Of a stretch of DNA of 41,223 bases, positions 1 to 41,223 are shown piece by piece. Within the stretch, counting starts at the first letter, position 1. The number at the start of each line of letters is the position of its first letter. The notes under the pieces were generated by a model. That model was not told the origin of the DNA. It was given only the letters and a program-made list of their open reading frames with translations, and did not search any database. Where the stretch lies: positions 1 through 41,223 of the forward strand of contig JAQVNC010000009.1 of NCBI GenBank assembly GCA_028703305.1, read 5' to 3'. Both the position numbers and the translations under genes were made by a program. The DNA is from Patescibacteria group bacterium. GTDB taxonomy: Bacteria > Patescibacteriota > Patescibacteriia > Patescibacteriales > GWC2-42-12.

Positions 1-49
1 TTTTCTCTGAGGCGGTTAGATGTTCCCAATTAGAGATTTGTTCTCCCAT
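1..49 (-). CDS. possible 5' end of a divergent CDS truncated by the window (MGEQISNWEHLTASEK...)
   Basis: Reverse strand from ATG at 49 stays open to the window edge; only 16 codons visible. Confidence 0.25.
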   Translation of the reverse strand, partial: MGEQISNWEHLTASEK

Positions 50-118
50 AAAAAATAAAAGTTAAATTTGTTTATAATTGAAAAGCGTAGCCGTCAGGCA
101 AAAAAGAAAAGCATATTT

Positions 119-330
119 CATATAACGCGCGCGGGATATGCGATGCGCCTGGAGGCCAGTACTCTGGCCGCAAGGCGTTTCGCATATCCCGAGTTGGGCG
201 ATGCCGCTCCGCCTTGCCCGTAGGGCGGGCGAGCGGCGAGTCCAACGAGGGCCTGCCCGCGCGCGTTGAGCAAAACCGCGAGCACCGAGCGTTAGCGAGG
301 GCGGAGCGGTTTTGCTCAACTAGTTATATG
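119..330. repeat. GC-rich nested inverted-repeat block (three-way-junction/cruciform-like)
   Basis: CATATAAC(119-126)/GTTATATG(323-330); AACGCGCGCGGG(124-135)/CCCGCGCGCGTT(256-267); GGGATATGCGA(133-143)/TCGCATATCCC(180-190) enclosing GGCCAG/CTGGCC; TTGAGCAAAACCGC(266-279)/GCGGTTTTGCTCAA(306-319). Confidence 0.85.
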
Positions 331-397
331 CGAACTTATTGAATTATTATTTAAAATTAGTTAAAATGTAAGCAATTACTTCTTATTAAGCCTTTTT

Positions 398-1249
398 ATG
401 GAGGGGAATTATCAATATCCGAGCAAAGATCCTATGTTTAGGCTGGCTCAAGAAATGAGAATCCGTAATTTTAGCCCTAAAACCATTCAAGCCTATCTGT
501 ATTATAACAAAGAGCTTCTACGTTTTGCAAGCAAAGATGTTAGGGATATAAACAGAGATGATTTAAGGGATTATATTGATTGTTTATTTACTTTAGGCAA
601 ATCTTCGTCAACCGTTAATTTGGCTATCAATGCTTTTAAATTTTATTATGAAGGCGTATTGCCAAGAAAGTTTTTTGTGCCGAAAAGCGGAATTAGGCGG
701 CCCAAATCTGAAAAAAGGTTGCCGGTTGTATTAAGTAAGGCTGAAGCAATAAAAATGATAGATTGTTTGGAAAATATTAAACATAAGTTAATGATCCGGA
801 TTTTGTTCGGCTCCGGGCTTCGGGTAAGCGAAGTGGTTGATTTAAAAATAAATGATATAGATTTTATCAGAAAAATAATAATCGTTAGGCAGGGCAAGGG
901 CGCTAAAGATAGAATTACGATTATATCAGAACAGACTTTGGGTGATATTGAAAAATATTTACTTGAATACCAGCCGTTGGTTTTTTTATTTGAGAGCCAT
1001 AATGCCGGAGAAAAACTAGCCGTTAGAAGCGTGCAAAAAGTCGTGGGTGAAGCCGTTAATTTGGCCGGAGTAAATCCGGGCGCGTCCGCGCATAGCCTGC
1101 GCCATGGTTTTGCCACGCATTTACTTGAAAATGGAACTGATATAAGATATATTCAGGAGCTATTGGGCCACGCGCGGCTTGAAACCACGCAAATTTATAC
1201 TAAGGTGGCGAATAATATGATAAGGGGAATTAAAAGTCCGCTGGGGTAA
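398..1249 (+). CDS. tyrosine recombinase/integrase (Xer/phage integrase type)
   Basis: Catalytic motifs GSGLRVSE (R), GKGAKDR (K), HSLRHGFA (HxxR), LLGH, IYTKV (Y). Confidence 0.92.
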   Translation: MEGNYQYPSKDPMFRLAQEMRIRNFSPKTIQAYLYYNKELLRFASKDVRDINRDDLRDYIDCLFTLGKSSSTVNLAINAFKFYYEGVLPRKFFVPKSGIRRPKSEKRLPVVLSKAEAIKMIDCLENIKHKLMIRILFGSGLRVSEVVDLKINDIDFIRKIIIVRQGKGAKDRITIISEQTLGDIEKYLLEYQPLVFLFESHNAGEKLAVRSVQKVVGEAVNLAGVNPGASAHSLRHGFATHLLENGTDIRYIQELLGHARLETTQIYTKVANNMIRGIKSPLG

Positions 1250-1262
1250 AAATTAAGGAAAT

Positions 1263-1290
1263 GGATTCCGGCTCGTAGACCGGAATGACA
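1263..1290. repeat. short palindromic repeat GGATTCCGGCT..GACCGGAATGACA
   Basis: Inverted repeat ATTCCGG/CCGGAAT; related copies at 1654, 3271, 32648. Confidence 0.8.
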
Positions 1291-1300
1291 ATTTAATATT

Positions 1301-2410
1301 ATGAATAAAAAAGTTGCCGTAATAATCAGCCCGAATTATAAAGATTACGCCAAAAAATATTTGGCCGAATGTTTTAATAGTTTAAAAAAACAGGATTATG
1401 CCGGCGAGATGAAAATTTTTATAGCCGATAATGAAAGCACGGAGGAAAGTTATAATTATTTAAAAAGCATACTGCCAGAGGCTGAAATCATACGGAATCA
1501 GAATAATGGCGGGTTCGCCAAAGCCAATAATGATTGCCTAAAGTCGGCGCTGAAGCAAGGTTATGATTATTTATTCTGCCTTAACATGGATACGGTTTTG
1601 GAGAAAGATTGTGTTGGAAAAATGGCGGAAGAAATAGAAAATAATAAGGAAATGGATTCCCGCTTGCGCGGGAATGACAAAGAAAAAAACGGGAATGACA
1701 AGAGGGAAATTGGCGCGGTGCAGGCCAGGTTGATGCTGTATAATGATAAAAATAAAATAAACAGCCTAGGCAATGTTACTCATTTTTTAGGCTTTGGCTA
1801 TGCTGGCGGATATGGAGAAAATTATACGAACCCGCCATCCGACAATAAAATCTGCTATCCATCCGGTGCCGCGGTTTTATTTAAACGCGGCGCCTTAGAG
1901 AAAGTCGGTTTGTTTGATGAGAAGATATGGATGTATAATGAAGATCAGGATTTAGGCTGGCGGCTGTGGCTCTACGGCTTTAAGTGCGTTTTAGCGCCCG
2001 AGGCTGTGGTCTATCATAAATATGAGTTCTCCCGCAGCATTAAAAAATATTATTTCATGGATCGCAACCGAATTATCGCCACGCTGAAAAATTACCATTG
2101 GGCGACGCTTTTATTGTTAGCGCCGGCATTTCTGATAATGGAAATCGGCTTAATATTTTTCGCCGCTAAAGGCGGCTGGCTTGAAAAAAAAATTGAAGTT
2201 TATAAATATTTTTTAAAACTTAAGCATTGGCGCTATATTTTAAGAGAGAGAAAAAAAATTCAAAAGTCGCGGATCGCGCCTGATAAAGAGATAATAAAAT
2301 TATTTTCCGGCCGGATTTGGTATCAGGAAATAGGGGACGCGAAGCTGAAGATTGCCAATGTTTTTTTTAACGCCTATTGGCGAGTTGTGAAGGTTTTAAT
2401 AAGATGGTAA
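1301..2410 (+). CDS. glycosyltransferase family 2 (rhamnosyltransferase-like)
   Basis: N-terminal ...VAVIISPNYKDYAKKYLAECFNSLKKQDYAGEMKIFIADNESTE..., NNGGFAKANN, NMDTV, NEDQDLGWR. Confidence 0.88.
   Translation: MNKKVAVIISPNYKDYAKKYLAECFNSLKKQDYAGEMKIFIADNESTEESYNYLKSILPEAEIIRNQNNGGFAKANNDCLKSALKQGYDYLFCLNMDTVLEKDCVGKMAEEIENNKEMDSRLRGNDKEKNGNDKREIGAVQARLMLYNDKNKINSLGNVTHFLGFGYAGGYGENYTNPPSDNKICYPSGAAVLFKRGALEKVGLFDEKIWMYNEDQDLGWRLWLYGFKCVLAPEAVVYHKYEFSRSIKKYYFMDRNRIIATLKNYHWATLLLLAPAFLIMEIGLIFFAAKGGWLEKKIEVYKYFLKLKHWRYILRERKKIQKSRIAPDKEIIKLFSGRIWYQEIGDAKLKIANVFFNAYWRVVKVLIRW
1652..1704. repeat. dRS3-like palindrome (ATTCCC-N8-GGGAAT) plus a partial second copy, in frame inside the GT2 gene
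   Basis: attcccgcttgcgcgggaatgacaa then aaaacgggaatgacaag; encodes MDSRLRGNDKEKNGNDK. Confidence 0.8.
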
Positions 2411-2430
2411 GCTATAATTTTAAAAAATAA

Positions 2431-2465
2431 TTCGTGAGATTGCTTCGCTTGCGCTCGCAATGACA
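2431..2465. repeat. half-copy of GTCATTGCG/CGCAATGAC repeat family
   Basis: ttcgtgagattgcttcgcttgcgctcgcaatgaca. Confidence 0.75.
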
Positions 2466-2475
2466 AATATATTTT

Positions 2476-3264
2476 ATGGATATCAGCATAATCATAGTAA
2501 ATTATAAAGCCAAAAATTTGGTTTTGAATTGCGTCAAGTCAATCAAAAACGCGGATTGGCCCGGTTTGGATTATGAAATTATCGTGGTGGATAATTACTC
2601 GGGCGATTTGCATAGTAATGACTTGAAACAATTCGGAGAAATAAAATTTATCATGAATGGCCAAAATGTCGGCTTGGGCGCGGCTAATAATAAGGGCGCG
2701 AGAATCGCCCGGGGAAAATATATTGTTATTATGAATCCGGACACTTCGGCCGATAAAGATGTTTTTATAAAATTATTCGCTTACATGGAGAGCCATCCCG
2801 AAGCCGGCGTAGTCGGGCCGAAGCAATTTAACCTTGATAAGACGGTTCAGGATTCTTGTTTTCGCTGGCCGGGCTTATTTACGCCGATCTTTAGGCGTAC
2901 CCCGCTGGGGAAAATTTGGCTGGGCAGAAAAGATTTAGACAGATTTTTATATAAGGATTATAATAAAGAAAGCCCGCGCGAAGTTGATTGGCTTTTAGGC
3001 TCTTTTTTATTTTGCCGCGCCTCGGCTTTCAGGCAGATTGGCTTGTATGATGAAGATTTTTTTCTTTATTTTGAAGACACTGATTTATGCAAGCGATTTT
3101 GGCTCCGCGGCTGGAAAGTTATTTATAATCCGGAAGCCGCCATTAGCCATAATTATATTCGGCAAAGCGCGAGCGTTGCTTGGTATAAATTTTTTACAAG
3201 CTTGGCCGCCTGGCACCATCTGGCGTCGTGGGCGAAATATTTAAGAAAATGGAAAAATAAATAA
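2476..3264 (+). CDS. glycosyltransferase family 2
   Basis: MDISIIIVNYKAKNLVLNCVKSI..., NNKGARIARGKYIVIMNPDT, EDTDLCKRFWLRGWK. Confidence 0.92.
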   Translation: MDISIIIVNYKAKNLVLNCVKSIKNADWPGLDYEIIVVDNYSGDLHSNDLKQFGEIKFIMNGQNVGLGAANNKGARIARGKYIVIMNPDTSADKDVFIKLFAYMESHPEAGVVGPKQFNLDKTVQDSCFRWPGLFTPIFRRTPLGKIWLGRKDLDRFLYKDYNKESPREVDWLLGSFLFCRASAFRQIGLYDEDFFLYFEDTDLCKRFWLRGWKVIYNPEAAISHNYIRQSASVAWYKFFTSLAAWHHLASWAKYLRKWKNK

Positions 3265-3270
3265 AATTTA

Positions 3271-3297
3271 GATTCCGGCTCGGAGGCCGGAATGACA
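3271..3297. repeat. short palindromic repeat GATTCCGGCTCGGAGGCCGGAATGACA
   Basis: Same family as 1263-1290. Confidence 0.8.
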
Positions 3298-3308
3298 ATT
3301 AAAAAAAT

Positions 3309-4178
3309 ATGCAAAAAATAAAAAAAGCGATTGTGGCGGTAGCCGGTTCCGGCACGCGCCTTCTGCCGGCGACTAAATCCATGCCTAAGGAAATGCTGCC
3401 GATTGTTGATAAGCCGATTGTGCAATTGGTAGTGGAAGAGTTAGTGGCGGCTGGGATTGAAGACATAGTTTTAGTCACTAAATGGGATAAAAAGCCTTTA
3501 GAAGATCATTTTGACTATAATTGGGCTCTTATTGATGATCTGCAAAAAGCCGGCAAAGATAAATTATTGGAAGAAGTAAAGAAAATAGCCAATCTGGCCA
3601 ATTTCATTTATGTCAGGCAAAAAGGGCCGTATGGCAACGGCACGCCGGTTTTGTCCGCGGCCAGCATTGTTAAGGACGAGCCGTTTATGTTTGTCTGGGG
3701 CGACGATTTGGTAAAAGCCAAGGTGCCGTTTGCCAAGCAGATGGTTGATGATTACAATAAAACCGGGCATCTGATGATCGGCGTACAGGAAGTGCCCTTG
3801 GATCAGGTAGTCCGTTACGGCATTGTTAAAGTAAAAAAAAGCACTATGCGGATTGAAGATATTATTGAAAAACCGAGTGTTAAGGAAGCGCCCTCCCGCT
3901 TAGCTGATTTCGGCCGCATGATTTTAAACCAGGAAATCATTGATATTTTAAAAAATACCGCCTTAGGCAAAGGCAATGAGCTTTGGATAGTTGACGCCAT
4001 TAGAAGTTATGTAAAAAATGGCGGTGAATTTTACGCTAAAAAAATTAAAGATGGCGAATGGCTGACTACCGGCGATCCGCTGAATTACATGACAACCATG
4101 CTGAAATACGCTTTTGACCGCCCTGATATCGGGCCGGAGATAAAGAAATTTACCAAAGAGCTGTTAAAGAAAAAATAA
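3309..4178 (+). CDS. galU: UTP--glucose-1-phosphate uridylyltransferase
   Basis: KAIVAVAGSGTRLLPATKSMPKEMLPIVDKPIVQ nucleotidyltransferase signature. Confidence 0.95.
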   Translation: MQKIKKAIVAVAGSGTRLLPATKSMPKEMLPIVDKPIVQLVVEELVAAGIEDIVLVTKWDKKPLEDHFDYNWALIDDLQKAGKDKLLEEVKKIANLANFIYVRQKGPYGNGTPVLSAASIVKDEPFMFVWGDDLVKAKVPFAKQMVDDYNKTGHLMIGVQEVPLDQVVRYGIVKVKKSTMRIEDIIEKPSVKEAPSRLADFGRMILNQEIIDILKNTALGKGNELWIVDAIRSYVKNGGEFYAKKIKDGEWLTTGDPLNYMTTMLKYAFDRPDIGPEIKKFTKELLKKK

Positions 4179-4195
4179 AATATTTAAATCTATTT

Positions 4196-4233
4196 AACCC
4201 CCTTGATCGGCCGGCTGGCAAAAGGGGGTTTTT
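4196..4233 (+). terminator. intrinsic terminator
   Basis: AACCCCC...GGGGGTTTTTG. Confidence 0.75.
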
Positions 4234-4273
4234 GTATGTTATAATATAAGCATATTAATATTAACAATTTTTT

Positions 4274-5254
4274 ATGAAATACGACGTCATAACCATAGGC
4301 GGGGCGACCGAGGATATAACTTTTTACACCGACGAAGGAGTTTTAATTAACAACAAGAAAGATTTAACCAAGCAAAAATTACTGGCCTTTGAATACGGGG
4401 CAAAGGTCAAAGTTGATAAGTCATTTTCCGGTTTTGGCGGCGGGGCGGCCAACGCCGCGGTTAGCTTGTCCGGTTTTGGCTTTAAAGCGGCTTGCCTTTG
4501 CGCCATTGGCGAAGATTCCCGAGGCCAAAGGATTTTAAGCAATCTTCAGGCGCGAGGAGTAGATATAACCTTAGTGCAAAAAATAAAAGGCGTTGAAACC
4601 GGTTTTTCTTTTTTATTGGTCGGTCCGTCCAATGAACATATTGTTTTTTCCAACCGCGCGGCCAATAATGAGCTAACCGTTAATGATTTTGAAATTGGGA
4701 TTTTGGATCAAAGCGAATGGATATATTTAACGTCCTTATCCGGAGAATGGAAAAATAATTTGGAAAAGATTTTTTCGGTTAAAAATGAGAAGCTTGCCTG
4801 GAATCCTGGGCATAGGCAGATTTTAACCGGCATAAAAGGGCTGGGGAAATATTTTAAAAAAACAACCTGCTTGATCGTTAATAAAGACGAGGCCATAGAA
4901 TTGGTTATGTCGGATAAAAAATATAAAGCTAAAGGCCGCGCTTTTTTAAATAATGTAAAAAATTTGCTGGCGGCTTTAAGCTCGTATGGCCCTAAAATCG
5001 TTGTCATTACCGGCGGCCGGCAGGGCGCTGACGCCATGTTTGAAAATAAAATTTATCATCAGCCGATTATTAAAGAAACGCGCCGCGCCGATACTACCGG
5101 AGTCGGCGATGCTTTTGGCTCGGCCTTTATCGCCGGGCTGGAATTATATAATCAAGACATTAAAAAATCTTTGCTGTTAGCCGCGAAAAACGCCGCTTCG
5201 GTAATTAGCATACCCGGCGCGCAGAACGGGTTATTAAGTAAGAAGAATATATAA
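4274..5254 (+). CDS. PfkB-family (ribokinase-like) carbohydrate kinase
   Basis: FGGGAANAAVSLSGFG and DTTGVGDAFGSAFIAG motifs. Confidence 0.9.
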   Translation: MKYDVITIGGATEDITFYTDEGVLINNKKDLTKQKLLAFEYGAKVKVDKSFSGFGGGAANAAVSLSGFGFKAACLCAIGEDSRGQRILSNLQARGVDITLVQKIKGVETGFSFLLVGPSNEHIVFSNRAANNELTVNDFEIGILDQSEWIYLTSLSGEWKNNLEKIFSVKNEKLAWNPGHRQILTGIKGLGKYFKKTTCLIVNKDEAIELVMSDKKYKAKGRAFLNNVKNLLAALSSYGPKIVVITGGRQGADAMFENKIYHQPIIKETRRADTTGVGDAFGSAFIAGLELYNQDIKKSLLLAAKNAASVISIPGAQNGLLSKKNI

Positions 5255-5260
5255 TCTACT

Positions 5261-5360
5261 GTCATTGCGAGGAGTCCCGTGCTCTGGACGACGAAGCAAT
5301 CCCTGGTTAATTTCCGACTATGTGAGATTGCTTCGCTCCCTTCGGTCGCTCGCAATGACA
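5261..5360. repeat. GTCATTGCGAGGAG...CTCGCAATGACA repeat
   Basis: Terminal inverted repeat GTCATTGCGAG/CTCGCAATGAC with internal GAAGCAATC/GATTGCTTC. Confidence 0.85.
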
Positions 5361-5372
5361 TAATTTAACATT

Positions 5373-5942
5373 ATGAAAGTTCCCATTGAAATATCAGCTC
5401 GCCATATTCATTTATCAAAAGCGGATTTGGAAATTTTATTCGGTCCTGGCTTTGAATTGGAAAAATATAAAGATTTGTCCCAGCCCGGGCAATATGCCTC
5501 TAAGCAAACCGTTAAGTTGGCCGGTCCGAAAGGGGAGCTTAACGGCGTTAGGATTTTAGGTCCGATCCGCCAAGAAACCCAGGTTGAAATTTCCGAGACC
5601 GAAGCGCGCGCGCTCGGCTTAAATCCGCCGGTAAGGGATTCGGGAAATTTAAGCGATACCCCGGGAATTAAAATTATCGGCCCCAAAGGAGAAATAGATT
5701 TAAAACAAGGCGTGATTTTAGCCTTAAGGCATATTCATATTGATCCGGAGACCGCGGCCGCGATCGGAGTCAAAAATTATGACCGCGTTAAGGTTGATAC
5801 GAGCGGCGCGCGCGATTTGCTTTTTGAAAATGTTCTAATTAGGGTTGACCCTTCCTTTAAATTGGCTATGCATATTGATACGGACGAAGCCAACGCTGCC
5901 GGTATTGACGGCGAGAATCATGAAGGAACGATTATAGTATAA
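5373..5942 (+). CDS. PduL-type phosphate acyltransferase (phosphate propanoyltransferase family)
   Basis: MKVPIEISARHIHLSKADLEILFG...; second ALRHIHIDPETAAAIGV motif. Confidence 0.9.
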   Translation: MKVPIEISARHIHLSKADLEILFGPGFELEKYKDLSQPGQYASKQTVKLAGPKGELNGVRILGPIRQETQVEISETEARALGLNPPVRDSGNLSDTPGIKIIGPKGEIDLKQGVILALRHIHIDPETAAAIGVKNYDRVKVDTSGARDLLFENVLIRVDPSFKLAMHIDTDEANAAGIDGENHEGTIIV

Positions 5943-5965
5943 TTTTTATTTGATTATAAATAAGT

Positions 5966-6820
5966 ATGCCGGAACTTCCTGAAGTTGAAACAATCGTCCG
6001 CGATTTAAATAATAAGCTTAAAAATAAAAAAATTATCGCCGTAAAATCGCTGGATAGAAAAGTTTTTCATTTAACCGAGAGTGAGGTTAAAAATATTTTA
6101 AATAGAAAAATCAGGGGGGTGGCCCGGCGGGCTAAAATGATAATTATAGATTTGGTTGATTTTTGTTTAATTATCCATCTTAAAATGACCGGCCAGCTGG
6201 TTTTAGAGAATAAAAATTCGCTAATCGCCGGCGGTCATCCGATTATTAATTCAGATAAAAAATTGCCCAATAAATTCAGCCGAGTTATTTTCAAATTTAA
6301 CGATAAAAGCATTTTGTATTTTAATGATGTTAGGCGATTCGGCTGGATTAAGCTGATGGCCGCGGATGAATTCAAAAAGTTTAGCGGTCAGCTCGGGGTA
6401 GAGCCGCTTGGCCTTAAATTTACCTTAGAATATTTTAAAGAAATTTTAGCTCGTAGGCCTAAAACCACGATTAAGCAGGCGCTATTGGATCAAAAATATA
6501 TTTCCGGCATTGGTAATATTTACGCCGATGAATCACTTTACGAGGCCAAGATTAAGCCTTTTAGAAAAGTTAAAACTTTAACCGGCTCGGAAATAAAAAA
6601 GTTATGGCTGGCTATTCCCAAGATTTTAAAATATGCCATAAAGCACCGCGGTACTTCTTTTAATGATTACGTGGACGCGATGGGGGAAACCGGCAATTTT
6701 ATAAAATATCTAAAAGTCTACGGGCGGGCGGGCGAAAAATGCAAAACCTGCGGCGGTTTGGTTAAAAAAATTAAGCTCGGCGGCCGAGGCACCCATTGGT
6801 GCGGCGCTTGCCAAAAATAA
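5966..6820 (+). CDS. mutM: formamidopyrimidine-DNA glycosylase
   Basis: MPELPEVETIVRDL N-terminus; C-terminal CKTCGG...WCGACQ zinc finger. Confidence 0.96.
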   Translation: MPELPEVETIVRDLNNKLKNKKIIAVKSLDRKVFHLTESEVKNILNRKIRGVARRAKMIIIDLVDFCLIIHLKMTGQLVLENKNSLIAGGHPIINSDKKLPNKFSRVIFKFNDKSILYFNDVRRFGWIKLMAADEFKKFSGQLGVEPLGLKFTLEYFKEILARRPKTTIKQALLDQKYISGIGNIYADESLYEAKIKPFRKVKTLTGSEIKKLWLAIPKILKYAIKHRGTSFNDYVDAMGETGNFIKYLKVYGRAGEKCKTCGGLVKKIKLGGRGTHWCGACQK

Positions 6821-6829
6821 TTTAAATAT

Positions 6830-7645
6830 ATGAAAATCAATAAATTAATTTTAATTTCAACAATTTTAATCGCGATGTCTTTTTTTCTGACTGGCTCTAA
6901 GGCTGTGGCTGCGGAAGCCTCCCCCGACGCCATTGCCATCCGCGTCATGTCTAATTTAGAGCATTATTCTCCTTTAGTTTGGTACAAGAAAAACATTAAA
7001 CTTCAAGGCTCGCCCCAAAATCTATTGGTTGACGGCTACGAAGCGGTTAGAGACGGCCGCACGGTTTATGTTAATGCCGCCAATATCTCCGGCAATGATT
7101 TTTATACCAATATCTATATAATCTCCTATAACCAGGAAGCGGAAAATAAAACCATAGATATTTTCGGCCAGATTCTAACACATTGGAAATTTAATACTAA
7201 TTTTGATATTAACAGCAGCCAAAAGCAAAAAATTATCAGAGATGTAAAGAGGCTGACTAATCTCTATGATATGAATTCGGCGTTGGCAAATTATAAGAAG
7301 GGCGGTTTTCCCGGCTTAAAATCAGGCAGTTATATAACCGGAGCGTCAATATCAACTTGGCCGAGCTGGCAAGCCACCTTAGGCTCGGAATTAGGTATAA
7401 CCATGCCCATAGACCCGATCAATAAATTAAATAACTGCCCGGCCGGCTATGACGTGAAAACCTGCTGGAATCAGACGGACAAAGCATTTTATTTTAATTT
7501 TAATCTTTCGGCAGGGGATACTAAATCAATTTCGCGTTCGCCGGTTTATTGGTATAAAAATGGAGTCTTTTATGTTGGCCTGGAGACTAATTACAATATT
7601 TTATCGGCTGTTTCTAATTTGAGTTTCAATGTGGCGATTCCATAG
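6830..7645 (+). CDS. secreted hypothetical protein
   Basis: N-terminal signal/TM segment; TWPSWQATLGSELGITMPIDPINKLNNCPAGYD...CW segment; no confident family. Confidence 0.75.
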   Translation: MKINKLILISTILIAMSFFLTGSKAVAAEASPDAIAIRVMSNLEHYSPLVWYKKNIKLQGSPQNLLVDGYEAVRDGRTVYVNAANISGNDFYTNIYIISYNQEAENKTIDIFGQILTHWKFNTNFDINSSQKQKIIRDVKRLTNLYDMNSALANYKKGGFPGLKSGSYITGASISTWPSWQATLGSELGITMPIDPINKLNNCPAGYDVKTCWNQTDKAFYFNFNLSAGDTKSISRSPVYWYKNGVFYVGLETNYNILSAVSNLSFNVAIP

Positions 7646-7662
7646 TTAGCGATAAATAAATT

Positions 7663-7701
7663 AAAAAAAACAGCTTCGGATTATGCCGAAGCTGTTTTTT
7701 T
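7663..7701. terminator. bidirectional intrinsic terminator between convergent genes
   Basis: AAAAAAAACAGCTTCGG-attatg-CCGAAGCTGTTTTTTT. Confidence 0.9.
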
Positions 7702-7714
7702 ATTTAAGAGATAT

Positions 7715-8149
7715 TTAAAAAATATAATAAGCGGCCAAGCTGATTAAAAAGCCTAAAACCGCGCCGGCAATAATTTGCGCCGGCGTATGACCGATTTTTT
7801 CAATTAAGGCGGGATATTTTTCTTTTGAGATAATTTGGCTGTTGCTTAAGTCGTTTGCCAGGTCATTTAAAATCTTTCCATGTTGCCCGACATAATTTCT
7901 AAGGCCCAGGGCGTCGCGGATTATAAAAAAACTTAAAATTATGGAGAGGTAAAATAGGGGAGAGTGTAGCCCCAGCGTTAAGCCGAGGCTGGCAGTTAAG
8001 GAAATAACCATGGCGGCATGGCTTGACGGCATGCCCGAGTAAGAAGAAAATGATTGACAATTAAATTTTAAGCCGTTTGATTTTATCAAGAGCTTGGCGA
8101 GCTGGGCGATCAGGGCGGCGGCAAGCGGCGCGATTAAAATTTGCAGCAT
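7715..8149 (-). CDS. divergent PAP2-family (DUF212-like) membrane protein
   Basis: YSGMPSSHAAMV, RDALGLRNYVGQHG, IGHTPAQIIAGAVLG. Confidence 0.88.
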   Translation of the reverse strand: MLQILIAPLAAALIAQLAKLLIKSNGLKFNCQSFSSYSGMPSSHAAMVISLTASLGLTLGLHSPLFYLSIILSFFIIRDALGLRNYVGQHGKILNDLANDLSNSQIISKEKYPALIEKIGHTPAQIIAGAVLGFLISLAAYYIF

Positions 8150-8158
8150 AGATTATTG

Positions 8159-9031
8159 TTAGATAGAAGAAAGTTTATTAATTTTGAAGAAATAATAATA
8201 GTACAGAAATATAAAAAGATAAATTAAAGTTAGAGAAGAAAAAATTATAAAGAAATTATTGGCGGCCGCGTAAGCGCCGGGCTGTGCAATAAGTTTGTTC
8301 ACTCTAGCGCCTAGATTATTTTCGGCCGGTATAATTAATTTGCTATTGTAAGGCGGCAGTATTTCCTGATTAATTATAGAATGGGTTAATAAATTTTCCG
8401 CGCGGTTGAGTTCGTAACCGGCTAAATTATTTTCTAAAAAATTTATATTTGAATTAGCGGAGTTAAATTCGGAGCCGGAAGCTAAAGGCTTGGCCGAGCC
8501 GACAGCCGGCGAACCGAATATTTGCACCACCACGGTTGTGTCTTGGCCTTGGAATTTTCCTTGAACCGCGGCCAGACCGATTTCCCGATAATATGGGCTT
8601 AAAAGATTTTTTTTGTGCATTGGAGAATTTTTCCAAGCGTCTATTACGCTTTGGCTGGTTTCAAAATCAATAGCTAAATTTTCGCCCACGTAAGAATAGT
8701 TATAACCGGTGTCGCGGATCCAGGAAGAAAATTTTCTGTCGTTAATATTATGCTTAAAAGCCTGGGATTCTAAAATGGCTTTGCCTTTAGCTATGGCGGC
8801 TTGGGTTAATAGCTGATTGGCGGTTAACGCGTTAAGGCCGGCCGTTTGCCTTGCTTGGTTGGTTAGCGCGATTATTTCTTCCGGAGTAATAGCGGATAAA
8901 TAAGCCAGATTAGGCAATAAAAAAATCCCTAAGAGTATTCCTAATAGAGATAACTTGAAATTTGTCTTAATATGTTGTTTCGGAGCGCTGCCATATACGA
9001 AAATCAGCCGCCCGCCTATCTTTTGAATCAT
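8159..9031 (-). CDS. CAP/SCP-domain extracellular protein with C-terminal TM
   Basis: ALTNQARQTAGLNALTANQLL...VGENLA...AWKNSPMHKKNLLSPYYREIGLA; C-terminal hydrophobic helix. Confidence 0.9.
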   Translation of the reverse strand: MIQKIGGRLIFVYGSAPKQHIKTNFKLSLLGILLGIFLLPNLAYLSAITPEEIIALTNQARQTAGLNALTANQLLTQAAIAKGKAILESQAFKHNINDRKFSSWIRDTGYNYSYVGENLAIDFETSQSVIDAWKNSPMHKKNLLSPYYREIGLAAVQGKFQGQDTTVVVQIFGSPAVGSAKPLASGSEFNSANSNINFLENNLAGYELNRAENLLTHSIINQEILPPYNSKLIIPAENNLGARVNKLIAQPGAYAAANNFFIIFSSLTLIYLFIFLYYYYFFKINKLSSI

Positions 9032-9192
9032 TTTTATTTTTATCTTTATTTTTGTTTTTTGTCAAGATTTTTACTACAATTTAATTATAGCATATTTATT
9101 GGCTAAAAGCAAGCCTGTTAGCCGGTAGGCGGGCATTGCTCTAATCAATTTCATTTGATAAAATAATTATATAAAAATTAATCGTCGTAAAT

Positions 9193-9627
9193 ATGAAAAA
9201 GAAAATTACCGTGGCTGTTAGCGGCTATTTTAATCCTCTGCATGTCGGGCATTTGGAAATGATAGAGAAAGCCAAAAAGTTAGGCGACCGCTTAGTGGTG
9301 ATAGTTAATAACGACTATCAAGTAAAATTAAAAGGCAGTGTGCCGTTTTTAAATCAGGCTGATAGAATGAAAATAGTCTCGGCCATTAAATGGGTTGATA
9401 AAGTTTTTTTATCAATTGATAAAGATCCGTCAGTCTGCAAATCTCTGGCTAAAGTTAAGCCTGACATATTCGCCCAAGGCGGTGATCGCAAGCAAGGCAA
9501 TATCCCAACCTCTGAAACCGTCATCTGCCGCAAGCTAAATATAAAAAGAGTTGACGGCCTGGGCAGAAAAATAAGATCAAGTTCAACTTTAATCGCCGAG
9601 GCGGCGGGAAAAAATAAAGCCAAATAA
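9193..9627 (+). CDS. cytidylyltransferase-like nucleotidyltransferase (RfaE2/TagD-like)
   Basis: VAVSGYFNPLHVGHLEMIEKAKKLGD (HxGH); RSSSTLI. Confidence 0.85.
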   Translation: MKKKITVAVSGYFNPLHVGHLEMIEKAKKLGDRLVVIVNNDYQVKLKGSVPFLNQADRMKIVSAIKWVDKVFLSIDKDPSVCKSLAKVKPDIFAQGGDRKQGNIPTSETVICRKLNIKRVDGLGRKIRSSSTLIAEAAGKNKAK

Positions 9628-9631
9628 CAAT

Positions 9632-10642
9632 ATGATAAAAAAAATTATAATTATTGCCGCAATATTTTTCGTGTCGGGTTTTTTATATTGGCAAAATTTA
9701 AATTCCCCCGTGGACGCTAATGGCAAGGAGCAGGCTTTTCTCGTTGGCAAAGGCGAAACCGTAAAGCAAATAGCGAAAAATTTGCGTATAAATAATTTGA
9801 TCAGCTCGGAATTTTATTTTAAATATAATGTTTGGCGGAAAAATTTAAAAATTCAGGCCGGCGAATATTTAATCAGCCCGAAATTAAGCGCCAAGGAAAT
9901 AATAAAAATATTGGCTCAAGGCGAAGCGATCAGCCAGGAAAAATCCATCAGAATAATTGAAGGCTGGAGCAATAAAGATATCGCCGCCTATTTGGAAAAA
10001 AATAATATAATTTCGGCAAAAGATTTTTTAGCTTTGGCTAAAGCGCCTCTCGCGAAGTGGAAATTTAATTTTGCCAAGCCGGATTTTTTAAATGGCGCGT
10101 CCAAAGAGGCCGGGCTGGAAGGTTATCTATTTCCTGATACTTATAGAATCTTTGACGATACCGGGGCCGAGGGAATTATTTCTAAAATGCTAAATAATTT
10201 TGATAAGAAATTAACTCCGGAAATGATGGCGGAAATCAAGCGGCAGAACAAGGCGATTTATGAAATTGTTACCATGGCGTCAATAATTGAAAAAGAAGTT
10301 AGCTCAACCAAAGATATGAAAATTGTTTCCGGCATTTTTTGGGACAGGATAAAAAGCGGTATGGCTTTAAATTCTTGCGCCACCTTGGCTTACATTTTAG
10401 GCGTGAACAAGCCGCAATATAGTTTGGAAGACACAAAAGTTGACTCGCCCTACAATACTTATAAATATCGCGGTTTGCCGCCCGGTCCGATCGCTAATCC
10501 CGGACTTAACGCTTTAAGCGCCGCGATTTATCCGGAAGCTACCGATTATATTTATTTTTTAAGTGATCCGGAGACCGGCAAGACGATTTACAGTAAAACT
10601 CTAGATGAACATAATCGCAATAAAGCTAAATATTTGAAATAA
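9632..10642 (+). CDS. mltG: endolytic murein transglycosylase MltG
   Basis: EGYLFPDTY, IVTMASIIEKEV, SPYNTYKYRGLPPGPIANPG motifs. Confidence 0.95.
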   Translation: MIKKIIIIAAIFFVSGFLYWQNLNSPVDANGKEQAFLVGKGETVKQIAKNLRINNLISSEFYFKYNVWRKNLKIQAGEYLISPKLSAKEIIKILAQGEAISQEKSIRIIEGWSNKDIAAYLEKNNIISAKDFLALAKAPLAKWKFNFAKPDFLNGASKEAGLEGYLFPDTYRIFDDTGAEGIISKMLNNFDKKLTPEMMAEIKRQNKAIYEIVTMASIIEKEVSSTKDMKIVSGIFWDRIKSGMALNSCATLAYILGVNKPQYSLEDTKVDSPYNTYKYRGLPPGPIANPGLNALSAAIYPEATDYIYFLSDPETGKTIYSKTLDEHNRNKAKYLK

Positions 10643-10651
10643 AAAATTTTC

Positions 10652-10679
10652 TTGACAATTTAATCAAATATGTTATTAT
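10652..10679 (+). promoter_or_regulatory. sigma70-type promoter for rplJ leader
   Basis: TTGACA (10652-10657), 16 nt, TATTAT (10674-10679). Confidence 0.6.
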
Positions 10680-10736
10680 TAAATTAATTCACCCCGTGAA
10701 ATAGGCTTTGCCTCCCGAAGGGATTTCACCGGGTAA

Positions 10737-10835
10737 ATAGTCGCAGATAGCAGGCGCGCCTAAAAAACGCTTAATTTCCTGCCGAGACAAAGCTAATTTT
10801 AGCTAATCTTTTAGTCTGCGCCTTGTACGCGGATT
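10737..10835 (+). promoter_or_regulatory. ribosomal protein L10 leader
   Basis: tagtCGCAGAtAGCAGGcgcgcctaaaaaacgcttaatttCCTGCcgagac...agTCTGCGcc upstream of rplJ; resembles the L10-leader pattern from memory. Confidence 0.8.
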
Positions 10836-10847
10836 TTTTGATACTTT

Positions 10848-10873
10848 GAAAACTTTTTTTAAAAAAAGTTTTC
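10848..10873 (+). repeat. perfect 26-bp palindrome in rplJ 5' UTR
   Basis: GAAAACTTTTTTTAAAAAAAGTTTTC. Confidence 0.8.
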
Positions 10874-10896
10874 AATACTTTATAAAAAATATAATG

Positions 10897-10955
10897 TATT
10901 AAATAAAAATTTAATAGCGAGTAGAACTCTACGGCCATTAAATTTTTATTTAATA
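10897..10955 (+). promoter_or_regulatory. long hairpin directly upstream of rplJ start
   Basis: TATTAAATAAAAATTTAAT (10897-10915) / ATTAAATTTTTATTTAATA (10937-10955), with inner GTAG/CTAC in the loop. Confidence 0.75.
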
Positions 10956-10967
10956 ATTAAATGGTAT

Positions 10968-11498
10968 ATGCCTAAAACTAAAGAACAAAAAAGAACAATT
11001 TTGCATGAATTAAATAACAAGGTCTCCAAAGCCAAATCAATTATTTTTACCAAATACAGCGGTTTGACGGTTAAAGAAAATGAAGAGTTAAGGTCTAAAT
11101 TGCGCCAGGAAAACAATGAATATTACGTGGCAAAAAAGACTTTATTCAGCTTAGCCTTAAAAGATAAGTCAATTATCGGTTTGGATATAAAGAAATTTGA
11201 AGGCCAAATTGCCGCGATTTTCGGTTATAGCGATGAAGTTTCTCCGGCTAAAATTGTCGGCCAGTTTAAAAAAGATAAAGAAAAAGGGCGTAAGATTGAA
11301 TTTGTCGGTGGCATTTTAGAAAATAAATATATTGGCGCCGCGGAGGTCGCCAATTTAGCGACTTTGCCGAGTAAACAGGAATTATATTCTAAAATTGTCG
11401 GTTCAATCAACGCTCCGGTTTCCGGTTTTGTCAATGCCTTGGCTGGGAATATTAGAAATTTAGTCCAAGCTTTAAAAGCGGTTAGCGAGAAAAAATAA
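10968..11498 (+). CDS. rplJ: 50S ribosomal protein L10
   Basis: KAKSIIFTKYSGLTVKENEELRSKLR..., KTLFSLAL; followed by rplL. Confidence 0.95.
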   Translation: MPKTKEQKRTILHELNNKVSKAKSIIFTKYSGLTVKENEELRSKLRQENNEYYVAKKTLFSLALKDKSIIGLDIKKFEGQIAAIFGYSDEVSPAKIVGQFKKDKEKGRKIEFVGGILENKYIGAAEVANLATLPSKQELYSKIVGSINAPVSGFVNALAGNIRNLVQALKAVSEKK

Positions 11499-11531
11499 AT
11501 AATTTATATAATAAATAATTAAGCAAAATTT

Positions 11532-11945
11532 ATGCCAGAAGAAATTAAAAACGAAGACACTCAAATTGAAGTGCCTGAAAAGTTTAAGGCTTTAGTCGAG
11601 ACCATTGAAAAAATGTCGGTTTTGGATTTAGCCGAGTTAGTTAAGATTTTAGAAAAGAAATTTGGCGTTTCCGCCGCCGCCCCGGCTATGATGATGGCCG
11701 GCCCGGCCGCTCAAGCTGAAGCCGCGGAAGAGAAAACCAGCTTCAACGTTGAAATAACCGAAGCCGGTTCAAATAAGATCGCTGTTATTAAAGCGGTCCG
11801 CGAGTTAACCGAAATGGGCTTAAAGGACGCCAAAGACTTGGTTGATGCCGCTCCTAAAATGTTAAAAGAGGGCATTAAAAAGGAAGACGCCGAAGCTATG
11901 AAAAAGAAATTGGAAGAAGCCGGCGCCAAAGTTACCCTAAAATAA
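11532..11945 (+). CDS. rplL: 50S ribosomal protein L7/L12
   Basis: [15 protein letters not shown]...[28 protein letters not shown]...EAGAKVTLK. Confidence 0.98.
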
Positions 11946-11966
11946 ATATCAAAGAGATAGCGAAAC

Positions 11967-12001
11967 AAAAAACGCTCCGCGAAATCGCGGAGCGTTTTTT
12001 T
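11967..12001. terminator. intrinsic terminator between convergent genes
   Basis: AAAAAACGCTCCGCG-aaat-CGCGGAGCGTTTTTTT. Confidence 0.92.
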
Positions 12002-12020
12002 ATGTAAATTGATTTTAAAG

Positions 12021-14309
12021 CTATTTATTTAAATGGACGGCTTCAATTGAATAAACCGAGGCGTTATTCAAGAAATATATTTTTTTATTGGTTTCGTCAA
12101 TTTGAAAATCTTTTAAGTTGTCAAATTTATCGCTGGTGTATTGATTGATAAATTCGCCATTTTTATTAAATACCGCCAATCTTTTGCCGGCCGGCTCAAA
12201 AATATAAAGATAATCTTGCGTTTCGGAAATTGCGAGCTTGGTTGCTTGGCTGAAATTAGGCTCAATCGCGGAAATGGAAAATTCTTGTTTTTGGCCTTTG
12301 CTGTATTCGGAAATTTCACCGTTATCACGCAAAAGATAAACATTGCCGTTAATATCAAGGCTCTTTACGCCGCTTAAATCTTCCGAGCTGTTTAGCCAGC
12401 TAACCGCGCCGGCCAGCCTGGAACCGCTTTTATTAAAGCGGTAAATTTGCCCGTTAATCGCGTCGGCCAAATAATATCTGTTATTGTATTCTTTAAAGCC
12501 GACTATTTTTTGCGGCTTGGCCGGATAGTCAATTTCCAAAGCTGATAATTCTTCGGTTTTGGTGTCAAAAATAATAATATTGTTAGCGTTAAAATAAGCG
12601 ATAGTAGTATCGCTGATATTGGGAAAATCCAGCCTGCTTATATTTTGGCCGGTTAAATTTATTATCGTGGCCAACTTGCTTTTTAGATCAAGGCTGTAAA
12701 TTGATTTTTTCCCCGCGTCAGCGGCAAATATTTTATCTTGAACCAAGGTAATATTGGCCGGGCTGGCATTAGCGTCAAGATTTATAAAATCAGCCACTAA
12801 AGTCGCCTCAGAGCGAATAACGCGGCTTATTTTTTCAATTTGCACCCGGTGTTTGGCTATTATAATATTGTATTGGTCTTTTTGCGTTTGGTTTTTCTGG
12901 GGCAGGTTCGCGATTAAGCCTTTAACTTCTTCAAGCAGTTTTTTGGCGCCGGCTTCGTTATTATAGAGAAGGCTGGCGTCAATTTGATTTTGTTTTTGTT
13001 CAATAGCGGACATTAAATCGCTAATGGCGGCTTGGTTTTTTATTTCTTTATTTTTTATATTCTGCCAGGCTAAATTAGAAGAAAAGATTATCAGGCAGAT
13101 TAAAAAGGCCGATAATAAAATTTTATTTATTCGATTAAGGCTTTTAAACCAGAAAAACGATTTTAATAAAGACGCTTTGATTTTTTGATATGAATTTACG
13201 GTGCCGGAAATCAACTGATTGAAGGATTCGGCCATTTTTTCTTTATTGGTTAATATTTTAAAAATATAAACCAGCAGGCCGATTAAGACGCCCAAAGAAT
13301 TTTTTAGAGAATCAAAGATTTTTTTAGGAGAAAACCAGTTTGCCTTCTTGCCGGAGAAAATTTTATCTTTAAGCAAGAATGTTTGGCCGCTAGCCTTGGC
13401 TTTTCGCCCCAAGCTAAAGCGTCCGATTAAATTATTTAAAAAAGACGACCATCTTTTAGCGTTAATCAGCCCGGAGGGAGTTAAGAGTTTCTCCGTCTGC
13501 TCTTCGGTGGTAATTAAGTTTTCAATTGAGGCTTTGGTTGAAGCAATCGGCTCCTTATTTTTTATTTCCGGCATTTCCGCGCCCGCGGTATTTTTTATTA
13601 TAATACCAAGAAAAGGCACGTAAGCGTTAATTTTACTTAGCGTATTTTTAATTTGTTCGGCCGCGCCGGCCGGCGGCAAAGTAGTCACAATGCTGATAAT
13701 TTGCTTGGCCGAAAGGTATTCGGAGAAGGTTTCATTGGTAAAGATAAAATAACCGCCGCGCGGCAAAGAGCCGCTTATGACATTGGAAAATAATTTAATC
13801 AAGCTTGAAGGTTTCTTAATCTCTCCCTTGTCCGTTTGCTCGGTAATATCGGCTAATTTATATTTGGAACTATCTTCGGTTTTACTTTTATATAAGAGTA
13901 AAGCCTTATTTTTTCCCAAATTTGAAAAATGCAAACTATCATTATAAATTACGCCGATAGTGATATTGGCCAGTCCGGGATGTAGCTTGATTTTCTCGCT
14001 TTGTAAAAATTCCGCCAGTCTTTTATTGGTTTTAGCCAGAGCCGATTCAAAAATATGCTCTATTTTTATGCTTGAAACCCGTTCGCGCAAGATCATTTTT
14101 TCGTTTTGGTAATAGCTATGATTAAGGGTATTGATCAAGAAATTAATGATTTTAAGGCTATCAGCCTTTTTTGCTTCAAGCTCAATTAAGGCGAACAGCT
14201 TGCCGGCCAAAGCTTCTTTATTGGCGTCAGGCTGGGCGACATAAATTTCGTGAGCCAGTTCATTGCGCTGGCCGGGCGTTAGAATAAATTGGGCTATTTT
14301 GTAATTCAT
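12021..14309 (-). CDS. large membrane protein: PP2C-like N-terminal region, central TM, C-terminal beta-propeller-like region
   Basis: N-term ...LANITIGVIYNDSLHFSNLGKNKALLLY...SGSLPRGGYFIFTNETFSEYLS; TM KILLSAFLICLIIFSSNLAW; repeated propeller-like strands. Confidence 0.7.
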   Translation of the reverse strand: MNYKIAQFILTPGQRNELAHEIYVAQPDANKEALAGKLFALIELEAKKADSLKIINFLINTLNHSYYQNEKMILRERVSSIKIEHIFESALAKTNKRLAEFLQSEKIKLHPGLANITIGVIYNDSLHFSNLGKNKALLLYKSKTEDSSKYKLADITEQTDKGEIKKPSSLIKLFSNVISGSLPRGGYFIFTNETFSEYLSAKQIISIVTTLPPAGAAEQIKNTLSKINAYVPFLGIIIKNTAGAEMPEIKNKEPIASTKASIENLITTEEQTEKLLTPSGLINAKRWSSFLNNLIGRFSLGRKAKASGQTFLLKDKIFSGKKANWFSPKKIFDSLKNSLGVLIGLLVYIFKILTNKEKMAESFNQLISGTVNSYQKIKASLLKSFFWFKSLNRINKILLSAFLICLIIFSSNLAWQNIKNKEIKNQAAISDLMSAIEQKQNQIDASLLYNNEAGAKKLLEEVKGLIANLPQKNQTQKDQYNIIIAKHRVQIEKISRVIRSEATLVADFINLDANASPANITLVQDKIFAADAGKKSIYSLDLKSKLATIINLTGQNISRLDFPNISDTTIAYFNANNIIIFDTKTEELSALEIDYPAKPQKIVGFKEYNNRYYLADAINGQIYRFNKSGSRLAGAVSWLNSSEDLSGVKSLDINGNVYLLRDNGEISEYSKGQKQEFSISAIEPNFSQATKLAISETQDYLYIFEPAGKRLAVFNKNGEFINQYTSDKFDNLKDFQIDETNKKIYFLNNASVYSIEAVHLNK

Positions 14310-14407
14310 ATAAAAACACGAATAAAACGAGATAAATCACTTTTGACTAAATAATATATTCATTATACAATAAAACTATAAATAAGTTAAGCGATTAGAC
14401 GTAAAAT

Positions 14408-15016
14408 ATGCTTGAAAAATTATTCGGCTCAAATTCACGAGTTAAAATATTAAAATTATTTCTCTTAAATCCAGCGGAGAAGTTTTATATCAGGCAGCTA
14501 TCGCGCAATTTAAAGCTTCAGCTTAATTCAGTGCGCCGAGAATTGGAAAATTTGGAAAAGTTCGGCATTTTGACCTCGGACCTGAAAAATGAGGAAGAGG
14601 CGGCCGGCGGCTCGGCCTCGCCGGCAGGCGGCCAGGAAAAAAAATATTTCCGCGCCAACCCTAATTTTGTTTTGTTTGACGAGATCAAAGCTTTAATCGT
14701 CAAGGCGCAGATTTTATATGAAAAAGATTTTGTGCGCAAGCTTAATTCAATCGGCAAAGTAAAATTATTGGTTTTAACCGGAATTTTTGTTAATAATCCC
14801 AATACTTTGATTGACATATTGATCGTCGGCAAAATTAATAAACCCAAGCTTATAAAGTTGATTAGAGAACTGGAAGTTGAATTAGGCAAAGAAATCAATT
14901 ATACGGTTTTTGACCCCCATGAATTTAAATACCGCCGCGACATTACTGATATATTCCTTTATGGCATTTTAGACGGCAAAAATCTGGTGGTGATTGATGA
15001 AGTGGGCTTGAATTAA
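14408..15016 (+). CDS. winged-helix/HTH transcriptional regulator with nucleotidyltransferase-like C-terminus
   Basis: RVKILKLFLLNPAEKFYIRQLSRNLKLQLNSVRRELENLEKFGIL. Confidence 0.8.
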   Translation: MLEKLFGSNSRVKILKLFLLNPAEKFYIRQLSRNLKLQLNSVRRELENLEKFGILTSDLKNEEEAAGGSASPAGGQEKKYFRANPNFVLFDEIKALIVKAQILYEKDFVRKLNSIGKVKLLVLTGIFVNNPNTLIDILIVGKINKPKLIKLIRELEVELGKEINYTVFDPHEFKYRRDITDIFLYGILDGKNLVVIDEVGLN

Positions 15017-15057
15017 TTGGCGAGGAGAATTTTATAAATACAACTTAATCTATTTAT

Positions 15058-15078
15058 CCCCCTATTATAGGGGGTTTT
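15058..15078 (+). terminator. intrinsic terminator
   Basis: CCCCCTATTATAGGGGGTTTTATTTT. Confidence 0.7.
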
Positions 15079-15085
15079 ATTTTAC

Positions 15086-15114
15086 TTGACATAACATTAA
15101 ATATATGATATAGT
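15086..15114 (+). promoter_or_regulatory. sigma70-type promoter
   Basis: TTGACA (15086-15091), 17 nt, TATAGT (15109-15114); upstream of ATG 15146. Confidence 0.65.
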
Positions 15115-15145
15115 AATTAGTTATTTAAATTATTGACTATATCAT

Positions 15146-18100
15146 ATGAATAATACTCTAAAATTAGCTAAAAATTTAATAGGCAAGACTAAAAAATCAA
15201 AGAAATTTAGATTATTAGCCCTTGCTTTAGCCGTTAAATTTTTAATATCTCTCATAGCTATAATTGCTATTAGTTATTTAGCTGTTAACGCGCAAAATGC
15301 TGATGCGGCTTATGGCCTTAATTCTGACATTAAACAGGTTAGGACCGCTGATAATCCCACGGTATATTATTTAGATCACGCGCATGGCTTAAAAAAAGCT
15401 TATGTCAGCGCTAAAGCCTTTTTGTCTTACGGCAATAAATGGAGCGATATTAAAGTCATTAGCTCCGAAGAATTAAAAAAATGGCCTGAAGCCAGATTGG
15501 TTAAATCGGCCGGCGATAATTCTGTTTATTATATTTCCAAAAACCAAAAAGCCTTAATTAAGTCCGAACAGCAGTTTATTGATGCCGGCTTTAAATGGCC
15601 AGATATCATAACAATTTCTCAAGCCGATTTGGCTGAATATAAAAACATTGATTTTAAAGTTGCCGGCGGCAGCGGAAGTTATAGCAACAACCAGCTGTCA
15701 ATCGCTTTGGATTCCTTAAGCCCCAAGACCGGTTTAATGGTTATTAATACCCAAGACAATTTAGCGGCTGTTTTTAATTTAACCGCCGACAGCAAGCCGG
15801 TTGAAATTAAAAAATTAATTATAGATTTAAAAGGCATTTTTAAGCCCGAGTTAGTTAAAGAGGTTTATCTAACTAACGAGAGCGATATAGAATATTCATA
15901 TTCATCTTCCTTAAATAATCGGCAGGCCGTTTTTAATTTTATTGATAAGCCGATAACTATAAATCCGGGCCAGTCAGCGAAAATTAAAGTTTATGTGAAT
16001 TTTTATGATAGTTCGGAAAATATTATTAATCATACCTTTCAAGTTATTATCAGCCAGGCGTCCAGCATAGGCGGCGCTAAAGCCATTGGCGCATTTCCGG
16101 TAATGGGAGACAGCTTTAAGTTAACTTCCGGAGTTGATTTTTTGGAAAAAGTTTCGGTTAGCGAGCAGTCTTTAAGCATAAAAAATAACCAGGCGGTTAT
16201 CGGTTTAACGGAAAAAAATATCGGTAAATTCAATTTAACGGAAAGTTCCGGTGCGTCTGATGTTTTCGCCAAAGAATTGGAATTTACCAATAATGGCAAC
16301 GCCCAAGCGGATAGCTTAAATAATTTTAAGCTGAAAAATAAGGCCGGCCAGATCATTGCTATCGCTCCGGCCATGTCTAATGAAAGAAAATTAGTTTTTA
16401 AGTTGGATAATTATAAAATTAAAAAGTCCGGCAATGAAACCTTTACTGTCTTAGCGGATATCGTTGGCGGTGAAAACGCTACGATTAACCTTCAGCTTAA
16501 TAAAGCCAAAATTTTAAGCTCGCAAGGAAATTTTAATTTATACGTTAGAATTACCAATCTTAATGAAAATATTATTATTAAAAGGGAAACGGTTGGCGTA
16601 GTGGCCAAAGAGCTAAAGGCTAATAACAAGGTTTTTAGCCAGCAGGCCGGCGTCATTATTGGTAATTTTGAGATCAGGAATAACAACCAAAAAATAATTT
16701 TAAATCATTTAAATTTCAGTTTGGAAAAAAATAGCGCCGCGCCCAACTTAATTGAAACTATTTATTTAGTTGATTATAACAGCGGCGAAGTCTACGCTTC
16801 GTTTAACGCCGATAAATTCAATAGCGGCATAGCGAACGTTGGCTTGGGCAATTTAAATTTAAAGCCTAAACAAACTTTAGCCGTCGCTTTAATAACTAAA
16901 CTGCCAGAAAATTCGCCTAATGGCAGCTATTATAAAGTAATTTTAAACAGCCTTGAATATCGCATCCCTAACGGCTCATTATTTACCGATACGGTGAACA
17001 GCGCCGGAGCCAAATTAATCGTCAGTAAATCCAACCTTTATCTTTATCCCAATAATGAATTGGGCGGCCAAACCTTTATCAAAGGCGAAAAAAATATTAA
17101 AATCGCCAGCTTTATCATGGAAGGCGCGGCCGGAGGCGATACTAAAATAACCGGTGTGACTTTTTCGCGCGGTACCGACAGCTCAGGCGCCATCGCTTTT
17201 GACAACAGTTTCAGCAATTTAAAATTTTATATCGGTTCAACTAAAATCAAGACCATAAAAAGCCCTTATACTGGCGACTTTGCCATAGACGGCTTTAGCT
17301 ATGTTTTAAAATCAGGCGAGCGGAGGGAAATAAAAGTCTACGCGGACACGGAAACCGATCTCCAAGCTTCGGAAATTCAATTGGCCATTAGCAATATAGC
17401 GGCGGTTAATAATAATTCCGCTATTCCGGCAGTGGTTAATAATTTAAATGTTAACAGCCATAAAGCCACTTTTGGTGAGGCTAAAGCGGAAATTAGCAAG
17501 GTTACCGACGGCTTCGTCACTAAAGGCGAAGATGATAATGTTATCGCCGGCTTTAAGGTTAAAAATACCGGCGTTGAAGATTTAAAGCTTGATTCAATTA
17601 CGGTCAACGCGGCCGGACAGGAATTAACTTATAGCTTAGGCTACAGCAATTTAAAAGTTGTTAATCGCGATAGCCAAAGAAGCGTTGGCAGTACGGTTAG
17701 CCGGCCGGTGGCTGGCGCCAATAAAATCAGTTTAGGCGGTTATACGGTCAAAGTGGGTGAAGAAATTATCTTTGATGTTCATGTTAAAACTAACGATGAA
17801 ATGGCGGATGAAAATATTGATATTTATTTTAGTGATTTTACGGCTAAAGGAAAAAATTCCCGGGTAAGCGCTTTAGTCAGCGGCGATCCGACCGATAGTT
17901 ATAGTTTTAGCATAGCTACCGGAGCGAGCAACGGACAATCCAATAATAGCAATGGAAACGGCAACAATGGGAATAGCAATAACGGGCAGTCTAATGGCGG
18001 CGTTACAAAGTTAATTAAGCCGGTTAGCGGCTCCATAACTTATGGCTGGCATGATAAGGATTATCCTTATCGCGATTCTGTCGGCGAGCACACCGGCATA

Positions 18101-18412
18101 GACATAGCTGTGATCCAAAGCACCTCGGTTAAAGCCGCGGCCGACGGCACGGTTATTGAAGTTTATAACGGCGGCTTGACCGATCAGGCGAGTTATATCG
18201 CCGTCAGCCATAATGGCGGCTTAGTGACGAAATACGTGCATTTATCGCGGCTTGACGTTAAGGCTGGAGATAAAGTTAAGCAAGGCGACATTATTGGTTT
18301 ATCCGGCGGCACGCCAGGCACAGCCGGCGCCGGCGCTTATACCAACGGCGCCCATCTGCATTTTGAAGTTTTAAGAGACGGCGCGGCGGTTGATCCGGAA
18401 AAGTATTTATAA
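15146..18412 (+). CDS. large cell-surface protein with C-terminal M23 (LytM-type) peptidase domain
   Basis: N-terminal TM; two KxWxDI-type modules; Ig-like beta-rich repeats; Asn/Gly-rich linker; C-terminal GEHTGIDIAV...NGAHLHFEVLRDG. Confidence 0.88.
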   Translation: MNNTLKLAKNLIGKTKKSKKFRLLALALAVKFLISLIAIIAISYLAVNAQNADAAYGLNSDIKQVRTADNPTVYYLDHAHGLKKAYVSAKAFLSYGNKWSDIKVISSEELKKWPEARLVKSAGDNSVYYISKNQKALIKSEQQFIDAGFKWPDIITISQADLAEYKNIDFKVAGGSGSYSNNQLSIALDSLSPKTGLMVINTQDNLAAVFNLTADSKPVEIKKLIIDLKGIFKPELVKEVYLTNESDIEYSYSSSLNNRQAVFNFIDKPITINPGQSAKIKVYVNFYDSSENIINHTFQVIISQASSIGGAKAIGAFPVMGDSFKLTSGVDFLEKVSVSEQSLSIKNNQAVIGLTEKNIGKFNLTESSGASDVFAKELEFTNNGNAQADSLNNFKLKNKAGQIIAIAPAMSNERKLVFKLDNYKIKKSGNETFTVLADIVGGENATINLQLNKAKILSSQGNFNLYVRITNLNENIIIKRETVGVVAKELKANNKVFSQQAGVIIGNFEIRNNNQKIILNHLNFSLEKNSAAPNLIETIYLVDYNSGEVYASFNADKFNSGIANVGLGNLNLKPKQTLAVALITKLPENSPNGSYYKVILNSLEYRIPNGSLFTDTVNSAGAKLIVSKSNLYLYPNNELGGQTFIKGEKNIKIASFIMEGAAGGDTKITGVTFSRGTDSSGAIAFDNSFSNLKFYIGSTKIKTIKSPYTGDFAIDGFSYVLKSGERREIKVYADTETDLQASEIQLAISNIAAVNNNSAIPAVVNNLNVNSHKATFGEAKAEISKVTDGFVTKGEDDNVIAGFKVKNTGVEDLKLDSITVNAAGQELTYSLGYSNLKVVNRDSQRSVGSTVSRPVAGANKISLGGYTVKVGEEIIFDVHVKTNDEMADENIDIYFSDFTAKGKNSRVSALVSGDPTDSYSFSIATGASNGQSNNSNGNGNNGNSNNGQSNGGVTKLIKPVSGSITYGWHDKDYPYRDSVGEHTGIDIAVIQSTSVKAAADGTVIEVYNGGLTDQASYIAVSHNGGLVTKYVHLSRLDVKAGDKVKQGDIIGLSGGTPGTAGAGAYTNGAHLHFEVLRDGAAVDPEKYL

Positions 18413-18425
18413 TATACGACATTAA

Positions 18426-18524
18426 GATTGGGCTAAATTTATAAAATTTTCTACTGCGGAACTCGCTCGCTTGTGGCGAGTTCAAGCAGTCCTCGTACGA
18501 AAATTTTATAAATTTAGCCCAATC
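18426..18524 (+). repeat. ~99-nt structured element, copy 1
   Basis: GATTGGGCTAAATTTATAAAATTTT...AAAATTTTATAAATTTAGCCCAATC (25-bp perfect arms) with core CTACTGCGGAACTC...CAAGCAGTCCTCGTACG. Confidence 0.9.
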
Positions 18525-18529
18525 AATTA

Positions 18530-18556
18530 GGGGCTTTTACAGGAGCCCCTTTTTTC
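18530..18556 (+). terminator. intrinsic terminator
   Basis: GGGGCTtttacagGAGCCCCTTTTTTC. Confidence 0.85.
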
Positions 18557-18598
18557 TTGCCTAAAAAAAGAGGCTGGGGTAGAATAAAAACAGCAATT

Positions 18599-18733
18599 GT
18601 CATTGCGAGGAGCCCGTACTCGGGTGACGCGGCAATCTCACAAACAACACATTTTCACTAAAATATTACCACCTGCCTGTTTATGTGATATTCGTGAGAT
18701 TGCTTCGCTCACTATGTTGCGCTCGCAATGACA
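18599..18733. repeat. GTCATTGCGAGG...CGCAATGACA repeat
   Basis: Same family as 5261-5360, longer interior. Confidence 0.8.
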
Positions 18734-18747
18734 GAAACAAGAGATAT

Positions 18748-20184
18748 ATGAATAAGCTATTTTTCTACAACACCCTAACCCGAAAAAAAGAGGAATTTAA
18801 GCCGATAAAAAAGGGCCGGGTCGGACTTTATACCTGCGGGCCCACGGTTTATAATTACGCGCATATCGGTAATTTGCGCTCGTATGTTTTTGCCGATTTG
18901 TTAGTTCGCACCTTAAGATATAATTACGGCGAAAAAAATGTAAAATGGGCTATGAATATTACTGACGTGGACGATAAGACAATCAGAGATTCAAAAATTA
19001 AATACCCTGATTTAGCGGCCATGGCAGCTTTGAAAAAATTCACGGCCGAATTTGAAAAATATTTCTGGGAAGATTTGAAAAAGCTAAATATAAATAAGCC
19101 GAATGTAATCACTCATGCCGCTGATAAAAAATATATCGGTAAAATGCAAGATTTGGTTACAAAAATTTTTAAAGCCGGGTTTGCTTACATAAAAGACGGT
19201 TCGGTTTATTTTGATGTGGCCAAATACGGCCAAAAGCATAAATACGGCTTGCTGGTTGAGATTGATGTGTCAAAATTGAAAACCGGCGCCAGTGTAGATG
19301 CTGATGAATATGAAAAAGAAAACGCGCAGGACTTCGTTCTTTGGAAAGTGGAAAAACCAGGCGAGCCGTCATGGGAGTTTAAACTTAACGGGCAGAAACT
19401 GCCGGGCCGGCCAGGCTGGCATATAGAATGTTCAGCCATGGGCCAAGCCGAACTCGGCATGCCGTTTGACATCCATACCGGCGGCATTGATTTAAAATTT
19501 CCTCATCATGAAAATGAAATTGCCCAGAGCGTCATCGGCTATGAATGTGAAAGTCCAGTAAAATTTTGGTTGCATAATGAGCATCTATTGGTTGACGGCC
19601 AGAGGATGGGCAAAAGATTTAATAATTTTTATACCATTAAAGATTTAAAGGCCAAAGACATTGATCCTTTAGCTTACAGATTTTTATGTTTGCAGACCGG
19701 TTATGGCAAAACAATGAATTTTACTTGGGAGGCGCTAAAAGCGGCGGAAGAAGGACTTAAACATTTATATAATCAAGCCAAGCAATTATATTTTTTATGG
19801 CCAGAAAATAATGGTATTAATAATATTGAAGAGGGTAAAAAGAAAATTAGTAAAAAATTTAATCAAAAATTTTTAGAAGCAATTAATAATGATTTAAATA
19901 TGCCCAAGGCCTTAGCTGTGGTTCAGGAATTATTGAAATCTAATTTAACTCAAGAGGAAAAATATACAACGCTTTTTAAATTTGACGAAGTGCTAGGGCT
20001 AAATCTTAATAGTATAATTTTAGATCCATCGTCAAATTGGCAGGTGGAAGAATTGAAAATTGGAAGAGAGCGGGCGAGAAAAGAAAAAAATTGGGCTGAA
20101 GCGGATAAATTGCGCTTGCAAATTGAAAAGCTCGGCTATATGGTAGAAGATACTAAAGACGGGCAAAGGATAAGCAAAAAATAA
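18748..20184 (+). CDS. cysS: cysteine--tRNA ligase
   Basis: GLYTCGPTVYNYAHIGNLRSYVFADLL; GWHIECSAMG; HTGGIDLKFPHHENE; upstream in-frame residues of ORF 18685 are repeat-derived, so start set at ATG 18748. Confidence 0.96.
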   Translation: MNKLFFYNTLTRKKEEFKPIKKGRVGLYTCGPTVYNYAHIGNLRSYVFADLLVRTLRYNYGEKNVKWAMNITDVDDKTIRDSKIKYPDLAAMAALKKFTAEFEKYFWEDLKKLNINKPNVITHAADKKYIGKMQDLVTKIFKAGFAYIKDGSVYFDVAKYGQKHKYGLLVEIDVSKLKTGASVDADEYEKENAQDFVLWKVEKPGEPSWEFKLNGQKLPGRPGWHIECSAMGQAELGMPFDIHTGGIDLKFPHHENEIAQSVIGYECESPVKFWLHNEHLLVDGQRMGKRFNNFYTIKDLKAKDIDPLAYRFLCLQTGYGKTMNFTWEALKAAEEGLKHLYNQAKQLYFLWPENNGINNIEEGKKKISKKFNQKFLEAINNDLNMPKALAVVQELLKSNLTQEEKYTTLFKFDEVLGLNLNSIILDPSSNWQVEELKIGRERARKEKNWAEADKLRLQIEKLGYMVEDTKDGQRISKK

Positions 20185-20199
20185 GAAAAGGAGGATGCC

Positions 20200-20340
20200 A
20201 TGGAAATGATCGGGAGACATTTTGGCGGAACGGAATTAGAGGCATGCATAGCCGCGTTTTTAATGGCCATTGTCTGCGCCGTCCCGTTTATCCAAGCGTT
20301 CAAGGATATGTGGCGCGCACATTTTAAAAGAGGTGAATAG
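20200..20340 (+). CDS. 46-aa putative membrane microprotein
   Basis: MEMIGRHFGGTELEACIAAFLMAIVCAVPFIQAFKDMWRAHFKRGE; strong Shine-Dalgarno AAGGAGG just upstream; absent from ORF track. Confidence 0.6.
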   Translation: MEMIGRHFGGTELEACIAAFLMAIVCAVPFIQAFKDMWRAHFKRGE

Positions 20341-20385
20341 CTATAAGTCGCGCGTTCTTCTCGCTTGAGGCGGCGCGCATTTTTT

Positions 20386-21423
20386 ATGAAAAATTTTTGG
20401 CAAAAATTAAAAAAGAAAAATAAGCCGATTTACGCTTTGGCGCCTATGGCCGGAGTGGCCGATTCGGCTTTTCGGCAAATCTGCAAAAGTTTTGGCGCGG
20501 ATGTGGTTTATAGTGAAATGATAAGCGCTACGGCCATTGTTTATAATTCTAAAAAAACTTTAGAGTTAATGAAATTTGATAAAAAAGAAAGGCCTTATGT
20601 TGTCCAGTTGTTCGGCAGTAAGCCCGACCATTTCGCCCAAGCGGCTAAATTTATTACAAAAAAAATAAAGCCGGACGGCATAGATATAAACTTCGGCTGC
20701 CCGGTAAAAAAAGTCGCTCGTCAGGGCGCTGGCGCGGTCCTTATGAAAGATTTTAAATTAGCGCGCCGAGCCATTGAAGCCGTAATAAATAATACTAATT
20801 TGCCGGTCTCCATAAAAATCAGGTCGGAAGTTGATAAAGCCACGGCTTTGGATTTTTTAAAAAGTTTGGCCGGTTTGGATATTAAAGCAGTGATGATACA
20901 TGGCCGGTCGCTTAAGCAGGGTAATAGCGGAGAGGTGAATTGGCGGATTATCAGGCAAGCCAGGAAATATTTTAAAGGCGTGATTTTAGCCAACGGGGGA
21001 GTCGTAGATAAAAAAACAGCAGGAGAGTTGTTGGCTGCAACCGGCGCCGACGGCGTTGGCATCGGTCAGGGAGCATTAGGCAAGCCGTGGATATTCTCGC
21101 AACTCGCAACTTGTAACCAGCAACCCGCGACCAAGGGGTTAATTTTTAGAACTGCCATGAAACACGCTAGATTGGCCGAAAAATTAAAAGGCAGGCAGGG
21201 GATAATTGAAATGCGCAAGCATTTATGCTGGTATGTAAGCGGACTGGCCAACGCCGGTAAATTAAGGAAGGAACTGGTGAAGGCGGAAAGCCTTGAAGAT
21301 ATCAAAAAAGTGTTTTCCATTGTCATTGCGGCCGTAGCCTGTCCTGTACTTGATACAGGATGCCGCAATCCAGGAGTTAGCGCGCAGAACAAGTTTCTGG
21401 ATTGCGGATCAAGTCCGCAATGA
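20386..21423 (+). CDS. dus: tRNA-dihydrouridine synthase (start re-set from TTG 20365 to ATG 20386)
   Basis: YALAPMAGVADSAFRQICKSFGADVVYSEMIS; INFGCPVKKVARQGAGA; VMIHGRS; NGGV; C-terminus encoded by repeat 21322-21424. Confidence 0.93.
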   Translation: MKNFWQKLKKKNKPIYALAPMAGVADSAFRQICKSFGADVVYSEMISATAIVYNSKKTLELMKFDKKERPYVVQLFGSKPDHFAQAAKFITKKIKPDGIDINFGCPVKKVARQGAGAVLMKDFKLARRAIEAVINNTNLPVSIKIRSEVDKATALDFLKSLAGLDIKAVMIHGRSLKQGNSGEVNWRIIRQARKYFKGVILANGGVVDKKTAGELLAATGADGVGIGQGALGKPWIFSQLATCNQQPATKGLIFRTAMKHARLAEKLKGRQGIIEMRKHLCWYVSGLANAGKLRKELVKAESLEDIKKVFSIVIAAVACPVLDTGCRNPGVSAQNKFLDCGSSPQ

Positions 21424-21424
21424 C
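21322..21424. repeat. GTCATTGCG...CGCAATGAC repeat overlapping dus 3' end
   Basis: gtcattgcggccgtagcctgtcctgtacttgatacaggatgccgcaatcc...ggattgcggatcaagtccgcaatgac. Confidence 0.85.
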
Positions 21425-21431
21425 AAATAAC

Positions 21432-21460
21432 AAAAAATCCGGCTGATGCCGAATTTTTTT
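21432..21460. terminator. intrinsic terminator between convergent genes
   Basis: AAAAAATCCGGC-tgat-GCCGAATTTTTTT. Confidence 0.8.
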
Positions 21461-21481
21461 AAAGCCAATTATTTATTTAAC

Positions 21482-22411
21482 TTATCTGTTTATAAAAAAT
21501 TCAACCAAAATAAAAACCAGCCAGAATAAAAATAATAAATTGCTTTCTTTTTTTGAAAGAACTTTGCCGCTGCGCATAAAGTAAAAAAGCAAAAACGAGG
21601 CTATCACCATAAACGAGCCGGTGGAGTAAATAATTTTTTTCGGAAAATAAAACGGGCCGGCTAAAGCCAGGATGCCGACTACGATAGTGGCATCAGCCAG
21701 AACAGTGCCTAAAATATCGCCGATAGCCAGCGAATCATGGTTCTTTTTTACTGATTTTAAGGAAAAAATTAATTCCGGCATGACTGTGCCCAGACTGACA
21801 ATAAGCATGCCGATAAGAATCGGGCTAACACCTAAACTCCGTGCCAATTCTTTTGCCGAAATCACCGTAAAATGCGAAGCGGCCAGCAATATGGCCATGC
21901 TTAAAATTAGAAATAATAAATTTTTGTAGAAATTTTTAGCGTGGTTTTCGGCCGGCGAGCGGCAAACGCTATTTTTAAAAACAAGAAAATAAAATATTGA
22001 ACCGGCAATAATCAGGGTCAAGCCTTCCCAGCGGGAGTAATGGCCATTAAGGCCTAACAGCAGGGGGATAAGCAGCAGAAAAGGGTAAATAATATTATTT
22101 TTCAATATGGAGCTTTGAATTTTTACGCCCCTGCCCAAGAAGGCGATTATTATCGCGAATACCAAGGTAAGGTCGGCTACGTTAGAGCCGAACAAAGCGC
22201 CCAAGCCAAAGGCCGGAATGCCTTCAATGGCGGAGTTGATGGCGACAAATGTCTCCGGCAAGATTGAGATCATGGCCACGACAATAAAGCCGATAACATA
22301 TTTTGATAAGCGGCAGCTCTCGGCCAGCGAGATGGCGTATTTTGTGGCTAAAGTCGCGCCTTTAACCAAAAAAAATAACGAAGCTATGAGAATTAGTAGG
22401 CTTTCCAGCAT
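21482..22411 (-). CDS. sodium/calcium exchanger family (CaCA) membrane protein
   Basis: Two alpha-repeat motifs: SILPETFVAINSAIEGIPAFGLGALFGSNVADL and VSLGTVMPELIFSLKSVKKNHDSLAIGDILGTVLAD. Confidence 0.9.
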   Translation of the reverse strand: MLESLLILIASLFFLVKGATLATKYAISLAESCRLSKYVIGFIVVAMISILPETFVAINSAIEGIPAFGLGALFGSNVADLTLVFAIIIAFLGRGVKIQSSILKNNIIYPFLLLIPLLLGLNGHYSRWEGLTLIIAGSIFYFLVFKNSVCRSPAENHAKNFYKNLLFLILSMAILLAASHFTVISAKELARSLGVSPILIGMLIVSLGTVMPELIFSLKSVKKNHDSLAIGDILGTVLADATIVVGILALAGPFYFPKKIIYSTGSFMVIASFLLFYFMRSGKVLSKKESNLLFLFWLVFILVEFFINR

Positions 22412-22433
22412 AGTTGAGTCTGATAAAATTAAA

Positions 22434-23417
22434 TTACAGCCATTTTTTCTTTTTGAATAATAACAGCATAGCCAAGCCGATTATTGCCATAATGGCGATA
22501 ATTGACCAAAAACCGTTTTGGTAATTTAAGAACGGCATACCGTTATCAATTTTCATGCTAAAAATCGCGGCTACCAAGGATAGGGAAGAAAAGGTCACGT
22601 AAAAAATAGTCAGCATTTTCATGCTGTTATTCAAGCGATAGTTAGCTAGTGATTGGTAGGAGTCGTATAAAATTTCCACCATTTCTCGCTGGTTTTCCAT
22701 AGTTTCCCAAAAAGTTTTCGTTTGCCCTATCAATTCGCCATAATATTTTTTTAAATATTCCGGCGGGATAATACTTGATTCCATGGACATCAGCCGCTTC
22801 ATGATATTTTTGTGGTTTTGCATTATTTTTCGCATATTTATCAGGTTGTGCCGCAGATTTAAAATTATATTGGCTGATTTGTTTTGGTCTTGGCCTAAAA
22901 TAATTTGTTCGGCCAGGCCGATAGCGATGCTGTTTTCGTCTAAAGTGGCATAGCTGTATTCAAGCAATTTTTTTAAGATTTCATAAAGCAAAATGGCCGA
23001 GGATTCCAGCTCAAAGGCCAGTAAGGAACGGCTGTCTTTTTTGCAAAGGTTAAAAAGTTCGTTAAGCGGCTCAATCGGTTCGCTTGGTATGGTTACTAAA
23101 TAGCCGTGGCCGATAAAAAATTCTATTTCCGCCGCCTTAATTCGGCCGTTGCCGTTGCCGTTATTTTGGAGCGGCAAGGGGAAATGCAGAATCATAAAAA
23201 CATAATCATCTTCCCGCGTTATTATCGGCCTCTCCGAATTGGCTTTAGCCGAAGAGGCCCTTAAATGAGATAATTTAAAATTGTATTCTTTTCTTAAGAA
23301 TTCAATTTCCGTTTTGCCGGCATTATTAATGTTGATCCAGGTTAATTGCCGGCCTTTTTGCGGATTGTCAATAATGACTCGCTGGATATTTTTGGAAATT
23401 TTTTTGAAGTTTGGCAT
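22434..23417 (-). CDS. CorA-like divalent cation transporter
   Basis: CorA-like cytosolic domain and two C-terminal TM helices (MKMLTIFYVTFSSLSLVAAIFSMKIDNGMPF...). Confidence 0.85.
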   Translation of the reverse strand: MPNFKKISKNIQRVIIDNPQKGRQLTWININNAGKTEIEFLRKEYNFKLSHLRASSAKANSERPIITREDDYVFMILHFPLPLQNNGNGNGRIKAAEIEFFIGHGYLVTIPSEPIEPLNELFNLCKKDSRSLLAFELESSAILLYEILKKLLEYSYATLDENSIAIGLAEQIILGQDQNKSANIILNLRHNLINMRKIMQNHKNIMKRLMSMESSIIPPEYLKKYYGELIGQTKTFWETMENQREMVEILYDSYQSLANYRLNNSMKMLTIFYVTFSSLSLVAAIFSMKIDNGMPFLNYQNGFWSIIAIMAIIGLAMLLLFKKKKWL

Positions 23418-23587
23418 GGGAATGTTGTTAAGAGATTTAATTGTTCTTATTATAGCATATATTCAATTATTTTAAAATAAATGGGATTTAATTAGGCCGA
23501 TTAGATGTTAGAGCAATCAAAAATTTTAATTTTTATTTGTTTTATGTTATAATATCAACACTTGTTAAGAAGTAATTATTTAATCAT

Positions 23588-24088
23588 ATGGCGGACATTA
23601 AACCGGAGACAGCGGCAGGGGAATCATTACCGCTAAGCGAAAACCCTTTGACCGGAAGTGAAAAATTAAAGCAAAGCTTGGAACTTTTTTCTAAAGCCGA
23701 AGAGGAAAAAGCGAATAATTTTGAGCAAGCCAGGAAGAGCGTTATAAATGAAATATATCTGATGGAAAATACCGCGGCCGCTCCAGCTCCCGCCGGGAGT
23801 ATTATCGCGCCGATGGTGAAAAGGCAAAAACAGGTGGAAAATGTCTTGTCTGAAGGGTTGGCCGATATATATTTAAGCTTAACGCCGGCTAAACGCCAAG
23901 AATTTAAAATTAAGGGCGAGCAAACCGCCAATAAAATAAACCAATTATTAGCCAAAGCTAAAATAAATATCGGTGAGATTATTGAGTTAATAAAAAAATG
24001 GCTGTCTTTAATTCCCGGAGTTAATAAATACTTTTTAGAGCAAGAAGCGAAGATAAAAGCCGATGAATTGATTAAATTAAGAAAGTAA
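23588..24088 (+). CDS. hypothetical protein, probably coupled to downstream ATPase
   Basis: Stop at 24088, next ATG at 24090; helical, low similarity to known families. Confidence 0.75.
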   Translation: MADIKPETAAGESLPLSENPLTGSEKLKQSLELFSKAEEEKANNFEQARKSVINEIYLMENTAAAPAPAGSIIAPMVKRQKQVENVLSEGLADIYLSLTPAKRQEFKIKGEQTANKINQLLAKAKINIGEIIELIKKWLSLIPGVNKYFLEQEAKIKADELIKLRK

Positions 24089-24089
24089 T

Positions 24090-26630
24090 ATGGACTACGG
24101 TTTAGCCGATCAAAACACCCAAGCTATTCATGACGTAAGCTTAAGCGTCAATATTGACGGCTGGCTGATTTATTTAATCGCGGCCGCTGTCTTGATTATT
24201 TCGCTTTTCATTATAAAAAAAATTATTTTATTTTTATCTTTAAATTCAAAATACCACGACCATATAATTTATTTGCTTAGAGTGCCCAAAGAAAAGCCCA
24301 ACGAGAAGCAGCAGCCGGCCGCGCAAAATTATCTGCAGCAATTGCGCGAAGAAATTTCCCGCGGCGAAACTATTTTTAAAGCCATCGGCGGGCTAAAGGC
24401 GCAAGCCTGGCATAAAAGTTTTTCTTGGCTCTTGGGCCGGAACGACCATTTTTCTTTTGAAATCGTGGCTGACCATAAATTTATTTCCTTTTATGTGGTC
24501 GCGCCCCGGGGCATGGGCCGCTATATTGAACAGCAAATCCAGGCCTATTATCCGGAAGCGGTTTTAGAAGAAGCTCATGATTATAATATTTTTAGCGCTC
24601 GCGGCCAAACTATCGCCGGCTTTATTAAAGCCAAGCGCAGTTTTATTTTCCCTTTGAAAACTTACAATAAAATGGAGGCTGATCCTTTAAACTCTTTGGT
24701 TAATGCCATGTCTAAATTAAAAGAAGATGAAAGTTTGGCCATCCAATATGTCGTCAGAAGCTCTCGCCCCGGCTGGCATAATAAAGTTAATCGGGTGGTG
24801 TCGTCGGTCAGCCAGGGCAGAAAGTTGTCCGATGCTTTAAAAATAAATTTATTTTCTAAAATTTTAATGTTTTTCGGAGATTTGGTGAACGCGGCTAAGC
24901 CGAAAACCGAATTGGGCAAGCCGGAAAAAGAAAATCGCTTAACGGCTATGGAGCAGGAAGTTTTAAAATTAATTGAAGAAAAAAATTCCAAGGCCGGGCT
25001 GGATGTTAATATCAGGCTGGTGGCCAGCGCTCGGGATTTGCCTCGGGCTAAAGTTTTTCTAAATAACCTGATTAGCGTTTTTAGCCAATATAATTATTAC
25101 CAATACGGCAATGTTTTAAGCAATAAAACGCCGTTTTACAATAGTTACATCCAGAAATTTTTAATTAAAGATTTTATCTACCGCCGCTTTAAGCCAAGTT
25201 TTGGCTTTATTCTAAATACTGAAGAAATGGCCAGTCTTTACCATCCGCCGCTCTCCGGCGCGGAAACGCCCAATATCCAATGGCTAATGGCCAAATATTC
25301 TTCAGCGCCGTCCAATATTCCGGATGAAGGAATAATTTTAGGAAAAAATATTTATCGGGCCGTAACCACGGAGATAAAAATGAAGCGCGAAGATAGGCGC
25401 CGGCATACTTATGTTATCGGCAAATCCGGCGTGGGCAAATCGGTTTTACTCGCTTCCATGGCCATCCAGGATATTACTAATGGTGAAGGCGTATGCGTAA
25501 TTGATCCGCACGGGGATTTAATCAATGACATCTTAAACCGGGTTCCGCCCGAACGCGCCGAGGATGTTATTTTATTCGCTCCGGCCGATATTGAGCGTCC
25601 GCTGGCTTTAAACTTATTGGAATTTGACCCGCGTTATCCGGAGCAAAAAACTTTTGTTATCAATGAAATGATAAAGATTTTTGATAAATTATATGACTTA
25701 AAAGCCACTGGCGGCCCGATTTTTGAGCAATATATGAGAAACGCCATGCTCTTAGTCATGTCTGATCCGGAAAGCGGCTCAACTTTAATGGAAATACCGA
25801 AAGTCTTGGCCGATCCGGAATTCAGAAAAATGAAATTGGAAAAATGTAAAGATCCGACCGTGGTTGATTTTTGGCGCAAGGAAGCGGAAAAGGCCGGCGG
25901 CGAAGCGGCTTTAGCGAACGTCGTGCCTTATATAACTTCAAAACTGACCTCGTTTATTTCCAACGACACCATGCGCCCGATAATCGCCCAGCAGAAAAGT
26001 TCCTTTAATTTGCGCGACGTTATGGATACGAAGAAAATTTTGTTGGTTGATTTGTCTAAAGGCTTAATCGGCGAGATGAACGCTCATTTATTAGGCATGA
26101 TTTTGGTGGGAAAAATTTTAATGTCGGCTTTATCACGTACCGATATGCCGCAAGAAAAAAGATTGGATTTTTATTTATACATTGATGAATTTCAAAATTT
26201 TACCACTGATTCGGTTAATTCCATTTTGAGCGAAGCCAGAAAATATAATTTAAACCTGATCATCGCGCACCAATATTTAGGCCAGTTAGTCAAAGGCCAG
26301 GATACTTCCATTAAAAACGCGGTTTTCGGCAATGTCGGCACTTGGCTATTATTCAAGATCGGCTCGGAAGACGCGGAAACCATGGCTAAAGAATTCGCGC
26401 CCGTGTTTAACCAATATGATTTGATTAACATTGAAAAATACACCTCTTATGTTAAATTGTTGATAGACAATACGGCATCGCGGCCGTTTTCCATGTCAAC
26501 GGTTTGGCCCTTGCCCGGAGTTAAAAGGGAAGGTTCAGCGGCTAAAATTAAGTCGCTGTCTCGCCTTAAATACGGGCAGGATAGAAACATAATTGAAGCG
26601 GAAATCATGAATCGGGCGAAAAAAATATAG
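24090..26630 (+). CDS. TraG/VirD4/HerA-like DNA-pumping ATPase with N-terminal TM
   Basis: Walker A VIGKSGVGKSVLL; CVIDPHGDLINDIL; Walker B FYLYIDEFQNF; AHQYLGQL. Confidence 0.88.
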   Translation: MDYGLADQNTQAIHDVSLSVNIDGWLIYLIAAAVLIISLFIIKKIILFLSLNSKYHDHIIYLLRVPKEKPNEKQQPAAQNYLQQLREEISRGETIFKAIGGLKAQAWHKSFSWLLGRNDHFSFEIVADHKFISFYVVAPRGMGRYIEQQIQAYYPEAVLEEAHDYNIFSARGQTIAGFIKAKRSFIFPLKTYNKMEADPLNSLVNAMSKLKEDESLAIQYVVRSSRPGWHNKVNRVVSSVSQGRKLSDALKINLFSKILMFFGDLVNAAKPKTELGKPEKENRLTAMEQEVLKLIEEKNSKAGLDVNIRLVASARDLPRAKVFLNNLISVFSQYNYYQYGNVLSNKTPFYNSYIQKFLIKDFIYRRFKPSFGFILNTEEMASLYHPPLSGAETPNIQWLMAKYSSAPSNIPDEGIILGKNIYRAVTTEIKMKREDRRRHTYVIGKSGVGKSVLLASMAIQDITNGEGVCVIDPHGDLINDILNRVPPERAEDVILFAPADIERPLALNLLEFDPRYPEQKTFVINEMIKIFDKLYDLKATGGPIFEQYMRNAMLLVMSDPESGSTLMEIPKVLADPEFRKMKLEKCKDPTVVDFWRKEAEKAGGEAALANVVPYITSKLTSFISNDTMRPIIAQQKSSFNLRDVMDTKKILLVDLSKGLIGEMNAHLLGMILVGKILMSALSRTDMPQEKRLDFYLYIDEFQNFTTDSVNSILSEARKYNLNLIIAHQYLGQLVKGQDTSIKNAVFGNVGTWLLFKIGSEDAETMAKEFAPVFNQYDLINIEKYTSYVKLLIDNTASRPFSMSTVWPLPGVKREGSAAKIKSLSRLKYGQDRNIIEAEIMNRAKKI

Positions 26631-26683
26631 CGGCTTTACAAAATCGGTTGTTTTGGTTAAAATTAGGGAATAAAAATTCTTTT

Positions 26684-26790
26684 GTCATTGCGAGGAGCGT
26701 CAGCGACGAAGCAATCTCAGGTATGGTAAGTTTAGCGAAATTTATAGTACGTGAGATTGCTTCGCCATGATTACATGGCTCGCAATGACA
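26684..26790. repeat. GTCATTGCGAGGAGC...CTCGCAATGACA repeat
   Basis: Same family as 5261-5360. Confidence 0.85.
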
Positions 26791-26816
26791 GTTAATAAAA
26801 CATAAAACAAAAACAT

Positions 26817-27491
26817 ATGCCAAACACAAACAAAAATCTAAGCGATGATTTGGCGCTGGAAAATGATAATGAAACTGATGAAGCCAGGGAATATTTAAAC
26901 GTTGATCCGCTTAAGCAGCCGGCTAAAGAAGAAAATATTACTATCGCCAAATCAAAAATGATTTTAGCTAAAAAGCTGTTAGCTAATGTTAAAGAAAATA
27001 ATGAGCGTTTAATCCAGCTTTTATCGGATTTTTTAAGCCCGGAAGACGAAGCGGCTATCAGCATCGCCCAATTAAACGATGATAATTTTGATTCAGGCGA
27101 GGAAAATTTAGGCGAAGCGCGCATAATTGAAGGCGTGTTTGACGGAGAAAATATGATTGGCCCGGATGGCAAGCAATACAGCGTGCCGGCTAATTACGCC
27201 AGCAAGTCAAAATTGGTTGAAGGCGATATTTTAAAACTTACCATAACCGCGAATGGCACTTTTATTTATAAGCAAATCGGTCCGATTGAACGGGCTCGCG
27301 TGGTTGGCGCTTTAGAACGCTCCGCGGCCGGCGAATATTTCGCTTTGGCCGACGGGAAAAGATGGCGCCTCTTAACCGCCAGCGTAACTTATTACAAAGG
27401 CGAATCAGGCGACGAAGTCGTTATCCTGGTGCCGAAAAACGGCGAGTCAAAATGGGCGGCGGTGGAGAATGTGGTGAGGAAAAAAGAGTAA
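26817..27491 (+). CDS. hypothetical protein
   Basis: Full ORF; acidic N-terminus, C-terminal small beta-rich domain (IEGVFDGENMIGPDGKQYSVPANYASKSKLVEGD). Confidence 0.8.
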   Translation: MPNTNKNLSDDLALENDNETDEAREYLNVDPLKQPAKEENITIAKSKMILAKKLLANVKENNERLIQLLSDFLSPEDEAAISIAQLNDDNFDSGEENLGEARIIEGVFDGENMIGPDGKQYSVPANYASKSKLVEGDILKLTITANGTFIYKQIGPIERARVVGALERSAAGEYFALADGKRWRLLTASVTYYKGESGDEVVILVPKNGESKWAAVENVVRKKE

Positions 27492-27499
27492 TTCATATT

Positions 27500-27600
27500 G
27501 TCATTGCGAGCGACTGTAAGGAGCGAAGCAATCTAACGGACAATTATTTTAACTAATAGTTCGTGAGATTGCTTCGTCGCTGGCGCTCCTCGCAATGACA
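27500..27600. repeat. GTCATTGCGAGC...CTCGCAATGACA repeat
   Basis: Same family as 5261-5360. Confidence 0.85.
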
Positions 27601-27642
27601 AATTTTTTTTTAATTTTAAATCAAGCATTAAAAATTTTATCA

Positions 27643-29259
27643 ATGGTGACATTATATCGTAAATACCGGCCGCAGAATTTTACCGAAGTGGTCGGTCAAA
27701 ATCACATAAAAGTAACCTTGGAGCAGGAAATTAAGACTGGCAAAATCGCCCATGCTTATCTTTTTTGCGGACCCAGAGCCGTCGGCAAAACCACTTTGGC
27801 CAGAGTTTTCGCTAAATCAATAAATTGCGAAAAGCGCAAGAATGATTCGGCCGATCCTTGCAATGCTTGTTTAAGCTGCCAAGAAATAACCGAGGGTCGG
27901 GCCTTGGATATTATTGAAATTGACGCGGCTTCAAACACGGGCGTGGATAATGTGCGCGATAACATAATCGCCAGCGCCAGAGTGGCGCCGTCCAAATCAA
28001 AATATAAAGTTTTTATTATTGATGAAGTTCACATGCTGTCCACCCAGGCTTTTAACGCGCTTTTAAAAGTCATTGAAGAGCCGCCGGCTAATGTAATTTT
28101 TATTTTATGCACGACTGAAGCCCATAAAGTTCCGGCCACGATAATTTCCCGCTGCCAGCGCTTTGATTTTAAAAGAATCGGCGTTAATGACGCGGTTAAA
28201 AAATTAACTTACATAGTCCAGGCGGAAAAAATAAAGATTAATAAAGATATTTTAGAAGCCATCGCCCGGCATGCAGACGGGCATATGCGCGACGCGGAAA
28301 GCTTATTGGGGCAAATTATCGCCATCGGTGGGGCGGAAATAACCCGGGCAGAAGCCGATCTGGTCATTCCGCGCTCTGATTTAAATGAAGTCATAAATCT
28401 GCTTGAATTTCTAATAAAAAAAGACGCGGCCGGCGGCATCAGGCTGGTTAACAAATTGATAGACGATGGCGTTGATTTAAAAATATTCGTTAAAGATACG
28501 ATTGAAATTTTAAGGAAGTTAATGCTGGCGAAAATCAGCCCGGGGCTCACCAATAAGTTATCTTTGGAGCTTGGCGAAACCTTTGAGTTGAAAATAAATA
28601 AAATCGGCCAGGATTTAACCGTTGAATTATCGCTTAAGCTCTTGGAAAAATTCATTAAAGTTTTAAATGAAATAAAAACCGATTTTATCCAGCAACTGGC
28701 TTTAGAAATGGCCATCGCCGAAATTTGCACGGCTACGGCCGCGGTTAAAAGTTCGCTTGGCGCAGCCCCCGGTTTTACCGGCGGTTCAAGATTTAATCAG
28801 CCGAAAGTTGTGCCGCCTGCCGCCGTTAAAGCGGAAATGCCAAAACCAACCGCCATGGGCGAACCGATAAGCCTTACCGATAGCCAAGTTCAGGAAAAAT
28901 GGAATGAGGTTTTAGCCAAAGTTAAGCAGTATAACCATTCTTTATCTTTTATTTTGCGCGTCTGCCAGCCCCGGAATTTAAGCGGCAACCAGCTTTGTTT
29001 GGCTTTTAAATATAAATTTCACAAAGACAGAGTTTCGGAAATCGCTATAAAAAATATTATAGAAAAAGTTTTGCATCAGGTTTATGGCGCGCCGGTTACG
29101 ATTGAAGCGGTCATAGATGAAAATTTGGAAGTGGCGCCGAGTAAATTGGTGTCGGACGAGCCGGTGGTGGTAAAGAAAGAAGCCGAACCCGAGCAGGGCG
29201 AGCAGGGGAATATGATTGATAATTTATTAAAGACGTTCGGAGGAAAAGTAGTTAGTTAA
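27643..29259 (+). CDS. dnaX: DNA polymerase III subunit gamma/tau
   Basis: MVTLYRKYRPQNFTEVVGQ; GPRAVGKTTLARVFAK; four-Cys zinc module; DEVHMLS; ORF start 27595 lies in repeat, MVTLYRKYRP start preferred. Confidence 0.95.
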   Translation: MVTLYRKYRPQNFTEVVGQNHIKVTLEQEIKTGKIAHAYLFCGPRAVGKTTLARVFAKSINCEKRKNDSADPCNACLSCQEITEGRALDIIEIDAASNTGVDNVRDNIIASARVAPSKSKYKVFIIDEVHMLSTQAFNALLKVIEEPPANVIFILCTTEAHKVPATIISRCQRFDFKRIGVNDAVKKLTYIVQAEKIKINKDILEAIARHADGHMRDAESLLGQIIAIGGAEITRAEADLVIPRSDLNEVINLLEFLIKKDAAGGIRLVNKLIDDGVDLKIFVKDTIEILRKLMLAKISPGLTNKLSLELGETFELKINKIGQDLTVELSLKLLEKFIKVLNEIKTDFIQQLALEMAIAEICTATAAVKSSLGAAPGFTGGSRFNQPKVVPPAAVKAEMPKPTAMGEPISLTDSQVQEKWNEVLAKVKQYNHSLSFILRVCQPRNLSGNQLCLAFKYKFHKDRVSEIAIKNIIEKVLHQVYGAPVTIEAVIDENLEVAPSKLVSDEPVVVKKEAEPEQGEQGNMIDNLLKTFGGKVVS

Positions 29260-29285
29260 AATTTAAGTAAAATCACTACATTAAT

Positions 29286-29384
29286 GATTGGGCTGGATAT
29301 AATAAATTTTCTACTGCGGAACTCGGCCGCTTAAGACGGCCTCAAACAGTCCTCGCACGAAAATTTATCATATCCAGCCCAATC
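29286..29384 (+). repeat. ~99-nt structured element, copy 2
   Basis: GATTGGGCTGGATATAATAAATTTTCTACTGCGGAACTCGGCCG...CGGCCTCAAACAGTCCTCGCACGAAAATTTATCATATCCAGCCCAATC. Confidence 0.9.
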
Positions 29385-29406
29385 AAAATTAAAACCAAAT
29401 AGATTT

Positions 29407-29477
29407 TGCGGGATCGTCTAACGGTAGGACGCATCCCTCTGGAGGATGTTATCCTGGTTCGAATCCAGGTCCCGCAG
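29407..29477 (+). tRNA. tRNA-Gln (anticodon CUG)
   Basis: Acceptor TGCGGGA/TCCCGCA, anticodon arm CATCC-CTCTGGA-GGATG, T arm CCTGG-TTCGAAT-CCAGG, discriminator G; CCA not encoded. Confidence 0.93.
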
Positions 29478-29482
29478 CAAGG

Positions 29483-29522
29483 AAAAACAACCATAATATC
29501 CTAATTTTATGGTTGTTTTTTT
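29483..29522 (+). terminator. intrinsic terminator after tRNA
   Basis: AAAAACAACCATAA...TTATGGTTGTTTTTTT. Confidence 0.85.
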
Positions 29523-29589
29523 GATTTAATCTTGCCGTTTTTAGCCAGAAGAGATAAAATTATCGTATAAAATATTATAATATAAAATT

Positions 29590-29919
29590 ATGCCTATTAT
29601 TTTAACTGATGAAAATTTTGAAAAAGAAATTCAGGGGACGGATAAGCCGGCCTTGGTTGATTTTTACGCCGCTTGGTGCGAACCTTGCTCGATGCTGGCG
29701 CCGATTTTGGAAAAATTGGAAAAAGAATTTGAGGATAAAATTGTTTTTCTAAAAGCCAATATTGATGAAGCCAAAGTAAATGCCCAAAAATTTCAAGTTG
29801 ATCGTATTCCGATGGTGGTTTTATTTAAAAATGGCAAGCCCATCAGCGCTTTCACCGGTTTTCAGCCGGAACCGGTTATTAAAGAATGGCTGGAAAAAAT
29901 AATTAAAGATAATTTATAA
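29590..29919 (+). CDS. trxA: thioredoxin
   Basis: ALVDFYAAWCEPCSMLAPILEKL (WCEPC); DRIPMVVLFKNGKP. Confidence 0.94.
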   Translation: MPIILTDENFEKEIQGTDKPALVDFYAAWCEPCSMLAPILEKLEKEFEDKIVFLKANIDEAKVNAQKFQVDRIPMVVLFKNGKPISAFTGFQPEPVIKEWLEKIIKDNL

Positions 29920-29923
29920 CCTT

Positions 29924-30178
29924 ATGGAAGAAATAATCAGAGCTTGCGCGGAATACGCGCTAAAAAACGGCTTTAAATTAAACCCGGATAAAAAAAGCGT
30001 TGAAAGAGTAATAAAAGGGTTATTGGAAAACGAAAAGAAAAATGGCAAAAAATATTGCCCGTGCAGAAGATTGAGCGGGAATCACGAAGAGGACGCGAAA
30101 AAAGTTTGCCCCTGCGCCTATGTTTTAGAACAGATAGCGCGAGACGGCAGATGCTTCTGCGGGCTATATATAAAGTAA
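29924..30178 (+). CDS. ferredoxin:thioredoxin reductase catalytic (beta) subunit-like protein
   Basis: KKYCPCRRL...KKVCPCAYV...GRCFCGLY (CPC/CPC/CxC pattern). Confidence 0.87.
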   Translation: MEEIIRACAEYALKNGFKLNPDKKSVERVIKGLLENEKKNGKKYCPCRRLSGNHEEDAKKVCPCAYVLEQIARDGRCFCGLYIK

Positions 30179-30217
30179 TTTAAAAATATAATATAAAATT
30201 ATGGCTATACATATACG

Positions 30218-30244
30218 AAAAACCAGAATTCATTCTGGTTTTTT
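30218..30244 (+). terminator. intrinsic terminator
   Basis: AAAAACCAGAATTCATTCTGGTTTTTTG. Confidence 0.8.
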
Positions 30245-30279
30245 GATGAAAATAAGAGAGCGGAGTATAATAAATTAAT

Positions 30280-31698
30280 ATGGATTCAAAAAATTCAAAA
30301 TTGCTTGAAGGGTCGGTTATTAAATCGCTGCTTGCGCTGGCGATTCCCATAATTCTTGCCAATATCCTACAGGCCACTTACCAGCTGACCGACGCTTTCT
30401 GGGTCGGCCGCCTTGGCGGCGCGGCCGTGGCTTCGGTTTCGGTAAGTTTCCCGATTACTTTTCTCCTGGTTTCGCTCGGAGCCGGTTTTGCCGTGGCCGG
30501 GTCAACTTTAATTGCCCAATACGTCGGCGCCAGAAATAAAAAAATGGTGAATCATGTGGCGGCGCAAACTTTGCTTATGGTCGGGATTCTTTCGGTGCTT
30601 TTAGGTTTTATCGGTTATTTATTGGCGCCCACCATCCTGCGCCTCATGGGCGTGGCGCCTGATGTTTTTGCGGATGCCCTTGGCTTTATGCGCGTCTCAA
30701 TGTGCGGTTTGATTTTTATTTTCGGCTTTTCCATGTTCCAATCAATCATGCGCGGCATCGGCCAGGTAAAAATGCCTATGTTTATCGTGCTGGGTACGGT
30801 AATTTTTAATTTTTTGCTTGACCCGATGTTTATTTTCGGCTGGGGCCAGATTACGGGATACGGCGTCAAAGGCGCCGCCATAGCGACGTTTATAACCCAA
30901 GCTCTGGCCGCGTTTATCGGCCTTAAGATTCTCTTGGGCGGCAAATTCTATATCCATTTGAAGCTTGCCGATTTCAAGCCTGATTTTAAATTTATCAAGC
31001 AGGCGTTCTTTTTGGGTTTTCCCGCCTCGGTTGAACAATCGGCCCGCGCCCTTGGCATGGCAGCCATGACTTTTTTAATAGCCAGCTTTGGCACGCTGGC
31101 GATAGCCGCCTTTGGCGTTGGCTCAAATATTATCCAATTCGTTTTTATTTTCGGCATGGGATTGTCAATGGCCGTTTCTGTCTTGGCGGGGCAAAACATC
31201 GGTGCCGGAAATATTAAGCGCGCCGCCGGAATCGCCCGCTTAGGCGCGATTGTTTCCTTTTTCACTTTGAGCGTAATCGGAATTATCGCTTTTATTTTCG
31301 CGCCATACTTTATCGCTTTTTTCGTGCCGGGTGATCAGCCGGTAATTCAGGCCGGCGCGGTTTTTGTCCGCTTCGTCGCCCTGACTTTTGGCTTCGTGGG
31401 CGTGCAAATGGCTTTAACCGGAGTCTTTCGCGCTTCCGGCAATATGACGGCGACCATGATTCTGGCCTTGGTCTCGCAATGGGTGCTGCTGCTGCCGCTG
31501 GCATATCTCCTTTCAAAGCACACTCGGCTGGGCGTTAACGGCATGTGGTGGGCGTTCCCAATCGCCAACGTGATTATCGTCATTATCACCATGGCTTGGT
31601 ACGCCAAGGGAGATTGGAAGAAAAAAAGGCTGACCGAGGACGAAAAGTTCGCCGAACAAGTTTGCGAGGAAATTATTATTGAGGAAGGCGTGCGGTAG
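30280..31698 (+). CDS. MATE-family efflux transporter
   Basis: LALAIPIILANILQATYQLTDAFWVGRLGGAAVASVSVSFPI; 12 hydrophobic segments. Confidence 0.94.
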   Translation: MDSKNSKLLEGSVIKSLLALAIPIILANILQATYQLTDAFWVGRLGGAAVASVSVSFPITFLLVSLGAGFAVAGSTLIAQYVGARNKKMVNHVAAQTLLMVGILSVLLGFIGYLLAPTILRLMGVAPDVFADALGFMRVSMCGLIFIFGFSMFQSIMRGIGQVKMPMFIVLGTVIFNFLLDPMFIFGWGQITGYGVKGAAIATFITQALAAFIGLKILLGGKFYIHLKLADFKPDFKFIKQAFFLGFPASVEQSARALGMAAMTFLIASFGTLAIAAFGVGSNIIQFVFIFGMGLSMAVSVLAGQNIGAGNIKRAAGIARLGAIVSFFTLSVIGIIAFIFAPYFIAFFVPGDQPVIQAGAVFVRFVALTFGFVGVQMALTGVFRASGNMTATMILALVSQWVLLLPLAYLLSKHTRLGVNGMWWAFPIANVIIVIITMAWYAKGDWKKKRLTEDEKFAEQVCEEIIIEEGVR

Positions 31699-31814
31699 CT
31701 TAACCTTGCCTATTATTCAATTAAATGTTAAGTTAAAGGCGCTTTTCATACTTTTAGAGAAGAAAAACAGCTTTAAAAAATTTATCAAATTTTTAATAAA
31801 TGAATTAAAATCAT

Positions 31815-31898
31815 ATGATGATATCCGGAGTTATAATTTTTTTAATTATTTTAGCGGCATTTTTAATCATGGGCGTTAGGGAAGACAAAAATAAATAA
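31815..31898 (+). CDS. 27-aa single-TM microprotein candidate
   Basis: MMISGVIIFLIILAAFLIMGVREDKNK; ends 8 nt before next ATG. Confidence 0.35.
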   Translation: MMISGVIIFLIILAAFLIMGVREDKNK

Positions 31899-31906
31899 AA
31901 TAATTT

Positions 31907-32608
31907 ATGCCAAACTTAAAACAGCTTAAAGGCAAATTAAGTAAATTGGCTGATAAAAAACAGGCGGCGCTTTTGGCCGGCTTTTTTAAAACCGCCTCGG
32001 GGCAATACGGGGAAGGGGATGTTTTTTTAGGCATAAAAGTGCCGGCGCAGAGAATGGCGGCGCGCGGCTATGAAAATTTAAGCTTGGCTGATTTGCAAAA
32101 TCTGCTTAACAGTAAAATTCATGAGCATCGTTTAATCGCTTTATTGATTTTATTAAGCCAATATAAAAAAGCCGACAGCGCCGGCAAGAAAAAAATTGTA
32201 AATTTTTATTTGCGCAATGCTAAAAATATAAATAATTGGGACTTAGTGGATTTGTCTTGCCCGAATATTTTAGGTAATTATTTATTGGATAAGCCCAGGC
32301 AGATTTTATATAAATTAGCCAAGTCAAAAAATCTTTGGGAAAAAAGAATTGCCATAATTTCCACTGCGGCGTTTATAAGAAATAAAGAATTTAGCGATAC
32401 TTTACAAATCGCTGAAATTTTGTTAAATGATAAGCATGATTTAATCCATAAAGCGGTTGGCTGGATGCTTAGAGAGGTAGGTAAGCGCGATGAAGCTGTA
32501 CTGGCGCGTTTCCTGTACAAGCATTATAAAACAATGCCCCGCACCATGCTAAGATACGCCATTGAAAAATTAAGCGAGAAAAAGAGAGAATATTATTTGG
32601 GGCGATAA
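31907..32608 (+). CDS. DNA alkylation repair protein (AlkD-like HEAT repeat)
   Basis: FFKTASGQYGEGDVFLGIKVPAQR; NNWDLVDLSCPNILG; HKAVGWMLREVGKRD. Confidence 0.93.
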   Translation: MPNLKQLKGKLSKLADKKQAALLAGFFKTASGQYGEGDVFLGIKVPAQRMAARGYENLSLADLQNLLNSKIHEHRLIALLILLSQYKKADSAGKKKIVNFYLRNAKNINNWDLVDLSCPNILGNYLLDKPRQILYKLAKSKNLWEKRIAIISTAAFIRNKEFSDTLQIAEILLNDKHDLIHKAVGWMLREVGKRDEAVLARFLYKHYKTMPRTMLRYAIEKLSEKKREYYLGR

Positions 32609-32647
32609 GGCGTTTTATGATATAATAATATTATTAAATAAGGAAAT

Positions 32648-32674
32648 GGATTCTGGCTCAAGGCCGGAATGACA
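32648..32674. repeat. short palindromic repeat GGATTCTGGCTCAAGGCCGGAATGACA
   Basis: Same family as 1263-1290. Confidence 0.75.
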
Positions 32675-32687
32675 AGGAAAAATTTAT

Positions 32688-33734
32688 ATGAAAAAACGCT
32701 ATTCTATTCTTTTGGGCTTGGCTTTAGTGCCAGCTTTGGCCTGGCTGATTTCGTTTTTTACGGAAAAATACAACGGAACTTTTGTCAGCCTTAAGCAGTG
32801 GTTGATTATGGGCGCGATAGCTTTGGTTGCCGCGGTCGTTTTGGTTTTGTTCGCGAAATGCCCTAAGTTTATCGCCGGCTCAATCGTAATTGGCGTTATG
32901 CTGTCGCCTTATTTTCAGTTTTTATTCGGTAAAGTCAATATCTTTTTAATGGACCCGCCTAATTTAAGGCCGTCGGTGTCAGTTCCCGAAGTAAGGGTGG
33001 AGCTCGGCGATTTGATTTTTACCAACAGCGAAGGCAAAGATATCGTGGTTCTGCCGTCAAGCGGCATAAAAACTTTGTATCCCGGAAAAAACGTGGTTGA
33101 TTTGGGCCAATTAAATATTCCGGCCGGCACTTATAAATCAGGCAAAATAAGCGTTAAAAATATTGAGGTTGACGTCAACGTTGATTTGCAAAGAGAAATT
33201 GATTTGGTTTATGAAAAATATAAAGCCCGGTTCGCGCCGCAAATTCCAACCGATATTCCCGAAGAGGCTAAAGCCCAAATTCCGACCGACGAGCAAATTA
33301 AGCAAAAAATCAATTCGGAAGTCGGCAAATATATAAGCCCTAAGATGATCTCGCCTTATTTACCGCCGTTTGTTAAAATAAAATCTTTTACTTCGGACAC
33401 CGGTAAAATCATTATGGTTTTATCGGCCGTGATTGATTTGCCGGTTATGCCGATTGCTTTTCCTTATCCGACCGGCACCGGCGGACCGGATATAGTTTTA
33501 GATATTACTTTAAATGAAATCGGTTTGCCGACCGGCATAAAGCCGATTATTAAAATGCCGCCCGGAGCGCCTGACATAAGTTCCATGATTCCCGATATGA
33601 CACCAAATCTGGGCGCTATCAATATGCCGGTTGATTTTAATATTCCTGACGCCGCTTTAGCGCAAATTAAGCAAGAAGTTGAAGCCGCGGTGCAAAAAGG
33701 CGAAGCCATGAAGCAAGAAATGCAAAATAAATAA
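32688..33734 (+). CDS. membrane protein with N-terminal TM helices and DUF4382-like extracellular region
   Basis: Three N-terminal TM helices; VVDLGQLNIPAGTYKSGKISVKNIEVDV pattern. Confidence 0.65.
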   Translation: MKKRYSILLGLALVPALAWLISFFTEKYNGTFVSLKQWLIMGAIALVAAVVLVLFAKCPKFIAGSIVIGVMLSPYFQFLFGKVNIFLMDPPNLRPSVSVPEVRVELGDLIFTNSEGKDIVVLPSSGIKTLYPGKNVVDLGQLNIPAGTYKSGKISVKNIEVDVNVDLQREIDLVYEKYKARFAPQIPTDIPEEAKAQIPTDEQIKQKINSEVGKYISPKMISPYLPPFVKIKSFTSDTGKIIMVLSAVIDLPVMPIAFPYPTGTGGPDIVLDITLNEIGLPTGIKPIIKMPPGAPDISSMIPDMTPNLGAINMPVDFNIPDAALAQIKQEVEAAVQKGEAMKQEMQNK

Positions 33735-33762
33735 TTTATAAATATAATTTAAGCTTAAATCT

Positions 33763-36429
33763 ATGAAAACAAAAAATTTTAAAAAATTATTATCAGTTAT
33801 CATGCTTTTTGGATTGCTTGGTTGGATTAGCCCGGTTTTAGCTATTGACGGCCCGCCGGCCGGCTTTGAAGGCATGACATCGGCTCCCAGCCCGGAGCAA
33901 ATCGCCGAGATACAAAAACAGGCTCAAGCGGCCGCTCAAGCCCAACAACAGCAACAAGCCAGCGGTTCGGTGCCGTCTGATATTCAGGCTCCAGCGGTAA
34001 ATAATATTATGAATAATCAGGCTCCGGCCATGCCTAATATTGATTTTAGCAAGTTCGGCCCGATGCCGCAGGCGGTTGAAGGCGCGCCCATGCCTAAGTT
34101 TATGGGTCAGGCTATAGCCGGCTCCGGCATGGATCAAATGGCCGGGCAAATCGGCAATGCTTTAGAGAGCATTAAAGAAGGCTTAACCAGCGCTGAGGAA
34201 GGAATTAAAGAAATGAAAGACGGGCAGATTAAAATTGATGCGGGTATGGAAAAAGGCGTAAAAGCCGCCAGGCCGATTTATGAAGCGGCCGTAGCGGCTT
34301 ATCAATCAGGCGATTATCAAGCGGCCGCCACCAAGCTTCAAGAGGTGGAAAAAGTCGGTTTTGATAGAAAATACGCCGCTTTTGCCGAAACGCAAGGCGT
34401 CTCGCTGGACATGATAAAAGATATTAAAGCGCAAATGAATGAAGGCTTAAAGCAAATTTCGGCGATTGATGAGCCGGATGAACAGCTAGCCGCGCAAGCC
34501 GACATTATGACGCAAATGAATTATTTGGATGACGCGGAAAAATTAATGAAACAAAATAAGAAAAAAGAAGCCGCGGCCATGTTAAAGAAAATGAAGCAGG
34601 CCGGCGGCGTGGGCACGGCCGACGCCAGCTTGGCATCGGGCAAAACTAATAAAATGGGCGCTTCACAAATCGGCAAAGCGCTGGATAAAATCAACACGGA
34701 TTTAACCAGGGCCGGCCAAGGCTTGGAAAAAGCCAAAGATAAAGGCATAGAAATTTCAAGCGAATTGCAGGACGCTATGGATAAAACCAAAGCACTGTAT
34801 GAACAGGCTAAAGGTTATTATGACGCCGGCGATTATATCAAAGCGGCTGAAGTTTTAAAACAGTTGAAAGATTCAAAATTAAAAGAATTATCATTGTCAT
34901 ATCGGGATAAGATGCTACCGGCCGACCGCTTAAAAAGTATTTTAGATGAAGCTAAAAGTGGCTCTAAAGCTCTAAAATTAAGCATTGAAAAAGCCAAAGA
35001 ATTCGGCGTTGATACAACCGATTTGGAAAAAATGTCCGCTGATTTGGATGCCTTGCTGGTTAAAGCCGAAGAGGCCATGAATGCCAAGGATACGGAATTA
35101 TTCTTAACCATTATGAGCCAGGCCGAAGAGCTAAACGTGCGCGAAAAAGTTAACGCCGCCATCAAAACCGTAGCCATGGGCCGAGCCAAGGAAATTTTAG
35201 GCGAAGGCCTAACCGCTGTTAAGGCCACGATTGAGAAGTTAAACGCGCTTATCGGGACGATTACCGACAAAGGCGGAGCCGTGGCTAACGCCAAAGATTT
35301 AATCAGCCAGGCCAGCGCTAATCAGGCTAAAGCGCAAGCGCTTTATAATTCCGGAGATTATATGAACGGCGGACGGGTGCTGGACGACGCGGCCATGGCT
35401 TTATTCAAGGTCGGCAATATTCTACGAGATTCCGCCGCCAAAGCTTCAAAGGAGCAGCTTAAAGCGATTGATGATTTGGTTAAAACTTTAAATAAAGGCC
35501 AAGATTTATCAAATGTTAATCCGAATAACATGACCCAAGCCGAGAGACTGTTGGGCAATTTGCAAGAAGGCAATATAATGGAAAATAAGCAAACCATTAT
35601 GCAATTTAATCCGGCTTTATTGGATAAAATTCTGGCCTACAGGCAAAAAGACCAAAAAATGATTGATAGTGTCATTAATGAAGTCATGCCTTTGGTGCCG
35701 GAACGCGACCGCCAAGCCATGATGGAAGACAAAATAAATTTATTGGAAGAATCAATCAGCGCCGATAAAACCATAAAAGTTATGCAAAAGCTGAAAGGCT
35801 TGAATAAAAATACGGTTACTGATTTGAAAAATATCGCCGCGCAGGTTAAAAATTATAATTTCACCACTAAAGTCGCCGACCAGCTTGATGGAAAAATTAC
35901 CGATCTAAATGATAAAATCCAGTCCGGCGAAATCAAAGACGCGAAACTGGTTGATAATTATGTTAAGGCCTTAAAAGATGAAGTAACTAAGGACGTCGCG
36001 GCTTCGCAGGCGGAAAAATACAAGCAAAAATTAATACCGGCAAAGAATGTTGACGATAATAATCCATTGTTCGCCGAGATTAAATATTTAAAAGACGACG
36101 GCGCGATTGCCACTGATAAAAACGGCAACATTAATACCGGGCAGGCTGTCAGCGGTAAAGTTCTGGCTGATATTGTTAATAAGACCCAGGACAAAAATGC
36201 TATGAAGGCCATTGCCGGCAGTAAAATAACCGTTAAGGCCGCGGCGCAAAAAATTATTGAATCATACGGCGTAAAAATGCAAGCTAATCCGGCAGATGCG
36301 GCTAAATTCGCTACCTATTTGAATAATTTGGGCGCGGATATCAAACAAGCGGATTTAAACAAGCCGGCTAATCTCGGACAAGTCGCTGAAATAGTCGCGG
36401 CCGCTGATCAGGAGTGGGGGAATAAATAA
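33763..36429 (+). CDS. secreted helical-repeat protein
   Basis: Signal peptide; repeated helical units of the type LYEQAKGYYDAGDYIKAAEVLKQL. Confidence 0.78.
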   Translation: MKTKNFKKLLSVIMLFGLLGWISPVLAIDGPPAGFEGMTSAPSPEQIAEIQKQAQAAAQAQQQQQASGSVPSDIQAPAVNNIMNNQAPAMPNIDFSKFGPMPQAVEGAPMPKFMGQAIAGSGMDQMAGQIGNALESIKEGLTSAEEGIKEMKDGQIKIDAGMEKGVKAARPIYEAAVAAYQSGDYQAAATKLQEVEKVGFDRKYAAFAETQGVSLDMIKDIKAQMNEGLKQISAIDEPDEQLAAQADIMTQMNYLDDAEKLMKQNKKKEAAAMLKKMKQAGGVGTADASLASGKTNKMGASQIGKALDKINTDLTRAGQGLEKAKDKGIEISSELQDAMDKTKALYEQAKGYYDAGDYIKAAEVLKQLKDSKLKELSLSYRDKMLPADRLKSILDEAKSGSKALKLSIEKAKEFGVDTTDLEKMSADLDALLVKAEEAMNAKDTELFLTIMSQAEELNVREKVNAAIKTVAMGRAKEILGEGLTAVKATIEKLNALIGTITDKGGAVANAKDLISQASANQAKAQALYNSGDYMNGGRVLDDAAMALFKVGNILRDSAAKASKEQLKAIDDLVKTLNKGQDLSNVNPNNMTQAERLLGNLQEGNIMENKQTIMQFNPALLDKILAYRQKDQKMIDSVINEVMPLVPERDRQAMMEDKINLLEESISADKTIKVMQKLKGLNKNTVTDLKNIAAQVKNYNFTTKVADQLDGKITDLNDKIQSGEIKDAKLVDNYVKALKDEVTKDVAASQAEKYKQKLIPAKNVDDNNPLFAEIKYLKDDGAIATDKNGNINTGQAVSGKVLADIVNKTQDKNAMKAIAGSKITVKAAAQKIIESYGVKMQANPADAAKFATYLNNLGADIKQADLNKPANLGQVAEIVAAADQEWGNK

Positions 36430-36457
36430 GTAAATAACGGCAACTAAATCACATGAC

Positions 36458-36557
36458 GATTGGGCTAAATTGATAAAATTTTCTACTGCGGAACTCGGCT
36501 AGCTTCGCTAGCCTCAAGCAGTCCTCGCACAAAAATTTTACCAAATTTAGCCCAATC
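36458..36557 (+). repeat. ~100-nt structured element, copy 3
   Basis: GATTGGGCTAAATTGATAAAATTTTCTACTGCGGAACTCGGCTAGCTTCGCTAGCCTCAAGCAGTCCTCGCACAAAAATTTTACCAAATTTAGCCCAATC, followed by TTTTTT. Confidence 0.9.
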
Positions 36558-36566
36558 TTTTTTCTC

Positions 36567-36595
36567 TTGACTTTCGTATTTTGTTCGTGTATAAT
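36567..36595 (+). promoter_or_regulatory. sigma70-type promoter for lexA
   Basis: TTGACT (36567-36572), 17 nt, TGTATAAT (-10 36590-36595). Confidence 0.75.
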
Positions 36596-36645
36596 GTAAT
36601 TAAGCTAAATAGGCATTGTGGATAACTATTTTTAACATTAAATAT

Positions 36646-37257
36646 ATGGGCGACAATTTAACTAAGCGCCAGCGGCAAATTTTGGATTTTATAACCGAAT
36701 TTACCGGCGATAATGGCTACGCGCCGAGCTTAAGGGAAATCGGGGAACATTTTAATTTATCCAGTCCGGCCACGATTCACGCGCATGTGCAAGCTCTAAA
36801 GCAAAAAGGCATATTAAAAACGTCATTTAACGAAGCGAGATCAATTGAGATTATTCCGACTAGTGTTAATTGGACGGCCAGCTTGGAATTGCCGTTAGTC
36901 GGGTTAATTACCGCCGGCGAACCGATTGAAGCGGTAGAGGAAAACGATACTATCGCCGTGCCGGCCGATTTTGTAACCGATAGCGCCAATAGCTATGTTT
37001 TGCGCGTTAAAGGCGAGTCCATGATTGAAGATGGAATCTTGGACGGCGATTATGTAATCGTGGAGCGCAACCCGTCGCCGCAAAACGGCGATATAGTCGT
37101 GGCTTTGCTAAACAACGCGTACGCCACTTTAAAAAAGTTTTATCGCGAGCAGAAACGGATTAGGCTGCAGCCGGCTAATTCATCAATGAGGCCGATTTAC
37201 GCCGCCGACCCTTTAATTCAAGGGGTGGTTAGGGGAGTAATTAGAAAATTCGCCTAA
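36646..37257 (+). CDS. lexA: LexA repressor
   Basis: LTKRQRQILDFITEFTGDNGYAPSLREIGEHFNLSSPATIHAHVQALKQKG; Ala-Gly cleavage site ITAGEPIEA; GESMIEDGI; start re-set to MGDNLTKRQ. Confidence 0.95.
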   Translation: MGDNLTKRQRQILDFITEFTGDNGYAPSLREIGEHFNLSSPATIHAHVQALKQKGILKTSFNEARSIEIIPTSVNWTASLELPLVGLITAGEPIEAVEENDTIAVPADFVTDSANSYVLRVKGESMIEDGILDGDYVIVERNPSPQNGDIVVALLNNAYATLKKFYREQKRIRLQPANSSMRPIYAADPLIQGVVRGVIRKFA

Positions 37258-37281
37258 ACCGTCCGCGCACTGAAAATTTTG

Positions 37282-37312
37282 TACCCCCTCTATATAAAAG
37301 GGGGTATTTTTG
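37282..37312 (+). terminator. intrinsic terminator
   Basis: TACCCCCTctatataaAAGGGGGTATTTTTG. Confidence 0.8.
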
Positions 37313-37325
37313 TTAGAATATAGCT

Positions 37326-39269
37326 ATGAAGAATAAAATAATTTTTAGTTTGAAAATACTAATAATTTTAACTATTATCAGTTTAACCGCGCTGATTTAT
37401 TGCCAGCAAGGGGATTTTACTTCGCTTGATCTTGGCCGGCATATGGAAAATGGAAAAATTATTTTTAGCCAGCCGGATGTTTTGTTTAAAAATTTTTATT
37501 CCTATACCGAGCCTGATTTTCCTTTTATCAATCATCATTGGCTCTCCGGCGTGATTTTTTGGCTTTTGTATTTAATCGGCGGATTTAAAATTTTAACGCT
37601 TTTAAATATTCTGCTCGGCGCCGGCGCGGTTTTAATAATTTTTAAGCTGGCCGTTAAAAAATCCAATTTTACCTTGGCCGCGGCTTTAGCTTTGCCGGTT
37701 ATTCTTATATTGTCCGAGCGTATTGACATCCGGCCGGAGATGTTCAGCTATTTTTTTATCGCTTTAACTTATTATTTGGTTGAAGATTTTCGCTTGAATG
37801 GCTATGCGAAAAAACTGATTTGGCTCGCGCCCATATTTCTGATTTGGGTAAATTCGCATATTTATTTTTTTATCGGTTTGTTTTTAGTCGGTTTCGCCTT
37901 GCTTGAACAGATAATTTTACATTTTAAAGATTTTTTTAAAGTGGAATCGGCTAAAAATTTTTTTTATATAACTTTGTTAAGCCTCGCCGCGGTTTTATTC
38001 AATCCTAATTTTATCAAAGGGCTAATGTACCCGTTTAATATTTTAAAAAAATACGGCTATGACATCGTGGAAAACAAATCGCCGTTTTATCTGCAGACTT
38101 TAACGATAGATTATAATATTTTGATTTTTAAGATATTATTGGGCCTTTTAATTTTAAGTTTTATTTTGCGGCTGATTTTAAAGAAAAAAATTGATTATTA
38201 TAATGCGGCGCTGGCGGCGGTTTTTTCCGCTTTCACCTGTTTATATATCCGCAATCTGCCGCTTTTCGGCTTGATTATTCTACCAATAATGGCGCAAAAT
38301 TATTTTTTTTCTTTTGAGCTTTTAAAAGAAAAGTCGGAAAAAATAAAGATAATAATATTTGCCTCGGTTTTGGTAATTTATATTTTAGCCTTGAGCTTAA
38401 TTGCCCATGAAAATTCAGGCGAAAATAAATTTTTTAGCAAAAGCTTGGGGTTAGGCATGAGGCAAAATTCGCTTGAGTCAATAAAGTTTTACCGCGACAA
38501 TAATTTAGCCGGCCCGATTTTTAATAATTATGACATTGGCAGCGCTTTGATTTTTTGGCTATACCCGGCCGAACGGGTTTTCGTGGATAACCGGCCGGAA
38601 GCTTATAGTCTTGATTTTTTTCAGCAAATTTATAAGCCGATCATGCAGGACAGCGCTAAATGGCAAGAGCTAAGCGGTCGATATAAAATTAATTTGATTT
38701 ATATTTCCCATACTGATGGCACGCCCTGGGCGCGTGAATTTTTAAGCGCCCGACTTAAAGACGAAAATTGGCCTTTGATTTACTTTGACGATTACACGGC
38801 GATTATGGTAAAAAATAATGACAGCCATAAGCCGCTGATAGAAAAATATAAAATTGATGATAAAAAATTCGCTCTAAGGCTAAATGAGCTTTTAGTTAAA
38901 GCGGATAATATTGAAAAAATGCGTTTGGCCGATTTGGCCATAGCTTACGGCCGAGTTGATTTGGCGAAAAATGTTCTGGAAGCGCTTTTAGCCAAGCAGC
39001 CGACAAACGGAAAAATTTTGGCCGCGCTGGGATATTTGAGCGCCAACGCCAGCAGCCGTGAAGCAGTCGTAAAATCAATTGATTATCTTAATAAAGCCCT
39101 GGCTAACGGCTATATCTTGCCCGGAGTTTATAACCAACAAGGCTTGAATTATTGGAATTTAGCCGATTATAGCGAGGCGAAAAATATGTGGCAAAAAGCT
39201 TTGCGGTTAGATTCCGATAATGATCACGCTAAATATTATTTAAAGCAGGCGAACGAATTAATAAAATAA
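37326..39269 (+). CDS. multi-spanning membrane protein (GT-C/O-antigen-polymerase-like topology) with C-terminal TPR-like region
   Basis: ~11-12 hydrophobic segments; C-terminal YNQQGLNYWNLADYSEAKNMWQKALRLDSDNDHAKYYL. Confidence 0.75.
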   Translation: MKNKIIFSLKILIILTIISLTALIYCQQGDFTSLDLGRHMENGKIIFSQPDVLFKNFYSYTEPDFPFINHHWLSGVIFWLLYLIGGFKILTLLNILLGAGAVLIIFKLAVKKSNFTLAAALALPVILILSERIDIRPEMFSYFFIALTYYLVEDFRLNGYAKKLIWLAPIFLIWVNSHIYFFIGLFLVGFALLEQIILHFKDFFKVESAKNFFYITLLSLAAVLFNPNFIKGLMYPFNILKKYGYDIVENKSPFYLQTLTIDYNILIFKILLGLLILSFILRLILKKKIDYYNAALAAVFSAFTCLYIRNLPLFGLIILPIMAQNYFFSFELLKEKSEKIKIIIFASVLVIYILALSLIAHENSGENKFFSKSLGLGMRQNSLESIKFYRDNNLAGPIFNNYDIGSALIFWLYPAERVFVDNRPEAYSLDFFQQIYKPIMQDSAKWQELSGRYKINLIYISHTDGTPWAREFLSARLKDENWPLIYFDDYTAIMVKNNDSHKPLIEKYKIDDKKFALRLNELLVKADNIEKMRLADLAIAYGRVDLAKNVLEALLAKQPTNGKILAALGYLSANASSREAVVKSIDYLNKALANGYILPGVYNQQGLNYWNLADYSEAKNMWQKALRLDSDNDHAKYYLKQANELIK

Positions 39270-39279
39270 GACGCGCTTT

Positions 39280-39651
39280 ATGAAAATAAGCAAAAAAGAA
39301 TTTGAAAAAATAGTTGAGCAAGCTCTGGAAAATTTGCCGGATAAATTTAAAGATAAGCTTCATAATGTCGCTATCTTCGCCGAAGACGAGCCGACCGATG
39401 AGCAGCTTTATAAAATAAAATTGAAACGCGGCGATGTCTTGTTCGGCTTGTTTGAAGGCTATGCCCAAGCCAAAAGATTAAATATCGGCCCGGTTTTACC
39501 CGACCGGATAACTATTTTCAGAAAGGCTATTTTAAGCCAGTCGGACAATCTGGCCGAGCTTGAGCAAAAAATAATTTCCACGGTCAAGCACGAAATCGCC
39601 CATCATTTCGGTTCGGATGAAAAAGGCGCGGCCAAAGCCGGCAGAAGATAA
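39280..39651 (+). CDS. metallopeptidase-family protein (HExxH)
   Basis: KRGDVLFGLFEGYAQ...ITIFRKAIL...VKHEIAHHFGSDE. Confidence 0.9.
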   Translation: MKISKKEFEKIVEQALENLPDKFKDKLHNVAIFAEDEPTDEQLYKIKLKRGDVLFGLFEGYAQAKRLNIGPVLPDRITIFRKAILSQSDNLAELEQKIISTVKHEIAHHFGSDEKGAAKAGRR

Positions 39652-39748
39652 AATTTGATTTTTTGCCTAAGATATGATAATATAAGGCCAATATATTAAT
39701 AAATTAATCGCTAAAACGGATTTAATTCCGGCGGCGAATAATAACTCT

Positions 39749-39904
39749 ATGGAAGCTTATTGCGTAAAATGCAAGGCTAAACAAGAAATGATGGGCGCTA
39801 CTGAAGTGGAAATGAACGGCAAAGGTGGCGTCAAGCGTAAAGCTATGAAAGGCAAATGCCCGGTTTGCGCCACGGCCATGTTCAGAATCCTGGGCAAAGC
39901 TTAA
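39749..39904 (+). CDS. 51-aa zinc-ribbon-like protein (DUF5679-like)
   Basis: MEAYCVKCKAKQEMMGATEVEMNGKGGVKRKAMKGKCPVCATAMFRILGKA; absent from ORF track because short. Confidence 0.8.
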   Translation: MEAYCVKCKAKQEMMGATEVEMNGKGGVKRKAMKGKCPVCATAMFRILGKA

Positions 39905-39919
39905 AATCTCTTTTTTCAT

Positions 39920-39950
39920 AAAAACGCCTTAGTTTTACAGGGGCGTTTTT
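39920..39950 (+). terminator. intrinsic terminator
   Basis: AAAACGCCttagttttacaGGGGCGTTTTT. Confidence 0.8.
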
Positions 39951-40020
39951 ATGTTGCAAAATTTTTAAAAAATTAGTATAATTACCTTAAATAATCTTTA
40001 TCGCTTTAAGCTTAAATTGT

Positions 40021-40422
40021 ATGGAAAAAAATGAAGAAATTCTCATAATTGAAGACGATGCCAATTTGCTTTACGGGCTTCAAGCCAAACTTAGAGTGGA
40101 GGGTTTTGAGGTTATAACCGATGAAGGCGCTGATAAAAACGAGGTCATGGAAAAAATAAAAGTTTTAAAGCCAGATTATATTATTTTGGATATTATTTTA
40201 CCGAAGATAAACGGCTTCAATCTTTTGTCCGAGATTAAATCAGATCCGGCGATTTCTAAAATACCGGTTTTTATTTTTACCAATTTAAGCGATAATGACA
40301 GCCGGCAAAGGGGCGCTGATTTAGGCGCGGATTTTTATCTGATAAAAAGCGAATTGAATCTTGATGAATTTGTCGTTAAATTTAAAAAAATTATTGCCAA
40401 CAAGCAAAAATTGGCGGCTTAA
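40021..40422 (+). CDS. response regulator receiver-domain protein (single domain)
   Basis: ILIIEDDANLLYGL; PDYIILDIILPKINGF; PVFIFTNLSD; no output domain. Confidence 0.92.
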   Translation: MEKNEEILIIEDDANLLYGLQAKLRVEGFEVITDEGADKNEVMEKIKVLKPDYIILDIILPKINGFNLLSEIKSDPAISKIPVFIFTNLSDNDSRQRGADLGADFYLIKSELNLDEFVVKFKKIIANKQKLAA

Positions 40423-40434
40423 AATAATTATATT

Positions 40435-41223
40435 ATGAAAATTTTTAAAAATAAATTTTTTATTGTCGGCTTGCTGTTAATCATCGGGTTTACGGCCGCT
40501 TATTTTATTTTTAACAAAAAACCTAAAACCGCCTATACGACCGCTAAAGTTGAACGGGGAAATTTAATCCAAACGGTTAGCGAGACCGGCATGGTTAAAG
40601 CCAATAAAGAAATGGATTTAAATTTTACTTTGGGCGGCAAAATCACCGGTATTTTCGTGAATGTCGGCGATAAAGTAAAGAAAGACCAGGTTTTAGCCGA
40701 GCTTGACTCAAGCGATTTGCTGTTGAAAGAAAAAGAGGCTGCGGCCAACCTAAGAGTTTCCCAGGCGAATTTAGCCAAACTTTTAGCCGGGGCAACGGCT
40801 GGCGAATTGGCGGTTAGCCAGGCCGGCGTTGATCAGGCTAAGACGGCTTATGTCTCGGCGTTAAACGAGCAGGAAAAAATAACCAATACGGTTAACGAAA
40901 ATTTGGCGCAAGCGGAAAAAAATCTAAGCGATCTTTATTTAACAGCCGGCGATACCATAACCACTTATCAGCAGGCGGTTAAAAATTATAAAAGCGTAGC
41001 TTTAACCGTGGCGGAAGCGAAAATTTCCGTGGCCGCCAACGCTTTGGATAATATAGATACGATATTAAACGATAGCGAGGCCGCGCATTATCTCGGAGCC
41101 GGAAATATTTCTTTGATAGAGTCAACAAAAATCGGCTATAACCAGGCGAATACGGCTTTAATTCAAGCCAAAGCCAGCCAAGACGGCGCGGATGCAAGCC
41201 GGGCGTCAACCGATACTCTAAAC
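40435..41223 (+). CDS. HlyD/RND-type periplasmic adaptor, truncated by window end
   Basis: ATG 40435 open to window edge; MKIFKNKFFIVGLLLIIGF...YTTAKVERGNLIQTVSETGMVKANKEMDLNFTLGGKITGIFVNVGDKVKKDQVLAELD. Confidence 0.9.
   Translation, partial: MKIFKNKFFIVGLLLIIGFTAAYFIFNKKPKTAYTTAKVERGNLIQTVSETGMVKANKEMDLNFTLGGKITGIFVNVGDKVKKDQVLAELDSSDLLLKEKEAAANLRVSQANLAKLLAGATAGELAVSQAGVDQAKTAYVSALNEQEKITNTVNENLAQAEKNLSDLYLTAGDTITTYQQAVKNYKSVALTVAEAKISVAANALDNIDTILNDSEAAHYLGAGNISLIESTKIGYNQANTALIQAKASQDGADASRASTDTLN

Follow-up and report, generated by a model that had tools for sequence, protein, structure and literature searches.

What is the structured sequence of about 99-100 nt that recurs three times within a single stretch of a Patescibacterial genome, each time directly behind a gene? 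The stretch, hereafter the window, is the whole 41,223 nt analysed and belongs to a 37-contig draft genome (G000), the genes of which were called with a simple caller of our own. The three copies, all on the + strand, begin 13, 26 and 28 nt past stop codons (Table 1); a first-pass annotation had placed them at these positions and on this strand, and re-reading of the window confirmed it throughout. The segment TTTTCTACTGCGGAACTC is unchanged in all three copies, and the apical stems have a different sequence in each copy with the pairing kept, both as previously described; the perfect pairing claimed for the terminal arms of copy 1 also holds, over one base pair more than the 25 originally counted. 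The gene upstream of copy 3 (an 888-aa ORF at window positions 33763-36429, 5' of the copy) has no Pfam match. A flank motif of the ACAKKA type lies within 14 nt 5' of the stem in 12 of 22 copies of the source genome and 3' of the stem in none, and the 5' flank motif of copy 1 was found again in a related genome (G007) in another gene context.

Table 1. Positions of the element copies, their parts and other repeats (window positions, if no other contig is given)
Feature	Position	Strand	Remarks
Copy 1	18426..18524	+ (folding strand -)	between M23 peptidase gene and cysS
Copy 1, terminal arms	18426-18451 / 18499-18524		perfect pairing, 26 bp
Copy 1, 5' flank motif CGACATTA	18417..18424	+	subfamily consensus CKACATKA
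Copy 1, conserved core, 5' half ACTGCGGAACTC	18453..18464	+	
Copy 1, variable apical hairpin P3	18465..18481	+	basis: compensatory changes
Copy 1, conserved core, 3' half TCAAGCAGTCCTCGTAC	18482..18498	+	
Copy 2	29286..29384	+	between dnaX and tRNA gene
Copy 2, 5' flank motif CTACATTA	29276..29283	+	
Copy 3	36458..36557	+	directly upstream of lexA promoter
Copy 3, 5' flank motif CACATGA	36450..36456	+	
Sister-subfamily copies	776709, 772895 (L422); 923856 (L424); 1052201 (L426); 1126893 (L427); 683077 (L421)		genome G424, contig C3
Second repeat family	18583-18740, 26668-26770, 27499-27618, 5245-5360, 1264-1300		

The element is a member of a repeat family that extends far beyond the window. 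An 18-base invariant block is present 23 times in the source genome (925 kb) and its reversed control not once, so the repeat is not a product of chance; with the few diverged copies picked up by a covariance model, the total reaches 26 in the contigs of this genome that were read. A covariance search over Patescibacterial genomes, proposed in the first-pass annotation as a check, returned homologues at every rank: 10 of 13 genomes in the family and 19 of 111 in the order are carriers, as are 21 of 380 in the phylum when the model is restricted to the core. Cultured carriers include strains of Dechloromonas, Niveibacterium, Novimethylophilus and Barnesiella. Furthermore, the split pattern CTGCGGAACTCG-N(3-33)-CTCAAACAGTCCTCG, with 27 fixed bases, matches at least 116 GTDB genome stretches, including, among the matches listed, Proteobacteria, Lachnospiraceae, Coriobacteriia, Bacteroidota, Myxococcota, Omnitrophota and Nitrospirota; these matches share the core by construction, and about 1e-3 would be expected by chance, as estimated from the pattern length and the collection size. 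The same pattern was absent from viral contigs and from phages, and plasmids contained no complete match. Around the core, the stems differ by lineage, and single genomes hold several stem subfamilies. No Rfam family reached its gathering threshold, and permissive thresholds brought up nothing but weak alignments to long-stem miRNA models; literature searches returned just primers and other chance matches with the letters of the core, and no match with those of beta-type repeats. The repeat is apparently widespread and undescribed, and the earlier impression of an undescribed structured element holds against Rfam.

Several variants accompany the main family. A sister subfamily with the core CTGCGGGGCTCG...TCTCGAACA..TCCTCG is oriented like the main family (Table 1). 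Proteobacterial versions (Azonexaceae-type loci L085, L107, L108, L111 and L172) reach about 250-300 nt with additional hairpins, and in these loci the segment past CTTTCTTTTGC..GCAAAAGAAAG varies as the mirror image of the hairpin arm (AAAGAAAAGG), which suggests a three-strand or otherwise coordinated constraint. An additional hairpin type, CCTGCCTGCCGGTAGGCAGG, lies within the core between CTGCG and GAACTC at L272 and L274 (G007) and L294 (G002), in several copies.

Covariation in the stems exceeds that of all 500 of 500 shuffles and of every slid control, in agreement with the constrained fold with invariant loops recognised at first. It is strong in both orientations and therefore cannot alone name the folding strand. 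Three further comparisons distinguish the strands. With a common pairing model, 97.6% of cells pair on the reverse strand versus 92.6% on the sense strand, although the model was built on how a single copy folds on the reverse strand and so favours that strand somewhat. Folding energies, which are free of this model bias, also favour the reverse strand: with RNA parameters it has the lower energy in 131 of 149 copies from Patescibacteria and in 133 of 155 from elsewhere, and with DNA parameters in 135 of 149 and 138 of 155, respectively. The stem mismatches on the sense strand comprise 117 A·C versus 32 G·T, A·C on this strand corresponding to G·T or G·U on the reverse strand; the excess persists after removal of a hotspot at positions 10/11, one helical turn from the core (66 versus 28), and in other phyla (47 versus 20). 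Pairing, folding energy and mismatch type together identify the reverse strand as the folding strand, with P values that are optimistic, the copies being related.

On the reverse strand, the element consists of a 25-bp stem of free sequence (P1), a UGCG/CGCA helix, a bulged A, a GGACU/AGUUC helix, an asymmetric loop and a free apical hairpin. The core reads UGCG-A-GGACU-GUUUGA-[P3]-G-AGUUC-CGCA, with an invariant G·U pair in the core helix, and the core helices show no covariation of their own because they scarcely vary. The pairing of CTGCGG with CCTCGCA, previously regarded as an alternative conformation, does exist and belongs to this better, opposite-strand fold.

Around the copies, the genes are arranged in a preferred manner. 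In the source genome, 22 of 25 copies lie in sense between co-directional genes, mostly 15-40 nt past a stop codon; between co-directional genes of other Patescibacteria, 57 copies are sense and 8 antisense, none inside a gene. Every one of the approximately 100 Patescibacterial contexts checked is intergenic, and in other phyla many copies are antisense. The rule that all copies follow stop codons in sense, drawn from the window, is thus true there and fails genome-wide. Genes in the source genome mostly run with replication. With a skew proxy for replication direction (transcription-corrected GC skew at third codon positions), each of the 26 copies in the source genome follows replication, as do 48 of 52 over four genomes; three exceptions occur in G056. 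Three copies of the source genome beside opposing upstream genes (one on contig C3, two on C8) still run with replication. Of its co-directional gaps, 22.5% oppose replication, and the same share of the copies in such gaps should do so if orientation followed genes; 0 of 24 do (P=0.0022). Meanwhile, in the 627-1223 kb arm of a 1.24-Mb contig of G424, where the skew is strong, 10 core and 6 sister copies all lie in the leading-strand orientation (16/16), three of them between genes that both read the opposite way. At co-directional sites of all genomes where genes and replication are in conflict, replication prevails by 7:1 (P=0.035; few sites), these orientation P values likewise being optimistic for related copies. 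Raw GC skew of 8-kb loci is not associated with orientation in other phyla (41:35), partly because of inverted pairs. Placement relative to genes, the mapping of which had been suggested, is therefore non-random, apparently for a DNA-level reason, namely replication and not transcription, the two genomes tested best being G000 and G424. Since the reverse strand folds and orientation follows replication, the folding strand lies on the leading-strand template.

In several loci (L094, L096, L102, L135, L145, L164 and L196), oppositely oriented copies flank one or a few accessory genes, which by eye we take to be DUF3800-, DUF2971- or HEPN-like; elsewhere, the members of inverted pairs are just 200-330 bp apart. 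A gene-cassette arrangement was considered for the proteobacterial inverted pairs and abandoned, the genes in between being unrelated.

Comparison of orthologous sites reveals presence and absence of the element directly. At the copy-2 site, G006 has the dnaX TAA followed by TTT and the tRNA, and G008 keeps the dnaX-tRNA order with a spacer of about 40 nt, the element being absent from both. The lexA promoter at the copy-3 site is conserved in G002, G003 and G007, likewise with the element absent; at the copy-1 site, G002 has no copy, and G007 carries one approximately 100 nt farther along, again accompanied by the 5' flank motif of copy 1. No target duplication is visible at the empty sites compared, and because these relatives are about 75-80% identical, neither an exact insertion boundary nor a target duplication is definable. 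Across many bacterial phyla, the repeat has moved from one intergenic gap to another, and these empty sites bear out the mobile-element candidate (MITE- or REP-like) of the first-pass annotation. MITEs are similar as short, non-coding interspersed repeats present or absent at orthologous sites, but the terminal (P1) arms of the element vary freely from one copy to the next, and its sites showed no target duplication.

With about an even chance, in our judgement, the element is a non-autonomous, strand-specific mobile hairpin of about 100 nt, the reverse strand of which is functional and which is moved in trans. The functional form would be the single reverse strand folded as a long hairpin; a strand-specific enzyme, presumably acting in trans, would recognise the conserved centre and insert new copies into intergenic gaps. 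The copies that are retained would have their folding strand on the leading-strand template and off the exposed lagging-strand template, a placement that would limit folding at the fork. Their direction might be set when they insert, or else by selection against a hairpin forming on the lagging-strand template. We infer from the strand and orientation evidence that the folded molecule is DNA. More tentatively, and with some doubt, the repeat may represent a new class of strand-specific folded mobile element, with a near-identical core in many phyla, an enzyme unrelated to the Y1 and integron systems, and its direction fixed by replication.

Two systems of folded single-stranded DNA offer partial parallels to such a mobile hairpin. 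The bottom strands of integron attC sites are kept on the leading-strand template (PMC11023631), and attC sites resemble the element in being long imperfect hairpins, the bottom strand of which folds and lies on that template. However, the element is conserved in its centre and not in outer boxes, the attC boxes RYYYAAC ... GTTRRRY being found at the foot in 0 of 23 copies on either strand, and its copies are dispersed over the genome and form no cassette array. The ends of IS200/IS605 elements share hairpin recognition in ssDNA, a replication-linked strand bias and a motif at the hairpin foot; unlike them, the element is about 100 nt long, has no ORF, and comes without a transposase gene or second end. 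Moreover, the folding strand is on the leading-strand template in the element and on the lagging-strand template in IS200/IS605.

Alternatively, the reverse strand might be transcribed and the folded molecule might be RNA (a mobile structured RNA, a ribozyme or a protein-binding RNA) that has spread as a repeat. We regard this as rather unlikely. In its favour, 5.9% of the pairs on the reverse strand (54/920) are G·U, near the 8.3% of the tRNAs of the same genome, the core helix contains its invariant G·U, and covarying, free stems around invariant loops resemble RNA motifs of the Rfam type. The argument that few G-U pairs imply DNA was rejected for this reason, being true for the sense strand only. 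Several observations speak against a reverse-strand RNA. At most copies, such a transcript would run antisense to the adjacent genes; the sequence 5' of the reverse strand lacks conservation and shows no common promoter; orientation tracks replication; and no Rfam family matches. Strand and orientation evidence favour a DNA-level element.

A further reading is an RNA element of the sense strand, in a 3' UTR or between cistrons, with a role in stability, processing or termination; the first-pass annotation had named a 3'-UTR RNA motif first among its candidates, followed by a structured terminator or processing element. The 22 of 25 sense placements noted above accord with this reading. The sense strand, however, folds worse and carries A·C mismatches in place of G·U, the opposite of what selection on a sense RNA predicts; the copies beside opposing genes follow replication, and many copies in other phyla are antisense. 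A sense-strand RNA or terminator is thus quite improbable. The accompanying claim that covariation implies selection on an RNA or ssDNA fold was too strong, because template switching between palindrome arms yields the same covariation pattern without selection on RNA (PMC8794818).

Even less probable is a new lineage of REP sequences moved by a Y1 (TnpA_REP-type) transposase. REP/BIME/REPIN sequences with TnpA_REP (RAYT) also form many intergenic palindromic copies with a strand-specific hairpin, a mismatched stem and a patchy distribution, and the element, like them, is a multi-copy, intergenic, imperfect palindrome with an ssDNA-type hairpin and a one-sided foot motif. REPs are defined to include a GT[AG]G foot tetranucleotide (PMC6006769, PMC8266576), which was found in 1 of 22 copies of the source genome on the top strand and in none on the bottom strand; moreover, REPs measure 20-65 nt versus about 100 nt here, and the element has no Y1 gene by its copies and a single core common to phyla. 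The element thus resembles REP or attC sequences in principle and falls under neither definition. Some Y1 protein is encoded in 16 of 19 carriers (order-wide model search) versus 38 of about 90 other genomes, an association confounded by kinship; however, five carriers gave no Y1 hit at all, namely G424 (a complete genome with many copies), G002, G005, G370 and G421, and no copy or core lies near any Y1 gene read. A Y1 transposase was therefore rejected as the mobiliser. The sole Y1 (RAYT-like) gene of the source genome (L237, contig C15, 1-700) sits with a different palindrome, GCGGTCGGACCGC, which surrounds and interrupts the gene and is probably its own REP. No ORF family recurs beside the copies, and no mobilising gene was found. 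A transposase hidden in the apical loop was also considered; the two distant core pairs concerned proved to be degenerate chance matches with no gene between them.

Least probable of all are inert quasi-palindromes without present function, their arms kept matched by template switching. In their favour are the documented mechanism (PMC8794818) and compensatory changes among which G·U intermediates are almost absent from the sense strand; against them stand the replication-linked orientation and an asymmetric core near-unchanged across phyla, which template switching would tend to symmetrise.

A 27-base non-coding core kept across phyla, with no known partner enzyme, points to an unrecognised system acting on DNA or RNA. 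The element can serve as a model in which to test the constraints that replication direction and hairpin folding place on repeats, and it warns that stems between bacterial genes may covary strongly in the absence of a sense RNA. In addition, the small-genome Patescibacteria gain a marked repeat family, one that can be followed from strain to strain. Other repeats occur in the window as well. A second interspersed family with inverted arms, GTCATTGCGAGGAG.../...GCAATCTC, is scattered over the window (Table 1) and the relatives, and window positions 132-191 hold a palindrome of 28 nt (CGGGATATGCGATGCGCC..., loop of 4 nt) that has no relation to the element.
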